A stretch of 64,000 bases of DNA from Sulfurihydrogenibium subterraneum DSM 15120 (GTDB lineage Bacteria > Aquificota > Aquificia > Aquificales > Hydrogenothermaceae), in contig NZ_JHUV01000011.1 in NCBI RefSeq assembly GCF_000619805.1, positions 1-64,000 of the forward strand, in the 5' to 3' direction. The notes under the pieces were generated by a model. It ran no database searches, had not been told where the DNA came from, and was given only the letters and a program-made list of their open reading frames with translations. The translations under genes were made by a program, and so were the position numbers. Shown piece after piece: positions 1-64,000 of this stretch (position 1 is its first letter; every line of letters starts with the position of its first letter).

Positions 1-2
1 AT

Positions 3-323
3 TATTTTGACTTTGATATAAAGAGAGTACAAACAGATAATGGGAGTGAGTTTTTAGGGGAGTTTGACAAATATTTAAATGAAATAGGGATAGAGCATTA
101 CTTTAGCTATCCGAGAAGTCCAAAGACAAATGGAGCTGTAGAGAGATTAATAAGGACAATAGAAGAGGAGTTATGGTTTATAGAGAAAATGGAATATACG
201 ATAGATGAGATGAATAGAAGATTAAGTAGTTATGTGGAGAAATACAATTTTATAAGACCGCATTGTTCTTTAGGATATAAAACTCCTGCAGACATGCTTA
301 AAAAATGTGATAAAATTTTTTAG
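3..323 (+). CDS. IS481-like transposase, C-terminal part (5' end outside window)
   Basis: The frame is open from the window edge to a TAG at 321-323 and gives 106 residues of an rve-type integrase core. The second catalytic Asp lies in TDNGSEF. The catalytic Glu lies in TNGAVERLIRT, 34 residues later, which fits a DDE transposase of the IS481/IS3 group. The following PHCSLGYKTPAD is the usual end of such proteins (RPH.aLg..tP). It would cut and join IS ends. The first Asp and any helix-turn-helix are upstream of the window. No internal stop is seen in the visible part. Confidence 0.85.
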   Translation, partial: YFDFDIKRVQTDNGSEFLGEFDKYLNEIGIEHYFSYPRSPKTNGAVERLIRTIEEELWFIEKMEYTIDEMNRRLSSYVEKYNFIRPHCSLGYKTPADMLKKCDKIF

Positions 324-325
324 GT

Positions 326-356
326 GTAGGTGTTCACGATGTATAGAACTTATACA
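326..356. repeat. Candidate right terminal inverted repeat of the IS
   Basis: A 31-bp stretch between the transposase stop and carA carries TGTTCACGATG followed by the imperfect palindrome TGTATA-N5-TATACA. Position directly behind the transposase stop and the terminal ACA suggest the transposase-binding end. The partner repeat is outside the window. Confidence 0.45.
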
Positions 357-433
357 GCTTCTGCAATCAAAAAACGTCAACATCAGTCTCAAAATGGTAA
401 AATATCTTAGATAATAACTTTTTGAGGTTTTTT

Positions 434-1561
434 ATGGAAAAGGCGATTCTTGCTTTGGAAGATGGTCATTTTTTCTATGGATGGGCTTTTTCTTCTCCTG
501 TTAAAGAGACTGGAGGAGAGGTTATATTCAACACATCAATGACAGGATACCAAGAAATCCTTACAGACCCATCATACAAAGGACAAATTGTTGTTATGAC
601 AGCTGCAGAAGTAGGAAACTACGGTATAAATACAGAAGATGACCAATCTGATAGAGTTTGGGTAAACGGTTTTGTTGTTAAAGACGTTCCAAATTTATAC
701 TCTAACTACAGAGCGGTTCAAAGCCTAAAAGAATATCTGGAAAAAAACAACGTTTTAGGAATTTTTGGCGTTGATACGAGATCAATTGTTAGAATTTTAA
801 GAACAAAAGGCGTAATGAAAGGCTACATAGGAGTTGGAGACATATCTCCTGCAGAAGCTGTAAGAAAAGCAAGGAGTATCCCTGACATATCGGAGCTTAA
901 TTTAGTTGCAGAGGTTTCAAAGCCACAAGTTTACAGATGGACTCAAAAAAGCTGGAGATGGCCAAATGGATACGAAGAACAAACAGAGTTTCATTACAAA
1001 GTTGCAGTTTTAGATTACGGAGTAAAAAGGGACATTCTAAGACTACTTGCAGATAGAAATTTAGAGCTTATATGCTTCCCTTACAATGCATCGGCTGAGG
1101 AAGTTCTATCCATAAATCCTGACGGTATTTTTCTATCTAACGGACCAGGAGACCCAGCTGTTTTAACCTATCAGATACAACAGATTAAAAAGTTAATAGC
1201 ATCGGAAAAGCCAATATTTGGAATATGCCTTGGACATCAGCTTTTATCTTGGGCTTTTGGAAGTAGGACTTACAAGTTAGAGTTTGGACATCACGGAGGA
1301 AACCATCCTGTAAAAAACCTCAAAACTGGAAGAGTAGAGATAACAGCACAAAATCATAACTATGCAACTGATGAGTCTAAATTACCAGGCGACGTAGAGA
1401 TAACCCACATAAACCTAAACGACCACACAGTTGAAGGAATGAGACATAAAAACTACCCTGTATTTTCAATACAGCACCACCCAGAGGCTGCACCTGGACC
1501 TCACGACTCATTTTACATATTTGACGAGTTTTACAATCTTATAAAAGAGTGTAAAAAGTAA
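434..1561 (+). CDS. carA: Carbamoyl-phosphate synthase small (glutaminase) subunit
   Basis: CarA releases ammonia from glutamine for the large subunit CarB, feeding arginine and pyrimidine synthesis. The N-terminal CPSase small-chain domain (about residues 1-140) is followed by a class I glutamine amidotransferase domain. The nucleophile Cys265 sits in GICLGHQ, and the partner His/Glu are in QHHPEA near the C terminus. An in-frame TTG at 422 precedes it, but ATG at 434 is preferred because GAGG at 424-427 sits at the right distance. The 375-residue length is normal. carB is not adjacent. The gene begins 78 bp past the IS end and shares one base with the next gene. pyrH and pyrC in this window serve the same pathway. 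Confidence 0.96.
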   Translation: MEKAILALEDGHFFYGWAFSSPVKETGGEVIFNTSMTGYQEILTDPSYKGQIVVMTAAEVGNYGINTEDDQSDRVWVNGFVVKDVPNLYSNYRAVQSLKEYLEKNNVLGIFGVDTRSIVRILRTKGVMKGYIGVGDISPAEAVRKARSIPDISELNLVAEVSKPQVYRWTQKSWRWPNGYEEQTEFHYKVAVLDYGVKRDILRLLADRNLELICFPYNASAEEVLSINPDGIFLSNGPGDPAVLTYQIQQIKKLIASEKPIFGICLGHQLLSWAFGSRTYKLEFGHHGGNHPVKNLKTGRVEITAQNHNYATDESKLPGDVEITHINLNDHTVEGMRHKNYPVFSIQHHPEAAPGPHDSFYIFDEFYNLIKECKK

Positions 1562-2742
1562 TGAATCAAACATTAAAAGAGAGATGGATACTTGGGTCTC
1601 TCTTACTTAACCTTTTTTTATCTGTTTTAAAGCTATTTTTTGGACTTATAACAAACAGTTTAGGGCTGATAGCAGAAGCTATCCACTCTTTTTCTGACTT
1701 AGTTGCCTCTGTAGTTTCATTTATCGGCGTAAAACTTTCAGCGAAAAAATCGGAAGACTTTCCTTATGGACTTTATAAGATAGAAAACATAGCTGCTTTA
1801 ATAATATCACTTTTTCTATTCCTTGCTGGATACGAGATAATCAAAGAAGCATTTTTTCACCACGAAGAAAGGCAGGTCTCTAATCCCGAATATGCCATAA
1901 TAGTAATGGCTATTGCTATGATACTGACATTTTTTTACTCAAGATTTGAAAAACAAGCAGGAAAAAAGTTAAATTCACCAACCTTGATTGCAGATGCAGA
2001 GCATATATGGGCAGACTTTTTATCTTCTATCATCGTTTTAATTGGTTTAATTGGAGTTTACTTTGGATATAACATAGATAAATACGCAGCTGCTGTTGTG
2101 TCTTTGTTTATTTTTCACAGCGGTTTTGAGATTATGAAAGACTCAATAAAAGTTTTATTAGACTTTACTCTTGAAAAAGAAGAGCTACAAAAAATAAAAA
2201 ACATCATTTTAAAACACCCTGCAATAATAGACATAAAAAGTATAAAAGGAAGGTCAGCAGGAAGTTATAAATTTTTAGAGATAGAGATTCTTATGCACAA
2301 TCTATCACTTAGAGAGGCACACAGAATAGTAGATGAAATAGCCCAGCAGATAAAAGAAAAAATACCTAACATAGACTCTGTTATTATTCATTACGAGCCA
2401 GCAAGACAGGAAGGTTTGAGAGTTGCATTTTTAACAGACGAAGAAGGAAACGTTAAAGATTTTGAGACAGCTACTTACATAACAGTTTTTGACATAACAA
2501 AAGGCTTTGAAATAATAAAAAATCCACCTATAAAACTTTCAGGCAATAAAAGTAAAATAATTGAAAAATCACGGGCAGACGTAATAGTATCTAAAAACCA
2601 CCCTCTTGACTTTGGCATAAGGTTTTCACTTTCAAGGTCAAGCATAATGATATGGGAGACAGAAAAACAAAAAATTGAAGATGCAATACAGGAAGTGATA
2701 AAATCTTGGAAAGAATTTCTTAAAAAAGAGGGAGAATTATGA
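1561..2742 (+). CDS. Cation diffusion facilitator transporter with C-terminal NifX/NafY-like domain
   Basis: This is an inner-membrane divalent metal/proton antiporter of the CDF family. About six membrane helices cover residues 10-205, with metal-site-like acidic pairs in AEAIHSFSD and ADAEHIWAD (HxxxD pattern). A cytoplasmic ferredoxin-like dimerisation domain follows (about 206-285). The remaining roughly 100 residues, from about 292, resemble the dinitrogenase iron-molybdenum cofactor (NifX/NafY) fold; plain CDF proteins end near 300 residues. The ATG overlaps the carA stop by one base, and the stop overlaps the next gene in ATGA. Substrate (Zn, Fe, Mn or Co) cannot be read from sequence. 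Confidence 0.88.
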   Translation: MNQTLKERWILGSLLLNLFLSVLKLFFGLITNSLGLIAEAIHSFSDLVASVVSFIGVKLSAKKSEDFPYGLYKIENIAALIISLFLFLAGYEIIKEAFFHHEERQVSNPEYAIIVMAIAMILTFFYSRFEKQAGKKLNSPTLIADAEHIWADFLSSIIVLIGLIGVYFGYNIDKYAAAVVSLFIFHSGFEIMKDSIKVLLDFTLEKEELQKIKNIILKHPAIIDIKSIKGRSAGSYKFLEIEILMHNLSLREAHRIVDEIAQQIKEKIPNIDSVIIHYEPARQEGLRVAFLTDEEGNVKDFETATYITVFDITKGFEIIKNPPIKLSGNKSKIIEKSRADVIVSKNHPLDFGIRFSLSRSSIMIWETEKQKIEDAIQEVIKSWKEFLKKEGEL

Positions 2743-3587
2743 TAGGAAGAATCTTAGTAGGTTTAGACGGGTCTAAAAGTTCGAAAGTTGCAGGAGAGTA
2801 CGGAATATACTTATCAAAAAATTTAAAAAGACCTGTTGTAGGTGTTCACATTATAGATATAAGACTGCTTGAAGGACCGTTTTTAACAGATATAGCAGGA
2901 GGACTGGGATTTTCCACCTACGCTGACATTTTACCTAAAATAAAAGAAGTTTTAGAAGCAAAAGCAGAGGCTATACTTGATGAGTTTGCAATTGCTTGTA
3001 GAGAAAAGGGAGGGGACTGTTCAATAGCCGAAGCTTACGGTATTGTAGTAAACGAACTTGTAAATATGACAGACCCAGAAGACCTTATAATAGTAGGTAA
3101 AAAAGGTCAACACCAAGGATTTCTGCCTCTACTTCTTGGTTCTACAGCGGAAGGAGTTGCGAGAAAGTCAACCTGTCCAGTTATGATTACAGCTGATAAC
3201 TTTAGAGAAATAAAAAGCATCCTGTTTGCTTTTGACGGCAGAGAAAAGTCCGTCCACGCTGCAAACTACGTAAACTACCTATCAAAACATCTTAATGTCA
3301 ACTCTGTAAAAGTAATCTCTGTCTTTACAGATAAAGTAAAAGATGCTACAAAAGCACAGGAGTTTGAAAACAGATTAAAAACTCTTTTAGAAGTAAACTT
3401 TGAGTTTATAGACAGGTATGGAGAACCAGAGGAAATGATAGAAGATTACATAAACTCTAACAAAGACAGCTTAGACCTTGTTGTAATGGGTGCTTTTGGA
3501 GAAAGCCCAGTAAGGGAGCTTATACTTGGAAGTACTACAAACTACATAGCGTCAAAATCTCCTATCCCAGTTTTACTTGTTAAGTAG
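2739..3587 (+). CDS. Tandem universal stress protein (two UspA domains)
   Basis: Two UspA folds are joined in one chain (residues 1-150 and 155-282). Each keeps the ATP-binding signature G-x2-G-x9-G-S/T: VGKKGQHQG...LLGST in the first half and MGAFGES...ILGST in the second. Both halves are therefore probably nucleotide-binding, forming an intramolecular version of the usual Usp dimer. The gene is coupled to the upstream transporter by a 4-bp ATGA overlap, suggesting co-translation and perhaps a role in metal or general stress. The ligand's cellular role is unknown. Confidence 0.9.
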   Translation: MIGRILVGLDGSKSSKVAGEYGIYLSKNLKRPVVGVHIIDIRLLEGPFLTDIAGGLGFSTYADILPKIKEVLEAKAEAILDEFAIACREKGGDCSIAEAYGIVVNELVNMTDPEDLIIVGKKGQHQGFLPLLLGSTAEGVARKSTCPVMITADNFREIKSILFAFDGREKSVHAANYVNYLSKHLNVNSVKVISVFTDKVKDATKAQEFENRLKTLLEVNFEFIDRYGEPEEMIEDYINSNKDSLDLVVMGAFGESPVRELILGSTTNYIASKSPIPVLLVK

Positions 3588-3595
3588 AGGTAAAG

Positions 3596-4468
3596 ATGGA
3601 AAGAGACTTTGGAGGATTTAAAGGTATTCTTATAATTGGTCTGGGGCTGATTGGAGGGTCTTTAGCCCTGTCTTTAAAAAAGCAAGGCTATAACGGAAAG
3701 ATATACGGATACGATTTAAACAAAAGCAGAATAGAAAAGGCATTAGAATTAAAGGCAATAGATGAGGGTTTTAACAAATTTGAAGATGTACCCTGGAATA
3801 ATATAGATTTGGTAGTTTTATCAACACCTGTAAAAACATTTGTAGATATAGCAAATAAAATAAAACCATTTTTGAAAGATGACACGGTAGTAAGCGATGT
3901 TGGAAGTGTAAAAGGAGACCTTGTACTAAAGCTGTATGAAATCTTAAAACCCCACGTTTTTGTAGGTGTCCATCCAATAGCTGGAACAGAAAAAGAAGGA
4001 ATAGAAAACGCAGTAGCAGACTTATTTAAAAATGCAAGACTTATACTTACACCAGTAGGAGAAGATAAAGAAAAGATTGAGAAAGTAGAAAAGTTATGGA
4101 AGGATATAGGCTCAAAAACAGAAGTAATGGATCCACACTTACACGACTTTGTTTTTGCAAGCGTATCCCATCTTCCCCACGCCATAGCCTTTGCCCTTGT
4201 AGATAGTCTAATCACTTTATCAAAAGAAACAGGGATAGACCTTTTTAAGTATCCGGGAGGAGGATTTAAAGACTTTACAAGAATCGCTGCCAGCTCTCCA
4301 ACTGTCTGGAAAGACATATTCTTAGAAAACAAGGAAAATATACTTCACACAATAGACGTATTCTTAAACTCTCTTGAAAAACTAAAAGACGCGATAAGAG
4401 AAGAAAACGAAGAAAAGATTTTAGAAATATTATCAGAAAGCCGAGAAAAAAGGTTATCATTAGGATAG
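3596..4468 (+). CDS. tyrA: Prephenate/arogenate dehydrogenase
   Basis: Oxidative decarboxylation of prephenate (or arogenate) with NAD(P), giving the tyrosine precursor. An N-terminal Rossmann domain carries GLGLIGGS (about residues 16-23). The catalytic His region is HPIAGTEKEG, and SVSHLPHAIA lies in the helical dimerisation domain. At 290 residues it is the stand-alone TyrA form without chorismate mutase or ACT domain. GAGG at 3587-3590 sets the ATG at 3596. Cofactor and substrate preference are not settled from sequence. Confidence 0.93.
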   Translation: MERDFGGFKGILIIGLGLIGGSLALSLKKQGYNGKIYGYDLNKSRIEKALELKAIDEGFNKFEDVPWNNIDLVVLSTPVKTFVDIANKIKPFLKDDTVVSDVGSVKGDLVLKLYEILKPHVFVGVHPIAGTEKEGIENAVADLFKNARLILTPVGEDKEKIEKVEKLWKDIGSKTEVMDPHLHDFVFASVSHLPHAIAFALVDSLITLSKETGIDLFKYPGGGFKDFTRIAASSPTVWKDIFLENKENILHTIDVFLNSLEKLKDAIREENEEKILEILSESREKRLSLG

Positions 4469-4476
4469 CTGTTTAT

Positions 4477-4504
4477 TTGAAATTTTTCTAAATTAGATTA
4501 AAAT
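4477..4504 (+). promoter_or_regulatory. Candidate sigma-70 promoter for prfB-queC-topA
   Basis: TTGAAA at 4477-4482 and TAAAAT at 4499-4504 are separated by 16 bp in the 74-bp gap before prfB. In such AT-rich DNA chance matches are common, so support is moderate. Confidence 0.4.
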
Positions 4505-4542
4505 TTATTATTCAAAAAAAATTTATAAAAAGTCGGAGAAAA

Positions 4543-5655
4543 ATGATTTTAGAAGAGATAAAGACTAAACAGGAAGAAATTTTAGAAAAGTGGAACAATC
4601 TAAAAGATATTTTAAAGCCTGAAAAACTTCAGGAAGAGATAAAAGTATTAGACAGTCAGATGGCAGACCCTAACTTCTGGAACGACTCTAAAAAAGCCCA
4701 AGAGATATCATCTAAAAGAAATTACCTTGGAGAAAAGTTAGAAGAGATTTTAAAAGTTGACAAGAAAGTAAAAGACCTTCAAGATTACATTCAACTTCTT
4801 GAAATGGAAAAAGATGAAAACTTATACACAGAGGTTGAAAAAGAGATAGACCAGCTGGAAAAAGAGTTGGAAAGACTTGAAATAAGTAGTCTATTATCAG
4901 AAGAGATGGATTCTAAAAACGCAATACTCACACTTCAAGCAGGGTCAGGTGGTGTAGAAGCTTGCGACTGGACTCAGATGCTTATGAGAATGTATCTAAG
5001 GTGGGCAGAAGGTAAAGGTTTTCAAGTTGAGATAGTTGACTATCAACCAGACGATGTAGCTGGCATTAAAAGTGCAACGATAATAGTAAAAGGTCCTTTT
5101 GCTTACGGCTATCTAAAAGGTGAACAGGGAGTCCACAGATTAGTTAGAATATCTCCTTTTGATGCAAACAAAAGAAGACATACTTCGTTTGCAGCAGTAT
5201 CTGTAATTCCAGAGATAGACGAAGAAATCAAAATAGAGATAAATGAAGAAGACCTTAGAATAGATACATTTAGAGCCGGAGGAGCCGGTGGACAGCACGT
5301 AAACAAAACAGATTCAGCTGTAAGAATAACCCACATACCTACAGGTATAGTAGTAGCGTGTCAAAGTGAAAGGTCTCAACTTCAAAATAAATTAAAAGCT
5401 TTAAATATGCTAAAAGCAAAACTTTATCAACTTGAATTACAAAAACAGAAGGAAAAACAGAAAGAGTTAGAAGGTGAGAAAAAAGATATTACTTGGGGTA
5501 GCCAAATAAGGTCTTACGTATTCCAGCCTTATCAGATGGTAAAAGACCTTAGAACAGGATACGAAGTAGGAAATGTAGAAGCTGTAATGGATGGTGATAT
5601 AGACGGATTTATAGAAAGCTATCTTAAATGGAAAGCAAAAGAGAAAAATGATTAA
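4543..5655 (+). CDS. prfB: Peptide chain release factor 2
   Basis: RF2 recognises UGA/UAA stops and triggers peptide release. The N-terminal coiled region is followed by the anticodon-like SPF tripeptide ([12 protein letters not shown]) that marks RF2. The catalytic GGQ loop is [15 protein letters not shown]. The frame is uninterrupted from the ATG, preceded by CGGAG; the in-frame UGA and programmed +1 frameshift found near codon 25 in many bacterial prfB genes are absent. Autoregulation by frameshifting is therefore not expected. The stop overlaps queC by 8 bp. Confidence 0.95.
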
Positions 5656-6307
5656 AGAGAAAAACATAATAGTTTTACTATCAGGTGGAATGGACAGTGC
5701 CACACTACTTTGGCTTGCAAAACAAAACTTTGAACAAGTTTACGCAATATCTTTTATATACGGGCAAAAACACAGTATAGAGATAGAGTATGCAAAAGAA
5801 CTTGCTAAAATAGCCGATGTAAAACAGCACTTTATAGTAGAAATACCCCATTTAAAACAACTTGGAAAAAATGCCCTTATAGACGAAAATTTAGAAGTCC
5901 CTTCACAAGAGTATACAGACCAACCACCAATTACAACCGTGCCAATGAGAAACCTAACTTTCTTATCTATAGCAGCTGCTTTTGCTGACGTTTACGAGAT
6001 AGAAAACATAGGAATAGGAATACACTCTTTAGACTCTCCTTATCCAGACTGTAGAGCAGAGTTTGCCTCTGCAGCTGAAGCAGCTATAAACGCAAGCTCT
6101 GTGATGGTTGCAACTAAGAAAAACAGAATTAAAGTATATACTCCATTTTTAGGAATGAGTAAAACAGATATAGCAAAGTTAGGATATAGCTTAGGCGTTC
6201 CTTTTGAAAAAACTTACTCTTGCTACAAAGGAACAAACCCACCATGCGGAGAGTGTGCAACCTGTAGACAGAGAGAAGAAGCATTAAAATCTATAACAGA
6301 GGTTTAA
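5648..6307 (+). CDS. queC: 7-cyano-7-deazaguanine (preQ0) synthase
   Basis: Converts 7-carboxy-7-deazaguanine to preQ0 using ammonia and ATP in queuosine synthesis. The ATP-pyrophosphatase P-loop SGGMDSAT lies near residues 12-19. The C terminus holds the zinc-binding cysteines C-x8-C-x2-C-x2-C ([16 protein letters not shown]). The length of 219 residues is normal. It starts inside the end of prfB, indicating translational coupling. The partner enzymes queE (33113) and queA (55709) are elsewhere in the window. Confidence 0.95.
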
Positions 6308-6309
6308 GT

Positions 6310-8337
6310 TTGAAGAAAGTTTTAATAGTAGAATCACCTAAAAAAGCAAAAGAGATATCCCATTATCTTGGAAAAGACTTTATAGTAAAAGCAACCGTAG
6401 GACACTTTAAAGACCTTCCAGAAGACGAAATGGGGGTAGACTTACAAACCTATCAGCCTAAGTTTGTAATAAAATCTTCTAACCACAAAAAGATACTTTC
6501 AGAGATAAAGAAGTTAGCTCAGGACGCAGAAGTATACATAGCAACAGACCCAGACAGAGAAGGATACGCAATAGGCTACTTTATGTGGGAAGAGTTAAAG
6601 AAAAAGGCAAAATCTATAAAAAGAGCAGAATTTCACGAAATTACAAAAAACCACATTGTAGAAAAAATAAAAAACGCAGTAGATTTTGAAAAAACAAACT
6701 TTGGACTTTTCAACGCATTTTTAGGTAGGAGAGTAGGAGACAGAATTGTAGGTTATACCATATCTCCGATAGCATCAAGAGAGATAGGAGGAAGATTTAG
6801 CGTAGGTAGAGTCCAATCACCAGCTGTCCGCCTTATCGTTGAAAGAGAAATAGAAATCCAAAACTTTAAACCAACTCCATACTATGTATTATCCGCATTA
6901 CTTGAAAAAGACGGTATAAAGTTTCCCGCTACATACGAAAAACAAAAAATAGAAGATAAAAAAGAAGCTGAAAAAATTTACCAAGATGTAAAACAAGAAA
7001 AAACAGCGTCCGTAGAAAAAGTAGAAAAAAAACAAGTAAAACAAAGTCCAAAACCACCTTTTACCACTTCTACTTTGCAACAGTCAGCAAACTCTGTTTA
7101 CAGATTCCCACCAGAAAGGACTATGATGCTGGCACAAGATCTATTTGAAAGTGGACTTATTACTTATCACAGAACAGACAGTACAAGAATATCAGACCAA
7201 GCAGTAGAAGGGATAAGAAAGTTAATAGAAAGAGAGTATGGAAAAGAGTATTTGCCAAAAAATCCAAGAGTGTATAAGTCAAAAAACACACAGGCAGATG
7301 CCCACGAAGCCATAAGAATAACAAACTTTGTCCCACTAAAAGACCAAGAGAAACTAATAAAAGAAAAAGGATTATCAGAAGACCACTTTAAACTGCTAAA
7401 ACTTATATACGAGAGAACTGTAGCATGTCAGATGGAAGATGCTATATTTGAAAGGACAAACGTATCGTTAAAAATAAAAGACCACACATTTAAAGCAAGT
7501 GGTAGCATACTTAAATTTAAAGGATACAAAGCAGTTTACGACTTAGAAGAAGAACAAGAAGAAACTCAAACACTTCCTAAAATAGAAAAAAATCAGCTGA
7601 TAAATATACAATCCATAAACTTAGAAGAAAAGTTTACAAAGCCACCTGCAAGGTACACAGAAGGAAGTCTTGTAAAAAAGTTGGAAGAGTTAGGCATAGG
7701 AAGACCTTCAACATACGCAACTATAATAAAAACAATCAAAGATAGAGGATACGTAGTAAAAGAGGGTTCAAGTCTAAAACCAACAGATTTAGCTTTTCAT
7801 CTTATTGATTACTTAAATCAAAAGTACAACTGGGTAATTGATTACAACTTTACCAAAAAAATGGAAGAATTTTTAGACAAGGTAGAGGAAAACAAAAAAG
7901 ATTGGAAAGAATTTGTAAAACAGCTCCATCAAAAATCAATATCAAAAACAAAATCACTAATCTCTAAGAAGATGTTAGATTTCGCAAAAGATTTAGCAAA
8001 AAAACACGGAAAAGATATTAACGATATAATAGATGACCCACAAAAACTCAAAGAGTTTATTGACAAACACTCAGACAAAAATCCTTCAGAAAAACAGATA
8101 GCTTACGCAAAATCATTGTCAGAAAAAACAGGACTACCACTTACAGAAAAGGAACTTTCAGACAAAAAATTACTTAAAAAATGGATAGACAAAGCAAAAA
8201 AAGAAGCTCTAAAAAATTATCAGTTGTCAGAAAAACAAAAAAATGTTTTAATAAAGTATGGAAGACAAGACCTTATAGAGAAACCAGCAGAAGCTTTAAA
8301 ATTTATAGCAAGTAAGTTAAAAAGATTTAAAAAATAA
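6310..8337 (+). CDS. topA: DNA topoisomerase I (type IA), zinc-finger-free
   Basis: Relaxes negative supercoils by transient single-strand breakage. The Toprim domain starts VLIVESPKKAK and contains the metal-binding DPDREG. The catalytic tyrosine is Tyr286 in GLITYHRTDSTR; most bacterial TopA proteins have YMRTDS, while YHRTDS is common in reverse gyrases. There are no C-terminal Cys4 zinc fingers: only one Cys is present in 675 residues. The last 130 residues are instead a Lys-rich helical region with two SEKQ-type repeats (PSEKQIAYAKSL and LSEKQKNVLIKYG). Translation starts at TTG 6310, two bases after queC ends. Substrate range (relaxase or otherwise) is inferred from family. Confidence 0.93.
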   Translation: MKKVLIVESPKKAKEISHYLGKDFIVKATVGHFKDLPEDEMGVDLQTYQPKFVIKSSNHKKILSEIKKLAQDAEVYIATDPDREGYAIGYFMWEELKKKAKSIKRAEFHEITKNHIVEKIKNAVDFEKTNFGLFNAFLGRRVGDRIVGYTISPIASREIGGRFSVGRVQSPAVRLIVEREIEIQNFKPTPYYVLSALLEKDGIKFPATYEKQKIEDKKEAEKIYQDVKQEKTASVEKVEKKQVKQSPKPPFTTSTLQQSANSVYRFPPERTMMLAQDLFESGLITYHRTDSTRISDQAVEGIRKLIEREYGKEYLPKNPRVYKSKNTQADAHEAIRITNFVPLKDQEKLIKEKGLSEDHFKLLKLIYERTVACQMEDAIFERTNVSLKIKDHTFKASGSILKFKGYKAVYDLEEEQEETQTLPKIEKNQLINIQSINLEEKFTKPPARYTEGSLVKKLEELGIGRPSTYATIIKTIKDRGYVVKEGSSLKPTDLAFHLIDYLNQKYNWVIDYNFTKKMEEFLDKVEENKKDWKEFVKQLHQKSISKTKSLISKKMLDFAKDLAKKHGKDINDIIDDPQKLKEFIDKHSDKNPSEKQIAYAKSLSEKTGLPLTEKELSDKKLLKKWIDKAKKEALKNYQLSEKQKNVLIKYGRQDLIEKPAEALKFIASKLKRFKK

Positions 8338-8342
8338 AAAAG

Positions 8343-8362
8343 GGCTGGGATAGCTCCCAGCC
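8343..8362. terminator. Hairpin after topA, terminator-like only on the minus strand
   Basis: GGCTGGGA-tagc-TCCCAGCC is a perfect 8-bp stem with a 4-nt loop. Read on the plus strand it is preceded by an A-run and followed by AAGTATGG, with no T-run. Read on the minus strand it is followed by CTTTTTTATTTTTT, the classic intrinsic terminator arrangement. It may block antisense transcription into topA or act as an mRNA 3' end structure for topA. Confidence 0.6.
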
Positions 8363-8368
8363 AAGTAT

Positions 8369-8386
8369 GGAGGGGGAGGGAGGGGG
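8369..8386 (+). other. G-rich purine run (possible two-tetrad G-quadruplex)
   Basis: Eighteen bases consisting of G-runs of 2, 5, 3 and 5 separated by single A bases. This stands out in a region otherwise about two-thirds A+T. It has no reading frame behind it: an ATG at 8387 opens only three codons. It sits between the topA hairpin and the gatC promoter region. Function unknown. Confidence 0.55.
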
Positions 8387-8413
8387 ATGCGAAATTAAGT
8401 AATTAAAATATAT

Positions 8414-8448
8414 TATAATGCGAATATATTTAAAATGATTATAATCAT
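8414..8448 (+). promoter_or_regulatory. Promoter region of gatC-recA with a 14-bp palindrome
   Basis: TATAAT occurs at 8414-8419 and again at 8440-8445. The second copy is in the centre of the perfect palindrome ATGATTATAATCAT (8435-8448). No good -35 hexamer precedes either. The palindrome resembles the core of Fur/PerR-type operators, but AT-rich palindromes arise easily, so this is a suggestion only. Confidence 0.4.
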
Positions 8449-8463
8449 ATATGAGGTGAAGAT

Positions 8464-8748
8464 ATGATAGATAGAGAAACAGTTGTAAAAGTAGCACAAC
8501 TCTCTAAGTTAAAATTAAATGAAAACGAGGTAAATTTGTTTTCTAAACAGTTTAACGACATTATATCATTTGTAGAAAAGCTAAAAGAGGTTGACACTGA
8601 AGGCATACCGCCTTTTTACGAGCTCAAGTTAGAGGAAGGACTTTACAGAGAAGACAGTCCTACCCAGTCTCTATCTAATGAAGAAGCACTATCTAACGCA
8701 CCACAAAAAGAAGGTGGTTTTTTTATAGTCCCAAGAGTTGTAGGATAA
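8464..8748 (+). CDS. gatC: Asp/Glu-tRNA amidotransferase subunit C
   Basis: GatC is the small scaffold of the GatCAB complex, which converts Glu-tRNA(Gln) (and often Asp-tRNA(Asn)) to the amidated form. The 94-residue protein shows the family pattern: VAQLSKLKL near the start and a central helix FNDIISFVEKLKEVDTEG. GAGGTGA at 8452-8458 precedes the ATG. gatA and gatB are not adjacent, as often happens in Aquificales. The tRNA-Gln gene at 58890 encodes a likely substrate. recA follows after 12 bp, so the two are probably co-transcribed. Confidence 0.9.
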   Translation: MIDRETVVKVAQLSKLKLNENEVNLFSKQFNDIISFVEKLKEVDTEGIPPFYELKLEEGLYREDSPTQSLSNEEALSNAPQKEGGFFIVPRVVG

Positions 8749-8760
8749 GGAGGTTTTTAA

Positions 8761-9771
8761 ATGGATTTAGAAGCAAAGAAAAAAGCTCTAGAGAGTGCAA
8801 TTTTACAAATAGAGAAAAGATACGGAAAAGGGTCTTTAATGACTCTATCTTCAGAAGGTATAAAATCTGTTGAGGCAATTCCTTCTGGGTCTATTTCATT
8901 AGATATAGCAACTGGTATAGGTGGAATACCTAAAGGCAGAGTAATTGAGATATATGGTCCAGAATCCTCTGGAAAAACAACATTAACCTTACACATAATA
9001 GCAGAGGCTCAAAAGAGAGGCGGTAAAGCAGTTTTCATAGATGCAGAGCATGCTTTTGACCCTAAGTATGCAAAAGCTATAGGTGTAAACCTTGATGATT
9101 TAATTATCTCCCAACCAGATTACGGAGAGCAAGCAATAGAGATAGCAGAGACATTAGTAAGAAGTAATGCGGTTGACGTTATAGTTATAGACTCTGTTGC
9201 TGCTTTAGTTCCAAAAGCAGAGTTAGAAGGAGATATAGAGGACTCAAACGTAGGACTTCACGCAAGACTTATGTCTAAGGCAATGAGGGTTTTAAAAGGA
9301 GCTGTAAACAAAAGTAATACAGCTTTAATACTTATAAACCAGATAAGAGAAAAAGTTGGTGTAATGTTTGGAAATCCAGAAACAACAACAGGTGGTAGAG
9401 CTATAAAGTTTTTTGCAGATATGAGAATGGAAGTTAGAAAAAGCGATTTAAAAACAGATGGAGAAAAGGTAGGAAGCAGAGTTAAAGTAAAAGTTGTAAA
9501 AAATAAACTTGCACCACCTTTTAAAGAAGCAGAGTTTGACGTTATATACGGAGAAGGTATATCAAAAGAAGGAGAGATACTTGATTTAGGAGAAGAAATA
9601 GGTATTATTAAGAAAAGTGGGGCTTGGTACTCTTACAAGGATGAAGACACAAAAGAAGAGATAAAACTTGGACAAGGTAGAGAAAAAGCGAGAGAGTTTT
9701 TAAAACAAAACCCAGATATTACCCAAAAAATAGAAAATCTCATAAAAGAGAGGTTGTTAAATGGAGCTTGA
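8761..9771 (+). CDS. recA: Recombinase RecA
   Basis: ATP-dependent strand exchange and SOS co-protease. Walker A is GPESSGKTT (about residues 65-73). The DNA-binding loop region [20 protein letters not shown] is intact, and the 336-residue length is normal. AAGGAGG directly before position 8756 is a strong ribosome binding site for the ATG. The last codons overlap pilT by 11 bp. recX, its usual inhibitor and partner, is two genes downstream, so the operon links recombination with a pilus motor. No LexA-type box was identified. Confidence 0.98.
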
Positions 9772-10876
9772 CGCAGTTTTAACAGTAGCGGTTAATTCAA
9801 AAGCTTCTGACATACACCTAAAGATAGGCTCAAAACCTAAAATGAGGGTAAATACTATACTAAGAGACATTCCTGGATTTGACTTAATAACGCCACAAGA
9901 TATGGTTGGTTTTGTTAATAAAATTTTAGAAAAATCAGAAAGCAAAAAAGCAGAACTTGTTAAAAATGGGGAGGTTGATATATCATACTCAATACAAGGA
10001 TTAAGTAGATTCAGAGTTAATATATACAAACAAAGAGGTACTTATGCAATAGCTTTAAGAGTACTTAAAACTATTATACCGTCTATTGAGTCTTTAATGC
10101 TTCCAGAAGTTATAAAAAAAATAGCAGAAGAACCTAGGGGTTTAGTACTAGTTACGGGACCAACAGGTTCTGGTAAATCTACAACCCTAGCATCAATGCT
10201 TGATTATAGAAACGAGATTTTTGAAGAAACTATTATAACTATTGAAGATCCCATAGAATACATATTTAGAGATAAAAAAGCCTATATAGTTCAAAGAGAA
10301 GTTGATTTAGATACAAAAGATTTTTACACAGGACTAAGAGCTGCTCTCCGTGAAGACCCTGATGTTGTAATGGTTGGAGAGATGAGAGATTTAGAAACAA
10401 TCCAAACTGCATTAAGAGCGGCTGAAACTGGACACTTTGTTTTATCAACACTTCATACACAAGATGCAAAAGATACAATAAGCAGAATAATAAACATGTT
10501 CCCCGCAGAAGAACAGAATCACCTTAGGATTCTCCTTGCTGCTGTGCTAAAAGCTATCATATCTCAGAGACTTATACCAAGAAAGGATGGAAACGGTGTA
10601 GTTCCAGCTGTTGAGATACTTATAAACACCGGAGCAATAACAGATGCAATACAAAATCCAGATAAACTATTTATGATCCAAGATTTGATGGAAAAAGGCA
10701 AAAAGCAGTACGGAATGCAGACTTTTGATCAAGCAGTTGTTGAACTTTATGAAAAAGGTTTAATATCTTATGAAGACGCATTACTCTACGCTACAAACCC
10801 TTCAGACGTAGAACTAAAAATAAAAGGAATAACGTCAGGAGAAGATGAAACAGATTTCGGAACCTATGGATTCTAA
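9761..10876 (+). CDS. pilT: Type IV pilus retraction ATPase PilT
   Basis: Hexameric cytoplasmic motor that depolymerises type IV pili for twitching motility and DNA uptake. The N-terminal PAS-like domain begins with [11 protein letters not shown]. Walker A is GPTGSGKST, the Asp box is [10 protein letters not shown], and the His box is [11 protein letters not shown]. The 371-residue length matches PilT and not the longer PilB. It is nested between recA and recX with overlaps at both ends; together with dprA at 31344 this supports natural transformation ability. Confidence 0.95.
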
Positions 10877-11285
10877 TGTCAAAAGCTATGCTTACAAACT
10901 TTTATCAAAAAAAGATTACTTTAAGGAAGAGTTAAAAAACAAACTATTAAGGAAAGGCTTTGAAGAAAGGCAAGTAGAAGAAGTTATAAAACATTTAGAA
11001 AGTCAAGGGCTTTTAAACGACGAAAAACTAAAAGAAAGATACAAAGAAGTTTACATAAACAAAGGTAAGAGCTATTTAAAACTAAGAAACAGCCTTTATA
11101 GAAAAGGCATTACAGAAATTGATCTTTCTGAAGATGAAGAACTTAAATCAGCTTTGAATCTTTTAAAAAAATCTTTCAAAAAAGAAAAAACCTTTGAGAA
11201 TATGGTAAAATTTCTTAAGAATAGAGGATTTAGATACAGTGTTATTAAAAAAGCCATTGAAATAATGCTTAAAGAGGAAGAATGA
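10845..11285 (+). CDS. recX: Regulatory protein RecX
   Basis: Modulates RecA filaments. The protein has 146 residues of three-helix RecX repeats; a diagnostic stretch is KDYFKEELKNKLLRKGF followed by VEEVIKHLESQGLLND. ATG at 10845 is chosen because AGGAGA lies just before it; a second ATG at 10866 lacks a clear site. It overlaps the end of pilT by 32 bp and shares ATGA with ribF. The link to recA through the same operon strengthens the call. Confidence 0.88.
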   Translation: MKQISEPMDSNVKSYAYKLLSKKDYFKEELKNKLLRKGFEERQVEEVIKHLESQGLLNDEKLKERYKEVYINKGKSYLKLRNSLYRKGITEIDLSEDEELKSALNLLKKSFKKEKTFENMVKFLKNRGFRYSVIKKAIEIMLKEEE

Positions 11286-12217
11286 CTAAAATCCTGCACT
11301 TAAAAGACCTTCCTATAACAGAAAATACAGTTTGCACCGTTGGAAATTTTGACGGTTTACACTTAGGGCACAGAGAAATAATCAAAAAAGTAAAAGAAAT
11401 AGCAAAAAAAGAAAATTTAAAATCGTTGGTAATAACTTTCCATCCACATCCAAGAAAAATACTAAACCCAGAAAAGCCTATATGTAGTATTGTAAACTTA
11501 GAAACTAAGATATACCTGTTTAAAAAAGAAAACGTAGATTATCTGCTTATTATAGAATTTAGGCAAAACTTTTATCAAAAGTCAGCTTTTGAGTTTTTAA
11601 ACTTTCTAAAAGATACTCTTAAATGTAAAATCCTAATAGTAGGAAAAGATTGGAAGTTTGGTTTTAAACAAGAGGGTAATATAGAGTATGCAAAAAAAGT
11701 AGGAAATTCTTTAGGAATAAAAGTTATTCCCGTTGAAGATATAAAGTCAAACAGTAGTAGGATAAGTAGTAGTTTAATTAGAGAACTTTTATCAAAAGGG
11801 GACTTAAAAAAAATAGAAAAACTTCTTGGAAGAAAGTACTTTTTAATAGGAAAGGTTGTTAAGGGAGATGGAAAAGGAAGAGAGATAGGATTTCCAACTA
11901 TAAACCTTAAACCTGATGATGACCTTTGTTTAAAAAAAGGCGTCTACGCAGGACACTTAGAAAAAGATGAAAAATTATACAAAGCTGTTATAAACTACGG
12001 AAACAGACCAACTATAGACGGAAAAAAAACGTTTATAGAGATCCACATCATAGAAGAAGGTTTTAATACAAAAATTGAAGAAGATTACATAAAAGTGTAT
12101 TTTATACAATACCTACGAGAAGAAAAAAAGTTTGAATCTATAGAAACGCTCAAAAATCAGATAAAATTAGATATACAAAAAGCAAAAGAGGTTTTAGAAG
12201 TTGAAAAAGTGGTTTAG
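11282..12217 (+). CDS. ribF: Bifunctional riboflavin kinase / FAD synthetase
   Basis: Makes FMN and then FAD. The N-terminal nucleotidyltransferase has TVGNFDGLHLGH (HxGH) near residues 19-30 and the later SSSLIRELLSKGD region (ISSS-type). The C-terminal kinase domain has KGDGKGREIGFPTINL and GVYAG. The 311-residue length is typical. Its end overlaps the next gene's TTG start by 17 bp, so the recA-to-rimM run is one tightly packed transcript. Confidence 0.95.
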   Translation: MTKILHLKDLPITENTVCTVGNFDGLHLGHREIIKKVKEIAKKENLKSLVITFHPHPRKILNPEKPICSIVNLETKIYLFKKENVDYLLIIEFRQNFYQKSAFEFLNFLKDTLKCKILIVGKDWKFGFKQEGNIEYAKKVGNSLGIKVIPVEDIKSNSSRISSSLIRELLSKGDLKKIEKLLGRKYFLIGKVVKGDGKGREIGFPTINLKPDDDLCLKKGVYAGHLEKDEKLYKAVINYGNRPTIDGKKTFIEIHIIEEGFNTKIEEDYIKVYFIQYLREEKKFESIETLKNQIKLDIQKAKEVLEVEKVV

Positions 12218-14966
12218 TATAATAATGCTATTTCTTATATTTCATTACTCATTTGCAAGCCAAATAAAACTTCCAGAAGTAGTATTTCCTATTGAGATAG
12301 TATCCCAGATTTTAGAAGAAAAAAAGCCTCTACCACCACCAAGCTACATAGAGTTTAAACCTCTCTACGAAAATTTAAGTGTAAACCAGTATTTACCAAT
12401 AGAAAAACCCTACTTCGTAAAATTACCAGTCCTTACAATAGAAAAACCTAGGGCATACTTAGGAATACCACCTTCTAATGCTTTACTTGCAGACAGTATA
12501 GATTATTTTCAAAGAGGAGACTTTATATTTGCCCAAGAAAACTTAAAAAAGTTTATAGAAAAGTATAAAGACAACAAAAACCTATTTTACGCTTATTACT
12601 TACTTGGCTATATAGACTTTGAACTAAAAAATTACCAAGAAAGTATGAAAAACTTAGAAAAAAGTTGCACTTTAAACCCACTTAAAGAAAACTGTCTATC
12701 CTACGCGATTACGCTTATAATAAACAACGAATTTGATAAAGCTAAAGAAGTTTTAGACAACATTAACCAAGACAAAGATGTGATGTTTTACAAGTCGGTA
12801 GTTCAAATGTTAAAATCAAAACAAATATATGTTCCTAAATTACAATGTGATGACTTAGATGTAGAAAGCGTGAACTACTGCAAATACTTTTTAAAGCACG
12901 CTTTATTTTTATCTGGAAAATATAAAGATTCTTTAGATTACCATTACAACGGGGAAGATAAAAAACTTCAAAAGATATCTATGATTTTAGACGGTTTTAA
13001 CTACTATTTTTTAAAAGATTACATAAAAGCAAAAGATACATTTGAAAAATTTTTAAGTAAAAACCTTTCTAACGATAATCTAACAAACTTAGCTTACTTT
13101 GGACTTGGCTTAATAGATTCAGGTAAAGCAGAAAATTATGCTCAAATTTTAGAGACAAGAGACACTTACCTAAGTTATTACCTTTATCTAAAGGTTATAA
13201 ATAACTATGCATCATCAAACAACTGGCTTGATACTTTTATACATATACAAAAAGTCTTAAATCTAACAGATAGAAATAAAGAAAACTTAAGATTTTCACT
13301 GGCTGTGGCACTTTACAACTTAAAAAACTACGAGTATGCTCTTAACATATTTAGTGAGTTAGCAAAAGAAAAAAATGATGAAGAAACATACCTTTACTGT
13401 GGACTTTCAGCTTACGCAGCAAAACTTTACAAAAAAGCTCAAGAATGTTTGTCTAAGGTTGTAGAAAGTAAAGATTTAGAAAAAAAGAAAACAGTCTTAA
13501 CATTTTTAGCAGAAATCTATTACATAACAGATGATGAAGAAAATTACATAAACACCGTATCTATGCTAAAAGAGTTAGACGAAGACCTTGCTTACAACTA
13601 CCTTGGATGGTACTTCTTTAAAAATAAAGACTATCTAAACGCTTACAAATCATTTAAAGACCCATACATGAAAGCAGTTTCTATATTTAACTACGGAGAC
13701 ATCCAAAAAGCAAAACAGCTAATAGAAGGAAAAAATGATAGAAAATCTTTATTTTTATCAGCTTACATAGACATAAAACAAGGAGATTTAGAAGCTGCAA
13801 GGTATAAATTAAAACAAGTAGCCCAGCAATCTAAAGATGAACTATCAAAAAAAGCTATGTACCTTTACGCATACCTTTACTTCTCAGAAGAAAACTTTCA
13901 GCAAGCAATAAAAGAGTTTGAAAATTTTAGAAATACATTTAAAGAAGATGATATATACAATCAAAAAGCACTACTAAGAATAGCAGACAGTTATTTCAAC
14001 TTAGGAGAAAAAGACCTTGCGAGAAGTATGTATAGAGAGTTTATAGAAAAGTATAAAGGTAAAAAAGAAGCTGTAGATGCAGCTTACAACTTAGTTTTAC
14101 TTGAAACAAAAGGAGAAAACCAAGAAAAAGATAAAGTTATAGAGGATTTTATATCTAAATATCCAGACTATCTTCTTATAAACACCTTAAAACTTCAACT
14201 TGCGTCTATATACGAAGAAAAAGGAGAGATAGAAAAAGCCATTAAAATATATCAACAGCTTTCAAATTCCCAAGACAAAGATTCTTTACTTGCCAAGTAC
14301 AAATTAGCCCAAATCTATGAAAGAGCTAATCAAAACGACAAAGCAAAAGAAATTTTAATTGAGCTTATAAATTCACAAGACCCAGATATAAAATTTAAAA
14401 GTAATTTACTCTTAGCTCAAATTTACGAAAAAGAAGCAAACCTTGACCAAGCAATACAGATTTACCAGAATATATCAGACAACGACGATGTTAAATTTAA
14501 ACTTTCTACAGTCCTTGTTCAAGTAGGAAGATACAACGAGGCTCTTAATTATCTAAAAGAACTTTTAGACAGGTATCCAGAAAAATCACCAGAAATATCT
14601 TTTTACATAGGTAAAATAAAGTATCTACAAGGACTAAACGACGAAGCGTTAAACTACTTAGAGCTATCTACAAGGTCTCAAAACTATACAATTGCATCAG
14701 AAAGCTACTTCTTAATAGGAGAGATTTATAGTAAGAAAAAGGATTTAAATAAAGCCTTAAACGCATACTTAAATGCTATATACACAAACCCTAACCTAAA
14801 CGATACAACAGCCCAAGCAAGATTAAAAGCAGCTGATATTCTAATAAAAGCAGAAAAAAGAAAAGAAGCCTCTTGCCTACTTACACCATTACTGGATTAT
14901 AATAATGAAAATATAAAAACAGATGTAAGAGAAAAACTAAAGAATTTACCAAAGTGTTTAAGGTAG
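12201..14966 (+). CDS. Large secreted or periplasmic TPR-repeat protein, function unknown
   Basis: The 921-residue protein begins with a signal peptide (charged KK, then a hydrophobic run to about residue 18, SFAS cleavage-like site). A Pro-rich linker leads into serial tetratricopeptide repeats from about residue 90 to the C terminus, seen as recurring A-x2-Y-x3-G-x8-A-x4 patterns such as LLGYIDFELKNYQESMKNL and LRIADSYFNLGEKDLARSMY. TPR arrays scaffold protein complexes, for example in outer-membrane or pilus assembly. No enzymatic domain is seen. It starts at TTG 12201 within ribF and is followed 4 bp later by rimM. A pilus or envelope role is possible but unproven. Confidence 0.8.
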   Translation: MKKWFSIIMLFLIFHYSFASQIKLPEVVFPIEIVSQILEEKKPLPPPSYIEFKPLYENLSVNQYLPIEKPYFVKLPVLTIEKPRAYLGIPPSNALLADSIDYFQRGDFIFAQENLKKFIEKYKDNKNLFYAYYLLGYIDFELKNYQESMKNLEKSCTLNPLKENCLSYAITLIINNEFDKAKEVLDNINQDKDVMFYKSVVQMLKSKQIYVPKLQCDDLDVESVNYCKYFLKHALFLSGKYKDSLDYHYNGEDKKLQKISMILDGFNYYFLKDYIKAKDTFEKFLSKNLSNDNLTNLAYFGLGLIDSGKAENYAQILETRDTYLSYYLYLKVINNYASSNNWLDTFIHIQKVLNLTDRNKENLRFSLAVALYNLKNYEYALNIFSELAKEKNDEETYLYCGLSAYAAKLYKKAQECLSKVVESKDLEKKKTVLTFLAEIYYITDDEENYINTVSMLKELDEDLAYNYLGWYFFKNKDYLNAYKSFKDPYMKAVSIFNYGDIQKAKQLIEGKNDRKSLFLSAYIDIKQGDLEAARYKLKQVAQQSKDELSKKAMYLYAYLYFSEENFQQAIKEFENFRNTFKEDDIYNQKALLRIADSYFNLGEKDLARSMYREFIEKYKGKKEAVDAAYNLVLLETKGENQEKDKVIEDFISKYPDYLLINTLKLQLASIYEEKGEIEKAIKIYQQLSNSQDKDSLLAKYKLAQIYERANQNDKAKEILIELINSQDPDIKFKSNLLLAQIYEKEANLDQAIQIYQNISDNDDVKFKLSTVLVQVGRYNEALNYLKELLDRYPEKSPEISFYIGKIKYLQGLNDEALNYLELSTRSQNYTIASESYFLIGEIYSKKKDLNKALNAYLNAIYTNPNLNDTTAQARLKAADILIKAEKRKEASCLLTPLLDYNNENIKTDVREKLKNLPKCLR

Positions 14967-14970
14967 GAAG

Positions 14971-15477
14971 ATGAAAAAAGAAAATATGGTAGTAGCAGGA
15001 AAATTACACTCAACCCACGGAGTAAAAGGAAACCTAAAGTTAGAGCTTTTCCACGAAAAAATAAGACTTCCAAACATAGTTTATATAGAAGATGAAGAAA
15101 CAAAAGAATTAGTACCATTAGAAATAGAGTTTATAGATAGAGTAAAAAAACTGATAATGTTTAAAGGATACGACACACCAGAAAAAGCAAAGGAAATATC
15201 CCAAAAACTTATCTATATACCTCAAGAGAACCTGCCAAAGTTAAATGAAAATGAGTACTACATATTCCAACTGGAAGGTTGCGAAGTCATCTTTAAAGAT
15301 AAAGTAGTTGGAAAGGTAGAAAAAGTTGATGATAGACTTCCACAAATTTATCTAATTATAAAATGTACAGATGATAAAACCAGATACTTACCGTTTATAA
15401 ATCAATTTGTTGAAAATGTTGATATTGAAAACAAAAAAATAACAGTAACACCTCCAGAAGGATGGTTTACTTTGTAG
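14971..15477 (+). CDS. rimM: 16S rRNA processing / ribosome maturation factor RimM
   Basis: Assists maturation of the 30S head with ribosomal protein S19. The N-terminal RimM barrel has GKLHSTHGVKGNLKL, and the C-terminal PRC-barrel-like domain has YYIFQLEGCEV and LPFINQFVENVDIENKKI. The 168-residue length is normal. Usually rimM sits with rpsP, trmD and rplS; here rplS is about 9 kb away, so the classic cluster is split. The stop is directly followed by the next ATG. Confidence 0.92.
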   Translation: MKKENMVVAGKLHSTHGVKGNLKLELFHEKIRLPNIVYIEDEETKELVPLEIEFIDRVKKLIMFKGYDTPEKAKEISQKLIYIPQENLPKLNENEYYIFQLEGCEVIFKDKVVGKVEKVDDRLPQIYLIIKCTDDKTRYLPFINQFVENVDIENKKITVTPPEGWFTL

Positions 15478-16497
15478 ATGAAAATACTACATAGATACAT
15501 CTTAAAAAAATTTTTTAAAAGATTTATAACCTTAATAGGACTTTTTTCTATTGTAATAACCTCATCTCAGCTTCTACATCTTCCAAACTTTGCTTACACT
15601 ATGAACTTAATAGACTTTTTACAGCTTTTAACGATGATAGATATATCTTTTTTAAAATATCAAATCCTTTTTGGATTTTTTATTGCTTGGCTTTTAGTAG
15701 GAATAAGTATAAGAGAAAATAACGAAATTTACGCTATTTATTCGTTGGGAGTATCACAAAGAGAGCTCTTAAAACCAGTTTTTATAGCTACGCTATTATT
15801 TGTAGTTTTATCATTAGTAATATCATTAACACTTATTCCTTATGCAAATCAAGAAAGGTCAAAGTTTTTAACCTTAAAAGTAAGAAACTACATATTAGAA
15901 AGTATTCAGCCCAAAAACTTCTCAAAAATAAACGAAAATATATCAGTTTACGTTGAAAATAAAGAAAATAACACTTTACACAAAATCATAATATATAACA
16001 AATCAAATAAATACCTGATAACAGCAAAAGAAGGAATATTCTTCCAAGATAAAGTTATTTTAAAAGACGGATACATACACATTCCTTCAGAAAGGTCTTT
16101 TAATGTTATAAAGTATGAAAAATACAGCTTCAGTTTAGATGCTTCCTACGTCAAAGACATTCCCCTTGAGGATTACAAAACTTCTCAGCTCCTAAGTGTT
16201 TTTTTCTCAAAGGAAAAGGATTATCAAAAAGCTTACTCTGTGTTAGTTGACAGAATATTTTTCCCAATTCCCTTTATCTTTATAGGTTTTATTGGTTTTC
16301 TGTCAGGCTTAAAACTCTCTAATTCTAAAGAGACACTTTTATCTTTGGTTATATCAATTTCTATATTTTACATGGTCTTAAACTATCTGTTTATAAGGAT
16401 GATAGAAAAAAACATACTGGTTTCTTTTGTCTATTTATTAGTTCTAATTTTATTTTTTGGCACTATTTTAAGATTTATCTGGAAAAAATCAGAATAA
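15478..16497 (+). CDS. LptF/LptG-family lipopolysaccharide export permease
   Basis: Inner-membrane permease of the LptB2FG-type exporter that extracts LPS toward the periplasmic bridge. Membrane helices lie at about residues 12-32, 55-75, 100-122 near the N terminus and 260-335 near the C terminus, enclosing a periplasmic jellyroll domain. The start MKILHRYILKKFFKRF is typical for YjgP/YjgQ proteins. Whether it is LptF or LptG cannot be decided. It starts immediately after the rimM stop. Confidence 0.88.
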   Translation: MKILHRYILKKFFKRFITLIGLFSIVITSSQLLHLPNFAYTMNLIDFLQLLTMIDISFLKYQILFGFFIAWLLVGISIRENNEIYAIYSLGVSQRELLKPVFIATLLFVVLSLVISLTLIPYANQERSKFLTLKVRNYILESIQPKNFSKINENISVYVENKENNTLHKIIIYNKSNKYLITAKEGIFFQDKVILKDGYIHIPSERSFNVIKYEKYSFSLDASYVKDIPLEDYKTSQLLSVFFSKEKDYQKAYSVLVDRIFFPIPFIFIGFIGFLSGLKLSNSKETLLSLVISISIFYMVLNYLFIRMIEKNILVSFVYLLVLILFFGTILRFIWKKSE

Positions 16498-16537
16498 AGC
16501 TTATATTTATTTAAGAATAAAATAAAAGGTCGCAAAA

Positions 16538-17335
16538 ATGTTAACAGTAAGAAAGCCAGCTGTTGCAAATTTATTTTATACAGGAGACAAAGAAAGACTT
16601 TACTATACTGTAAAGAATTACATTGAAAAAGCACCTTTATATCCATACAAACCAGAAGGTTTAATTTCTCCTCACGCAGGATACATGTACAGTGGTATAG
16701 TTGCAGGTGTTTCATATAAACAGCTTCTAAACTTAGACCCAAACAAACATTACACGTTTTTACTTATTGGACCTTCTCACTACGTTTATTTACAAGGTAT
16801 TTCCTTTGGATACTATGACTTTTGGCAAACACCCCTTGGAAACGTAAAAGTAGCAAAAGAAAAAATAAATTCTTTTGTAAAATCTTATCCAAACCTTCCT
16901 ATAACCCTAAACACTTTACCTCATCAAAAGGAACATTCATTAGAAGTCCAAGTACCTTTCTTACAAGTAGTAATGAAAGATTTTGATATAGTTCCTGTTG
17001 TTTACGGAGATATAGACAGTATTTACGTAAAAAAAGTTATAGATTTCTTTAAAGATGAAAATACAGTCGTGATAATCAGCTCCGATTTAAGCCATTATTA
17101 TCCCGATAGTATTGCAAGAGAGATTGATAAAAACTGTCATATAGCAGTTGAAAAATTGGATGAAAGATATCTTGAAAACTGTGAAGCTTGTGGAAAAATA
17201 GGTATAGAAGCGATGATAAAGTATGCAAAAGAAAAAGGATTAAAAGCAAAGTTGTTAGATTACAAAACATCTGGAGAGACAGGAGGAGATTACAGTAGTG
17301 TTGTTGGATATGGAAGTTATATCTTCTATAAGTGA
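16538..17335 (+). CDS. MEMO1-family protein (AmmeMemoRadiSam system protein B)
   Basis: Member of the MEMO family, related in fold to class III extradiol dioxygenases. The putative metal-site histidines appear in SPHAGYMYSG and GPSHYVY, with further conserved residues in HSLEVQVPFL, SSDLSHY and SGETGGDYSSVVGY. The 265-residue length is typical. It overlaps by 38 bp the AMMECR1-family gene that follows; these families co-occur widely in prokaryotes, often with a radical SAM protein that is not seen here. The biochemical role in bacteria is not established. Confidence 0.9.
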   Translation: MLTVRKPAVANLFYTGDKERLYYTVKNYIEKAPLYPYKPEGLISPHAGYMYSGIVAGVSYKQLLNLDPNKHYTFLLIGPSHYVYLQGISFGYYDFWQTPLGNVKVAKEKINSFVKSYPNLPITLNTLPHQKEHSLEVQVPFLQVVMKDFDIVPVVYGDIDSIYVKKVIDFFKDENTVVIISSDLSHYYPDSIAREIDKNCHIAVEKLDERYLENCEACGKIGIEAMIKYAKEKGLKAKLLDYKTSGETGGDYSSVVGYGSYIFYK

Positions 17336-17894
17336 AGAAGAAGGTCAGTTTTTAATTAAATTAGCAAGAAAATCTATAGAGTATTACTTAACTTACAGGT
17401 CTATTTTGCCTATTAGAGAAAGTGATATACCTTTTGACAATTTAAAAAAGAAGGGAGCTTCTTTTCTAACTATAGAAACGAAACACGGAAATTTAAGAGG
17501 GTGCATAGGCTCAATAATTCCTTACAGACCTTTATACGAAGATGTAATACACAACGCTGTATCAGCTGCAGTATCAGACCTAAGATTTCCACCTTTGACG
17601 TTAGAAGAGCTTCCTAATGTAAAAATAAAAGTTTCTGTTTTAACATATCCACAACCACTTATTTATAAAGATTGGAAGTATTTACTTGATAAGTTAAAAC
17701 CTTTTGAAGATGGAGTGATAATAAAGTATAAAAACCACAGTGCAACATTTTTACCAGATGTATGGGAAGATATTCCAGCAAAGGAACTGTTTTTATCTCA
17801 TTTATGTTTAAAAGCAGGATTACCACCAGATTTTTGGAAAAAAAGACTGTTAGAAGTATACACCTACAAAACCATCCGTTTTAGTGAGCAATAA
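17298..17894 (+). CDS. AMMECR1-family protein (AmmeMemoRadiSam system protein A)
   Basis: The AMMECR1 domain covers almost the whole 198-residue chain, with the hallmark LRGCIGS (as NLRGCIGSI) and LRFPPLTLEELP. The start is uncertain: GTG at 17298 follows AGGAGG at 17281-17286 by 11 bases, while ATG at 17310 is the only nearby ATG. The start lies inside the MEMO gene, so the pair is translationally coupled. The last 31 bases overlap the opposite-strand glycosyltransferase. Molecular function is unknown. Confidence 0.88.
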   Translation: MLLDMEVISSISEEEGQFLIKLARKSIEYYLTYRSILPIRESDIPFDNLKKKGASFLTIETKHGNLRGCIGSIIPYRPLYEDVIHNAVSAAVSDLRFPPLTLEELPNVKIKVSVLTYPQPLIYKDWKYLLDKLKPFEDGVIIKYKNHSATFLPDVWEDIPAKELFLSHLCLKAGLPPDFWKKRLLEVYTYKTIRFSEQ

Positions 17895-18757
17895 GATAAA
17901 TATTTATCTAATCTAAAACCTCTTTTAATAAGTGTTGCAATATTTCTAAATGTTAATAAATTTTTTTCTCTAAAACTTTGAAGTATGTACTTCCAACCAT
18001 TAAACAAGTCCCCATATCTCAAATACATATCTCCAAGATGAAATTTCATATAGTTAATGTATTTATCAGGTATTAAATCTTTGTATTTTTCATAAATTAA
18101 AATCGTATTTAAAAGCATATCTAAATTTTTCTTACTTGTTCTATTTGAATGTTCTCTTATTTTCACTTTATTGTTGTCTAAAATCTTTATTTTTAACCCT
18201 GCTAAAAAACTTCTTATAAATAACTCCCAATCTTCTCTATAACTTATTTCTTCATCGTACATTAAAAAAGCTCCCCTTCTAAATCCTGAAGCAGAAGGAT
18301 AGCCTATATTTCCTGAAAAAATTACTTTTCCAACGTCATCTAAAAGTTTTTTAGAGGATTTTCCTTTAATTTTTCCATAAGAATCTATGAAAGTTCGCGG
18401 AAAGCTATAAACTATATCATAATCAGCTAAATATTTAATACTTTCAGCAATATATTCTTTTTCCCATTCATCATCGTAATCTAAAAAAAATATATATTTT
18501 CCAAGGGATAAACTATAACCCTTGTTTCTACTGTAAGACCTTTCCATATTTTTAGGGTTTTTATGATAAAGAATTTTCTTTTCTTTAATTTCTTTTTCAA
18601 AATTTTCAAAAATAACCTTTTCTGTATTATCGGTAGATGCATCATTTACAATAACTATCTCTAAATCTTTAAACGTCTGATTTAAAACGCTGTTTATAGC
18701 ATCTTTTATATACTTTTCTCCATTGTAGACAGGAATAATTACGCTGACTTCTGGCAT
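17864..18757 (-). CDS. Family 2 glycosyltransferase
   Basis: GT-A fold sugar transferase using nucleotide-sugar donors, probably in surface polysaccharide or protein glycosylation. The N terminus VSVIIPVYNGEKYI and IVIVNDASTDNT bind the nucleotide; FLDYDDEW supplies the metal-binding acidic motif. The C-terminal 100 residues are helical and less conserved. It stands alone, with no polysaccharide cluster around, so acceptor and donor are unknown. Its 3' end overlaps the AMMECR1-family gene tail to tail. Confidence 0.88.
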   Translation of the reverse strand: MPEVSVIIPVYNGEKYIKDAINSVLNQTFKDLEIVIVNDASTDNTEKVIFENFEKEIKEKKILYHKNPKNMERSYSRNKGYSLSLGKYIFFLDYDDEWEKEYIAESIKYLADYDIVYSFPRTFIDSYGKIKGKSSKKLLDDVGKVIFSGNIGYPSASGFRRGAFLMYDEEISYREDWELFIRSFLAGLKIKILDNNKVKIREHSNRTSKKNLDMLLNTILIYEKYKDLIPDKYINYMKFHLGDMYLRYGDLFNGWKYILQSFREKNLLTFRNIATLIKRGFRLDKYLSYCSLKRMVL

Positions 18758-18872
18758 TACTTTTTTCTCTCCCGAAAAGGCTAAAAAATTATACCATTTC
18801 TAACAAAAATCATTTATTATTCAAAAGTAAACATCTAAAATAATCAAAAATCTTTTTAGGAGGAGATATAAG

Positions 18873-19199
18873 ATGGCAGAGTTTAGACACGTTTTTGTAT
18901 GTATGCAAAGAAAACCACCAGGAATGCCTTCCTGTGGCGACAAAGGTTCAGACCAGATTTTTATGAAATTCCAAGAAGCTCTTATGACAAAGGGACTTTT
19001 TAACAAAATGGCTGTTACTGCAACTGGTTGTTTAGGTCCTTGTATGTTCGGTCCAAACGTTGTTGTTTATCCTGATGCTATATGGTACGGTAATGTAACT
19101 CCTGCTGATGTTGAAGAAATAGTCCAAAAACACATAATAGAAGGTCAACCAGTAGAAAGACTCATAGTATCAAAAGGTAAACCACCAGGAATGTTTTAA
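18873..19199 (+). CDS. Thioredoxin-like [2Fe-2S] ferredoxin
   Basis: Small electron carrier with a thioredoxin fold, like Aquifex Fd4 and the NuoE C-terminal domain. The four cluster cysteines are Cys10 and Cys21 (VCMQRKPPGMPSCG) and Cys53 and Cys57 (GCLGPCMFG). The C terminus VSKGKPPGMF is nearly the Aquifex version. The 108-residue length fits. A strong AGGAGGA site lies at 18859-18865. It is monocistronic, with a terminator hairpin right after it. The redox partner is not shown by context. Confidence 0.94.
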   Translation: MAEFRHVFVCMQRKPPGMPSCGDKGSDQIFMKFQEALMTKGLFNKMAVTATGCLGPCMFGPNVVVYPDAIWYGNVTPADVEEIVQKHIIEGQPVERLIVSKGKPPGMF

Positions 19200-19207
19200 C
19201 TCTTAAA

Positions 19208-19227
19208 AGGGTAGCTGGAGCTACCCT
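19208..19227 (+). terminator. Terminator hairpin after the ferredoxin gene
   Basis: AGGGTAGCT and AGCTACCCT form a perfect 9-bp inverted repeat around GG, 8 bp after the ferredoxin stop. The following AATTTCTCACC is only moderately T-rich, so efficiency is uncertain. Confidence 0.7.
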
Positions 19228-19326
19228 AATTTCTCACCTTAATTACTCTTTACTTTCATAACTTTCAAAAAATAAAAATCAAACAATTATTACACCTCAA
19301 CAGTAAAAATTAATACAATTTTATAC

Positions 19327-19391
19327 TGTCAACAAACCTGTTTATAACCTGTTGATAAACTGTTCATATCATGTTGATAACATGTCGACAA
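19327..19391 (-). repeat. 11-bp-phased array of six DnaA-box-like 9-mers
   Basis: Six 9-mers start at 19327, 19339, 19350, 19361, 19372 and 19383: TGTCAACAA, TGTTTATAA, TGTTGATAA, TGTTCATAT, TGTTGATAA and TGTCGACAA. Spacing is 12, 11, 11, 11, 11 bp, about one helical turn, so all sites face the same side. The shared pattern is TGTYNAYA plus a final A or T, the complement of TTATCNACA-like boxes. Confidence 0.7.
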
Positions 19392-19660
19392 CTTATAGAT
19401 TAATTTTTTTCAGTTAAAGGGAGAAATTAAAAAGTGTGAAGTTATCGACAATCTATAAACAAAAATTAGAAAAAAAATTTTTTATAAATTTCCATAACTT
19501 ATAAATTTTTAAACGGTTAAGTACATGTAAAAAGCACAAAAAAATATAAATAGGTTATCAACAGGAAAAAACTGAAAAGAACCATTATAAGATAAGGGTT
19601 TATATAGTTATCAACATTTTTTTATCCCTATTATTCTTCTTATTATTATTTATATATATC
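19327..19660. other. Candidate chromosomal replication origin (oriC) in a 515-bp gene-free region
   Basis: Between the ferredoxin and the next gene (19200-19715) there is no credible coding frame. Exact copies of TTATCAACA, a one-base variant of the DnaA box TTATCCACA, occur on the minus strand at 19350-19358 and 19372-19380 and on the plus strand at 19555-19563 and 19608-19616. TTATCGACA occurs at 19442-19450. The left copies and right copies point in opposite directions. Very AT-rich stretches (19465-19510 and 19629-19660) could be unwinding elements. dnaA is not adjacent. The surrounding gene orientation (plus on the left, much minus on the right) is not the usual co-directional pattern, which lowers confidence. 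Confidence 0.55.
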
Positions 19661-19715
19661 TTAACTTGTCTATTTAAAGTATAATAATAAAACAAAAATA
19701 AAGATAGGATATAAG

Positions 19716-20291
19716 ATGGTAGAAAACTTAAAAAAGGAACTTCTAAGCTTAAAAGAAAAAGTTAACATTAGATACAAAACTTTAGAAGAAAGCGATTTTG
19801 AAAAATTTTTAAAAGAGATTTCTCAAGAAAACAGATTCATAACTTTACAAAAAGACGACTCTTTAGATGAAGAGCCTATTTTCTATATTGAAAAAGATAA
19901 CATATCAATTAAATTCTTAGGAAGAATATCAGGCGGAGAAGTTAAATCATTTTTAGATAGTTTAAAGATAGTGGCAAACAATGAGCATAACATTTCAGAC
20001 AGAGTTATTGAGTTTGCTGAAGAAATAGATAAGCCTGTGGATATAAAATTGTTTACTACAAACTCTTGTGGGTGGTGTCATCCTGCTATTTTAAAAGCTG
20101 TTAGTTTTTCAGTAGTTAATCCAAATATTAAAGTAAGTATAATAGATTGTTATTCTTTTCCTGACTTGGCTATGAAGTACAATGTTTCTACTGTTCCAAA
20201 AACTGTAATAAATGATAGGGTGGAGTTTGTTGGTGTTAAAGATGACAGTGAGTTTTTTGGATACATAGTTAAAGCGTTAGGAGAAGTGTAA
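19716..20291 (+). CDS. Thioredoxin/glutaredoxin-like disulfide oxidoreductase (one-site PDO type)
   Basis: The 191-residue length and layout resemble the two-domain protein disulfide oxidoreductases of thermophiles. Only the C-terminal half has a redox site, Cys118-Gly-Trp-Cys121 (TNSCGWCHPA), with the cis-Pro loop VSTVPKTVI about 36 residues later. The N-terminal half keeps the fold-like ending SGGEVKSFLDSL but no CxxC. It may maintain cytoplasmic disulfides or reduce partners. The gene directly follows the DnaA-box region, and dxr begins 4 bp after its stop. Confidence 0.82.
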   Translation: MVENLKKELLSLKEKVNIRYKTLEESDFEKFLKEISQENRFITLQKDDSLDEEPIFYIEKDNISIKFLGRISGGEVKSFLDSLKIVANNEHNISDRVIEFAEEIDKPVDIKLFTTNSCGWCHPAILKAVSFSVVNPNIKVSIIDCYSFPDLAMKYNVSTVPKTVINDRVEFVGVKDDSEFFGYIVKALGEV

Positions 20292-20294
20292 AAG

Positions 20295-21425
20295 TTGATA
20301 GAAATTGGTGTGCTTGGTTCTACTGGTTCTGTAGGTACACAAGTTTTAGATATTGTAAGAAAAAATAAAGACAAAATAAAAGTAAAACTTTTAGGAGCTT
20401 CAAAACCATCAGAAACTCTTCTATCCCAGATAGAAGAGTTTAATCCTGATTACGTATATATTGAAAATGGAAATATATCAAAAAATCTAAAAAATACACA
20501 AGTCTTTATTGGTAAGGAAAGTCTTGACTTTTTAAAAGATTTAAAATTAGACCTTTTTATAATAGCAATAGCTGGAGTAAAGGGGATAAGACCTACTTAT
20601 ATACTTCTTGAAAGTAATAAAAAAGTTGCTACGGCAAATAAGGAAGCTATAATCTGTCTGGGAGAGCTTGAAAAAGGTAAGTATAAAAATATAATTCCTA
20701 TAGATAGTGAACACTCTGCTATATTTCAAGTCATAGATAGAAGACCGTTAGATGATATAAGAAGGATAGTATTAACAGCTTCTGGAGGACCATTTTTAAA
20801 TTTACCTTTAGAAGAACTTAAGAATGTTAGTATTCAGCAAACCCTTAACCATCCAAGATGGAGTATGGGAAAGAAGATTTCTGTAGATAGTGCTACGTTA
20901 ATAAATAAAGGATTTGAAGTTATAGAAGCCCATTACTTGTTTGACATACCTTACGAAAAAATTGATGTAGTAATACATCCTGAAAGCATAATTCACGGTA
21001 TGGTTGAATACATAGACGGAACTGTTATAGCTAATCTGTCTAACCCTGATATGAGAATACCTATATCTTACGCTATCTTTTACCCTGAAAGAAAATATAT
21101 CAATAATAACTATTTAGATTTTACAAAACTAAAAAGTCTTAACTTTCTAAGTCCTGATTATGAAAAATTTCCTCTTTTAAAAGTTGCAATTGAGTGTGGT
21201 AAAAAAGCAGGTGTATATCCAACAACCTTGACAATGGCAGATGAAGTTGCAGTAAATCTTTACTTACAAGGTAAAATAAAATTTTTAGATATATACAAAA
21301 TAGTTATAGAAGTTGTAGAAAGTATTAAGGATTATAGTATAAATAACGTTCAAGACCTTTTAGATTTTATTGATTACGTTGAAAAATACTCGTTGTCGGT
21401 AGCAAAAAAATATGGAAGTTCTTGA
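20295..21425 (+). CDS. dxr: 1-deoxy-D-xylulose 5-phosphate reductoisomerase
   Basis: Second step of the MEP isoprenoid pathway, forming 2-C-methylerythritol 4-phosphate with NADPH. The N-terminal GVLGSTGSVGTQ binds NADPH. Catalytic-domain motifs are TANKEAI, PIDSEHSAIFQ, LTASGGPF, HPRWSMGKKISVDSATLINKG and the substrate-loop region. The 376-residue length is normal. It starts at TTG 20295 and overlaps the LysR gene by 14 bp. ispE of the same pathway is at 58052. Confidence 0.95.
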   Translation: MIEIGVLGSTGSVGTQVLDIVRKNKDKIKVKLLGASKPSETLLSQIEEFNPDYVYIENGNISKNLKNTQVFIGKESLDFLKDLKLDLFIIAIAGVKGIRPTYILLESNKKVATANKEAIICLGELEKGKYKNIIPIDSEHSAIFQVIDRRPLDDIRRIVLTASGGPFLNLPLEELKNVSIQQTLNHPRWSMGKKISVDSATLINKGFEVIEAHYLFDIPYEKIDVVIHPESIIHGMVEYIDGTVIANLSNPDMRIPISYAIFYPERKYINNNYLDFTKLKSLNFLSPDYEKFPLLKVAIECGKKAGVYPTTLTMADEVAVNLYLQGKIKFLDIYKIVIEVVESIKDYSINNVQDLLDFIDYVEKYSLSVAKKYGSS

Positions 21426-22293
21426 TTATCATAAGCTAAAAATTTTTAAAACAGTTGCTGACTTAAAAAGTTTTTCAAAAGCAGCTGAAATTTTGTTTTT
21501 ATCTCAACCAACTATTACCCTTCAGATAAAAAAGATTGAAAACTATTTAGGCATTACTTTATTTCAAAGAAAGAAGAATCAACTTGAACTTACAGAAGAA
21601 GGAAAGATACTTTATCGTTATGCTTCAAAAATATTAGATGACTATACTCAGCTGGAAAATGAGGTATCTTCATTACTATCTTCATCTAAATCGTTTTTAT
21701 TCATCGGTGCAAGCTCTACAATAGGTGAATACTATTTACCAGAGATTTTATCGGATTTTTATAAAGAAAATCCAGACATAAAAGTTAACCTTTTTATCGG
21801 GAACTCAAAAGAAGTGGCAGATGGAGTTTTATCTAAAGTTTTTAACATAGGTCTTGTTGAGGATAACATTGAGTCAAACAAGTTTGATATAAGACCGTTT
21901 TATATCGATGAGATTATTTTGATAGCTTCTGCAAAAAATAATATACCTGATACTTTAAAAATAGAAGATTTAAAAAAGTATAAGTTTGTATCAAGGGAGA
22001 TAGGCTCTGGAACAAGGAATGTGGTTGAAGAAGCTGTCGGAACAGATTTAAATACAGTTATGGAAGTATCAAGCTCAAAATCTATTATCAGTATAGTAGA
22101 GAAAACAGAACTTTTAGCTTTTGTTTCAAAACTTGTGGCTTTAAAATCGTTAAATGAAGGACTTGTTAAAGCTATAAAGATAGAAAACATTGATATAAAA
22201 AGAAAGTTTTCAATTATTACTCAGAAAAATGTAAGATTATCTTCTATTGAAAATAAATTTTTTGTATATCTTTGTAAAAAGGGGTGCATTTAA
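21412..22293 (+). CDS. LysR-family transcriptional regulator
   Basis: The N-terminal winged helix (residues about 5-65) has LKIFKTVADLKSFSKAAEILFLSQPTITLQI split over its two helices, typical of LysR. The C-terminal periplasmic-binding-like effector domain runs to residue 293 and resembles the CysB/CbbR group. LysR genes often regulate a divergent neighbour, but here the upstream gene is dxr on the same strand, so the target is not evident. A bidirectional terminator begins inside its last codons. Confidence 0.9.
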   Translation: MEVLDYHKLKIFKTVADLKSFSKAAEILFLSQPTITLQIKKIENYLGITLFQRKKNQLELTEEGKILYRYASKILDDYTQLENEVSSLLSSSKSFLFIGASSTIGEYYLPEILSDFYKENPDIKVNLFIGNSKEVADGVLSKVFNIGLVEDNIESNKFDIRPFYIDEIILIASAKNNIPDTLKIEDLKKYKFVSREIGSGTRNVVEEAVGTDLNTVMEVSSSKSIISIVEKTELLAFVSKLVALKSLNEGLVKAIKIENIDIKRKFSIITQKNVRLSSIENKFFVYLCKKGCI

Positions 22294-22303
22294 CACCCCT
22301 TTT
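22277..22303. terminator. Bidirectional intrinsic terminator between LysR gene and sdhA
   Basis: AAAAGGGGTG and CACCCCTTTT form a 10-bp stem with a 7-nt loop. T-runs follow on both strands (TTTTATTTTT on plus, TTTTT on minus), so it can end both converging genes. It overlaps the LysR stop codon. Confidence 0.9.
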
Positions 22304-22307
22304 ATTT

Positions 22308-24014
22308 TTAGTACTTTCTTTCTTGTGGTTGGTACTTTGTTATTTTAACTTCACTATACTCTACTTTTGGACCTTCTGGTGTGTAGTAAGAAAGACTGTG
22401 TTTTAAGAAGTTTTCATCATCTCTATTTGGATAGTCCCTTCTTGCGTGAGCTCCTCTACTTTCTTTTCTTAAAACGGCAGTCGTAGCTATCGCTTCTGCA
22501 AGGTCAAGTAAAAATCCAAGTTCTATATAGTTTATGAGTGCAGTGTTAAATATTTTTCCACTGTCTCCAGGCGCAAGATTTTTGTATCTTTCTTTAAGCT
22601 CTTTAATTTTTTCAATTGCTTCAAGCATAGGTTTTTCTTCTCTGAATATTCCGACTTTATCCCACATTGTTTGAGCCATTTCAATTCTTATGTCGTTTAT
22701 ATTTTCTTTACTTTCTTTTTTCAACAGAGCTTCTATCTCTCTTCTTGCCCTTTCTTCTTCTGCTTTTAAGTTAAAGTTATCATCTGGTTTGTTTCTTGCA
22801 TATTCAACTGCAGCAGCTCCTGCTGGTTTTCCAAACACTACTAAGTCTAACAATGAGTTTCCACCTAATCTGTTTGCTCCGTGGACAGATACACAAGCAC
22901 ACTCTCCTACTGCAAATACGCCGTTAACTCCTGTCATACTTGTTTTGTAATCTCTAACGTCTATTCCACCCATAGAGTAGTGGGCTGTAGGTCTTACTGG
23001 TATAGGTTCTTCAATTGGGTCTACACCTTCAAAGTCTATACAAAGCTGTCTAATCTGAGGAAGTCTTGATTTTATCTTTTCAGCTCCAAGGTGTCTAAGG
23101 TCAAGATGGACGTAAGCCATCATACCTTCTCCCCAACCTCTTCCTTCTAAGATTTCTGTTTCTATAGACCTTGCAACTAAATCTCTTGGTCCAAGTTCCA
23201 TTTTTTCAGGGGCATATCTTGCCATAAATCTTTCACCTTTGTTGTTTATAAGGTATCCACCTTCACCCCTTGCTCCTTCTGTAACTAATATTCCTGTTGA
23301 CCTTAAACCAGTTGGGTGGAATTGAACAAATTCCATGTCTTTAAGTGGTATTCCAGCTCTATAACATATTGCCATTCCATCTCCAGTTGATCCTATTGCG
23401 TTTGTATTTCTAACCCAGTAAACCCTTGCATAACCACCCGTTGCAAAGATTATAGCTTTTGCTTTAATTGCGTGAACTTCTCCACTTCTTATATCTATTG
23501 CTATAACACCTTTTGCTTCGTTGTTGTCAATAATTAACTCGTAAACAAACCACTCGTTGAGAAATTCTACGTTATTGTTTAAACATTGTTCGTATAATGT
23601 GTGTAGTATTACGTGTCCTGTTTTATCTGCTGCATAACAAGTTCTGGGGAATCCAGCTCCACCAAATGGTCTTTGAGCTATTCTACCATCTGGAAGTCTT
23701 GAAAATGGAACTCCAAGATGTTCAAGCTCGTATATTCTTTTTGGAGCTTCCTGACACATAAACTCTATTGCGTCTTGGTCTCCAAGGTAATCACTACCTT
23801 TTACAGTATCGAAAGTGTGGACTTCTGGACTGTCAGAAGGGTCAACGTTTGCAAGGGCTGCGTTTATACCACCTTGTGCAGCTCCTGTATGAGACCTTGT
23901 AGGATAAACTTTAGAAATTACAGCTACTTTTACATCTTTAGCTTTGCTTGCCTCAAGGGCAGCCATTAAACCAGCACCGCCAGCTCCCACTATTAAAACA
24001 TCGTAGCTAAGCAT
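22308..24014 (-). CDS. sdhA: Succinate dehydrogenase/fumarate reductase flavoprotein subunit
   Basis: FAD-linked catalytic subunit for succinate/fumarate interconversion at the inner membrane. The dinucleotide site is VLIVGAGGAGLMAALEA. The FAD-attachment His lies in SHTGAAQGG, substrate residues in HPTGL and TEGARGEGG, and the C-terminal RxxxRGAHAR pattern is intact. The 568-residue length is typical. No iron-sulfur or membrane-anchor subunit gene is next to it, so these must be elsewhere. AGGAGG precedes the ATG. Whether it works oxidatively or in the reductive TCA cycle is not decided by sequence. Confidence 0.93.
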   Translation of the reverse strand: MLSYDVLIVGAGGAGLMAALEASKAKDVKVAVISKVYPTRSHTGAAQGGINAALANVDPSDSPEVHTFDTVKGSDYLGDQDAIEFMCQEAPKRIYELEHLGVPFSRLPDGRIAQRPFGGAGFPRTCYAADKTGHVILHTLYEQCLNNNVEFLNEWFVYELIIDNNEAKGVIAIDIRSGEVHAIKAKAIIFATGGYARVYWVRNTNAIGSTGDGMAICYRAGIPLKDMEFVQFHPTGLRSTGILVTEGARGEGGYLINNKGERFMARYAPEKMELGPRDLVARSIETEILEGRGWGEGMMAYVHLDLRHLGAEKIKSRLPQIRQLCIDFEGVDPIEEPIPVRPTAHYSMGGIDVRDYKTSMTGVNGVFAVGECACVSVHGANRLGGNSLLDLVVFGKPAGAAAVEYARNKPDDNFNLKAEEERARREIEALLKKESKENINDIRIEMAQTMWDKVGIFREEKPMLEAIEKIKELKERYKNLAPGDSGKIFNTALINYIELGFLLDLAEAIATTAVLRKESRGAHARRDYPNRDDENFLKHSLSYYTPEGPKVEYSEVKITKYQPQERKY

Positions 24015-24050
24015 CTTTTATCCTCCTAATAGTAAATAAAACGATGTTTT

Positions 24051-24059
24051 ATTATAGCA
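24051..24059 (-). promoter_or_regulatory. Extended -10 promoter for sdhA
   Basis: On the minus strand TGCTATAAT gives a perfect -10 with the TGn extension, 37 bp upstream of the sdhA ATG. No -35 of note is seen, which fits extended -10 promoters. Confidence 0.5.
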
Positions 24060-24127
24060 TTAACAAAAGAATAATTTCCATATTTTTTGTTTAAGAATAT
24101 ACAAATGTTTTTAACTTAGGTGTATTA

Positions 24128-24136
24128 TGGTATAAT
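24128..24136 (+). promoter_or_regulatory. Extended -10 promoter for rplS-rnhB-trpD-fabL
   Basis: TGGTATAAT combines TGn with a perfect TATAAT at 24131-24136. TTTAAC at 24109-24114 could be a weak -35 with 16-bp spacing. The start of rplS is about 35 bp downstream. Confidence 0.55.
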
Positions 24137-24171
24137 ATTTATTTCAAAAACTTAAGCGGAGGATGAAAGAT

Positions 24172-24573
24172 ATGCATCACTTAATAAGAGAAGTTGAAGA
24201 AAGGTATCTTCCTAAAGATATTCCACAGTTTAGACCTGGAGATACTGTAAGATTACATTTAAAAGTGAAAGAAGGTGAAAAAGAGAGAACTCAGATTTTT
24301 GAAGGACTTGTTATTAGAGTTAGAGGAAGTGGGCTTGGTAAAACATTTACAGTTAGAAAAGTATCTTACGGTGTTGGTATGGAAAGAATATTCCCTATAG
24401 CCTGCCCATCTATTCAAAAGATAGAAGTAGTTAAAAGAGGTATTGTCAGAAGAGCTAAGCTTTACTACATTAGAAATCTTAAAGGTAAATCTGCAAGAAT
24501 TAAAGAGCTTAAAGAGTGGGAAATTAAGAAAAGAGCTCAGGAATCTCAAGCTTCTAAAGAAAATAATGGATAG
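24172..24573 (+). CDS. rplS: Large-subunit ribosomal protein L19
   Basis: L19 lies at the interface of the ribosomal subunits. The conserved core [34 protein letters not shown] and VERIFP-type segment ([12 protein letters not shown]) are present. ATG at 24172 is preferred to ATG 24163, because the ribosome binding site GCGGAGG (24156-24162) abuts the latter directly. The protein has 133 residues including a charged C-terminal tail. rnhB overlaps its end by 8 bp, a common rplS-rnhB arrangement. Confidence 0.95.
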
Positions 24574-25147
24574 TCTTGAAAAAGAGATTTATAAAAAAGG
24601 TTATAGATACATAGTAGGAGTAGACGAAGCAGGAAGGGGACCTATTGCAGGTCCTCTTGTTATTTCATCTGTTGTTTTTAATTACAATCAAAAACCTTTT
24701 GTGTATGCAGATTCTAAAAAGTTATCTCCCAAAGAAAGAGAAAGACTATATATTGAAATAATAGAAAATGCTTTAGATTACAATATAGTTATAGTAGAGA
24801 ATGAAAAAATTGACTCTTTAGGGGTCTCTTCTGCATTAAAAGAAGGTATTTACGAAGCTCTAAAAAATCTTTATATAAAACCAGATTATGCAATTTTAGA
24901 TTTTATAAATATTGACCTTGATTTTGATAGTATATCTATACCAAAAGCAGATGAAGTGTCTCATACGGTTGCAGCTGCAAGCATCTTGGCAAAAGTCACG
25001 AGAGACAGAATTATGGAAGATTATTCTAAAGTTTATCCAAACTTTTCATTTAATAAACATAAAGGTTATCCTACAAAACAACATTATAAAGAGATACAAA
25101 TGTACGGGATAACTCCAATTCATAGAAAATCGTATAGGTTATTTTAA
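24566..25147 (+). CDS. rnhB: Ribonuclease HII
   Basis: Removes RNA from RNA-DNA hybrids and single ribonucleotides in DNA. Catalytic acidic residues lie in [15 protein letters not shown] and the region AILDF, with [19 protein letters not shown] at the later site. The frame is open further upstream inside rplS, but ATG 24566 gives the standard N terminus and 193 residues. The start overlaps the rplS stop, indicating coupling. trpD follows after 2 bp. Confidence 0.94.
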
Positions 25148-25149
25148 CA

Positions 25150-26160
25150 ATGATAAAAGAGATTATAAAAAAGATTACAGAAAGAAAAGACCTATCTAAA
25201 GAAGAAGTCTTATTCCTATTCCAAGAGATAATGGATGGAAAACTTACAGATGCACAACTGGGAGCTGTTCTTGTTGGTCTTAAGATGAAAGGGGAAACTA
25301 TAGATGAGATATCTGCAGCTGCATCTGTGATGAGAGAAAAAGCCATAAAAGTAAACGTCAAAGATAAATCTAAGTTAGTAGATACCTGCGGTACCGGCGG
25401 TGATAGTATAGGTACTTTTAACGTATCAACAATATCAGCTTTTGTAGTTGCAGCCAGCGGTGCAAAAGTTGCCAAACACGGAAACAGGTCTGTTTCATCT
25501 AAATGTGGCAGTGCAGACCTTATGGAGAGTTTAGGTGTAAAGATAGATATGTCCCCCCAAGAAGTTGAAAAATGCATAGATGAGATAGGACTTGGATTTT
25601 TGTTTGCTCCTATTTTCCATCCTGCTATGAAAAACGTTATAAGACAAAGAAGAGAAATAGGAGTAAGAACCATTTTTAATCTTTTAGGACCACTTTCAAA
25701 TCCAGCTGATGCACCTTATCAGCTAATGGGAGTGTACGATAAAGATTTAGTTGAACCTTTGGCAAGGGTTTTAGTAAATTTAGGAATAAAGAGAGCTTTT
25801 GTTGTTCACGGATTAGAAGGTTTAGATGAAGTATCTTTGACAACAGAGACTTTAGTTGCTCAGGTAGATAATACAGATGTTGAAGTTTATACTATAAAAC
25901 CAGAAGATTTTGGTTTAAAAAGAGTATCAATAGAGGATTTAAAAGGTGGAGATATAACTGAAAATACAGAAATAGCTCTTAAAATACTGCAAGGAAAAGA
26001 TTATAGTCCTAAAACAGATTTTGTAGTATTAAACAGTGCTTTTGCTTTAAAGGTTGCAGGTGTGGTTGATAATATCAAAGAAGGCATAGAGTTAGCAAAA
26101 GAATCTATATATTCTAAAAAAGCTTATGAAGTATTAGAAAAACTTAGAAACTTTTCATAA
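25150..26160 (+). CDS. trpD: Anthranilate phosphoribosyltransferase
   Basis: Joins anthranilate to PRPP in tryptophan synthesis. The glycine-rich PRPP loop [17 protein letters not shown], the [21 protein letters not shown] segment and [12 protein letters not shown] are all conserved. The 336-residue length is normal. It lies in an unusual operon between rnhB and fabL, away from other trp genes; the amidotransferase component is possibly the gene at 51107. Confidence 0.96.
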
Positions 26161-26172
26161 AAGGAGGCTTTT

Positions 26173-26952
26173 ATGGTTTTAGAGGGGAAGTTGGCGTTTG
26201 TAACAGGTGCAAGTAGAGGAATAGGTAGAGCTATAGCTTTAAAACTTGCATCTATGGGATGTGATGTAATTATAAATTACTACAAAAACAAAGAAAAAGC
26301 AGAAGAAGTAGTGAAAGAGATACAGTCCCTTGGTAGAAAAGGATATGCTATACAAGGAGACTTTGGGGCAAAAGAAGATATTGACAGAGTATTTGATGAG
26401 ATAACAGAGAAGTTTGGATATTTAGATATTTTTGTAAGTAATGCAGTTGCATCAGGAAGAGAGGTTGTTGGTGGATTTGCACCGTTTTTAAGATTAAAAG
26501 AAAAGGGAACTTTAAGAATATATAACATCACCACTTTTGGTTTTATCTGGTCTTCTCAAAGAGCTGTAAAATTAATGGAAGGTAGAGAAGGTAAAATAAT
26601 TGCAATTTCATCTACAGGAACAAGGGACTATATGCCAAACTATGCTATACATGGTTCTGCCAAGGCAGCTTTAGAGACTTTGGTTAGATACTTGGCTGTA
26701 GAAGTAGGTCCTATGGGTATAAACGTAAACTGTGTGTCTGGAGGACCTATAGACACAGAGGCTATTCAACTGTTTCCTAACTATGAAGAAGTGAAAGAGG
26801 GAACTATAAAACTTACACCACTTGGAAGAATGGGACAGCCTGAAGATATAGCAGGAGTTGTTGGATTTTTATGTACTCCTGATGCAAAATGGATACAAGG
26901 ACAAACTATTGTTGTAGATGGAGGATTATCATTAGTTAGAGGAGGCCGTTAA
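26173..26952 (+). CDS. fabL: Short-chain dehydrogenase, probable enoyl-ACP reductase of the FabL type
   Basis: An NAD(P)-binding short-chain reductase with TGASRGIG near the N terminus. The catalytic pair is spaced Tyr-x6-Lys (YAIHGSAK) and not the Tyr-x3-Lys of FabG. Downstream, AALETLVRYLAVEVGP, VSGGPIDTEA and GQTIVVDGG closely follow Bacillus FabL. It probably performs the last reduction of fatty-acid elongation. AAGGAGG (26160-26166) precedes the ATG. Other SDR functions are possible, but the motif spacing and family resemblance are good. Confidence 0.83.
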   Translation: MVLEGKLAFVTGASRGIGRAIALKLASMGCDVIINYYKNKEKAEEVVKEIQSLGRKGYAIQGDFGAKEDIDRVFDEITEKFGYLDIFVSNAVASGREVVGGFAPFLRLKEKGTLRIYNITTFGFIWSSQRAVKLMEGREGKIIAISSTGTRDYMPNYAIHGSAKAALETLVRYLAVEVGPMGINVNCVSGGPIDTEAIQLFPNYEEVKEGTIKLTPLGRMGQPEDIAGVVGFLCTPDAKWIQGQTIVVDGGLSLVRGGR

Positions 26953-26971
26953 CTGTAGAGGCTTCCTTTTT
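26941..26971 (+). terminator. Intrinsic terminator of the rplS-fabL operon
   Basis: GGAGGCC (26941-26947) pairs with GGCTTCC (26960-26966), with one G-U pair, followed by TTTTT at 26967-26971. The stem begins inside the last fabL codons and overlaps the end of the opposite gene. Confidence 0.75.
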
Positions 26972-27434
26972 GTGATACCTTCGATAAATATCCAAAAAAC
27001 ATTGATGCATCTTTAAGATTATTTGCAATGTCTTCCGAGTAATACTTTGAATTCTTTAAATTCTCCGAAATGTTCTCTAACTCAATCATACTTTGGGCTA
27101 AAAAATCAACTATATCTTTATTATGTATCTTAAAGTTTTCAGGAAATAGAGGAGTATGTATCTCTAAAGAAGGGAATGTAAATATAATCCAGCCAAGCGT
27201 ATGAAGTGTTAAATCGTATATCTCTTTTATGGTAGAAGAGTTATCTATTTCTACAGCTTTATAGAGAAGTTCAGATAGTTTATATAAACTTTCAGAAAAA
27301 TTTCTAAATATAAAAGAAGATTCATCAACAGATAAGATATCTTTTTCTTTTATTATCTTATCTATTTTTTTTTGCTGAAAATAAACAAACGTTTCCGTAT
27401 CATAAATTAAAATCTCAAGTTGTTCTCTTTTCAT
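26949..27434 (-). CDS. Conserved-looking protein of unknown function downstream of fliA
   Basis: I do not recognise this 161-residue protein. It is acidic and almost wholly helical, with no signal peptide, membrane segment or Cys. It begins 6 bp after the fliA stop on the same strand, so it is probably co-expressed with the motility sigma factor. A role tied to FliA or flagellar regulation is a guess from position alone. It shares the tetranucleotide TTAA as stop with fabL. Confidence 0.75.
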   Translation of the reverse strand: MKREQLEILIYDTETFVYFQQKKIDKIIKEKDILSVDESSFIFRNFSESLYKLSELLYKAVEIDNSSTIKEIYDLTLHTLGWIIFTFPSLEIHTPLFPENFKIHNKDIVDFLAQSMIELENISENLKNSKYYSEDIANNLKDASMFFGYLSKVSQKGSLYS

Positions 27435-27440
27435 AATCCT

Positions 27441-28163
27441 TTACTCTATGTATTTTATTACTAAATTTTTTAATTTAAGCATAATCTTTGTGTGGAGCTG
27501 AGAAACTCTTGATTCTGTTATACCAAGTATGTTAGCTATCTCTTTCATATTCAAATCTTCGTAGTAATACAAACTTATTAGAAGTCTTTCTCTTTCGTCA
27601 AGATGATTTAATATTATATCAGAAAGAATCTCTTTTAATTGCTTTTCTTCAACTACTTTATCTGGTGTATCATCATTAGATGATATAACTTCCCATAAGT
27701 GTAAACTTTCATCATCTTCTTTACTTACGTCCGTATCAAGAGAGATTAAAACTTTATTTGCTAATGCTTCTGCATAAGTCATATACTCTTCTACACTCAT
27801 ACCAAGATATTTTGCTATTTCCTCTGTTTTTGCTTGTCTTCCAAGCTGGGCTTCAAGTTGAGCTATTTTATTTTCAAGGTTTTTTATTTTAGACCTTACA
27901 GACCTTGGAACCCAGTCAAGTTGTCTTAGATGGTCTAATATGTACCCTCTGATTCTTATCTCTGCGTATGTTGATAACTTTATGCCCTTTGATGGGTCAT
28001 ACTTTTCCAGAGCATCGTATAGACCTAAAACCCCTACTTGTATTAAATCTTCTTCATCTACTATTGGTGGTAAATTTTCGTGTTTTAATGCTTTTACGAT
28101 ATACTTTATTTTTGGCAAGTATTGTGATATAATTTTATTTCTGTTCTCTATTTGTGCTTGCAT
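27441..28163 (-). CDS. fliA: RNA polymerase sigma factor FliA (sigma-28)
   Basis: Alternative sigma factor for late flagellar and chemotaxis genes. Region 2 reads DLIQVGVLGLYDALEKYDPSKG and FSTYAxxRIRG-like STYAEIRIRGYILD, then DWVPRSVR, then region 4 with LTLYYY-like LLISLYYYEDLNMKEIANILGITESRVSQLH. An upstream in-frame GTG at 28178 would place the ribosome binding site GGGAGGTGG inside the gene, so ATG 28163 (240 residues) is chosen. No anti-sigma flgM is nearby in this window. Confidence 0.93.
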   Translation of the reverse strand: MQAQIENRNKIISQYLPKIKYIVKALKHENLPPIVDEEDLIQVGVLGLYDALEKYDPSKGIKLSTYAEIRIRGYILDHLRQLDWVPRSVRSKIKNLENKIAQLEAQLGRQAKTEEIAKYLGMSVEEYMTYAEALANKVLISLDTDVSKEDDESLHLWEVISSNDDTPDKVVEEKQLKEILSDIILNHLDERERLLISLYYYEDLNMKEIANILGITESRVSQLHTKIMLKLKNLVIKYIE

Positions 28164-28264
28164 ATTGCCACCTCCCACTATTATTAATGTTGTTTAAGGC
28201 AAGATTTGTGCCAATTGTTAATCGTTTATTTACTTAGTGTTTACAAATATTGATGCAAACAAAA

Positions 28265-28633
28265 TTACGCAGTGTAAATTATAACTATTGCTACTGAATA
28301 GTTCTTTTCGTGAGAGATTGAAATAGATATATTAAGGTTTTTTGTATGATATGTATCATTGTGCAGTAAAATTTCTGCAGGTTCTCCTTTTTTGCCTATT
28401 ATTTCTATATCTTTGTATTTGAGATTTTTTCTAAATAATTGATAGTAAGCTTTTATAGTTGCTTCTTTGGCTGCAAATCTTGCAGAAAGACAAGGAATAA
28501 AATTACTTTTTTCAAAGCAGTATTTTATCTCCCTTTCTGTGTATATTTTTTGTAAAAATTTTTCTTTAAACCTGTTGTAAGCTTTTTCTATTCTGCTATT
28601 TTCTACTATGTCTATTCCTGTATATATCTTCAT
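28265..28633 (-). CDS. acpS: Holo-[acyl-carrier-protein] synthase
   Basis: Transfers 4'-phosphopantetheine from CoA to ACP. The N-terminal GIDIVENSRIEKA contains the Mg-binding Asp, and ARFAAKEATIKAY holds the catalytic Glu/Lys. The 122-residue length is typical. It overlaps aroK by ATGA. Another fatty-acid gene, fabL, is 1.3 kb away on the other strand. Confidence 0.93.
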   Translation of the reverse strand: MKIYTGIDIVENSRIEKAYNRFKEKFLQKIYTEREIKYCFEKSNFIPCLSARFAAKEATIKAYYQLFRKNLKYKDIEIIGKKGEPAEILLHNDTYHTKNLNISISISHEKNYSVAIVIIYTA

Positions 28634-29130
28634 TTCATTTTTATTTTGTTTAATATCTCTTCTACTATCTGAAATGGTGTTTTATTTTCTACATTTATTC
28701 TATAAGTTGCTAATCCGTAGACCTTTTTTCTTTCTTCAAAAAGCTGTTTTATCTTTTCTAAAGGTTGATTTAATAAAGGTCTGTTTTCATCGTTTTTTAT
28801 TCTTTCCAGTACAGTGTTTAGATTTATATCTAACCATACAACTATACCGTTTTTTTTCATTTGATTCATATTTTCAGCGCCAGCTCCTAATCCTCCTCCA
28901 GTTGAGACTACAAGGTTCTGGGTGTTTAATAGCTCTTGAAGGTACTTTCTTTCCAATTCTCTAAAATAAGGTTCTCCTTTTTTTTCAAAGATGTCTTTTA
29001 TGCTCATTTTTTCTCTTTCTTCTATTAGTTTATCTACGTCAACGAATTCTCTTGAAGTTTTATCTGCTAAAATTTTTCCTACTGTTGACTTTCCACTACC
29101 CATAAAGCCTACTAAGTATATGTTTTTCAT
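28630..29130 (-). CDS. aroK: Shikimate kinase
   Basis: Phosphorylates shikimate at the 3-position on the chorismate route. Walker A is GFMGSGKST (about residues 8-16). Shikimate contacts include the Asp in DVDKLIE, Arg in YFRELE and the GGGLG motif; the lid RPLLNQP is present. The length of 166 residues is normal. The ATG lies 37 bp from the divergent FAH-family gene. Confidence 0.95.
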   Translation of the reverse strand: MKNIYLVGFMGSGKSTVGKILADKTSREFVDVDKLIEEREKMSIKDIFEKKGEPYFRELERKYLQELLNTQNLVVSTGGGLGAGAENMNQMKKNGIVVWLDINLNTVLERIKNDENRPLLNQPLEKIKQLFEERKKVYGLATYRINVENKTPFQIVEEILNKIKMK

Positions 29131-29167
29131 GGTAGAATAATTTTAACATATAAGTTTAAGGAGATTC

Positions 29168-29779
29168 ATGAAATCTGTTATTTTTGAAGATAAAGAGGTT
29201 ATTCCTTCTAAGGTTTTGTGTGTTGGTAGAAATTATGTAGAGCATATTTATGAGTTAAAAAATCAGATTCCTGATGAGATAGTTTTATTTATAAAGCCAA
29301 ACTCTGCTATATCAAATAGATTTATAAAACCAAAGGGTAGATGTAGATATGAAGGTGAAATATCGTTTATTGTTGAAGATGGCAAGTATGTTGGAGTTGG
29401 TTTTGGGATAGATTTAACTCTTGTTGAAGAACAAGAAAAGGCCAAGAAAAAAAGTCTTCCTTGGGAAAAAGCAAAAGCTTTCGATAATTCTGGAATTTTT
29501 TCTAAGTTTGTAAGAATAGATAATTTTTATGGATTAGAGATGAAACTTTTTAAAAATGGCGATTTAGTTCAGTTTGGGAGCATAGATTTAATGATAAATA
29601 AACCAGATGATATACTTTCAGAAATAAAAAAATACTTTTCACTTGAAGATTACGATATAGTTATGACAGGAACGCCAAAAGGAGTAGGGGATTTTGAAGT
29701 TGGAGATGAATTTATAGGTCAGATATTAAAGTATGGAAAAGTTTTAGTAGAGGAAAGATGGATAGTAGAGAAAATTTGA
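29168..29779 (+). CDS. Fumarylacetoacetate hydrolase-family protein
   Basis: Compact 203-residue FAH-fold enzyme like FAHD1/YcgM acylpyruvases and oxaloacetate decarboxylases. The motif GRNYVEH near the start, the metal ligands in RYEGEISFIV, and the TGTPKGVGDFEVGD segment are diagnostic. The exact substrate is not predictable. AAGGAG precedes the ATG. Its last 22 bases overlap the following glycosyltransferase gene. Confidence 0.88.
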   Translation: MKSVIFEDKEVIPSKVLCVGRNYVEHIYELKNQIPDEIVLFIKPNSAISNRFIKPKGRCRYEGEISFIVEDGKYVGVGFGIDLTLVEEQEKAKKKSLPWEKAKAFDNSGIFSKFVRIDNFYGLEMKLFKNGDLVQFGSIDLMINKPDDILSEIKKYFSLEDYDIVMTGTPKGVGDFEVGDEFIGQILKYGKVLVEERWIVEKI

Positions 29780-31359
29780 AGTTTTATCTTTTTGCCTTTA
29801 TAACTATCTTTATATTCTTTTGGAATTTTTGGTATAACGATATATGGATACCTAACGAGAGTTTTTATGCTGAAGCTGTAAGAGAGATGTTTGAATCTAA
29901 AAACTTTCTTGATATATATTACAACTATGAACCAAGGTTTAACAAACCTCCACTTACTTATTGGGTTGTAGCTTTATCTTCTTTTTTGTTTGGTTTAAAT
30001 GAGTTTGCCATAAGACTTCCTATCGTTTTAATGGCTGTAGGGTCTTTGTTTTTAACTTATAAGATAGGAGAGCTTCTTTACGGTAGGTATGTTGGTATTT
30101 TCTCTTTTTTTGTGATGGCTTTTAGTTTTCAGTTTGTTATAAACTCAAGGTATGCATCTCCTGAAGTCCCCCTTCTTTTCTTTTTTACACTGACTTTGTA
30201 CTTATTTTTAAAAGGTTATAAAGAGAAAAAATTTCTCTATATTTTCTTCTCTTACATATCTCTTGGTTTAACTATTCTTACAAAAGGCTATCCTTACTTT
30301 TTTGTTTTAGGTGGGATAGTAGGTTTTTACCTTTTGATAGAAAGTAAGTTTGATTTTAAAGAGTTTTTCAAAAAGTTAGTCAATGTCAAAGTTTATATAG
30401 GTATTCCTGTTTCATTGGTTATAGGGCTTAGCTGGATTGTTTATATGAGTTTAAAGTTTGGGGATACATTCTGGAGTGTTTACAATGAAGAGACAGTAAA
30501 AAGGGCTTTTGGGGAAGAGTCAAGTTTTAATGATTTGTTTTTCTATCTAATAGTTATTCTGTGGGGATTTTTACCTTACTCTTTGAGTTTTTACTACTCT
30601 TTTATAGATAGTTTCAAAAGATTATTAAAAGATTTTTCTTTTATATTTAGCTGGATTTTTGTGATGTTTTTAGTCTTTACGGTGGCAAAAGGGAAGATAC
30701 CAACCTACTTTATTCAAGCTCATCCTGCTATGTCTGTTTTTGTTGGCTACTATCTTGTCAATCATAATCCTTCTGGTTTTAAAAAAGTTTTATGGGTAGC
30801 TTTTTTTATTGTTCCTACTGTTGTTATTACTACTTTAAACGGGTATATCGTTTACACTTTTAAGTTAGACTACTTTTATTACTTTATAATTTTGTTTCCA
30901 TTTTTATACCTTTTAAGGTATAGAGACTATAAACTGATTCCTTTCTTGTCTATGATGATAACCTTTTTTATTTTAACAGTTTCTTTGCTTGTAAAAGTAG
31001 AAAAATATAGACCTTATAAAGAGATTGGAGAGATTATAAACTATAACGTTCCTGATAGGTCTGTGCCTTTAATTATTCAAAATAGATTTTTCCATAATAT
31101 GCCTTTTTACGCAAAAAGAAAAGTATTAAGGGATTACTCAGAAAATCAGATAATTCAGTACTGGCAAAGTCATAACTATATGGTTGCGCTGGTAGAAGAA
31201 AACACTTTAAATAAAATAAACGGAAAGGTTCTTTGGAGTGGTTATCTTTACCCAAGTAGTGAGTCAAGGTTTGCAGTCTTTTTAAAGAACGTTGCAAAAG
31301 CAGAAAAAGGAGATTACTCTGGATTTGTGAAGATGTATCTAATTTACACAACTCGGTAA
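29758..31359 (+). CDS. GT39-family membrane glycosyltransferase (ArnT/PMT-like)
   Basis: The 533-residue polytopic protein has roughly 11-13 membrane helices. The first periplasmic loop has the conserved acidic pattern IPNESFYAEAVREMF, followed by RFNKPPLTYW, as in ArnT and protein O-mannosyltransferases that use polyprenyl-phosphate sugars. A soluble C-terminal tail follows the last helix. The product may be a modified lipid A or a glycosylated protein. Its end overlaps dprA by 16 bp tail to tail. Confidence 0.87.
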   Translation: MDSRENLKFYLFAFITIFIFFWNFWYNDIWIPNESFYAEAVREMFESKNFLDIYYNYEPRFNKPPLTYWVVALSSFLFGLNEFAIRLPIVLMAVGSLFLTYKIGELLYGRYVGIFSFFVMAFSFQFVINSRYASPEVPLLFFFTLTLYLFLKGYKEKKFLYIFFSYISLGLTILTKGYPYFFVLGGIVGFYLLIESKFDFKEFFKKLVNVKVYIGIPVSLVIGLSWIVYMSLKFGDTFWSVYNEETVKRAFGEESSFNDLFFYLIVILWGFLPYSLSFYYSFIDSFKRLLKDFSFIFSWIFVMFLVFTVAKGKIPTYFIQAHPAMSVFVGYYLVNHNPSGFKKVLWVAFFIVPTVVITTLNGYIVYTFKLDYFYYFIILFPFLYLLRYRDYKLIPFLSMMITFFILTVSLLVKVEKYRPYKEIGEIINYNVPDRSVPLIIQNRFFHNMPFYAKRKVLRDYSENQIIQYWQSHNYMVALVEENTLNKINGKVLWSGYLYPSSESRFAVFLKNVAKAEKGDYSGFVKMYLIYTTR

Positions 31360-32414
31360 TAAAACATACTGTCTGACTGTATTAGATTTTTCAACTGCAG
31401 GTTAAACAGTATGGCATCTATATCTGGGTATTTTTCTGAAAATCTTTCTAATATCTCATCGTAATATTTTTTTGCGTCTAAAAACATTAATACTTCTTTT
31501 TCTTCTTCCTTTAAATCAGATAGATAGTCAACGCTGATACTGGGGTTTAAAAAGGGTAAAAACTCTTTTAAATCTTCAAAATCTGTTATAGCTACAGCTC
31601 CTTCTTTTATAAGTGTGTTATTTCCTTTAGCTGTAGAGAGATTTATATTTGCTGGAGCTGTAAAAACAAGTCTTCCGTAATCGTTTGCGTAGTTTGCTGT
31701 TATTAAACTTCCAGATTTGTCTGGAGCTTCAACGATAAAAACGCCGTAAGACAGTCCTGCTATTATTCTATTCCTTTGAGGAAATGTGTAAGATGATGGT
31801 TTAGTTCCAAAGGGAAACTCTGAGATAATACAACCCTTTTCTAATATCATTTCATAAAGTTTTTTATTTTCAAAAGGGTATATTACGTCAATACCACTTC
31901 CTAAAACTGCTGTTGTAAAACTTCCTTCTTCCAACGCAACTTTATGGGCTAATGTGTCTATTCCTAAAGCCATTCCTGAAACTATGTTTACACATGATTT
32001 TGCAAGCTCTCTAACTATACTGTTTACAATATAAACACCGTAATTAGAATGTTTTCTACTACCTACTACAGCTAAAGTATTTTCTGGAATTGGAAAATTA
32101 CCTTTAACGTAAATAACAGAAGGAGGGTCTGGTATGTTTTTTAATAAAAATGGATACTCTGAAGAAGAGATAGGAATTATCTTTACTCCTAATTTTTCCG
32201 CTTTTTCAAGCTCTTTTAGAGCCATTTCTTTTAAAGTGAAATCTCTGTTTGTTATTAACTTTGCTATGTTTTCTCCAAAATTTTCTTTTAAATCGTTAAA
32301 ATCTGCATTTAAAACATTACTTGCGTCTGAGTAATGTTCTATCAACCTTTTAATAGATACAGCTCCCAAACCTTTTATAAAGTATAATTCTAAATACGCT
32401 AATATTTCTTCCAT
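31344..32414 (-). CDS. dprA: DNA processing protein DprA
   Basis: Loads RecA on incoming single-stranded DNA in natural transformation. The N-terminal helical (HhH-like) region is followed by the Rossmann core with VGSRKHSNYG, SGMALGIDTLAH, LGSGIDVIYP and PQRNRIIAGL. A C-terminal winged-helix region ends the 356-residue chain. With recA, recX and pilT in the window this supports competence. It is divergent from the PilZ gene at 32475. Confidence 0.95.
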   Translation of the reverse strand: MEEILAYLELYFIKGLGAVSIKRLIEHYSDASNVLNADFNDLKENFGENIAKLITNRDFTLKEMALKELEKAEKLGVKIIPISSSEYPFLLKNIPDPPSVIYVKGNFPIPENTLAVVGSRKHSNYGVYIVNSIVRELAKSCVNIVSGMALGIDTLAHKVALEEGSFTTAVLGSGIDVIYPFENKKLYEMILEKGCIISEFPFGTKPSSYTFPQRNRIIAGLSYGVFIVEAPDKSGSLITANYANDYGRLVFTAPANINLSTAKGNNTLIKEGAVAITDFEDLKEFLPFLNPSISVDYLSDLKEEEKEVLMFLDAKKYYDEILERFSEKYPDIDAILFNLQLKNLIQSDSMFYYRVV

Positions 32415-32474
32415 CTTTAAAGTCCCTAATTTTCTTGTTAAAATACTATTATAACAAATTGGGGTAGATTTAAA

Positions 32475-33116
32475 ATGGAAGGTACGATAAAAAAATTTTT
32501 AGAAGAGTTAGAGAAAAAGAAAAAAGGGGAATTTTTTATTTTTTATGAAGAAGTACCTGTAAAATTAATAATAAATGTTTTTGAAATAAACTTTTCTAAA
32601 CATCAAATAGAATTTGAAATAAATCCTAAAATAGAGGCTATGGTTTCACAGGAGAAAGAGCTTTATGCAAAGTTTAACGATGAAGTTTTAGTTCTTAAAG
32701 CATTAATTTGGAACAAAGAGGTACTTGTTACTTCTTTTCCTTCGTTTGCAATAGAGCCAAAAGTAAGAAGGAATGCTGTAAGAGTTAAAATTTCTTCTAA
32801 GCATCCTGTAATTTTGGAGATCGATTCTGAATTGTGTGTTAATTTAAGGGACATATCTGAAGAAGGATTTAGCTTTAAACTTCCTCAAAACGTTTTTTTT
32901 GAGATAGATAAAGAATATGAAGGTAGATTAAACATAAGTAATAGGTCTTTTCCAATAAGGTTTAAACCTTTGTATAAGATTGAAAGACCAGATAACACTT
33001 ATAGATACGGTTGTAAAATTATAGAAGCTAAACCATTTGTTCTAAATGAGATAGCAAAGTATGTTGGAGATAGACAGAGAGAGTTGGCAAAAATACTTAG
33101 CACTTTTGCTGATTAG
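32475..33116 (+). CDS. PilZ-domain c-di-GMP-binding protein (YcgR-like)
   Basis: An N-terminal YcgR-like barrel (about residues 1-92) precedes a PilZ domain. The c-di-GMP signature is Arg-x3-Arg in RRNAVRV and D-x-S-x2-G in LRDISEEGFSF. The protein has 213 residues and is soluble. Likely role: c-di-GMP-dependent control of motility or surface behaviour. It stands alone and shares the stop tetranucleotide TTAG with queE. Confidence 0.85.
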   Translation: MEGTIKKFLEELEKKKKGEFFIFYEEVPVKLIINVFEINFSKHQIEFEINPKIEAMVSQEKELYAKFNDEVLVLKALIWNKEVLVTSFPSFAIEPKVRRNAVRVKISSKHPVILEIDSELCVNLRDISEEGFSFKLPQNVFFEIDKEYEGRLNISNRSFPIRFKPLYKIERPDNTYRYGCKIIEAKPFVLNEIAKYVGDRQRELAKILSTFAD

Positions 33117-33775
33117 GGAAGACCTAAGACTTTGTGGCACTGGGGTATAATTCTACTTTCAATACCAATCTGTAAGAGCTGATCTTGTAAGTTCAAGGCT
33201 TTTTCTACCATTTCTGGTTTATTGCTTTCAGGTTGTAATACTATTATATCGTTTTTTATTATATTTACAAACTCAGGTTTTATTATGTGATTTATAGATA
33301 GATTTTCATCCACGACGAATTTCAGTTCCTTAATGTAAGGAAGTAATTCTTTATTTACAAAGTAAAGTGGAGGTTTTGGAGAGCAGGTAATATATAGATT
33401 ATCTGTAATTATATCTTTAAAATTTTCGTTCCATAACGTTCCGTTTGTTTCGATAAAAACGTAATAATTTTCTTCAAGCAGTGATTTTACTAAAATATCT
33501 AAATTTGGTGTTAAAAAAGGCTCTCCGCCAGTTATACATACTCTTTTAAGTTTATAAGAGTTGATTTCTTGCAGTATATCTTTTAACGTTTTGACTGTAT
33601 AACTTTTTCCATCATAAGAGTATGTTGTATCACACCAACTACATCTAAGATTACATCCTTCAAGTCTTATAAAAACAACAGGAAGACCCACCCATCTTCC
33701 TTCTCCTTCAACTGTTCTAAATATCTCAACTACTTTAAAAGTTTCTTTAAGCAGGTCTTTCTTCAACAATCTCAT
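33113..33775 (-). CDS. queE: 7-carboxy-7-deazaguanine synthase (radical SAM)
   Basis: Ring-contracting radical SAM enzyme of queuosine synthesis, acting just before QueC. The cluster motif is C-x3-C-x2-C in CNLRCSWCD, preceded by [11 protein letters not shown] typical of QueE. TGGEPFL is the SAM-binding GGE motif. The 220-residue length is normal. The ATG at 33775 lies 29 bp inside the end of infB; TTG codons just downstream are possible alternatives. No strong ribosome binding site distinguishes them. Confidence 0.93.
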
Positions 33776-36518
33776 AAGCTTCTATAATATCACCAACTTT
33801 TATATCATTATAGTTTTTTAAAGTTAAACCACATTCAAATCCTTTTTGAACTTCTTTAACATCCTCTTTAAATCTTTTTAGTGAAGATATTTCTCCATCG
33901 TATATTACAATACCATCTCTTACTAATCTTGCTTTAGCGTTTCTCTTAATAACTCCTTCTGTTACATAACATCCAGCTATGGTACCTATAGCTTTTGCTT
34001 TAAATATAGCTCTTACTTCTGCTGTTCCAAGGAGAACTTCCCTTAGTGTAGGTTTTAACATTCCTTTCATTGCTTTTTCAAGGTCTTCAATAGCTTGGTA
34101 TATAATGTTATAGAGTCTTATATCTACATTTTCTTGCTCGGATAACTTCCTTGCTCCTGCATCTGGTCTCACATTAAATCCTATTATTATAGCGTTTGAA
34201 GCTGCTGCAAGCATCACATCACTTTCTGTTATACCACCTACAGCTGCATGGATTATATTTATCTTTACTTCATCAAACTTTTCAGATAAATCTTCAACAG
34301 ATTTCTTTAACGCTTCTAAAGAACCTTGAACATCTGCTTTTATAATTATATTTATCTCTTTTGCCTCACCTAAATTTTCAAGACTAATTCTGGTTTTTTT
34401 GGCTAATAACTCTTCCTCTCTTCTTAGTTTTCTTACTTCTGCTAACTGTTTTGCTTCTCTTTCTGTTGCTTTTGATATAAATTTATCTCCTGCTTGGGGA
34501 ACTTCATCAAAACCCAATACTTCAACAGGCGTTCCTGGTTTTGCTTCTTTTAATCTTTCTCCTCTTTCGTTAAATAAAGCTTTAACTTTACCCCAAGTGT
34601 ATCCTGCTACAAAGTAATCTCCTACATGTAAGGTACCGTCTTCTATTAAAACTGTAGCAACAGGTCCTTTTTTAGGGTCTAACTTTGATTCTATAACTGT
34701 TCCGACAGCAAGTTTATTAGGATTAGCTTTAAGTTCGAGCATTTCTGCCACTAAAAGTATCATTTCAAGAAGCTCTTCAACGTTTTTACCAGTTTTAGCT
34801 GAAATATCTACAAATATAGTATCTCCACCCCATTCTTCTGGTATAAGTCCGTACTGAGTTAGTTCTTGCCTTACCCTCATTGGGTCTGCGCCGGGTTTAT
34901 CTATCTTATTTACAGCTACTATTATAGGAACTTTTGCATTTTTAGCGTGGTTTATTGCTTCTACAGTTTGAGGTTTTACTCCGTCATCTGCAGCCACTAC
35001 AAGTACGGCTATATCTGCTACTTTTGAACCTCTTGCTCTTAAAGTAGTAAATGCTTCGTGTCCCGGTGTATCTAAGAAAGTTATCTCTTTTCCATTAGGG
35101 AGCTTTATTTTGTAAGCACCTATATGCTGTGTTATACCACCGTGTTCTCTGGCTGCCACATCTGTTTTTCTAATAGTATCAAGTAGTGTCGTTTTACCAT
35201 GATCAACGTGCCCCATTACAGTTACGACTGGAGGTCTTTCTTCAAGCTCTCCTGCTTCTTCTTTAATTTCTATCTCTTCTTCTTTTATCTCCTCTTCTGC
35301 TTCTTCACCTTCCACTTTTAACTCTGCTAAAAAGCCATGTTTTTCTGCTATTTCTAATGCAATTTTTGGGTCTATAGTTTGGTTTACAGTAGCAAGAATT
35401 TTCTTTTGTAATAAATCCATCAGTATTTGATTAACAGGTATGTTTAAAAGGTCTGCTAACTCTCTTACAGTTATAACTTCTGGAATTTGGATAATTTTGA
35501 TTTCTTCTTCTTTAGACTCTTCTACCTCTTTTTTCTTTTCTTCTTTTTTAGGTTTTTTCTTCTTTGGATGCCCTTCCATGAGTTTTCTGAGTGCTTCCAT
35601 CTCTTCTTTTTCTTCTTTAGCTATACGGGCAATCCTTTCCTCTTTTGTCTCTTTTTTCTCAGGTTTCTTTTCTTCTTTTATAGATTCTGGAGTAAAGGCT
35701 AAGGTTGACCTTTCTTCTGCTTTTCTTAAAGGTCTTTCTTCTCTTTTTTCAAAAGGTTTTTTCTCTTCCCTTTTTTCAAATTTTTCTTTTCTTTCAAAAG
35801 GTTTTTTTTCTTCTTTCTTTTCAAATTTTTCTCTTTTTTCAAAAGGTCTTCTTTCTTCTTTCTTTTCGAATTTCTCCCTTTTTTCAAATCTTTCTTTTCT
35901 TTCAAAAGGTTTTTTCTCTTCTTTTCTGTAAACTTTCTTTCTTTCTTCTTCTGGAACTACACCTTCTATAACTTCTGGCTGTTTTGTTGCAGGTTCTACT
36001 TTTTCTTCTTTAATTTCTTGCTGTGTTTTTATCTCTACTTTTTCTTCAGGTTTTTCTTCTATTGCTACAAGCTGCTCTTTAATTTTTTCTTCTTCGGCTT
36101 TCTTTTCTTCTTCTAATTTTTTTCTTTTTTCTTCTTCTAACTTTTTTAACTCTTCTTCAATTTTTCTTTTTTCTTCTTTTACTTTTTCTTCTACACTTTT
36201 AGCTAATTCAAAAGGAATTATAGAAAGGTTAGACACTTCTTTTGTATAACCTAAGTCCCTGAGTTTTTGTTCTAACTCTGCTAACGTAATGCCTAATTTA
36301 TGATAGAGGTCAAAGGCTTTTATTCCTTCTTCTTTTTCCTTTTCTTTTTTCTCTACTTTTTCCTCTTTCTGTGCAAATCTGTCTTTTATAACCTCAATAA
36401 CGTCCTCGTCTACTTTATCAGATATCTTTTTTATGTTTAAACCAAATTCTTCGACTAAAATTTTCTTTAGTTCTTGAGGGTCTATATTTAATTGGATAGC
36501 TAAATCTTTTACTTTCAA
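33747..36518 (-). CDS. infB: Translation initiation factor IF-2
   Basis: GTPase that brings initiator tRNA to the 30S subunit. An IF2_N module (1-50) is followed by a long charged linker (about 100-340), a second IF2_N segment ([16 protein letters not shown]), and the G domain with [17 protein letters not shown] and NKIDKPGAD. Domains II-IV end near residue 923. The linker holds 15-residue Lys/Glu repeats. The start is TTG 36518, set by AGGAGG on the minus strand. It is the penultimate gene of the translation operon. Confidence 0.97.
35733..35915 (-). repeat. 45-bp coding repeats in the infB linker
   Basis: Residues 202-262 of IF-2 consist of near-identical 15-residue units of the type [15 protein letters not shown], encoded by purine-only codons on the minus strand. 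The plus strand is almost pure pyrimidine over more than 300 bp here. Such tracts are prone to length change by slippage. Confidence 0.85.
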
Positions 36519-36531
36519 TTAAAAAAACCTC

Positions 36532-36825
36532 CTAACGTTTCTTAAAAATTTCTTTTATTTTTAGATTAAGTTCATTTCTTGGTAAAATTATAACTCCTAC
36601 TTGGTTTTTTCCAAATAATCTACCTAACTCTTCCTTTGTTTTATATTGAAAAATTTCACCTTTAAACCTATTTAATATATATCTTTTGGTATTTTCTGAA
36701 AGGTCTTTTGCAATAATAACAAATGTACCACCTTTTACTTTATTAATATTTTCGTATCCAAATCTTATTTTACCTGCTCTAAAGCTTAACTGTAGCAAAG
36801 TATCTATCTTCTTTTCATCCATCAC
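36532..36825 (-). CDS. L7Ae/L30e-family RNA-binding protein (YlxQ-like)
   Basis: Small 97-residue protein of the L7Ae/L30e fold found between nusA and infB in many bacteria (YlxQ, RplGA). The segment LLQLSFRAGKIRFGYENI and VIIAKDLSENTKRYI are typical. It probably binds kink-turn-like RNA. It overlaps nusA by ATGA. The YlxR gene that often precedes it is missing. Confidence 0.82.
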   Translation of the reverse strand: MMDEKKIDTLLQLSFRAGKIRFGYENINKVKGGTFVIIAKDLSENTKRYILNRFKGEIFQYKTKEELGRLFGKNQVGVIILPRNELNLKIKEIFKKR

Positions 36826-37934
36826 TTTGTTGGTAGTCTCTGTATCTTTTCAAAATCTTCCTCGCTTAGTATATCTATGTGCCAACCTGTTAATTTATGT
36901 GCTAATTTTGCGTTTATACCATTTTTCCCTATTGCTAAAGATAATTCTTCTTTCGGTACAGCAACTTCTATTCTTTTTTCTTTTGGAAGTAGTCTATACT
37001 TTGTTGGTCTTGCAGGAGATAGAGCTCTTATAACAAATCTTGCAGGGTCTTCTGACCATTCTATCACGTCTATTTTCTCGTCGGATAATTCGTTAGAGAC
37101 GTTTTGTATTCTGCTTCCTTTTAAACCTACCACTACTCCTACAGGATCTATATTTTTATCTTTAGTGTAAACAGCTACCTTTGATCTTTCTCCCGGTTCC
37201 CTTGCTACAGCTTTTATTTCAATTTCTCCCTCTTGAACCTCAGGGACTTCTATTTCTATTAATTTCTTTAAGAAGTTTGGATGTGTTCTTGATAAAATTA
37301 TAAGAGGTCCTTCACTAACTTTTATAACTCTTTTTACTTTACCTTTTTCTAATAAAGGATACTTGTTTTCCTTTAAAACTTTTAAAACAAGAGCTCTTAT
37401 TCTATCCCCTATTTTATATTTTTCTTTTGGTATCTGCTCTTCTTTTGGTAGTATAGCCTCTACTCTACCTAAATCTACTATAATGTCTTCACCTTCAAAT
37501 CTACGAACTGTTCCTGTTAATATTTTACCTTCATACTCTTTAAATTCTTTATACAGAATATCTCTTTCTACTTTTGAAACTTTTTCTGCTATTACTTCTT
37601 TTGCAACAGATAAAGCAATTCTTCCTATATCTTCTAAATCTAACGGAACTTCAACAAATTTTCCATAATCAGCATTAGGGTCATATTTCTTTGCTTCTTC
37701 TAAAGATATTTCTTTCTTTTCGTTTTCAACAAAAGGCGTAACTTTCTTTTTAACTAAGACTTTTAATTCATCCTTTTCTTTATCGTAATTTACTTTAATC
37801 TGATCATTTCTTAATTTATATTCTTTTTTTACAGCAACAAATATTCCATCTTTTAATGCTCTTTCTATAACTTGTTCTGGAATGTTTTTTTCTTTTGCTA
37901 CTGTTTCTATGACGTTCTTTAATTTTATAGGCAT
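36822..37934 (-). CDS. nusA: Transcription termination/antitermination factor NusA
   Basis: Binds RNA polymerase and nascent RNA to control pausing and termination. The N-terminal domain (about 1-130) is followed by S1 (LTGTVRRFEGEDIIVDLG) and two KH domains (VGVVVGLKGSRIQNV and AIGKNGINAKLA). It ends at 370 residues, without the C-terminal acidic repeats of E. coli NusA, as is common outside Proteobacteria. It lies between rimP and the L7Ae-like gene, the usual order. Confidence 0.96.
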   Translation of the reverse strand: MPIKLKNVIETVAKEKNIPEQVIERALKDGIFVAVKKEYKLRNDQIKVNYDKEKDELKVLVKKKVTPFVENEKKEISLEEAKKYDPNADYGKFVEVPLDLEDIGRIALSVAKEVIAEKVSKVERDILYKEFKEYEGKILTGTVRRFEGEDIIVDLGRVEAILPKEEQIPKEKYKIGDRIRALVLKVLKENKYPLLEKGKVKRVIKVSEGPLIILSRTHPNFLKKLIEIEVPEVQEGEIEIKAVAREPGERSKVAVYTKDKNIDPVGVVVGLKGSRIQNVSNELSDEKIDVIEWSEDPARFVIRALSPARPTKYRLLPKEKRIEVAVPKEELSLAIGKNGINAKLAHKLTGWHIDILSEEDFEKIQRLPTK

Positions 37935-37942
37935 ACCTACTC

Positions 37943-38386
37943 CTAAAAATCTAATTTTGTTTGTGATATTTTATCTAAAGGTATTTCTATTACTATGTTG
38001 TCCTGTTTTAATTTAACTATGTTATCTTCAAGACCTTCTAAAACACCTTTAAACGTCCTTTTATCGTCTATGGGTTCTTTTGTTTTAATAACAACATCTT
38101 TACCTTTGAATATGTTGTATTCTTCAACGTTTTTAAACTTTCTGTCTAATCCAGGGGATGATACTTCTAAAGTGTAAGATGTTTTTATTAAGTCTTCAAC
38201 ATCTAAAATAGAACCTATTCTTTGGCTTACATACTCACAATCATCTATAGAAGTCCCTTCAGGGTTGTATATATATATTCTAAGTACTGGTCTTTTACCT
38301 GTAATATACTCTATATCGACTAATTTTAAACCTCTATTTTCCAATATTGGAGTTAATAATTCTTTAACTTTGTCTTCTAACTTCAT
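37943..38386 (-). CDS. rimP: Ribosome maturation factor RimP
   Basis: Needed for 30S assembly. The N-terminal alpha-beta domain has LKLVDIEYITGKRPVLRIYI and the conserved SIDDCEYVSQRIG and YTLEVSSPGLDR. An SH3-like C-terminal domain completes 147 residues. GGGGAA precedes the ATG. It starts the rimP-nusA-infB part of the operon, 8 bp before nusA. Confidence 0.93.
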   Translation of the reverse strand: MKLEDKVKELLTPILENRGLKLVDIEYITGKRPVLRIYIYNPEGTSIDDCEYVSQRIGSILDVEDLIKTSYTLEVSSPGLDRKFKNVEEYNIFKGKDVVIKTKEPIDDKRTFKGVLEGLEDNIVKLKQDNIVIEIPLDKISQTKLDF

Positions 38387-38485
38387 TCTTTCCCCAAATT
38401 AAAATTTTAAGAATATTAATTTTATCATAAATTAAGCTAAATTTTGAAAAAGAAAAGAGAGGGAGGAAAACTCCTTTTAAGATTT

Positions 38486-39040
38486 TTATATAGACAAAAT
38501 TTCTTTTTCTTTTGATTCTGCCAATTGGTTTATTTCTTCAATGTATTTGTCAGTTAATTTTTGGAGTTTTTCTAATGCTTTTTTGACGTCATCTTCTGAA
38601 AAGCCTTCTTTTTTAAGTTTTTCTATATTTTCTTTCTCGTCTCTTCTTATGTTTCTTACAGCAACTCTTGCCTCTTCCGCAAATTTATGTATTATTTTAA
38701 CCACCTCTTTTCTTCTTTCTTCTGTCATTGGTGGAAGGTTTAGTCTTATTGTGTTTCCTTCTGTTTGAGGATTAGCACCAATGTTTGCTTCCATTAAGGC
38801 TTTCTCTATTGATTTTACTGCACCTTTATCCCACGTTTGAATTACTATTTGAGACGGTTCAGGTGTGGAGATCGTTGCAAGTTGTTTTAAAGGTATTTCA
38901 GACCCGTAATACTCAACTTTTATATTTTCAACTAATCCAGTTGATGCTCTTCCTGTTCTAATACCTGCAAGTTCTTCTTTGAATTTTGCTACAGCACCTT
39001 TCATTCTTTTTTCAGCTTCTTTAAGGTACTCCTCTATCAT
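38486..39040 (-). CDS. frr: Ribosome recycling factor
   Basis: Splits post-termination ribosomes with EF-G. The 184-residue protein has the typical elements ELAGIRTGRASTGLVENIKVEYYG, LKQLATISTPEPSQIVIQ and IRLNLPPMTEERRKE. AAGGAGG on the minus strand sets the ATG at 39040, 12 bp after pyrH. A 99-bp gap follows before rimP, the only sizeable break in this operon. Confidence 0.97.
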   Translation of the reverse strand: MIEEYLKEAEKRMKGAVAKFKEELAGIRTGRASTGLVENIKVEYYGSEIPLKQLATISTPEPSQIVIQTWDKGAVKSIEKALMEANIGANPQTEGNTIRLNLPPMTEERRKEVVKIIHKFAEEARVAVRNIRRDEKENIEKLKKEGFSEDDVKKALEKLQKLTDKYIEEINQLAESKEKEILSI

Positions 39041-39052
39041 CCCTAAACCTCC

Positions 39053-39766
<714 letters not shown>

Positions 39767-40360
39767 TTACTCTCCTAATTCGTATCTGCAGAATCTTCTT
39801 ACTTGGATATTTTCTCCTATTTTTGCTATGTATTCTTTAATAAGTTCTTCTATGGTTTTTTTGTCATCTTTTATGTATGGTTGTTCGTAAAGACAGACTT
39901 CTTTGTAGAATTTTTCTAACTTTCCTTCTGCTATTTTTTCTGCTATATGAGGAGGTTTTCCTTCTGCTATAGCAGCTTCTCTTGCAATTTCTCCTTCTTT
40001 TTCAACTACTTCTCTTGGTACATCTTCTCTTTTTACGTATTGAGGTTTCATCGCTGCAATTTGTAGAGCTATCTCGTTTGCAAGCTCTTTAAATAAATCG
40101 TTTCTTGCTACAAAGTCTGTCTCACAGTTTAACTCAAGTAAAACACCTATTCTTCCACCTGCATGTATATAGGCATGTATTAAACCTTCTTTTGTTTCTC
40201 TTCCAGCTTTCTTAGCTGCTTTTGCAACACCTTTTTTCCTGAGTATTTCAACTGCTAACTCTAAATCCCCATTTGCTTCTTCTAAAGCTGATTTACACTC
40301 AAGCATTCCAGCTCCAGTCATTTCTCTTAATGTTTTAACTAACTTTGCATCTACCGCCAT
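39767..40360 (-). CDS. tsf: Elongation factor Ts
   Basis: Nucleotide exchange factor for EF-Tu. The N-terminal UBA-like domain has [20 protein letters not shown], followed by [15 protein letters not shown]. At 197 residues it is the short EF-Ts form, with a single core repeat, as in Thermus and other thermophiles, and unlike the 283-residue E. coli protein. It starts 1 bp after the rpsB stop. Confidence 0.96.
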
Positions 40361-40361
40361 A

Positions 40362-41228
40362 TTATAACTCCTCCTTTGCTTCTTCTACAGATTCTTTTGC
40401 TTCTTTTTCAACTATTTCTGAAAGTCTTTCTTCTTTAGAATGGTTTTTAGCTCCCATATAACCCGATTCTACTACCTCTGATTCTTTTGCAAGGAGTTCC
40501 TCTTCAATTGTTTTTGTTTCAACAGCTGTTCCTAAGCTTTCTCTCATTTTCTTTCCTTCTATAACTGCATCTGCAATTTTAGAGGTGATTAGACTTATAG
40601 CTTTTATTGCGTCGTCGTTTCCTGGTATTGGGTAGTCTATTTTGTCAGGGTCGCAGTTTGTATCTGCTATAGCTACAACTGTAACTCCAAGTTTGTTTGC
40701 TTCTGTTACAGCTAAATCTTCTCTAACTGTATCTACTACGAAGATAATGTCTGGAACTCTGTTCATATCAACTATACCTTTTAGGTACTTTTCAAGTTTT
40801 TCTTTTTGTTTTTTTAACTTCATAACTTCCTTTTTAGGAAGAATCTCAAATGCACCTTCGGCTTCCATCTTTTGAAGTTTTCTAAGTTTTGCTATGCTTT
40901 TTCTAACTGTTTGGAAGTTAGTAAACATTCCACCAAGCCATCTGTAGTTAACGTAGTAAGCTCCACATCTCTGAGCCTGTTCTTCTATGATGGCTTGAGC
41001 TTGCTTTTTAGTTCCCAAGAACAGTACTTCCGCACCGTTTCCCACTTCATTGATAATAAAGTCTATAGCCTGTTTGAAAAGTGGCACTGACTTAGATAGG
41101 TCAATGATATGAATGCCGTTTCTTTTTGTGTAGATGTACGGCTTCATCTTTGGGTTCCATCTTCTGACCTGATGGCCAAAGTGTACTCCAGCTTCTAAAA
41201 GCTCTCTCATGCTGATTTCTACTGACAT
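40362..41228 (-). CDS. rpsB: Small-subunit ribosomal protein S2
   Basis: S2 body domain: [27 protein letters not shown]-like [25 protein letters not shown] and [11 protein letters not shown]. The last 55 residues form an acidic extension rich in Glu and Lys, beyond the usual end near residue 235. GGAGG precedes the ATG. The 100-bp leader contains a long stem that could mediate autogenous control (separate entry). First gene of the translation operon. Confidence 0.96.
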
Positions 41229-41258
41229 AAAAATACCTCCTATAAGGGTTTTTTCTTC

Positions 41259-41311
41259 CGCTTTCTCTAAGTTTTAACCCTGATAGTAGGGCAACCCTCA
41301 AAGAGAAAGCG
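41259..41311 (-). promoter_or_regulatory. Candidate structured rpsB leader
   Basis: Upstream of rpsB, CGCTTTCTCT (41259-41268) and AGAGAAAGCG (41302-41311) form a perfect 10-bp stem enclosing 33 nt. Inside, AGGG at 41288-41291 can pair with CCCT at 41278-41281 or with CCCT at 41295-41298, but not both. This looks like a ribosomal-protein leader. The specific S2-binding role is inferred from position. Confidence 0.5.
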
Positions 41312-41330
41312 TGCTTAGTTAAGTATATTA

Positions 41331-42239
41331 TTATACCACATTTTCTAATATGTAGTATATCAAAGGTACTGATAAAAAACTTAAAATAACACCTAAAGCA
41401 ACTGAAGATACGGCTATATCTTTGTTTAAATTAGCTTCTATTACAAAAATTGATGCTAAAACCATTGGTGGCATTGAAAGTTGTAATATAGCAACCTTCC
41501 ACGGAAGAGTTAATGAAACTCCTATAATTAAGAGCATGATTAAAACACTCAAAGGTAGTAAAAGTTGTTTTATGAATAAAACTAAAGATATGATTTTTAT
41601 ATCTTTTTTAATAGATGAAAATCTTAAGTTCATACCTACAGAAAAAAGAATAAGAGGTATTACGGTAGAACCAAGCATATCCAGTATTTTCAAAACTATA
41701 CTTGGAAGCTGAAAAGGTTTTAAAGATAGTGCTATTAGAAGGGCGGTAAAAGGTGGAAAAAGAAGAAGTTTTTTCAAATCTACTTTAAACGACTTCTCTT
41801 CTTTTGCAAAGGATATAAGTATGGGAGCAAGGATGTAAATAGGTAAAAACATTGCAAGATTGTCAAAGATAACCGCATACCTTAAACCTTCACTTCCGTA
41901 AAGGGAGAGTATAAAAGGATAGCCTAAAAATCCTGTGTTTGCAAAGGTAGAAACCATGACAAAGGAGATTGCTGATTTTTTGTCAAGTTTAATTAATGTG
42001 GCTACTTTGTAAGAAAAGAGAATGTTGAGTATAAGTGCTATCCATCCTGTAAGTAAAGCCATAAAAACATCAGAGGTAAACTTTAAATGGTAAATGTTGT
42101 TAATAACTAAAGCTGGGAACCCTACGTGCATTATAAAATCTACATAGGGTTTTGAGTAATTTTCTGGAAATATTTTTATTTTTCTATAAATGTATCCAAG
42201 GGAAAAGAAGAAAAAGATTATAGTTAAGTTTTGTATCAT
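41331..42239 (-). CDS. Auxin efflux carrier (AEC)-family permease
   Basis: Inner-membrane transporter of the AEC/BASS-like group (10 predicted hydrophobic segments over 302 residues). The middle and C-terminal segments LGSTVIPLILFSVGMNLRF and LSMPPMVLASIFVIEAN carry the family's broken-helix features. Bacterial members export or import small organic acids. It follows secA on the same strand with no gap, so the pair may be co-transcribed, but a link to secretion is not implied. Confidence 0.85.
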   Translation of the reverse strand: MIQNLTIIFFFFSLGYIYRKIKIFPENYSKPYVDFIMHVGFPALVINNIYHLKFTSDVFMALLTGWIALILNILFSYKVATLIKLDKKSAISFVMVSTFANTGFLGYPFILSLYGSEGLRYAVIFDNLAMFLPIYILAPILISFAKEEKSFKVDLKKLLLFPPFTALLIALSLKPFQLPSIVLKILDMLGSTVIPLILFSVGMNLRFSSIKKDIKIISLVLFIKQLLLPLSVLIMLLIIGVSLTLPWKVAILQLSMPPMVLASIFVIEANLNKDIAVSSVALGVILSFLSVPLIYYILENVV

Positions 42240-45032
42240 CTATTTATTTTTTCTTCTTTCCATTCTGTTTTTGTACTTTATAACTTTCTTTTTCTTCTCT
42301 TCCTCTTTATTTGTATCAGCCTTTTTTAGAGTTTTTTCAGCTTCTTTCTCTTTTTTAGCTTTTTCTTCTTCTAAAACTTCTTCTGATTGGACTTGAAGTT
42401 TGTATAAGTACTCTAAAGTGTTGTATTTTAACTTAAACATCATATCTTCAAACAGCTCAAAAGATTCTTTCTTATACTCTACAAGAGGGTCTCTCTGAGC
42501 GTATCCTCTTAAGTAAACACTCTCTCTTAATCTGTCAAGATTGTGTAAGTGGTCTTTCCAAAGATTGTCTAAAACCTGTAGTGTCATGTATCTTTCAAAC
42601 TCTCTCATAAGAGAGCTTCCTAATTTTTCTTCTTTTTGATTGTAGTACTCCTCAAGTTGTTTTAGGATATACTCTTCAAGCTCTTTTCTGTCCCATTCTC
42701 TATCTGTAAGAATCTCTATGTCTAAACCAAGCCACTCTTTAAAGGTTTTCTTTAACTCTTCAAAATCCCATTTTTCCTGATACTGGTCTGCAGGAGCATA
42801 CTTATCTAAGAAGTATAAGACTATATCTGTAAGCCAAAGTTTAATTTCATCTTTAAGGTTTACACCCTCTAATATATCTTTTCTTAATGAGTATATAACC
42901 TGTCTTTGTTTGTTCATTACATCGTCAAACTCAAGGAGCCTTTTTCTTATCTGGAAGTTTTGCCCTTCTACTCTTTTTTGTGCGTTTTCTATGGCTTTTG
43001 ATACCATTGTACTTTCTATAGGTTCATTCTCTGGTATTTTTAGTCTATCCATCAACGCTTTAAGTCTATCACCACCAAACAGTCTAAGTAGGTCATCTTC
43101 AAGGGATAGATAGAATCTGGAGCTTCCAGGGTCACCCTGTCTACCTGCTCTACCTCTTAGCTGGTTGTCTATCCTTCTACTTTCGTGTCGTTCTGTACCT
43201 ATTACTGCAAGACCTCCCAGTTCTATAACTTTTTGTTTTTCTTCTTGGGTTATCTTCTGTGCTTCTTTTAGAGCTTGGGCGTACTGTTCTTCCGTTGCTG
43301 TTTCTGGGGTTAGTCCTTTCTTTTTAAGTATCTCTTTTGCTAAAAATTCAGGGTTTCCACCAAGTAGAATATCTGTTCCTCTACCTGCCATATTTGTTGA
43401 TATAGTAACAGCTCCTATTCTACCTGCTTGAGCTATTATCTCTGCTTCTCTTTCGTGATTTTTTGCGTTTAGGACGTTATGGGGTATTCCTTTTTTCTTT
43501 AATAATCCTGACAAGTATTCAGAAGTTTCAACGGACACAGTTCCTACTAAAACAGGTCTTCCTTGTTTATGAAGCCTTTCTATCTCTTCTATAACTTGGT
43601 TGAATTTTTCTTTCTTTGTTTTGTAAACTAAGTCGGGGTAATCTATTCTTTTTACAGGTTTGTTTGTAGGTATAACTAAAACGTCAAGGTTGTATATCTC
43701 TTTAAACTCTAAGGCTTCTGTTTCGGCTGTTCCTGTCATTCCTGCAAGTTTTTTATACATTCTAAAGTAGTTTTGGAAGGTTATAGATGCAAGAGTCTGG
43801 TTTTCTGCTTGAATTTTTACTCCTTCTTTTGCCTCTATCGCCTGATGAAGACCGTCAGACCATCTTCTTCCAGGCATAAGTCTTCCTGTAAACTCATCAA
43901 CTATTATAACTTCTCCGTCTTTTACAACATAATCCACATCCCTGTGATAGAGAGTGTTTGCCCTTAGAGATTGATTTATTGCATGGAGAATATCAACGTT
44001 TCTTGGGTCATAGAGATTTTCTAAGTTAAAGTACTTTTCTGCTTTTTCTACTCCTTTTTCTGTTAAGACTGCTGTTTTATTTTTTTCATCAACGGTGTAA
44101 TCTTCATCTTTTATAAGTGTTTTAACAAAAGCATCTGTCATGTAATAGATAGATACATCTTCTCCAGATGGTCCAGATATTATAAGAGGCGTTCTTGCTT
44201 CATCTATAAGGATTGAGTCTACTTCGTCTACAATTGCATAATGATGACCTTTTACCTGTACCATCTGGTCTTTTGAAAATACCATATTATCTCTTAAGTA
44301 GTCAAAGCCAAATTCGTTGTTTGTTCCGTAAGTTATATCAGCTTCATAAGCAGACCTTCTATCACTTTCTACTGCAACTGTAAAGAAATCTTTTCTTGCT
44401 TCTACATCAAACTTTTCTGGTGGTAAAAGCTCACCAAAAAACCCTTTTTCCCATACTCTTTTATCTAACTCTAAAGCTCTTTTAAACTTTTCTTCATCTG
44501 CCCATTCAATTAAATAAGAAACGTGATTAGTATTTATTACCCCAACAGATAAACCTAAGAATTTATAGATAGAACCCATTGTAATTGCGTCTCTTTTTGC
44601 CAGATAATCGTTTACTGTAACAAGATGAACGCCTTTTCCCGTTAAAGCGTTAAGGTAGATTGATATAGCAGCAACTAAGGTTTTTCCTTCTCCCGTTTTC
44701 ATCTCCGCAATCATACCTTTGTGTAAGGCAAGGGCACCTATAAGCTGAACGTCAAAAGGACGAAGTCCCAGAGTTCTTTTTGCAGCTTCCCTTGCCAGTG
44801 CAAAAGCAAGTGGTAGCTCCTCTACAATCTCTCCTCCTGTTATTGCCTCTGATAGATGATTATCGCTTCTTACTTTTTCTATAAGTTTTAAACTTTCCTG
44901 TCTTATCTCCAAGTTGGATAATGGGTCAAGCTCAGGCTCTAATTTATTTATTTTCTCAACTATTGATTTTAACTTTTTTATCTCTCTTTCGTTTTTTGTT
45001 CCAAAAAGTTTTTTTACTAAAAACCCTATCAA
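42240..45032 (-). CDS. secA: Preprotein translocase ATPase SecA
   Basis: Motor that drives proteins through SecYEG. Nucleotide-binding motifs: MKTGEGKTLVA (Walker A), DEVDSILIDEARTPLIISGP (Walker B), and NMAGRGTDILLGG and HESRRIDNQLRGRAGRQGD in NBD2. The chain ends in a Lys-rich tail after about 900 residues and lacks the C-terminal zinc-binding CxCxSGxxxxxCC/H motif, so SecB binding through that tail is unlikely. Start is TTG 45032 with AGGAGG. lspA lies 23 bp upstream. Confidence 0.97.
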   Translation of the reverse strand: MIGFLVKKLFGTKNEREIKKLKSIVEKINKLEPELDPLSNLEIRQESLKLIEKVRSDNHLSEAITGGEIVEELPLAFALAREAAKRTLGLRPFDVQLIGALALHKGMIAEMKTGEGKTLVAAISIYLNALTGKGVHLVTVNDYLAKRDAITMGSIYKFLGLSVGVINTNHVSYLIEWADEEKFKRALELDKRVWEKGFFGELLPPEKFDVEARKDFFTVAVESDRRSAYEADITYGTNNEFGFDYLRDNMVFSKDQMVQVKGHHYAIVDEVDSILIDEARTPLIISGPSGEDVSIYYMTDAFVKTLIKDEDYTVDEKNKTAVLTEKGVEKAEKYFNLENLYDPRNVDILHAINQSLRANTLYHRDVDYVVKDGEVIIVDEFTGRLMPGRRWSDGLHQAIEAKEGVKIQAENQTLASITFQNYFRMYKKLAGMTGTAETEALEFKEIYNLDVLVIPTNKPVKRIDYPDLVYKTKKEKFNQVIEEIERLHKQGRPVLVGTVSVETSEYLSGLLKKKGIPHNVLNAKNHEREAEIIAQAGRIGAVTISTNMAGRGTDILLGGNPEFLAKEILKKKGLTPETATEEQYAQALKEAQKITQEEKQKVIELGGLAVIGTERHESRRIDNQLRGRAGRQGDPGSSRFYLSLEDDLLRLFGGDRLKALMDRLKIPENEPIESTMVSKAIENAQKRVEGQNFQIRKRLLEFDDVMNKQRQVIYSLRKDILEGVNLKDEIKLWLTDIVLYFLDKYAPADQYQEKWDFEELKKTFKEWLGLDIEILTDREWDRKELEEYILKQLEEYYNQKEEKLGSSLMREFERYMTLQVLDNLWKDHLHNLDRLRESVYLRGYAQRDPLVEYKKESFELFEDMMFKLKYNTLEYLYKLQVQSEEVLEEEKAKKEKEAEKTLKKADTNKEEEKKKKVIKYKNRMERRKNK

Positions 45033-45055
45033 AACTTCCTCCTAAAACAACCTAA

Positions 45056-45550
45056 TTAACTATTTATTATACTCTTCTTTTTTAGATAAAGTTCATAGAA
45101 TATGAATAATCCTATTCCTACAGTGATTGAAGCATCTGCTATATTAAAAGCTGGCCAATGATGGTCTTTTATGTAAAAATCTAAAAAATCCCTTACCTGT
45201 CCTAAAAGAAATCTATCGTAAAGGTTGCCTAACGAACCGCCACCTATCAAAGAAAGTGAAAAAATTTCTACATATGATAGTTTGTCTTTAGATTTAAGAA
45301 AGTAAACTATAACAACTACAATAGCTACTATAGAAGACCCTACCAGAATAAATTTTCTTACGTAATCTGGAGCTTCTGCCAACATTCCAAAAGCTGCACC
45401 TTTATTCCAAACCAGAGTTAAGTCAAAAAAATTTGGAATTATAGATATAGTTTTACCTTGTAAAAAGTTTTCTGCTAAGTATTTTGTGGTTAAATCTAAA
45501 AAAAATACAAAAAAGAAAATATACCAAAAAGCTATATTTTTTCTGTTCAT
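45056..45550 (-). CDS. lspA: Lipoprotein signal peptidase (signal peptidase II)
   Basis: Membrane aspartyl protease that cleaves prolipoprotein signal peptides. Four hydrophobic segments are visible in 164 residues. The catalytic Asp residues lie in GGSLGNLYDRF (near residue 110) and FNIADASITVG. The stop codon region overlaps the DksA-family gene by one base. secA follows downstream, giving an export-themed trio. Confidence 0.94.
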   Translation of the reverse strand: MNRKNIAFWYIFFFVFFLDLTTKYLAENFLQGKTISIIPNFFDLTLVWNKGAAFGMLAEAPDYVRKFILVGSSIVAIVVVIVYFLKSKDKLSYVEIFSLSLIGGGSLGNLYDRFLLGQVRDFLDFYIKDHHWPAFNIADASITVGIGLFIFYELYLKKKSIINS

Positions 45551-45981
45551 TACTCAGCCTGAAGATTTTTAGATTCTTCTTCTTCTCCTAATGCTGGTGG
45601 AATGATATTGTATATCATTTCTTCTTCGTTTCTTTGCTGGAACTGTCTTACTATCTCTTCATTTTGGCTACAATCTATACAGAGTCTAACCCAAGGTATT
45701 GCTTCTAACCTTTTTTCTCCTATAACTGCACCACATTCTTCACAGATACCGTATGTTCCACTATCTATCTTTCTCAAAGCAAGGTCTATAAGGTATAAAG
45801 TTTCTCTATCTGCTTGTGTAAGTTTGTAATGAGTTTCTCTACTTAATTCATCTGTTACTGTATCAGCATCATCTCCTACACCTGTTTTTTCATTTATGTC
45901 GCTTTTAGCTGACTCTTCTAAAGATTTTAAAATTTGATTTCTTTTTTCTAAAAGCTTCTCCCTGATTTTTTCTAAATCCAT
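45550..45981 (-). CDS. DksA/TraR-family zinc-finger transcription factor
   Basis: The 143-residue protein has an N-terminal coiled-coil hairpin and a C4 zinc finger C-x2-C-x17-C-x2-C (CEECGAVIGEKRLEAIPWVRLCIDC split across the site). DxxDxA-like GVGDDADTVTDE resembles the tip that enters the RNA polymerase secondary channel. It may act in the stringent-type response. Its gene overlaps lspA by one base. Confidence 0.88.
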   Translation of the reverse strand: MDLEKIREKLLEKRNQILKSLEESAKSDINEKTGVGDDADTVTDELSRETHYKLTQADRETLYLIDLALRKIDSGTYGICEECGAVIGEKRLEAIPWVRLCIDCSQNEEIVRQFQQRNEEEMIYNIIPPALGEEEESKNLQAE

Positions 45982-46032
45982 AGTTTAAACCTCCAAAAAT
46001 AAGCAATAATGATATACTAAAATATAACTTTG

Positions 46033-47097
46033 TCAAGATTGTTTTTTATAAAGCTCTGCCAATCTTTTTTGTTCTTTTCTAACAAATTCAAATATATGTT
46101 TTTGTTGAAATTCTTTAATATCTGTGAACTTAACACCATAACAAAGTATGTTTTGTTTTTCGTGAATATTAACAATTTCTGCTTCTTCTTGGAATTCTTT
46201 TTCTAAGAGATTGAAAGAAAGTAAGATTTTATCTCCTATCAATAGTTTCAATTTATCTTTTTCTTCTGGGTTTATACATACTTTTGCTCCTGAAGGGCTT
46301 ATATCTAAAATCTTAGCTATAATCCATAGAAGAATTTCTTGTCCATCTTTTTTTTCTTTTTTACCCAATAAAGATTCTATTTCTACTTCAACCCTTGGAT
46401 ATTCTCTCCTTTGAATCCTAATTAGTTCAAAAGTGTGAGGGATTTTAACGATAACCCTTCCATTTTCATTTATAACATCTATAACCTGTCCCTCTAAAGT
46501 ATAGGCAGCATCTGATTTTCTTATAAAGGATACTTTTACTCTATCTTCAGGTTTTATTGTTGGAATGGTTTTATCTGTTATGACCCAATACATGTAAAGC
46601 TCATCTTTGTCGTAAAGAGCAACATTGTAAGTTATACCTTCCTCTGTTTTTAGTTTACCACCTTGGAAAAGTTCAATATCTTTACTGGTTGTAATAGGTA
46701 CAAAGTAGGGTACATAATCAAATCCAAGTTTTTCTCTCATTTCCTTTATTAAATTTTCATCAATGTTAGGGTTTTCCTTTATGTATACATCTATAATCTT
46801 TTCAAAAGGTGCTTTAAACTCTATTGCAAGAAACGGGTCTCTTCCCAATTTTTTTGAATAATCCCAAATTATTTTTATTTGCTCATCTGTTAGATTTTTT
46901 TCTTTTGTGTATCTCATAAAATCTTCTTTTTGTTTTTTAGCTCTTAACTTTTTTGATAAATTACCTAAAACAATTGCCATCAAAATGAGAGAAATTATAA
47001 ATAAAAGAAGAAATATTACCGCATTAATATCTGTGCCACTTAACTTTTCTACCGCTTTTTGATATCCTTCTACTGCTAAATTTCTGTTGTTATCCAT
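46033..47097 (-). CDS. Membrane-anchored PilZ-domain protein
   Basis: A single membrane helix (about residues 26-46) anchors a cytoplasmic region of 300 residues. A YcgR-like domain (about 155-225) is followed by PilZ with the c-di-GMP pattern Arg-x3-Arg (RREYPRV) and D-x-S-x2-G (LDISPSGAKV). A region with weak similarity to helical linkers lies at 50-145. Probably a c-di-GMP effector at the membrane for motility or adhesion. It is divergent from alr. Confidence 0.82.
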   Translation of the reverse strand: MDNNRNLAVEGYQKAVEKLSGTDINAVIFLLLFIISLILMAIVLGNLSKKLRAKKQKEDFMRYTKEKNLTDEQIKIIWDYSKKLGRDPFLAIEFKAPFEKIIDVYIKENPNIDENLIKEMREKLGFDYVPYFVPITTSKDIELFQGGKLKTEEGITYNVALYDKDELYMYWVITDKTIPTIKPEDRVKVSFIRKSDAAYTLEGQVIDVINENGRVIVKIPHTFELIRIQRREYPRVEVEIESLLGKKEKKDGQEILLWIIAKILDISPSGAKVCINPEEKDKLKLLIGDKILLSFNLLEKEFQEEAEIVNIHEKQNILCYGVKFTDIKEFQQKHIFEFVRKEQKRLAELYKKQS

Positions 47098-47167
47098 CTT
47101 AAAAACCAGTTTTTGCTAATTATGATATCATATTTCTTAAGAAAAATTTTAAATATAAAGGACAGGA

Positions 47168-48238
47168 TTGGATTTTATTAGAAGTGTTGCCTTAGTAAAT
47201 ACAGAAAATCTAAAAAAAAATGTAGAAAATGTATATAAATTTTCCAATAAAAAGATTTTTGCAGTAGTCAAAGCAGATGCTTATGGACATGATGCTGAAA
47301 TAGTATCAAAAGCGTTGTCTTCTTTGGATTTTATTGAAGGTTTTTGTGTTGCTACTGCTTATGAAGGGTATCTTTTAAGAAACTTTGGAATAGAAAAATC
47401 TATAATTGTTTTAGGTGGTATATTAAAGCAAGAGTTGGAGCTGTTTAATCAGTGCAGTTTAATACCAGTGATTTCAGATTTTTTTCATCTTGAAGTAGCA
47501 GAAAATCTAAAATTTAAAAAGATACATATAAAGTTTGATACAGGGATGAGAAGACTTGGTTTTTATGGTTCTGATATAGAAAAGTTAAAAGAAAAAATAA
47601 AAGGATTTGAGATTGAAGGGATTTTGTCCCATTTACCGTCAGCTGACACAGACCCTGAATATACTAAAAATCAGATAGAAGACTTTAAAAGAATATTAAA
47701 AAAGATAGATATTAATCCAAAGTATATTCATATACAAAACTCTGCTGGTGTTGTGTATGACTGTCCCTTTTGTAATACTATCAGATTAGGTATTGCTATG
47801 TATGGAGAAAAACCTACACAAAATTATCCGATAGACCTTTACCCTGTTATGACAGTTCTATCTAAGGTAATATCTGTTAAAAACATTAAAAAAGGGGATA
47901 AAATATCTTACTGTGGAACTTTTACAGCTGATAGAGATATGAAGGTTGCAGTAGTTTCTTTTGGTTATGCAGATGGTCTTCCAAGGGCTTTATCTAACAA
48001 AGGATATGTGCTCATAAACGGAAAATACTGTAAAATACTTGGAAATGTTACTATGGACATGACTATTGTAGACGTTTCGGATTTAGATGTGGTTAATGTA
48101 GGAGATGACGTTGTAATTGTTGGAAAAAGTAAAGATAAAGAGATAAAATTTTCTGATATTGCAAATCTATCTGGAACTATTGCTTACGAGATTATGTGTG
48201 GTATATCTAAAAGAGTTGTTAGAGAAGAGGTAAAGTAA
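47168..48238 (+). CDS. alr: Alanine racemase
   Basis: PLP enzyme making D-alanine for peptidoglycan. PLP lysine in VVKADAYGHDA near residue 37; the catalytic Tyr region reads CGISKRV/FGYADGLPRAL and RLGIAMYG; MDMTIVDV is the C-terminal barrel motif. It has 356 residues. Start is TTG 47168, with GGACAGG just upstream. The regulator gene begins 1 bp after its stop, so the two may share a transcript. murF, which uses D-Ala-D-Ala, is at 52766. Confidence 0.95.
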   Translation: MDFIRSVALVNTENLKKNVENVYKFSNKKIFAVVKADAYGHDAEIVSKALSSLDFIEGFCVATAYEGYLLRNFGIEKSIIVLGGILKQELELFNQCSLIPVISDFFHLEVAENLKFKKIHIKFDTGMRRLGFYGSDIEKLKEKIKGFEIEGILSHLPSADTDPEYTKNQIEDFKRILKKIDINPKYIHIQNSAGVVYDCPFCNTIRLGIAMYGEKPTQNYPIDLYPVMTVLSKVISVKNIKKGDKISYCGTFTADRDMKVAVVSFGYADGLPRALSNKGYVLINGKYCKILGNVTMDMTIVDVSDLDVVNVGDDVVIVGKSKDKEIKFSDIANLSGTIAYEIMCGISKRVVREEVK

Positions 48239-48239
48239 A

Positions 48240-49595
48240 ATGTTAAACATTTTAATTGTAGATGATGAAAAAAACATTCAAGATTTAATGAAAGATATTT
48301 TAACAGATGAAGGCTATTTGGTTGAAACTACTGGTAGTATAACTTCTGCTAAAGATTTGATTAAAAAGAACTCATACGATGTGATTTTTTTAGATGTTTG
48401 GCTCCCAGATGGTGAAGGTTTAGACTTAATACCGTTTATAAAAGAAAATGCTCCTAATACCAGCATAATTATGATTTCTGGTCATGCAAACATTCCAATA
48501 GCTGTTAAAGCTATTAAAGAAGGTGCATTTGACTTTTTGGAAAAGCCTTTATCAACAGAAACTATAATAGCAACGATTGAAAAGGTAGAAAAGCAGATAA
48601 AAGTAAGACAGAGTCTTGAATATTTTAAAGAAAAAGAAGAAAAACAGATAGAGATAATAGGAAACAGTCCGAAAATATTTGAGTTAAAAAGACAGATTGA
48701 AAAGGTGGCAAAAACAAACGCTTGGGTTATGATTTTAGGCGAAAATGGAACAGGTAAAGAGCTTGTAGCAAAGTCTATCCATTATCAGTCCCCAAGAAAA
48801 GATTATCCTTTTGTTGATATAAACTGTGCAGCTATTCCTGATGAACTTTTTGAAGCAGAATTTTTTGGATATGAAAAAGGAGCATTTACAAACGCATTTA
48901 CAAGAAAAATAGGAAAGCTTGAACTTGCTGACAAAGGAACATTGTTTTTAGATGAAGTTGCAGATATGAGTTTATCATCTCAGGCAAAACTTCTTAGAGT
49001 CTTAGAAGAAAAGCAGTTTTCAAGACTTGGTAGTAATACAAAAATTACAGTTGATTTAAGAGTTATCTCTGCAACAAACAAAGACATACAAAAAGAAGTT
49101 GAAAAAGGAACATTTAGACAAGACCTTGCTTTTAGACTTTCAGTTATTCCTATACATGTCCCACCTTTAAGAGAAAGAGGAGAAGATATCCTTTTACTTG
49201 CAGACTACTTTTTAAAGAAGTTTTCTATAGAGAATAAAGTAGAGCCACCTGAACTGTCTGATGAAGTAAAAAATACATTTTTAAATTACAGCTGGCCTGG
49301 AAACGTTAGAGAGCTGAAAAATCTAATGGAAAGATTAGTGATACTAAACAGCGAATCTGTTATTTACAATAAAGACCTACCTCCACATATGCTTGGTAAT
49401 GTAAAAGTAGAAAAAGAAGAGGTAATCCCGATAACTATAAGGCCTTTAAAAGATGCAAAAGAAGAATTAGAAAAACAGATGATAAAAAAAGCTTTAAAAG
49501 TTTATAACAACAATCTAAAAGAAGTTGCAAAAGCTTTAGATATAGACTTATCTTCCCTTTATAGAAAAATTAAACAGTACAATTTGGAGGAGTAA
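48240..49595 (+). CDS. NtrC/NtrX-type sigma-54-dependent response regulator
   Basis: Receiver domain (1-115) with phospho-acceptor Asp52 and Lys102 in FLEKPLS, then an AAA+ domain with Walker A GENGTGKE (about 167-174), a Walker B in GTLFLDEVADM and an R-finger region, and a C-terminal Fis-type helix-turn-helix (about 425-448). The sigma-54 contact loop reads GAFTNA (214-219) where the family consensus is GAFTGA. The receiver and its long SGHANIPIAVKAIK stretch resemble NtrX. No cognate histidine kinase gene is adjacent. Targets unknown. Confidence 0.9.
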   Translation: MLNILIVDDEKNIQDLMKDILTDEGYLVETTGSITSAKDLIKKNSYDVIFLDVWLPDGEGLDLIPFIKENAPNTSIIMISGHANIPIAVKAIKEGAFDFLEKPLSTETIIATIEKVEKQIKVRQSLEYFKEKEEKQIEIIGNSPKIFELKRQIEKVAKTNAWVMILGENGTGKELVAKSIHYQSPRKDYPFVDINCAAIPDELFEAEFFGYEKGAFTNAFTRKIGKLELADKGTLFLDEVADMSLSSQAKLLRVLEEKQFSRLGSNTKITVDLRVISATNKDIQKEVEKGTFRQDLAFRLSVIPIHVPPLRERGEDILLLADYFLKKFSIENKVEPPELSDEVKNTFLNYSWPGNVRELKNLMERLVILNSESVIYNKDLPPHMLGNVKVEKEEVIPITIRPLKDAKEELEKQMIKKALKVYNNNLKEVAKALDIDLSSLYRKIKQYNLEE

Positions 49596-49597
49596 AG

Positions 49598-49783
49598 ATG
49601 CCTTACGTAAATGTAAAAGTTGCAGGAAAACTTACAAAAGAACAAAAAGAAAAGATAGTAGAAGGAATAACAAAGCTTTTAGAGGAAGTTGCAAATAAAC
49701 CTCCTCAATCTACTTACGTCGTAATAGATGAAGTAGAAAGAGAAAACTGGGGTAAAGGTGGAAAACTACTTAGTGATATTTAA
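49598..49783 (+). CDS. 4-oxalocrotonate tautomerase-family small protein
   Basis: The 61-residue protein begins Met-Pro-Tyr-Val; after Met removal Pro1 is the catalytic base of the tautomerase superfamily. The length and the pattern VEGITKLLEEV fit, as does the C-terminal VVIDEVERENWGKGG. Its physiological substrate is unknown. It starts 2 bp after the regulator stop, behind GGAGGAG at 49586-49592. Confidence 0.88.
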   Translation: MPYVNVKVAGKLTKEQKEKIVEGITKLLEEVANKPPQSTYVVIDEVERENWGKGGKLLSDI

Positions 49784-49785
49784 AA

Positions 49786-49836
49786 TTTCCTTCTAAAAAG
49801 GAAAAATTACGGTAAAATTTCCTTATGAAAAGGAAA
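49786..49836 (+). promoter_or_regulatory. Two tandem dyads covering the start codon of the DUF4143 ATPase gene
   Basis: TTTCCTT-N5-AAGGAAA occurs at 49786-49804 and again at 49818-49836. The copies lie exactly 32 bp apart inside a larger direct repeat beginning TAAAATTTCCTT. In the second copy the N5 spacer holds the ATG at 49825. The layout fits a two-site operator or an mRNA hairpin masking initiation. No ordinary ribosome binding site stands between the dyads. Confidence 0.75.
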
Positions 49837-51123
49837 GAATTATTTAAACAACTTATTATTGAATTTCACCAGTATGGTATACCTGACTTTATTGAAAGAG
49901 AGTTAAAACTTCCTGTAAATACAGGTAAAATAATATCCGTAATTGGTGTTAGAAGAAGTGGAAAAACTTATTTGATATTTCAAACGATAAAAAAGCTTTT
50001 AGAAAATGTTCCAATTGAAAGAATAATTTATATAAACTTTGAAGATGAGAGAATAAATATAACTTCAGAAGAATTATCACTTATTTTAGAAGCTTATAAG
50101 GAGCTCTATCCAAATATTCCTTTAAAGGATTTATACTTATTTTTTGACGAGATTCAAAATATAACAGGTTGGGAAAAGTTTATTAGAAGGGTTTACGATA
50201 GATATACAAAAAATATCTATATCACAGGTTCAAACTCTAAGCTTTTATCAAAGGAAATAGCGACAGCTTTAAGAGGAAGGACTTTATCTTATGAAGTTTT
50301 TCCTCTCTCTTTTAAAGAGTATCTTGCTTTTAAAGACCTATCTTTTGAAGAAAAAGATTTTTACAACATAGAGAAAAGGGGTTTATGGAAAAAAGAGTTT
50401 TTAGGGTATTTAGAGTATGGTGGTTTTCCTGAGGTAGTTTACTTAAACGATAAAAATTTAAAACTTAAAACTTTACAAAACTACTTTGAGGTGATGATTT
50501 ATAAAGATTTAGTAGAGAGGTTTGAAATAAAAAATCCTTTAATCCTCAAATACTTTATAAAAAGGATAATTGAGAATTTAGGAAAACCTTTATCTGTTAA
50601 CAATATATTCAACGAGCTTAAATCTCAGGGCTATAAAATTAGCAAAGATGCACTTTATCAATATCTTGAATATATTGAAGATATTTATCTTTCTATAATT
50701 ATAAAAAAATACTCAAAATCAATTTTAAAATCTGAGCTTTCTCAAAAAAAAGCGTATATAGTTGACAACGGTCTTGTAAATGCTTTATCTTTCTCTTTTA
50801 AAGGTGTTTATGGAACTTTATTGGAAAATCTTGTAGTGAAAGAGTTTAGATTAAGAGGTTATGAAATTTTTTATTTTAAAGAAAATAAAGAGTGTGATTT
50901 GATAATCTTAAATAAATATCAAACAATGCCTATACAAGTAAGCTACAGTCTATCTGATAAAAAAACAATGGAAAGAGAGTTAAATGGGCTACTGGAAGCT
51001 GTAAAGTTTTTAAACGTTAAAAAGGGAGTTATCCTTACTTTTGATGATTTTGATACTACTACAATTGATGGTGTAGAGGTTCAGATTCTACCTGCTTATT
51101 ACTATTTTACTGTTTTAGCGTAG
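49825..51123 (+). CDS. AAA-type ATPase with C-terminal DUF4143 domain
   Basis: Residues about 30-180 are an AAA_14-type ATPase with GVRRSGKTY (Walker A), LFFDEIQN (Walker B) and ITGSNSKLLS as sensor 1. The middle has a winged-helix-like part. The C-terminal DUF4143 segment GTLLENLVVKEFRLRGYEIFYFKENKECDLI has the E-D-like pattern of PD-(D/E)XK nucleases. Such genes are common, solitary and probably mobile in thermophiles; function is unsettled. The start codon lies inside a repeated dyad. It overlaps trpG/pabA by 17 bp at the 3' end. Confidence 0.88.
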   Translation: MKRKELFKQLIIEFHQYGIPDFIERELKLPVNTGKIISVIGVRRSGKTYLIFQTIKKLLENVPIERIIYINFEDERINITSEELSLILEAYKELYPNIPLKDLYLFFDEIQNITGWEKFIRRVYDRYTKNIYITGSNSKLLSKEIATALRGRTLSYEVFPLSFKEYLAFKDLSFEEKDFYNIEKRGLWKKEFLGYLEYGGFPEVVYLNDKNLKLKTLQNYFEVMIYKDLVERFEIKNPLILKYFIKRIIENLGKPLSVNNIFNELKSQGYKISKDALYQYLEYIEDIYLSIIIKKYSKSILKSELSQKKAYIVDNGLVNALSFSFKGVYGTLLENLVVKEFRLRGYEIFYFKENKECDLIILNKYQTMPIQVSYSLSDKKTMERELNGLLEAVKFLNVKKGVILTFDDFDTTTIDGVEVQILPAYYYFTVLA

Positions 51124-51703
51124 TTTTTGAGGCTTTTGCAAGATGGACAAAGTTTTCTAAAAGTTTTAGACCGTATTCTGTAAGTATTGATTCAGGGTGG
51201 AACTGAACGCCCCAGATAGGATACTTTTTATGCTCTATAGCCATAATCTCTCCATCGTCTGACCTTGCTGTAATTTCTATATCTTCAGGTAAAGTAGATT
51301 CGTCTATAACGAGAGAGTGATACCTTACTGCATTAAAAGGATTTGGTATGCCTTCAAAAAGACCTTTTTCATTATGGTATATTTTTGAAGTTTTTCCATG
51401 CATAAGACATTTTGCTTTTACTATTTTCCCACCAAAAGCCTGTCCTATAGACTGATGTCCCAAACAAACGCCAAGTATTGGATAAACACCTTTAAACTCT
51501 TTTATAACGTCAACTGATATTCCAGCTTCATTTGGAGTGCATGGACCAGGAGATATAACTATAGCATCTATGTTGTCCATACGCTTTATATCTTCTATGG
51601 TTATCTCATCGTTTCTCTTTACTAAAACTTCTTGCCCAAGTTCGTAAAAGTACTGGACTATGTTGTAAGTAAAAGAGTCGTAGTTATCTATCATTAGTAT
51701 CAT
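51107..51703 (-). CDS. trpG: Anthranilate/aminodeoxychorismate synthase glutaminase component
   Basis: Class I glutamine amidotransferase: DNYDSFTYN at the N terminus, SPGPCTP, nucleophile Cys in GVCLGHQSIGQAFGG, and HPESILT near the end. The 198-residue length fits TrpG or PabA, and the sequence alone does not separate them; many bacteria use one amphibolic protein. No partner subunit (TrpE or PabB) is next to it. Convergent overlap with the DUF4143 ATPase gene. Confidence 0.88.
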   Translation of the reverse strand: MILMIDNYDSFTYNIVQYFYELGQEVLVKRNDEITIEDIKRMDNIDAIVISPGPCTPNEAGISVDVIKEFKGVYPILGVCLGHQSIGQAFGGKIVKAKCLMHGKTSKIYHNEKGLFEGIPNPFNAVRYHSLVIDESTLPEDIEITARSDDGEIMAIEHKKYPIWGVQFHPESILTEYGLKLLENFVHLAKASKTTLKQ

Positions 51704-51721
51704 TTTTCTACCTTCTAAATT

Positions 51722-51745
51722 AATTGGGGGATTTATCCCCCAATT
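51722..51745 (-). terminator. Terminator after gap
   Basis: AATTGGGGGAT and ATCCCCCAATT form an 11-bp perfect stem with a 2-nt loop, 6 bp beyond the gap stop on the minus strand. An AT-rich TTAATTTA run follows. It separates gap from trpG/pabA. Confidence 0.8.
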
Positions 51746-51751
51746 GTAAAG

Positions 51752-52765
<1,014 letters not shown>

Positions 52766-54067
52766 TTAATTTCCTAAATATTTTATCACTTCTTCCATTT
52801 TCATGCCACGGGAACCTTTTATTAAAACAGTTGGATTAAGGTTTTCTAACTTTTTTATCTGGTATGCAATCTCTTTTTTATCTGCATATATAACTGGCTT
52901 TTTTCCTTCCAGGTCCTGCTTTATATATTTTGTTTCTTCTCCATATAAGAATACATAGTCAATGTTTGTTTTCACTATCTCTCTGGCTATGTTTCTGTGT
53001 AGTTTTTCTGATTCTTTTCCCAGTTCTAACATATCTCCTAAAACGAGTACCTTTACAGTTGGTATTTCATTTAAAGTTTCTATGGCATTTTTTACAGATA
53101 AAGGGTTTGCGTTGTAAGAGTCATCTATGATTGTTATGTTGCCTATTTTTAAAATCTTTCCTCTACCTTCAATCTGGCTAAAATCCTTTAAAACTTCTAA
53201 GCTTTTAATAGGGTCTAAACCTAAGTGATAAAGTACTCCTGCTACAGCTCCTGTATTTTTAAAAACTCCTTTGTTAAAAATAGGTATGGTTAAGTCTAAA
53301 ACTTGATTTTTGTAAGCTATTTTTCCAGCTGTTCCCTCAGGTGTTATTCTTATGCCGTATACTTTTATATCTCCTTCTTCTCCAAAGGTTATGAATTTTT
53401 TCAGTTTATCTTTGTAGTGGTGTAAAAGGTCAAACGGTAAGACGTGGTAATGTGCCTTGTTGAATATCTCTCCTTTTCCTTTTATTATGTTTTCAAAACT
53501 GCCAAACTTTTCTACGTGGGCGTGTCCTACTGACACTAAAACAGCTACATCTGGATTTACTATCTCATTTAAATAATCTATATCTCCTACTTTTCCAGCT
53601 CCCATTTCTATGATTGCAATGTGAGTATTTTCTGGTGTGTTTGATAGTGTTAACGGAACGCCTATCTCGTTGTTGTAATTTCCTGAAGTTGAATGGGTTT
53701 TGTAAAATTTAGATAAAACAAAGTTTAAAAGCTCTTTTGTTGAAGTTTTCCCACTGCTTCCTGTAATACCTACTACAGTGTCAATACTTTTTCTTTTATA
53801 AATGGCAATTTTTTTTAATGCTTGATAAGTGTCTTTTACAAGTATGCCGTTTTTAAAGTTTAAAGATTTTTCTGTTAAGTATCCTACAGACCCTCTGTTT
53901 AAAGCATCTTCTATGTAGTTGTGGCCGTCTGTGGTTCCTTTTAGTGGAATAAATACACCGCCTTCTGATGATTTTCTACTATCTATTGTGAAAGAGTTAA
54001 CCTCTAAATCTCTCTCAAAATTTAAAATCTGTCCTTCAACTACCTTAGCTAAATCTGTTAATCTCAC
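52766..54067 (-). CDS. murF: UDP-N-acetylmuramoyl-tripeptide--D-alanyl-D-alanine ligase
   Basis: Last cytoplasmic step of the peptidoglycan monomer. Mur-ligase N domain is followed by the ATP loop GITGSSGKTSTKE, the central domain with NNEIGVPLTL, and IDDSYNANPLSVKNAI typical of MurF. The protein has 433 residues. GTG 54067 overlaps the methyltransferase gene in GTGA. It probably shares a transcript with the methyltransferase, rlmB and gap. Confidence 0.95.
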   Translation of the reverse strand: MRLTDLAKVVEGQILNFERDLEVNSFTIDSRKSSEGGVFIPLKGTTDGHNYIEDALNRGSVGYLTEKSLNFKNGILVKDTYQALKKIAIYKRKSIDTVVGITGSSGKTSTKELLNFVLSKFYKTHSTSGNYNNEIGVPLTLSNTPENTHIAIIEMGAGKVGDIDYLNEIVNPDVAVLVSVGHAHVEKFGSFENIIKGKGEIFNKAHYHVLPFDLLHHYKDKLKKFITFGEEGDIKVYGIRITPEGTAGKIAYKNQVLDLTIPIFNKGVFKNTGAVAGVLYHLGLDPIKSLEVLKDFSQIEGRGKILKIGNITIIDDSYNANPLSVKNAIETLNEIPTVKVLVLGDMLELGKESEKLHRNIAREIVKTNIDYVFLYGEETKYIKQDLEGKKPVIYADKKEIAYQIKKLENLNPTVLIKGSRGMKMEEVIKYLGN

Positions 54068-54675
54068 TTCCTACCTACCATTAAAAATATAGGGTATTCT
54101 CTATTTTGCCCATCTCTTTCTTTTACTACAGTATAAGCTATATCGTATTTAACGTCTTTAAAGCCTACCTTTTCAAAAAGAGAATTTAACTCTTCTAAAT
54201 TAAAGCCAAAATGCTCTACCCCTTCGTTATCGTCGTGAAATGTTCCATCTTCTTTTACAAGGTCAGCTATCGCTATATATCTTCCTTCGTTTAGCAAAGA
54301 GTAAAATTTTTTAAGAATGTTTTGAGTGTCTTTAACGTGGTGAAGAGCCATAGAGCTTACTATAACGTCAAACTTCTGGTCAATATCCTGTTTTTCTAAA
54401 TCTAAGTTTAAAACTTCTACGTTATCTATGTTGTTCTCTTTAGCTTTCTTTAAAAAAACTTCACACATACCTTTGGAGCTGTCTACACCTACAGCTTTTC
54501 CAACCTCATCAATCAGGAAGAACGTAAGCAATCCAGTGCCACAACCAAAGTCAAGTAATTTCATGTCTTTATTTAAAGAAATATGTTTTTTTATACTTTC
54601 TGCTACATTTTTAGCTATGTTTACTCTCATTGGTTTTTCATCCCAAGTTAGAGCTGCTATATCAAATTTACTCAT
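54064..54675 (-). CDS. Class I SAM-dependent methyltransferase, substrate unknown
   Basis: Rossmann-type methyltransferase of 203 residues. Motif I is LDFGCGTGLLT (about residues 42-52), then AVGVDSSKGM and SSMALHHV, the latter the usual motif IV region. It resembles the UbiE/type-11 family. Substrate is not evident. It overlaps rlmB and murF by 4 bp each, so it is part of a coupled three-gene run. Confidence 0.85.
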   Translation of the reverse strand: MSKFDIAALTWDEKPMRVNIAKNVAESIKKHISLNKDMKLLDFGCGTGLLTFFLIDEVGKAVGVDSSKGMCEVFLKKAKENNIDNVEVLNLDLEKQDIDQKFDVIVSSMALHHVKDTQNILKKFYSLLNEGRYIAIADLVKEDGTFHDDNEGVEHFGFNLEELNSLFEKVGFKDVKYDIAYTVVKERDGQNREYPIFLMVGRK

Positions 54676-55415
54676 TTTAAAGTCTCCTTCTTTTTAAATA
54701 CTTCCCAAAGTGCTATTGCTGTTGCGTTTGATACGTTAAAAGATGTAATTTTACCTTTCATAGGTATTGATGCAACTATATCAGCTTCTTCTAACACAGA
54801 CTTTGACACTCCTTTACCTTCAGACCCAACCACTAATGCAAGCGGAAATGGAAAATCTATTTCGTGTATGTTTTTACCACCTTTTTCTACTGCTACAACC
54901 CAACCGCCTTTTTTCTTAAACTTTTCTAATGTGTTTCTAAGACTTCCTACTTTTGCTATAGGAAGGTAAAACACAGCTCCCGTTGAAGCTTTTACAACCA
55001 CCTCATTTATAGGGCTTGACCTTTCTTTTGGAAGTACTATACCGCTTACACCTAATATTTCAGATGTTCTCATTATACTTCCTACGTTTTGAGGGTCTGT
55101 AATGTGGTCTAAAACAACTAAAATACCTTTTTCTTTGATGACTTTGTCTATAAGTTTATCTTCATTCCAATATTGAATAGGGCTTACCAGTGCAACAACA
55201 CCTTGAGTTTTTTTAGTGCCTGCCAACTCCTCTACTTTCTGTCTTGGAACCTTTTGGACTTTTACCTTTTTTTCTTCTGCTAACTTTAAAAGCTCTTTTG
55301 GTGGATGAGAGTCATGGGCTACAAGAATTTTTTCTAAGCTCCTTCCAGACCTTAGAGCTTCTATTACTGGATTTCTGCCCCATATAACTAACTTTTCACT
55401 TTTTTCTTCTTTCAA
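54672..55415 (-). CDS. rlmB: 23S rRNA (guanosine-2'-O-)-methyltransferase RlmB (SpoU family)
   Basis: SpoU/TrmH-type enzyme with the L30e-like N-terminal domain (VIWGRNPVIEALRSG) and the knotted C-terminal SAM domain. The latter contains DHITDPQNVGSIMRT, LVVGSEGKGVS and SIPMKGKITSFNVSNATAI. Length 247. Start TTG 55415 with AGGAG upstream. Target is probably the equivalent of G2251 in 23S rRNA, but tRNA specificity (TrmH) cannot be excluded. Confidence 0.88.
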   Translation of the reverse strand: MKEEKSEKLVIWGRNPVIEALRSGRSLEKILVAHDSHPPKELLKLAEEKKVKVQKVPRQKVEELAGTKKTQGVVALVSPIQYWNEDKLIDKVIKEKGILVVLDHITDPQNVGSIMRTSEILGVSGIVLPKERSSPINEVVVKASTGAVFYLPIAKVGSLRNTLEKFKKKGGWVVAVEKGGKNIHEIDFPFPLALVVGSEGKGVSKSVLEEADIVASIPMKGKITSFNVSNATAIALWEVFKKKETLK

Positions 55416-55484
55416 AAAGTCTCTCCTTGATAAATTCTTTAATTAATGTTAAATTATACTATCACAAATTGGCAAAAGGTAATG

Positions 55485-55709
55485 ATGGAAACCATAGGAA
55501 AGAGTCTCGTATTTTTAGGTTTGGTTTTGGTAGTTATGGGATTTTTATTTATTTTTTTAGAAAAACTACCTTTTGGACTAGGAAAACTTCCTGGTGATAT
55601 ACTGATTAAAAAGGATAACTTTACGTTTTACTTTCCTTTAGCTACATCTTTACTTTTAAGTGTTATTCTTTCTTTAATACTTATGCTACTATCTAAGTTA
55701 TCTAAGTGA
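55485..55709 (+). CDS. DUF2905 small membrane protein
   Basis: Of several in-frame ATGs, 55485 best fits the ribosome binding site AAAAGG at 55474-55479. It gives 74 residues with two hydrophobic helices flanking GLGKLPGDILIKKDNFTFYFPL, the DUF2905 signature. Function unknown; likely inner membrane. Its TGA stop shares one base with the queA ATG (TGATG). Confidence 0.85.
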   Translation: METIGKSLVFLGLVLVVMGFLFIFLEKLPFGLGKLPGDILIKKDNFTFYFPLATSLLLSVILSLILMLLSKLSK

Positions 55710-56719
55710 TGAAGCTATCAGATTTTGATTACTATCTTCCTAAAGAATTCATTGCAAAGTATCCTATAGAGCCAAGAGATAGTTGCCGTTTAATGGTTTT
55801 AAATAGAGAAAAAAAGTCTATAGAACATAGAATATTTAGAGACATTATTGAGTATCTTCAAGAAGGAGATTTACTTGTTTTAAATGATACAAAGGTTATA
55901 CCTGCAAGATTAATTGGAAAAAGGGAAAAAACAGGTGCTAATATAGAGGTTTTTTTACTTAAACCTGTGGAAGATACTATCTGGGAAGCTCTTATAAAAA
56001 ACGTAAGAAGGTTAAAACCAAAAGATAAAATAGTTATAGCTCAGGATTTTTTTGTAGAATTTTTAGAAAGACAAGAAGATAAAGCAATAGTAAAACTCCA
56101 CAGTAAAGACCTAAAAAAAGATTTAGAAAATTACGGACACATTCCCCTTCCCCCATACATCGAAAGACCAGATGAAGAAAAAGATAAACAGCTTTATCAA
56201 ACCGTATTTGCAAAAAAAGAAGGCTCTGTAGCATCTCCAACAGCTGGACTTCACTTTACAGAAGAGCTTTTACAGAGGATAAAAGATAAAGGTGTAAACA
56301 TAACTTACCTAACTTTACACGTAGGACTTGGAACGTTTAAACCTGTGAAAGAACAGGATATTACAAAACATAAAATGCACGAAGAGTTTTATAGTATTCC
56401 ACAAGAGTCTTTAGAGCTTATTCAAAAAACAAAAGAATCAGGAAAGTCAGTTATAGCAGTAGGAACAACAGTTGTTAGAACCCTTGAATCTTTTGCCCTT
56501 ACAGGTAAAACCGAAGGTTATACAGACATCTTCATCTATCCACCTTTTGAGTTTAAAATAGTAGATAAACTTATAACAAACTTTCACCTGCCAAAATCTA
56601 CTTTACTTATGCTTGTATCAGCTTTTGCTTCTAAAGATTTTATCCTTGAGGCTTACAATGAAGCTGTAAAACAAAAGTACAGATTTTTTAGCTACGGTGA
56701 TGCTATGTTTATAGTATAA
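55709..56719 (+). CDS. queA: tRNA preQ1(34) S-adenosylmethionine ribosyltransferase-isomerase
   Basis: Transfers the ribosyl part of SAM to preQ1 in tRNA during queuosine synthesis. Diagnostic: FDYYLPKEFIAKYPIEPRDSCRLMVL, NDTKVIPARLIG, GSVASPTAGLHFTEELL, HVGLGTFKPV, VIAVGTTVVRTLES and NFHLPKSTLLMLVSAF. ATG 55709 is preferred to GTG 55706. 336 residues, normal. The window also contains queC (5648) and queE (33113), so the pathway is split. Confidence 0.97.
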   Translation: MKLSDFDYYLPKEFIAKYPIEPRDSCRLMVLNREKKSIEHRIFRDIIEYLQEGDLLVLNDTKVIPARLIGKREKTGANIEVFLLKPVEDTIWEALIKNVRRLKPKDKIVIAQDFFVEFLERQEDKAIVKLHSKDLKKDLENYGHIPLPPYIERPDEEKDKQLYQTVFAKKEGSVASPTAGLHFTEELLQRIKDKGVNITYLTLHVGLGTFKPVKEQDITKHKMHEEFYSIPQESLELIQKTKESGKSVIAVGTTVVRTLESFALTGKTEGYTDIFIYPPFEFKIVDKLITNFHLPKSTLLMLVSAFASKDFILEAYNEAVKQKYRFFSYGDAMFIV

Positions 56720-56768
56720 AAATATTTTTTTACGATATAATATTTTTTGTATAGATAGGAATGATAGG

Positions 56769-58055
56769 ATGAAAAAAATGCCATACAAACTTTTAGAAAG
56801 ATTTAAAGACAGGATAAAAAGAGAATTCTGGGAAGGGAAAATAAAAACTTTTCATAAACAAATTCAAGATATTATTTCTGAGTTTGAAACATTTTACGAT
56901 AAAAGCATATCCATATCTATCTTAACACAGAATGATAAAATATATTTAAAAAGGTTTGTTAAAAGATACATTAAACATTACCTATTAAAGTATCCAGACG
57001 AGAAATATTTAATTAATCTTTACAATGCAGGAAAAAGATTGTTTATGAAGGGTTTTACAGATGATATCCTTTTAGAGGTTTATAAAATAATATACAAATC
57101 AGTTGAAAAAAAAGATGATATTTTAAAAGAAAAAATTAATTTTGACTTTTTAGTTATACTAAGACCTTACATAAACTACTCTTTAGAGGAAGAGAAAAAG
57201 CTAATCAAAGATAGTAATGTAGAGACTGTTTTATCCCTTCAAGAAGCTGCTAAAATACATCTTAAAAATAAAAATAAGTTTCTAAAATCTATTGCTGACG
57301 GTGATATGGAAATATTATCTAATCTTCCAGACTACAAAAACTGTGAATTTACAAAGTGGCTGGTAGAATACGGGCAAAGATTTTTTGATGAACAATCTTA
57401 TAAAGAAGTTTGGCATCTACATAAGATTTTTCACGAAAAGTTTGATAAAGTTAGACATATTTACTCTGAAAATAGAGAAAATAATAGTTTGGCAGTGTAT
57501 ATCCTTTTAAAGGATATAGAAAATACTTCTTTAAAACTCCTGTTTATTCTAAATAAGATATCTTTAGAGAATGTTTCAAAAATAGCATTGAAAGATTCTT
57601 TAACAGGATTTTTTAACAGACATATACTGGACACTATTCTATCTAAAGAGATTAGTAGAAGTAAAAGGTACAGGTATAAAATATCTATGCTTATGATGGA
57701 TTTAGATAACTTTAAAAAAGTAAATGATACTTACGGTCATTTAGCTGGAGATGAAGTTTTAATGCACTTTTCAAGAATAGTTAGGAAAAACCTAAGAGAT
57801 TCTGATTATCCATTTAGATACGGAGGAGAAGAGTTTTTAATTCTTTTACCACATACTAATGTCAACGGAGCTTTTGTTGTTGCAGAAAGAATAAGAAAAG
57901 AAGTTGAGCGTTATAAATTTCCTGTAGTTGGGAAAATAACTGTAAGTTGTGGTGTTAGAGAGATCCAAAATTTAGATAATCCGTACCTTGACATTGAAGA
58001 AGCTGACAGATATCTTTATATAGCAAAAAGAACCGGGAAAAACAGGTGTGTATGA
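56769..58055 (+). CDS. Diguanylate cyclase with N-terminal zinc-binding (CZB) sensor
   Basis: Makes c-di-GMP. The C-terminal GGDEF domain has RYGGEEF (active site residues 352-356) and the product-inhibition motif RDSD at 343-346. Residues about 155-260 look like a CZB domain: His164, Cys192 (CEFTKW), His218 and His222 follow the spacing of DgcZ zinc ligands (30, 27, 4 there; 28, 26, 4 here). The first 150 residues are a separate helical domain I do not recognise. It overlaps ispE by ATGA. Zinc control is inferred. Confidence 0.87.
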   Translation: MKKMPYKLLERFKDRIKREFWEGKIKTFHKQIQDIISEFETFYDKSISISILTQNDKIYLKRFVKRYIKHYLLKYPDEKYLINLYNAGKRLFMKGFTDDILLEVYKIIYKSVEKKDDILKEKINFDFLVILRPYINYSLEEEKKLIKDSNVETVLSLQEAAKIHLKNKNKFLKSIADGDMEILSNLPDYKNCEFTKWLVEYGQRFFDEQSYKEVWHLHKIFHEKFDKVRHIYSENRENNSLAVYILLKDIENTSLKLLFILNKISLENVSKIALKDSLTGFFNRHILDTILSKEISRSKRYRYKISMLMMDLDNFKKVNDTYGHLAGDEVLMHFSRIVRKNLRDSDYPFRYGGEEFLILLPHTNVNGAFVVAERIRKEVERYKFPVVGKITVSCGVREIQNLDNPYLDIEEADRYLYIAKRTGKNRCV

Positions 58056-58885
58056 AAGTATTGCTCTCACCAGCAAAAGTTAACATAGGTTTATGGATTG
58101 TAGGAAAAAGGGATGATGGATACCATAATATATCTTCTTTTTTTCATACAGTAGATTTGTACGATAGGATATTTATAAAACCTTCACATAATTTAACTGT
58201 AAAATGCTCTCTTTTAGACCCTGATTTACAAGAAGAAAAAAACATAGTTTATAAAACTGTTGTTCTTTTTGAAAAGATTACTGGAATAAATCAAAACTGG
58301 GAGATTTTTATTGAAAAAAACATTCCAGTAGGCGGTGGGCTTGGTGGTGGTAGCTCTAACGCTGCTGTAGTTTTACAGTTTTTAAACACTTACTATGGAA
58401 ACCCCCTTTCAGAAAAAGACCTTTTTGACTTGGCAGTTAAGATAGGAGCTGACGTTCCTTTTTTCCTTAAAGGTGGTTTTGCTTTAGCAGAAGGTGTAGG
58501 AGAAAAATTAACGTTCTTTGACCAAAGACTTAATGATGAGCTGTTTTTAATCTATCCTAATGTTAAATCTAACACAGGTGAAGTTTACTCAAAAGTTGAT
58601 AAAAATATGTTGACAAACAAAGATGATTTGAATATAATATTAAATCTGATAAGTGAATACGGTACTAAAAAGATTTTTGAAGTAGCAGAAAATAAATTAG
58701 GTGATGTAGCTAAAACGCTATATCCTGAAATTGAAGAAGTTTACAAATTTTTAGAGTATTTAGGTTATAAACCGTTTATAACGGGAAGTGGTAGCACTGT
58801 TTACTGTGTAGGCAGTCCTTTACAAGAAGTAGAGACTGCCTGTAAAGTTAGAAATTGGAAGTTGATTAAAACAAGATTCAAATAA
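58052..58885 (+). CDS. ispE: 4-diphosphocytidyl-2-C-methyl-D-erythritol kinase
   Basis: GHMP kinase of the MEP pathway. Substrate residues in SPAKVNIGL and KRDDGYHNI; ATP loop PVGGGLGGGSSNAA; GADVPFFLKGG holds the catalytic Asp; C-terminal GSGSTV. ATG 58052 is preferred over GTG 58046 because AGGTG lies before it. The protein has 277 residues. It is followed 4 bp later by a tRNA gene and then prs, a linkage seen in several bacterial groups. Confidence 0.95.
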   Translation: MKVLLSPAKVNIGLWIVGKRDDGYHNISSFFHTVDLYDRIFIKPSHNLTVKCSLLDPDLQEEKNIVYKTVVLFEKITGINQNWEIFIEKNIPVGGGLGGGSSNAAVVLQFLNTYYGNPLSEKDLFDLAVKIGADVPFFLKGGFALAEGVGEKLTFFDQRLNDELFLIYPNVKSNTGEVYSKVDKNMLTNKDDLNIILNLISEYGTKKIFEVAENKLGDVAKTLYPEIEEVYKFLEYLGYKPFITGSGSTVYCVGSPLQEVETACKVRNWKLIKTRFK

Positions 58886-58889
58886 ACAC

Positions 58890-58962
58890 TGGGGAGTAGT
58901 TCAGCTGGCAGAACACCGGTCTTTGGAACCGGGTGTCGGAGGTTCGAGTCCTCCCTCCCCAG
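58890..58962 (+). tRNA. tRNA-Gln (anticodon TTG)
   Basis: A 73-nt cloverleaf: acceptor TGGGGAG (58890-58896) pairs with CTCCCCA (58955-58961), with G58962 as discriminator. The anticodon stem CCGGT/ACCGG carries loop CTTTGGA with TTG at 58923-58925. T-loop GGTTCGAGTCC is standard. CCA is not encoded. It lies between ispE and prs and is probably cut from the common transcript. gatC in this window suggests Gln-tRNA formed by amidation. Confidence 0.97.
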
Positions 58963-58992
58963 CTAACAACTTACATCTTCTGGAGGAACTCA

Positions 58993-59928
58993 TTGAGTAA
59001 AGTCTTAAAGCTAATCAGTGGCAATGCAAACAAATCTCTTGCAAGAGAAATCTCAGAATATTTAGAAACTCCATTAGTTGATGTTCTTTTAACAAGATTT
59101 AGCGACGGAGAAATCAGAGTTCAAATAAATGAAAACGTTAGAGGAGCTGACGTTTTTGTAATCCAAACTTTATCCTATCCTGTAAACGACCATATTATGG
59201 AACTTCTTCTTTTATTGGATGCATTGAAAAGGTCTTCAACTCATAGAATAACAGCAGTCATACCTTACTTTGCCTATGCAAGGCAAGATAGAAAGGACAA
59301 ACCAAGAGTTCCAATAAGTGCAAAACTTTTAGCAGATATAATTCAAAAAGCAGGAGCTGACAGAGTTTTAACTGTTGACCTACACTCTGCTCAAATACAA
59401 GGATTTTTTGACTGTCCTGTAGATAACATATATGCTCTTCCTGTTATATACGAATATTTAAAGGCAAAGAATATAAAAGACTTAGTAATAGTATCCCCTG
59501 ATGCAGGTGGTGTAGAAAGGGCAAGAATGCTTCAAAACAGACTTGGCGGTAATCTTGCAATTATATACAAAAAAAGACCAGCTCCTAACGTTGTTGAAAC
59601 GTTAGACGTTATAGGAGACGTTGAAGGTAAAAACGCAGTTATCATAGACGATATAATAGATACTGCAGGAACTATAGTGGCAGCTGCTGAGATGTTAAAG
59701 TCTAAAGGTGCAAAATCTGTTATTGCAGCGTGTACTCATCCAGTATTTTCTGGACCTGCTATAGAAAGACTTATAAACTCAGAAATAGAAGAAGTAATAG
59801 CAACAAACACTATACCACTTGAAGGAAAGGAGTTTGATAAATTAACAGTTTTATCGGTAGCTGAATTAATAGGAGAAGCTATAAAACGTATAAACATTGA
59901 AAGTTCTGTAAGCTCATTATTTATATAA
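58993..59928 (+). CDS. prs: Ribose-phosphate pyrophosphokinase
   Basis: Makes PRPP from ribose 5-phosphate and ATP for nucleotides, His and Trp (including trpD). Motifs: FSDGEIRVQI, ARQDRKDKPR, DLHSAQIQGFF, VVSPDAGGVERAR-like SPDAGGVERAR and IIDDIIDTAGTI (PRPP loop). The frame extends upstream into the tRNA gene, but TTG 58993 behind GGAGGA (58982-58987) is the real start, giving 311 residues with the normal N terminus (KLISGNANKSLA). Confidence 0.96.
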   Translation: MSKVLKLISGNANKSLAREISEYLETPLVDVLLTRFSDGEIRVQINENVRGADVFVIQTLSYPVNDHIMELLLLLDALKRSSTHRITAVIPYFAYARQDRKDKPRVPISAKLLADIIQKAGADRVLTVDLHSAQIQGFFDCPVDNIYALPVIYEYLKAKNIKDLVIVSPDAGGVERARMLQNRLGGNLAIIYKKRPAPNVVETLDVIGDVEGKNAVIIDDIIDTAGTIVAAAEMLKSKGAKSVIAACTHPVFSGPAIERLINSEIEEVIATNTIPLEGKEFDKLTVLSVAELIGEAIKRINIESSVSSLFI

Positions 59929-59937
59929 GGTAGTGGT

Positions 59938-60897
59938 ATGAAAATAGCAATATTAGACGCAAAAACCTTAGGGGACGATATAGATTTAAATATTTTTAGA
60001 GATTTTGGCTATTTAGAAGTATACCCTATTACAAAAACAAAAGAAGAGACCATCGAAAGAGTAAAAGATAAAAATATAGTTATTACAAACAAAGTTGTTA
60101 TAGATAAAGATGTGATGAATAATGCTCATTATTTAAAGTTAATCTGCGTTGCCGCTACAGGTTATAACAATGTAGATATAGATTACGCAAAACAAAAAGG
60201 TATAGCGGTTGCCAACGTAGCTGGATACTCTACGAACAGTGTAGTTCAGCACACTTTTGCTATGCTGTTTTATCTTTTAGAAAATCTAAGATATTACGAT
60301 GACTACGTAAAATTAGGTGAGTACTCAAAAAGTCCCATTTTTACCCATTTAGATAGACCTTTCTGGGAGTTAAATGGAAAAACTTGGGGAATAATAGGAC
60401 TTGGGACTATAGGGAAAAGAGTTGCTCAAGTGGCAGAAAGTTTTGGATGTGATGTAATATACTACTCAACCTCTGGGAAAAATATAAACCAAGCTTACCC
60501 TCACAAAGGATTAGACGAACTTCTTTCTATATCTGACGTGGTTTCAATTCACGCTCCACTTAACGAATATACAAAGAATTTAATCACATACGATAAAATA
60601 AAGCTTATGAAAAAAACTGCTATACTACTTAACCTTGGAAGAGGTGGCATAGTTAACGAGAAAGATTTAGCTAAAGCATTAGATGAAGGTTTAATTGCAG
60701 GAGCTGGATTAGACGTTTTAGAAAAAGAGCCTATAAGTCCAGACAATCTGCTACTTCACATCAAAAACAAAGACAGACTTTTAATAACACCTCACATAGC
60801 TTGGACAAGTATAGAAGCCAGACAAACTCTTGTAAAAGAGATATACCTTAACATAGAAGCCTTTATCCGTGGTAAACAGAGGAACAGAATTTGCTAA
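59938..60897 (+). CDS. D-2-hydroxyacid dehydrogenase (glycerate dehydrogenase-like)
   Basis: NAD-dependent dehydrogenase with Rossmann motif GIIGLGTIGKRVA (about residues 149-161). The catalytic triad appears as Arg in HAPLNEYT/LNLGRGGIVNE, Glu in LEKEPI and His in TPHIAWTS. Its closest family is glycerate/hydroxypyruvate reductase (HprA). Substrate could be hydroxypyruvate or another keto acid. 319 residues. It overlaps the helicase gene by 7 bp. Confidence 0.88.
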   Translation: MKIAILDAKTLGDDIDLNIFRDFGYLEVYPITKTKEETIERVKDKNIVITNKVVIDKDVMNNAHYLKLICVAATGYNNVDIDYAKQKGIAVANVAGYSTNSVVQHTFAMLFYLLENLRYYDDYVKLGEYSKSPIFTHLDRPFWELNGKTWGIIGLGTIGKRVAQVAESFGCDVIYYSTSGKNINQAYPHKGLDELLSISDVVSIHAPLNEYTKNLITYDKIKLMKKTAILLNLGRGGIVNEKDLAKALDEGLIAGAGLDVLEKEPISPDNLLLHIKNKDRLLITPHIAWTSIEARQTLVKEIYLNIEAFIRGKQRNRIC

Positions 60898-62987
60898 AAG
60901 ACCCTATTCTTGACGGACTAAACGATAGACAAAAGGAAGCTGTTTTACACTTTGAAACTCCATTGCTTGTTCTGGCAGGAGCTGGTTCAGGAAAAACAAA
61001 AGTTATAACTCATAAAATAATGTATCTTGTAAAGTCTTTAGGAAATCCTATTCACAGAATACTTGCTATTACCTTTACAAACAAAGCAGCAGAAGAAATG
61101 AAAGAAAGAGTAGAGAAAGCCCTTGGAGAAAGGCCTCAGTGGGTAATGACTTTTCACAGTTTTGCAGCAAAATTTTTACGATTTGAAGCTGAAAAAGTTG
61201 GATACGACAGAAATTTTGTTATATACGACGAAGATGACAGTAAAAAATTAATCAAAAAAGTTTTAAAAGATTTAAATTTAAATGAAGAGCTTATCAAACC
61301 TGATAAAGTAAAAGATTACATATCTAAAATCAAACAGGAAGACGACCCTGAAGAGTATTTAGACTTACTTTCTTTCTCTGTCCCTCGCATAAGACAGATA
61401 TACGAAAAGTATGAAGAGGAGCTAAAAAACAGCAACGCTTTTGACTTTGATGATTTACTTGTTAAGTCTGTAAAAATTTTAAAAAACAATCCAGACATAC
61501 TTCAAAGGTGGCAAAACAAGTTTGATTATATCCTTGTAGATGAGTACCAAGACACAAACAAAGTTCAACATCAGCTTTTAAAACTCTTAGTTGGCAGTAG
61601 AAACACTATAACTGTTGTAGGAGACCCAGCCCAGTGTATATACACTTGGAGAGGAGCTCATCCTGAAAATATATTAGATTTTGAAAAAGATTTTCCAAAC
61701 ACAAAAATAATAAAACTTGAAAGAAATTACAGAAGTACAAAGAAGATATTAGATGCAGCTAATGCTGTAATATCAAAGTCAAAAGGAAAGTGGAAATCAA
61801 AACTTTTAACCCTCTGGACAGAAAAAGAAGAAGGAGAGGAGATAAGATTAGTCCCTCTATCTAATGAAAAAGAAGAAGTATCTTTCATTGCAAGAAAAAT
61901 AAAGGATCTCTCTTCAACTGCTGATTACAAAGATTTTGCAATCTTAGTCAGAATGTCTTTCTTAACAAGAAACTTAGAAGAAGCTATGATGTTAAACGGC
62001 ATACCTTACCAGATAGTTGGAGGACTAAAATTCTACGAGAGAGCTGAGGTTAAGGATATTTTATCTTATTTAAGAGTTGCGTTAAATCCGAGAGATTACG
62101 CAAGTTTTGAAAGGTCTTTAACAACACCACCAAGGGCAGTAGGAGAAAAAGGTTTAGAGATTATAAAATTAAACTTTGTAGATAACTGGTTAGAAGCTCT
62201 GAGAAAAAGTCTTCCACATTTTAGCCAAAAAGCAAAGCAAAACGTAAAAGAGTATTTAGATTTAATGGATTATGTTATAGAAAACGCAAATCTTAACCCT
62301 TCTAAAGTTGTTAAACATATTTTTGAAAAGATAAAATATGAAGAGTATCTACAAAAAGAGTACAGTAAAGATTGGGAAGATAGAGTGGCTAACATAAACG
62401 AGCTTATAGTAGCTCTTGAAGAGGTTGAAAAGTCTGGGAAGACCTTAACAGAGTTTTTAGAAGAGAGCTCCCTATCCCAAGCTCAAGACAACCTTGAAGA
62501 TACAAACAAAGTAAAGATAATGACCGTTCACGCTGCAAAAGGTCTTGAATTTAATACAGTTTTTGTTGCAGGATTAGAAGATGGTATATTTCCATCTGGT
62601 AGGTCTTTTGATGACCCTACTCAGCTTGAAGAAGAAAGAAGACTTTTTTATGTAGCAATAACAAGAGCAAAAGAGAGACTGTATTTGACTTACGCAAAAG
62701 AGAGAAGAAGCTTTGGAAATAAATCAGTTCCTACTAAGCCTTCTCAGTTTTTAAAAGATATTAAAGAGCATATAAAATCTACGTCAAAAAATGCTTCTTC
62801 TCAGCATACTACTGTTAAGAGTAAAATCAATAAATCTTCAGATAGAGATATTGAAGCTGGAATGCTTGTGAAACATCAGGTTTTTGGAAAAGGTGTAGTA
62901 AAGTCTGTAATAGGTAAAAATGCAAAGGTTTTATTTGAAAAGCATGGGGAAAAAACAATACATATAGATTTTTTAGAAAAAGTTTAA
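60891..62987 (+). CDS. UvrD/PcrA-type DNA helicase
   Basis: Superfamily 1A 3'-5' helicase. Motif I is AGAGSGKTKV (about residues 31-40), then TFTNKAAEEM, DEYQDTNKVQ (motif II), GDPAQCIYTWRGA (III), and EEERRLFYVAITRAKERLYLT (VI). It is 698 residues with a C-terminal region (from about 640) containing VKHQVFGKGVVK, as in UvrD/PcrA tails. TTG 60891 with AGAGG upstream. Acts in mismatch/excision repair or replication restart. UvrD and PcrA names are not distinguished. Confidence 0.94.
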   Translation: MLKDPILDGLNDRQKEAVLHFETPLLVLAGAGSGKTKVITHKIMYLVKSLGNPIHRILAITFTNKAAEEMKERVEKALGERPQWVMTFHSFAAKFLRFEAEKVGYDRNFVIYDEDDSKKLIKKVLKDLNLNEELIKPDKVKDYISKIKQEDDPEEYLDLLSFSVPRIRQIYEKYEEELKNSNAFDFDDLLVKSVKILKNNPDILQRWQNKFDYILVDEYQDTNKVQHQLLKLLVGSRNTITVVGDPAQCIYTWRGAHPENILDFEKDFPNTKIIKLERNYRSTKKILDAANAVISKSKGKWKSKLLTLWTEKEEGEEIRLVPLSNEKEEVSFIARKIKDLSSTADYKDFAILVRMSFLTRNLEEAMMLNGIPYQIVGGLKFYERAEVKDILSYLRVALNPRDYASFERSLTTPPRAVGEKGLEIIKLNFVDNWLEALRKSLPHFSQKAKQNVKEYLDLMDYVIENANLNPSKVVKHIFEKIKYEEYLQKEYSKDWEDRVANINELIVALEEVEKSGKTLTEFLEESSLSQAQDNLEDTNKVKIMTVHAAKGLEFNTVFVAGLEDGIFPSGRSFDDPTQLEEERRLFYVAITRAKERLYLTYAKERRSFGNKSVPTKPSQFLKDIKEHIKSTSKNASSQHTTVKSKINKSSDRDIEAGMLVKHQVFGKGVVKSVIGKNAKVLFEKHGEKTIHIDFLEKV

Positions 62988-63292
62988 AAATTCCATCCTA
63001 ACTTTTTTAGTTTTTCTTTACCTTCTTTTGATATGTGGTTAGTTGTCCAAGTTTTTGTAAAATCTAAACTAATTTTAACGCTTTTTACTCCTTCAACTTC
63101 ATTAAGTATCTTTTTTGATACTGTTTCTAAGATTAAGTCCTCTAAAGGACAGTCTGGAGAAGTTAGGGTCATTACTATGTTAACTTCTCCGTCGTTTATG
63201 TAGATACTCTTTATAAGTCCAAGGTCTACGATGTTTAGAGGTATTTCAGGATCGTGTATCTCTTTCATAACTTCATAAATTTTTTGAATCAT
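62984..63292 (-). CDS. MIP18-family (DUF59, SufT/PaaD-like) iron-sulfur assembly protein
   Basis: 102-residue protein of the MIP18/DUF59 family: IHDPEIPLNIVDLGLI at the N terminus and TLTSPDCPLEDLILETV with the conserved Cys. Relatives aid Fe-S cluster insertion or target maturation. A C-terminal 20-residue extension is Lys-rich. It sits just downstream of pyrC on the same strand (3 bp before it), with the shared tetranucleotide TTAA ending it and the helicase gene. Confidence 0.85.
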   Translation of the reverse strand: MIQKIYEVMKEIHDPEIPLNIVDLGLIKSIYINDGEVNIVMTLTSPDCPLEDLILETVSKKILNEVEGVKSVKISLDFTKTWTTNHISKEGKEKLKKLGWNF

Positions 63293-63294
63293 TT

Positions 63295-63999
63295 TTAATC
63301 CTTATAAACCATTTTACCATTGTAAAAAGTGTACTTAACTTTTCCTGTTAGTTTTCTTCCTAAAAGTGGTGTATTTTTACTTTTTGATAGTATTGTATCT
63401 TCATTTACTTCCCAAGTTTCAAAAGGGTCAAAGATTGTAAACTCTGCCAACTCTCCTACCTTTATTTGAGGAGGTTTTAATCCTATCTTTTTGGCTGGGT
63501 TTGTAGACATTACCTCTACAAGTCTCGTTAAGTCCATATAGTCTTTTTTAACAAGCTCAAGGACTATTGGTAGGGCAAACTGTAGCCCTATCATCCCCGG
63601 AGGACATACATGTAAATCTTGCATTTTTTCGTAATGAGCGTGAGGGGCGTGATCTGTTGCAACAAAATCTATAATTCCACTTGCTAAAGCCCATCTTGTT
63701 GCTTCTATGTCTTCATGTGTTCTTAAAGGTGGTGATACTTTGGCTACACAAGAAAAGTCTAAAAACTCTTCATCTGTTAAATAAAGGTGGTGAGGAGTAA
63801 CTTCAGCAGTTACCTTTGCACCCATAGCCTTTGCCCAAGCTACTATTTCCACTGCCAACTTTGATGATATATGGCATATATGAACAGGCATTCCAGTTTG
63901 TATAGATAAAACACAATCTCTTGCTACCATAGTGTCTTCAGCTTCTGGTGGGAGTGGGGGAAGACCTAAAGCAGCTGATATCTCTCCTTCGTGGGCTAC
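63295..63999 (-). CDS. pyrC: Dihydroorotase (3' part; start outside window)
   Basis: Third step of pyrimidine synthesis. The frame runs from the window edge; a Met at 63930 is internal, since the preceding codons give HEGEISAALGLPPLPPEAED, a conserved dihydroorotase segment. HICHISS holds a zinc-binding His, and ATDHAPHA the catalytic Asp and His. PxKKIGL-like PAKKIGLKPPQIKVGELAEF ends the domain. It is type I (longer) dihydroorotase. 5' end lies beyond 64000. carA and pyrH in this window serve the same pathway. Confidence 0.92.
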   Translation of the reverse strand, partial: VAHEGEISAALGLPPLPPEAEDTMVARDCVLSIQTGMPVHICHISSKLAVEIVAWAKAMGAKVTAEVTPHHLYLTDEEFLDFSCVAKVSPPLRTHEDIEATRWALASGIIDFVATDHAPHAHYEKMQDLHVCPPGMIGLQFALPIVLELVKKDYMDLTRLVEVMSTNPAKKIGLKPPQIKVGELAEFTIFDPFETWEVNEDTILSKSKNTPLLGRKLTGKVKYTFYNGKMVYKD

Positions 64000-64000
64000 T

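Follow-up and report, generated by a model that had tools for sequence, protein, structure and literature searches.

Purine-6 DnaA boxes at a likely chromosome origin of Sulfurihydrogenibium subterraneum and their co-variation with DnaA residue 433

The window is the whole stretch of DNA analysed, 64,000 nucleotides long, and corresponds to C11:1-64000 of the Sulfurihydrogenibium subterraneum genome (G000; 1.61 Mb in 16 contigs), which was searched by pattern in its entirety. Within it, an intergenic stretch at 19200-19715, between a ferredoxin-like gene and a gene pair for a thioredoxin-fold protein and dxr (Trx-dxr), holds putative DnaA boxes in two opposed arms together with the following features:

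18873..19199, + strand: (2Fe-2S) ferredoxin-like protein, left-hand neighbour (family assignment)
19327..19391, - strand: left arm, six predicted DnaA boxes phased at 11-12 bp (sequence, shuffles and genome pattern search)
19442-19450 and 19453-19461, + strand: right-arm box TTATCGACA and, 11 bp on, its degenerate neighbour CTATAAACA, opposite to the left arm
19462..19550, no strand: spacer separating the arms, AT-rich with about 15-23% G+C (sequence, composition)
19555..19563, + strand: right-arm box TTATCAACA (aligned box in relatives)
19608..19616, + strand: right-arm box TTATCAACA beside the trios (aligned box in relatives; module pattern match)
19627..19651, + strand: CCC and the trio-like run CTA TTA TTC TTC TTA TTA TTA TTT, candidate DnaA-dependent melting site
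19716..20291, + strand: thioredoxin-fold protein (Thioredoxin_3), right-hand neighbour, a syntenic origin marker in the genus and in G014
20295..21425, + strand: dxr, second syntenic marker (gene-context comparison)

On the + strand, the 9-mers of the left arm are TGTCAACAA at 19327, TGTTTATAA at 19339, TGTTGATAA at 19350, TGTTCATAT at 19361, TGTTGATAA at 19372 and TGTCGACAA at 19383. Read on the - strand they become TTGTTGACA, TTATAAACA, TTATCAACA, ATATGAACA, TTATCAACA and TTGTCGACA, with G, A, A, A, A and G at position 6. An earlier note on this DNA had listed six such 9-mers at spacings of 12, 11, 11, 11 and 11 bp, and re-reading of the sequence gave the same starts and spacings; the pattern TGTYNAYA(A/T) that it proposed is matched by 6/6, two of them being exact TGTTGATAA as it had said. 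With at least three boxes in the same orientation and 2-bp gaps, the arm has the composition of a phased filament array. The longest chain of boxes at 10-12 bp steps was six in the window and at most two in 300 dinucleotide-preserving shuffles. Moreover, a three-box 11-bp pattern found 19339-19391 as its sole place in the 1.61-Mb genome, and its reversed-pattern control found none. Pairs of TTATNNACA at 11 bp with at most one mismatch occurred at eight places genome-wide, five of them in the array region, which also holds the genome's single perfect TTATNNACA pair at 11 bp and its single pair of TTATCAACA within 30 bp. The note had asked whether this is the densest cluster of the genome, and the array was the only phased cluster that genome pattern searches found, a DnaA-box cluster exceptional in its genome as expected of oriC. 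Three features had escaped the note: the right-hand boxes of opposite orientation, the trio-like module at 19608-19651, and the A or G that every box has at position 6.

The note had known of no array of this form described in Aquificales. Arrays at 11 bp were found in 35/112 Aquificales, compared with 1/112 for the reversed control (positions 5 and 6 were left free in the pattern), and a spacing of 11 bp, with 2 bp between 9-mers, is reported in PMC8235120, citing Rozgaja 2011, as an optimum for DnaA filaments; hence the array form alone is not new. The same source cites Rozgaja et al. 2011 for two oppositely oriented arrays of low-affinity DnaA sites with 2-bp gaps in Escherichia coli oriC. 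The present locus resembles these in its opposed DnaA-site arrays, its 11-bp register and the flanking of an origin core, but its boxes are near the organism's consensus and have a purine at position 6, and Trx-dxr adjoins the origin. Judged from the boxes themselves, the novel feature is this purine and not the phasing. The description of the 9-mers as DnaA-box-like stands, whereas their treatment as ordinary TTATCCACA-type boxes through a loose matrix does not, position 6 being a purine here and C in E. coli.

The region 19395-19654 has 15-23% G+C, which by composition only qualifies it as a candidate AT-rich unwinding region. Downstream of the box at 19608 come TTTTTTTATCC and then CTATTATTCTTCTTATTATTATTT. 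In Bacillus subtilis and many other bacteria, a basal unwinding system consists of a DnaA box, a GC cluster and DnaA-trios (PMC8287927, PMC10201434, PMC7561715). We required a box within about 16 bp of the GC cluster and at least three correctly oriented trios whose middle base is invariant, and all of these are present at 19608-19651, where box, CCC and TTA-trios form the only match to the strict pattern in the window. Order and orientation are shared with the known system, as are the TTATCAACA box, the CCC and the CTA/TTA-type trios; the differences are that the trios are mostly TTA and not CTA, that the box has A6, and that a longer gap of 10 bp precedes CCC. The module is kept in five other species of the genus (G034-G038), the origin of G034 having a looser trio run, and the strict pattern had no match in 795 kb of G034. 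In a scan of the region for sigma-70-type promoters, matches were no more frequent than in shuffles.

The layout is conserved. At the same site, 11 boxes follow one another every 11 bp in G034, and opposite them are two tandem pairs plus one box; G037 has seven boxes; and G035 has a similar array interrupted by a contig end. G038 and G036, of the same genus, have clusters of TTATCCACA-type boxes (C at position 6, C6) ahead of Trx-dxr, those of G036 being degenerate, and a C6 cluster likewise lies upstream of Trx-dxr in G014, which belongs to another genus. This gene pair is therefore preceded by a box cluster in six species of Sulfurihydrogenibium and in G014; clusters of other genera are situated elsewhere. 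In G036:C1:493400-494000 (L065, L181), repeated variants TGTGATTAA, TGTGAATAA and TGTGTATAA take the place of clean boxes, which may mark an array that is decaying or has been relaxed. Among the other Aquificales, the DnaA of G041 is near-identical to PDB 1l8q, which places G041 close to Aquifex aeolicus.

These comparisons bear on two other explanations of the repeats. Iterons typically consist of phased direct repeats, and the array might then come from a plasmid, or from an integrated element, that encodes a Rep protein of its own. We regard this as highly improbable: the six neighbouring genes checked belong to housekeeping families with no Rep among them, the repeats fit the DnaA-box pattern and have changed in step with the DnaA of the chromosome, and synteny of the site extends across species and to one other genus. 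Alternatively, the site may bind DnaA without being an origin, as a titration or regulatory cluster (compare E. coli datA and the mioC promoter) controlling the thioredoxin-dxr genes. Such a role would suit its position, which in several species and in one other genus is immediately ahead of Trx-dxr, and an origin is not confirmed by GC skew: the skew is noisy in G034, of which 795 kb were sampled (trough at 0-290 kb, site at 153 kb), and likewise in G016 (about 414 kb sampled), and it does not single out the site. However, a regulator of this kind would not account for opposed phased arms with an AT-rich spacer and a trio module, or for the site being the sole phased cluster found in the genome, and other Aquificales have one comparable cluster in other gene contexts, which fits an origin and not a Trx regulator; we therefore consider it unlikely. 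The gene dnaA is not adjacent, lying on a different contig in G000 and 544 kb off in G034 (adjacency is common and not required), and no DnaA boxes of note were seen around it in either genome. Taken together, anatomy, uniqueness, conservation and co-variation with DnaA make the array very probably part of the chromosome origin, oriC.

The E. coli DnaA box is TTWTNCACA, in which position 5 is free and position 6 is C (PMC5835720). Every origin box of G000 has A or G at position 6, and C6 occurs in 0/8. Over G000, G034, G035 and G037, position 6 is a purine in 43/45 origin boxes (33 A, 10 G, 1 T, 1 C; p = 1.4e-10 relative to the same-motif background in these genomes, which is 52% purine and rich in T6), so that the canonical C is found in 1/45 boxes of four species, while position 5 is variable. 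The DnaA proteins of these four species read KKNHST, compared with KKDHTT in relatives, placing Asn at the equivalent of E. coli Asp433 instead of the canonical Asp; sister species with C6 boxes have Asp433. This residue contacts bases and is highly conserved among bacteria (PMC8235120, PMC7561715), and it has been assigned to box position 7, not 6 (PMC8235120). The canonical box and domain IV are otherwise recognisable in length, the TTRT...ACA frame, the free position 5, His434 and Thr436; what differs is the purine for C at position 6 and the Asn for Asp433. Column 433 is the only column of domain IV that separates purine-6 from C6 genomes. The neighbouring change T435S was rejected as a specificity residue, because DHST also occurs in C6 genomes (G015, G016).

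Position 6 and residue 433 co-vary across the order as well. Residue 433 could be read in 101/112 Aquificales DnaA proteins, being Asp in 86, Asn in 6, Ser in 5, His in 3 and Gly in 1. Purine-6 arrays were found in five of the six Asn433 genomes and in 0/95 of the others (Fisher p = 7.6e-8, kinship ignored); the sixth Asn433 genome, G090, showed no cluster within the 206 kb read. The reading of the locus as a phased DnaA array thus gains from its uniqueness in the genome, its conservation in relatives and the co-variation of its boxes with the DnaA recognition helix. Our main reading, to which we give a probability of roughly 80%, is that the array forms one arm of oriC composed of putative DnaA sites, and that initiator and boxes have changed together in this lineage.

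Other residues at this column were also met. One genus (G031-G033; DnaA L164, L166, L167; L138) has His433 (KHHTT); its boxes have remained C6, and several read TTATGCACA, with G at position 5. A whole further genus (G070-G074; L216, L217, L415, L417, L418) has Ser433 (KSHSS); it yielded no phased DnaA array and so may use a rather different box.

The Sulfurihydrogenibium cases form one clade, and A6 is frequent in an AT-rich background, so purine-6 boxes and Asn433 might be by-products of AT-drift or shared ancestry with DnaA specificity unchanged. The composition of the arrays does not follow such drift, since they contain almost no T6, the most frequent base of the G034 background, and are enriched in G6, and C6 is kept in AT-rich relatives with Asp433. 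Moreover, the boxes are tracked by column 433 alone, and G046, of a different family, shifted to G6 independently and gained Asn too: it has TTATCGACA boxes, purine-6 in 8/8, and Asn433, whereas TTATCCACA arrays go with Asp433 in its congeners G042, G044, G045 and G047. A DnaA tree from which domain IV was left out shows two separate gains of Asn433, and placing the five genomes in one group was rejected (AU p = 3.1e-8; G046 has a long branch). The switch arose at least twice in Aquificales. One combination of A6 boxes with Asp433, in G120, speaks for the drift or ancestry explanation, which on balance we think improbable, though a shade less so than the regulatory cluster considered above.

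A co-ordinated change of DnaA and its boxes may extend to other phyla. Purine-6 arrays were scanned in one genome per species of 84,980 species, and at least eight Poribacteria have purine-6-rich arrays, with Asn433 in 8/8 among the matches listed; these genomes were chosen by their boxes, so that only one direction of the link between box and residue was tested there. Several of the listed Poribacteria show TTATCAACA-GCCCC-TACTACTACTACTA, a clear trio module. It seems fairly probable that the code has been rewritten repeatedly, with Asp433 replaced by Asn (perhaps also by Ser or Thr) along with an origin-wide change from C6 to purine, twice in Aquificales and again in Poribacteria. In the Poribacteria bin G119, contig C292 (L359) encodes a second domain IV of DnaA that again has Asn433 (GGKNHST); it may stem from contamination or represent an additional Asn433 lineage.

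The rule has exceptions. Among the matches listed, the clearest is the array of G120 (uncultured proteobacterium RUG14087), with Asp433 and nine boxes that are all A6. This array (L270 6191-6292) is a near-perfect palindrome in which four TTATCAACA at 11 bp face four more. At least three genomes with Asp433 (G121, G122, G124) have mixed A6/C6 boxes, and in the Poribacteria among the matches listed 23/83 boxes are C6, mostly TTATGCACA or TTATCCACA and some beside trios. Purine-6 clusters that are candidate origins also occur, among the matches listed, with Ser433 (G123) and Thr433 (G125, G134). Since A6 boxes and mixed boxes are found with Asp433, C6 boxes persist in Poribacteria and G090 lacks a cluster in the part read, residue 433 is not the sole determinant; it looks like a strong determinant within a soft rule.

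Purine-6 arrays in at least 17 other genomes were set aside, many being coding repeats or weak three-box matches, but the exceptions with Asp433 were retained as evidence against the rule. In Allobacillus (L275 1691-1993 and L268 4004-4243), TTRTCRACA is repeated 12-16 times in tandem, one copy every 21 bp, in DNA that appears to be non-coding; these arrays are probably a different repeat system. The single genome of Parabacteroides sp. PF5-6 (L218, L253, L254, L274, L277, L279, L283) has many dispersed, interleaved inverted TTATCAACA repeats at 9-, 13- and 22-bp steps, which look like a mobile or dispersed family.

According to the working that we propose, DnaA-ATP would bind the six same-facing left boxes and the opposing right-hand boxes and form filaments in both arms, with about one protomer per 11 bp. 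The trio module beside the box at 19608 would then be melted, DnaA would engage the single-stranded trios, and the helicase would be loaded there. The boxes would read TTRTNRACA and not TTWTNCACA because the DnaA recognition helix has Asn for Asp433. As a proposal from general chemistry, the amino groups of C6 or A7 could each donate a hydrogen bond to the carboxylate of Asp, whereas Asn433 could also donate to N7 of a position-6 purine. We infer residue 433 as the cause of the specificity change from this co-variation, as we infer DnaA binding, unwinding and origin firing from the layout.

Lineage-specific boxes have been described before, including AAACCTACCACC of Thermotoga and TTTTCCACA of cyanobacteria (PMC10225481). 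The present boxes are likewise lineage-specific; unlike those, one base class changes here, tracking one residue of the recognition helix, and more than once independently. In the literature searched, no paper named D433N together with DnaA or linked Sulfurihydrogenibium to DnaA boxes, and TTATCAACA appeared among DnaA boxes in one paper, where it is a lone box predicted in Cyanothece.

A code between initiator and origin that is usually near-invariant thus seems, from these sequence comparisons, to have been rewritten in this lineage and independently in at least one other. Origin finders built on TTATCCACA may overlook or mis-rank such origins, and a possible route to orthogonal DnaA-origin pairs is suggested. 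Because initiator and boxes changed together among close relatives while the syntenic position stayed the same, direct tests of how initiator specificity evolves become possible, with a hypothesis that comes down to one residue, 433, and one base, position 6 of TTATCNACA.
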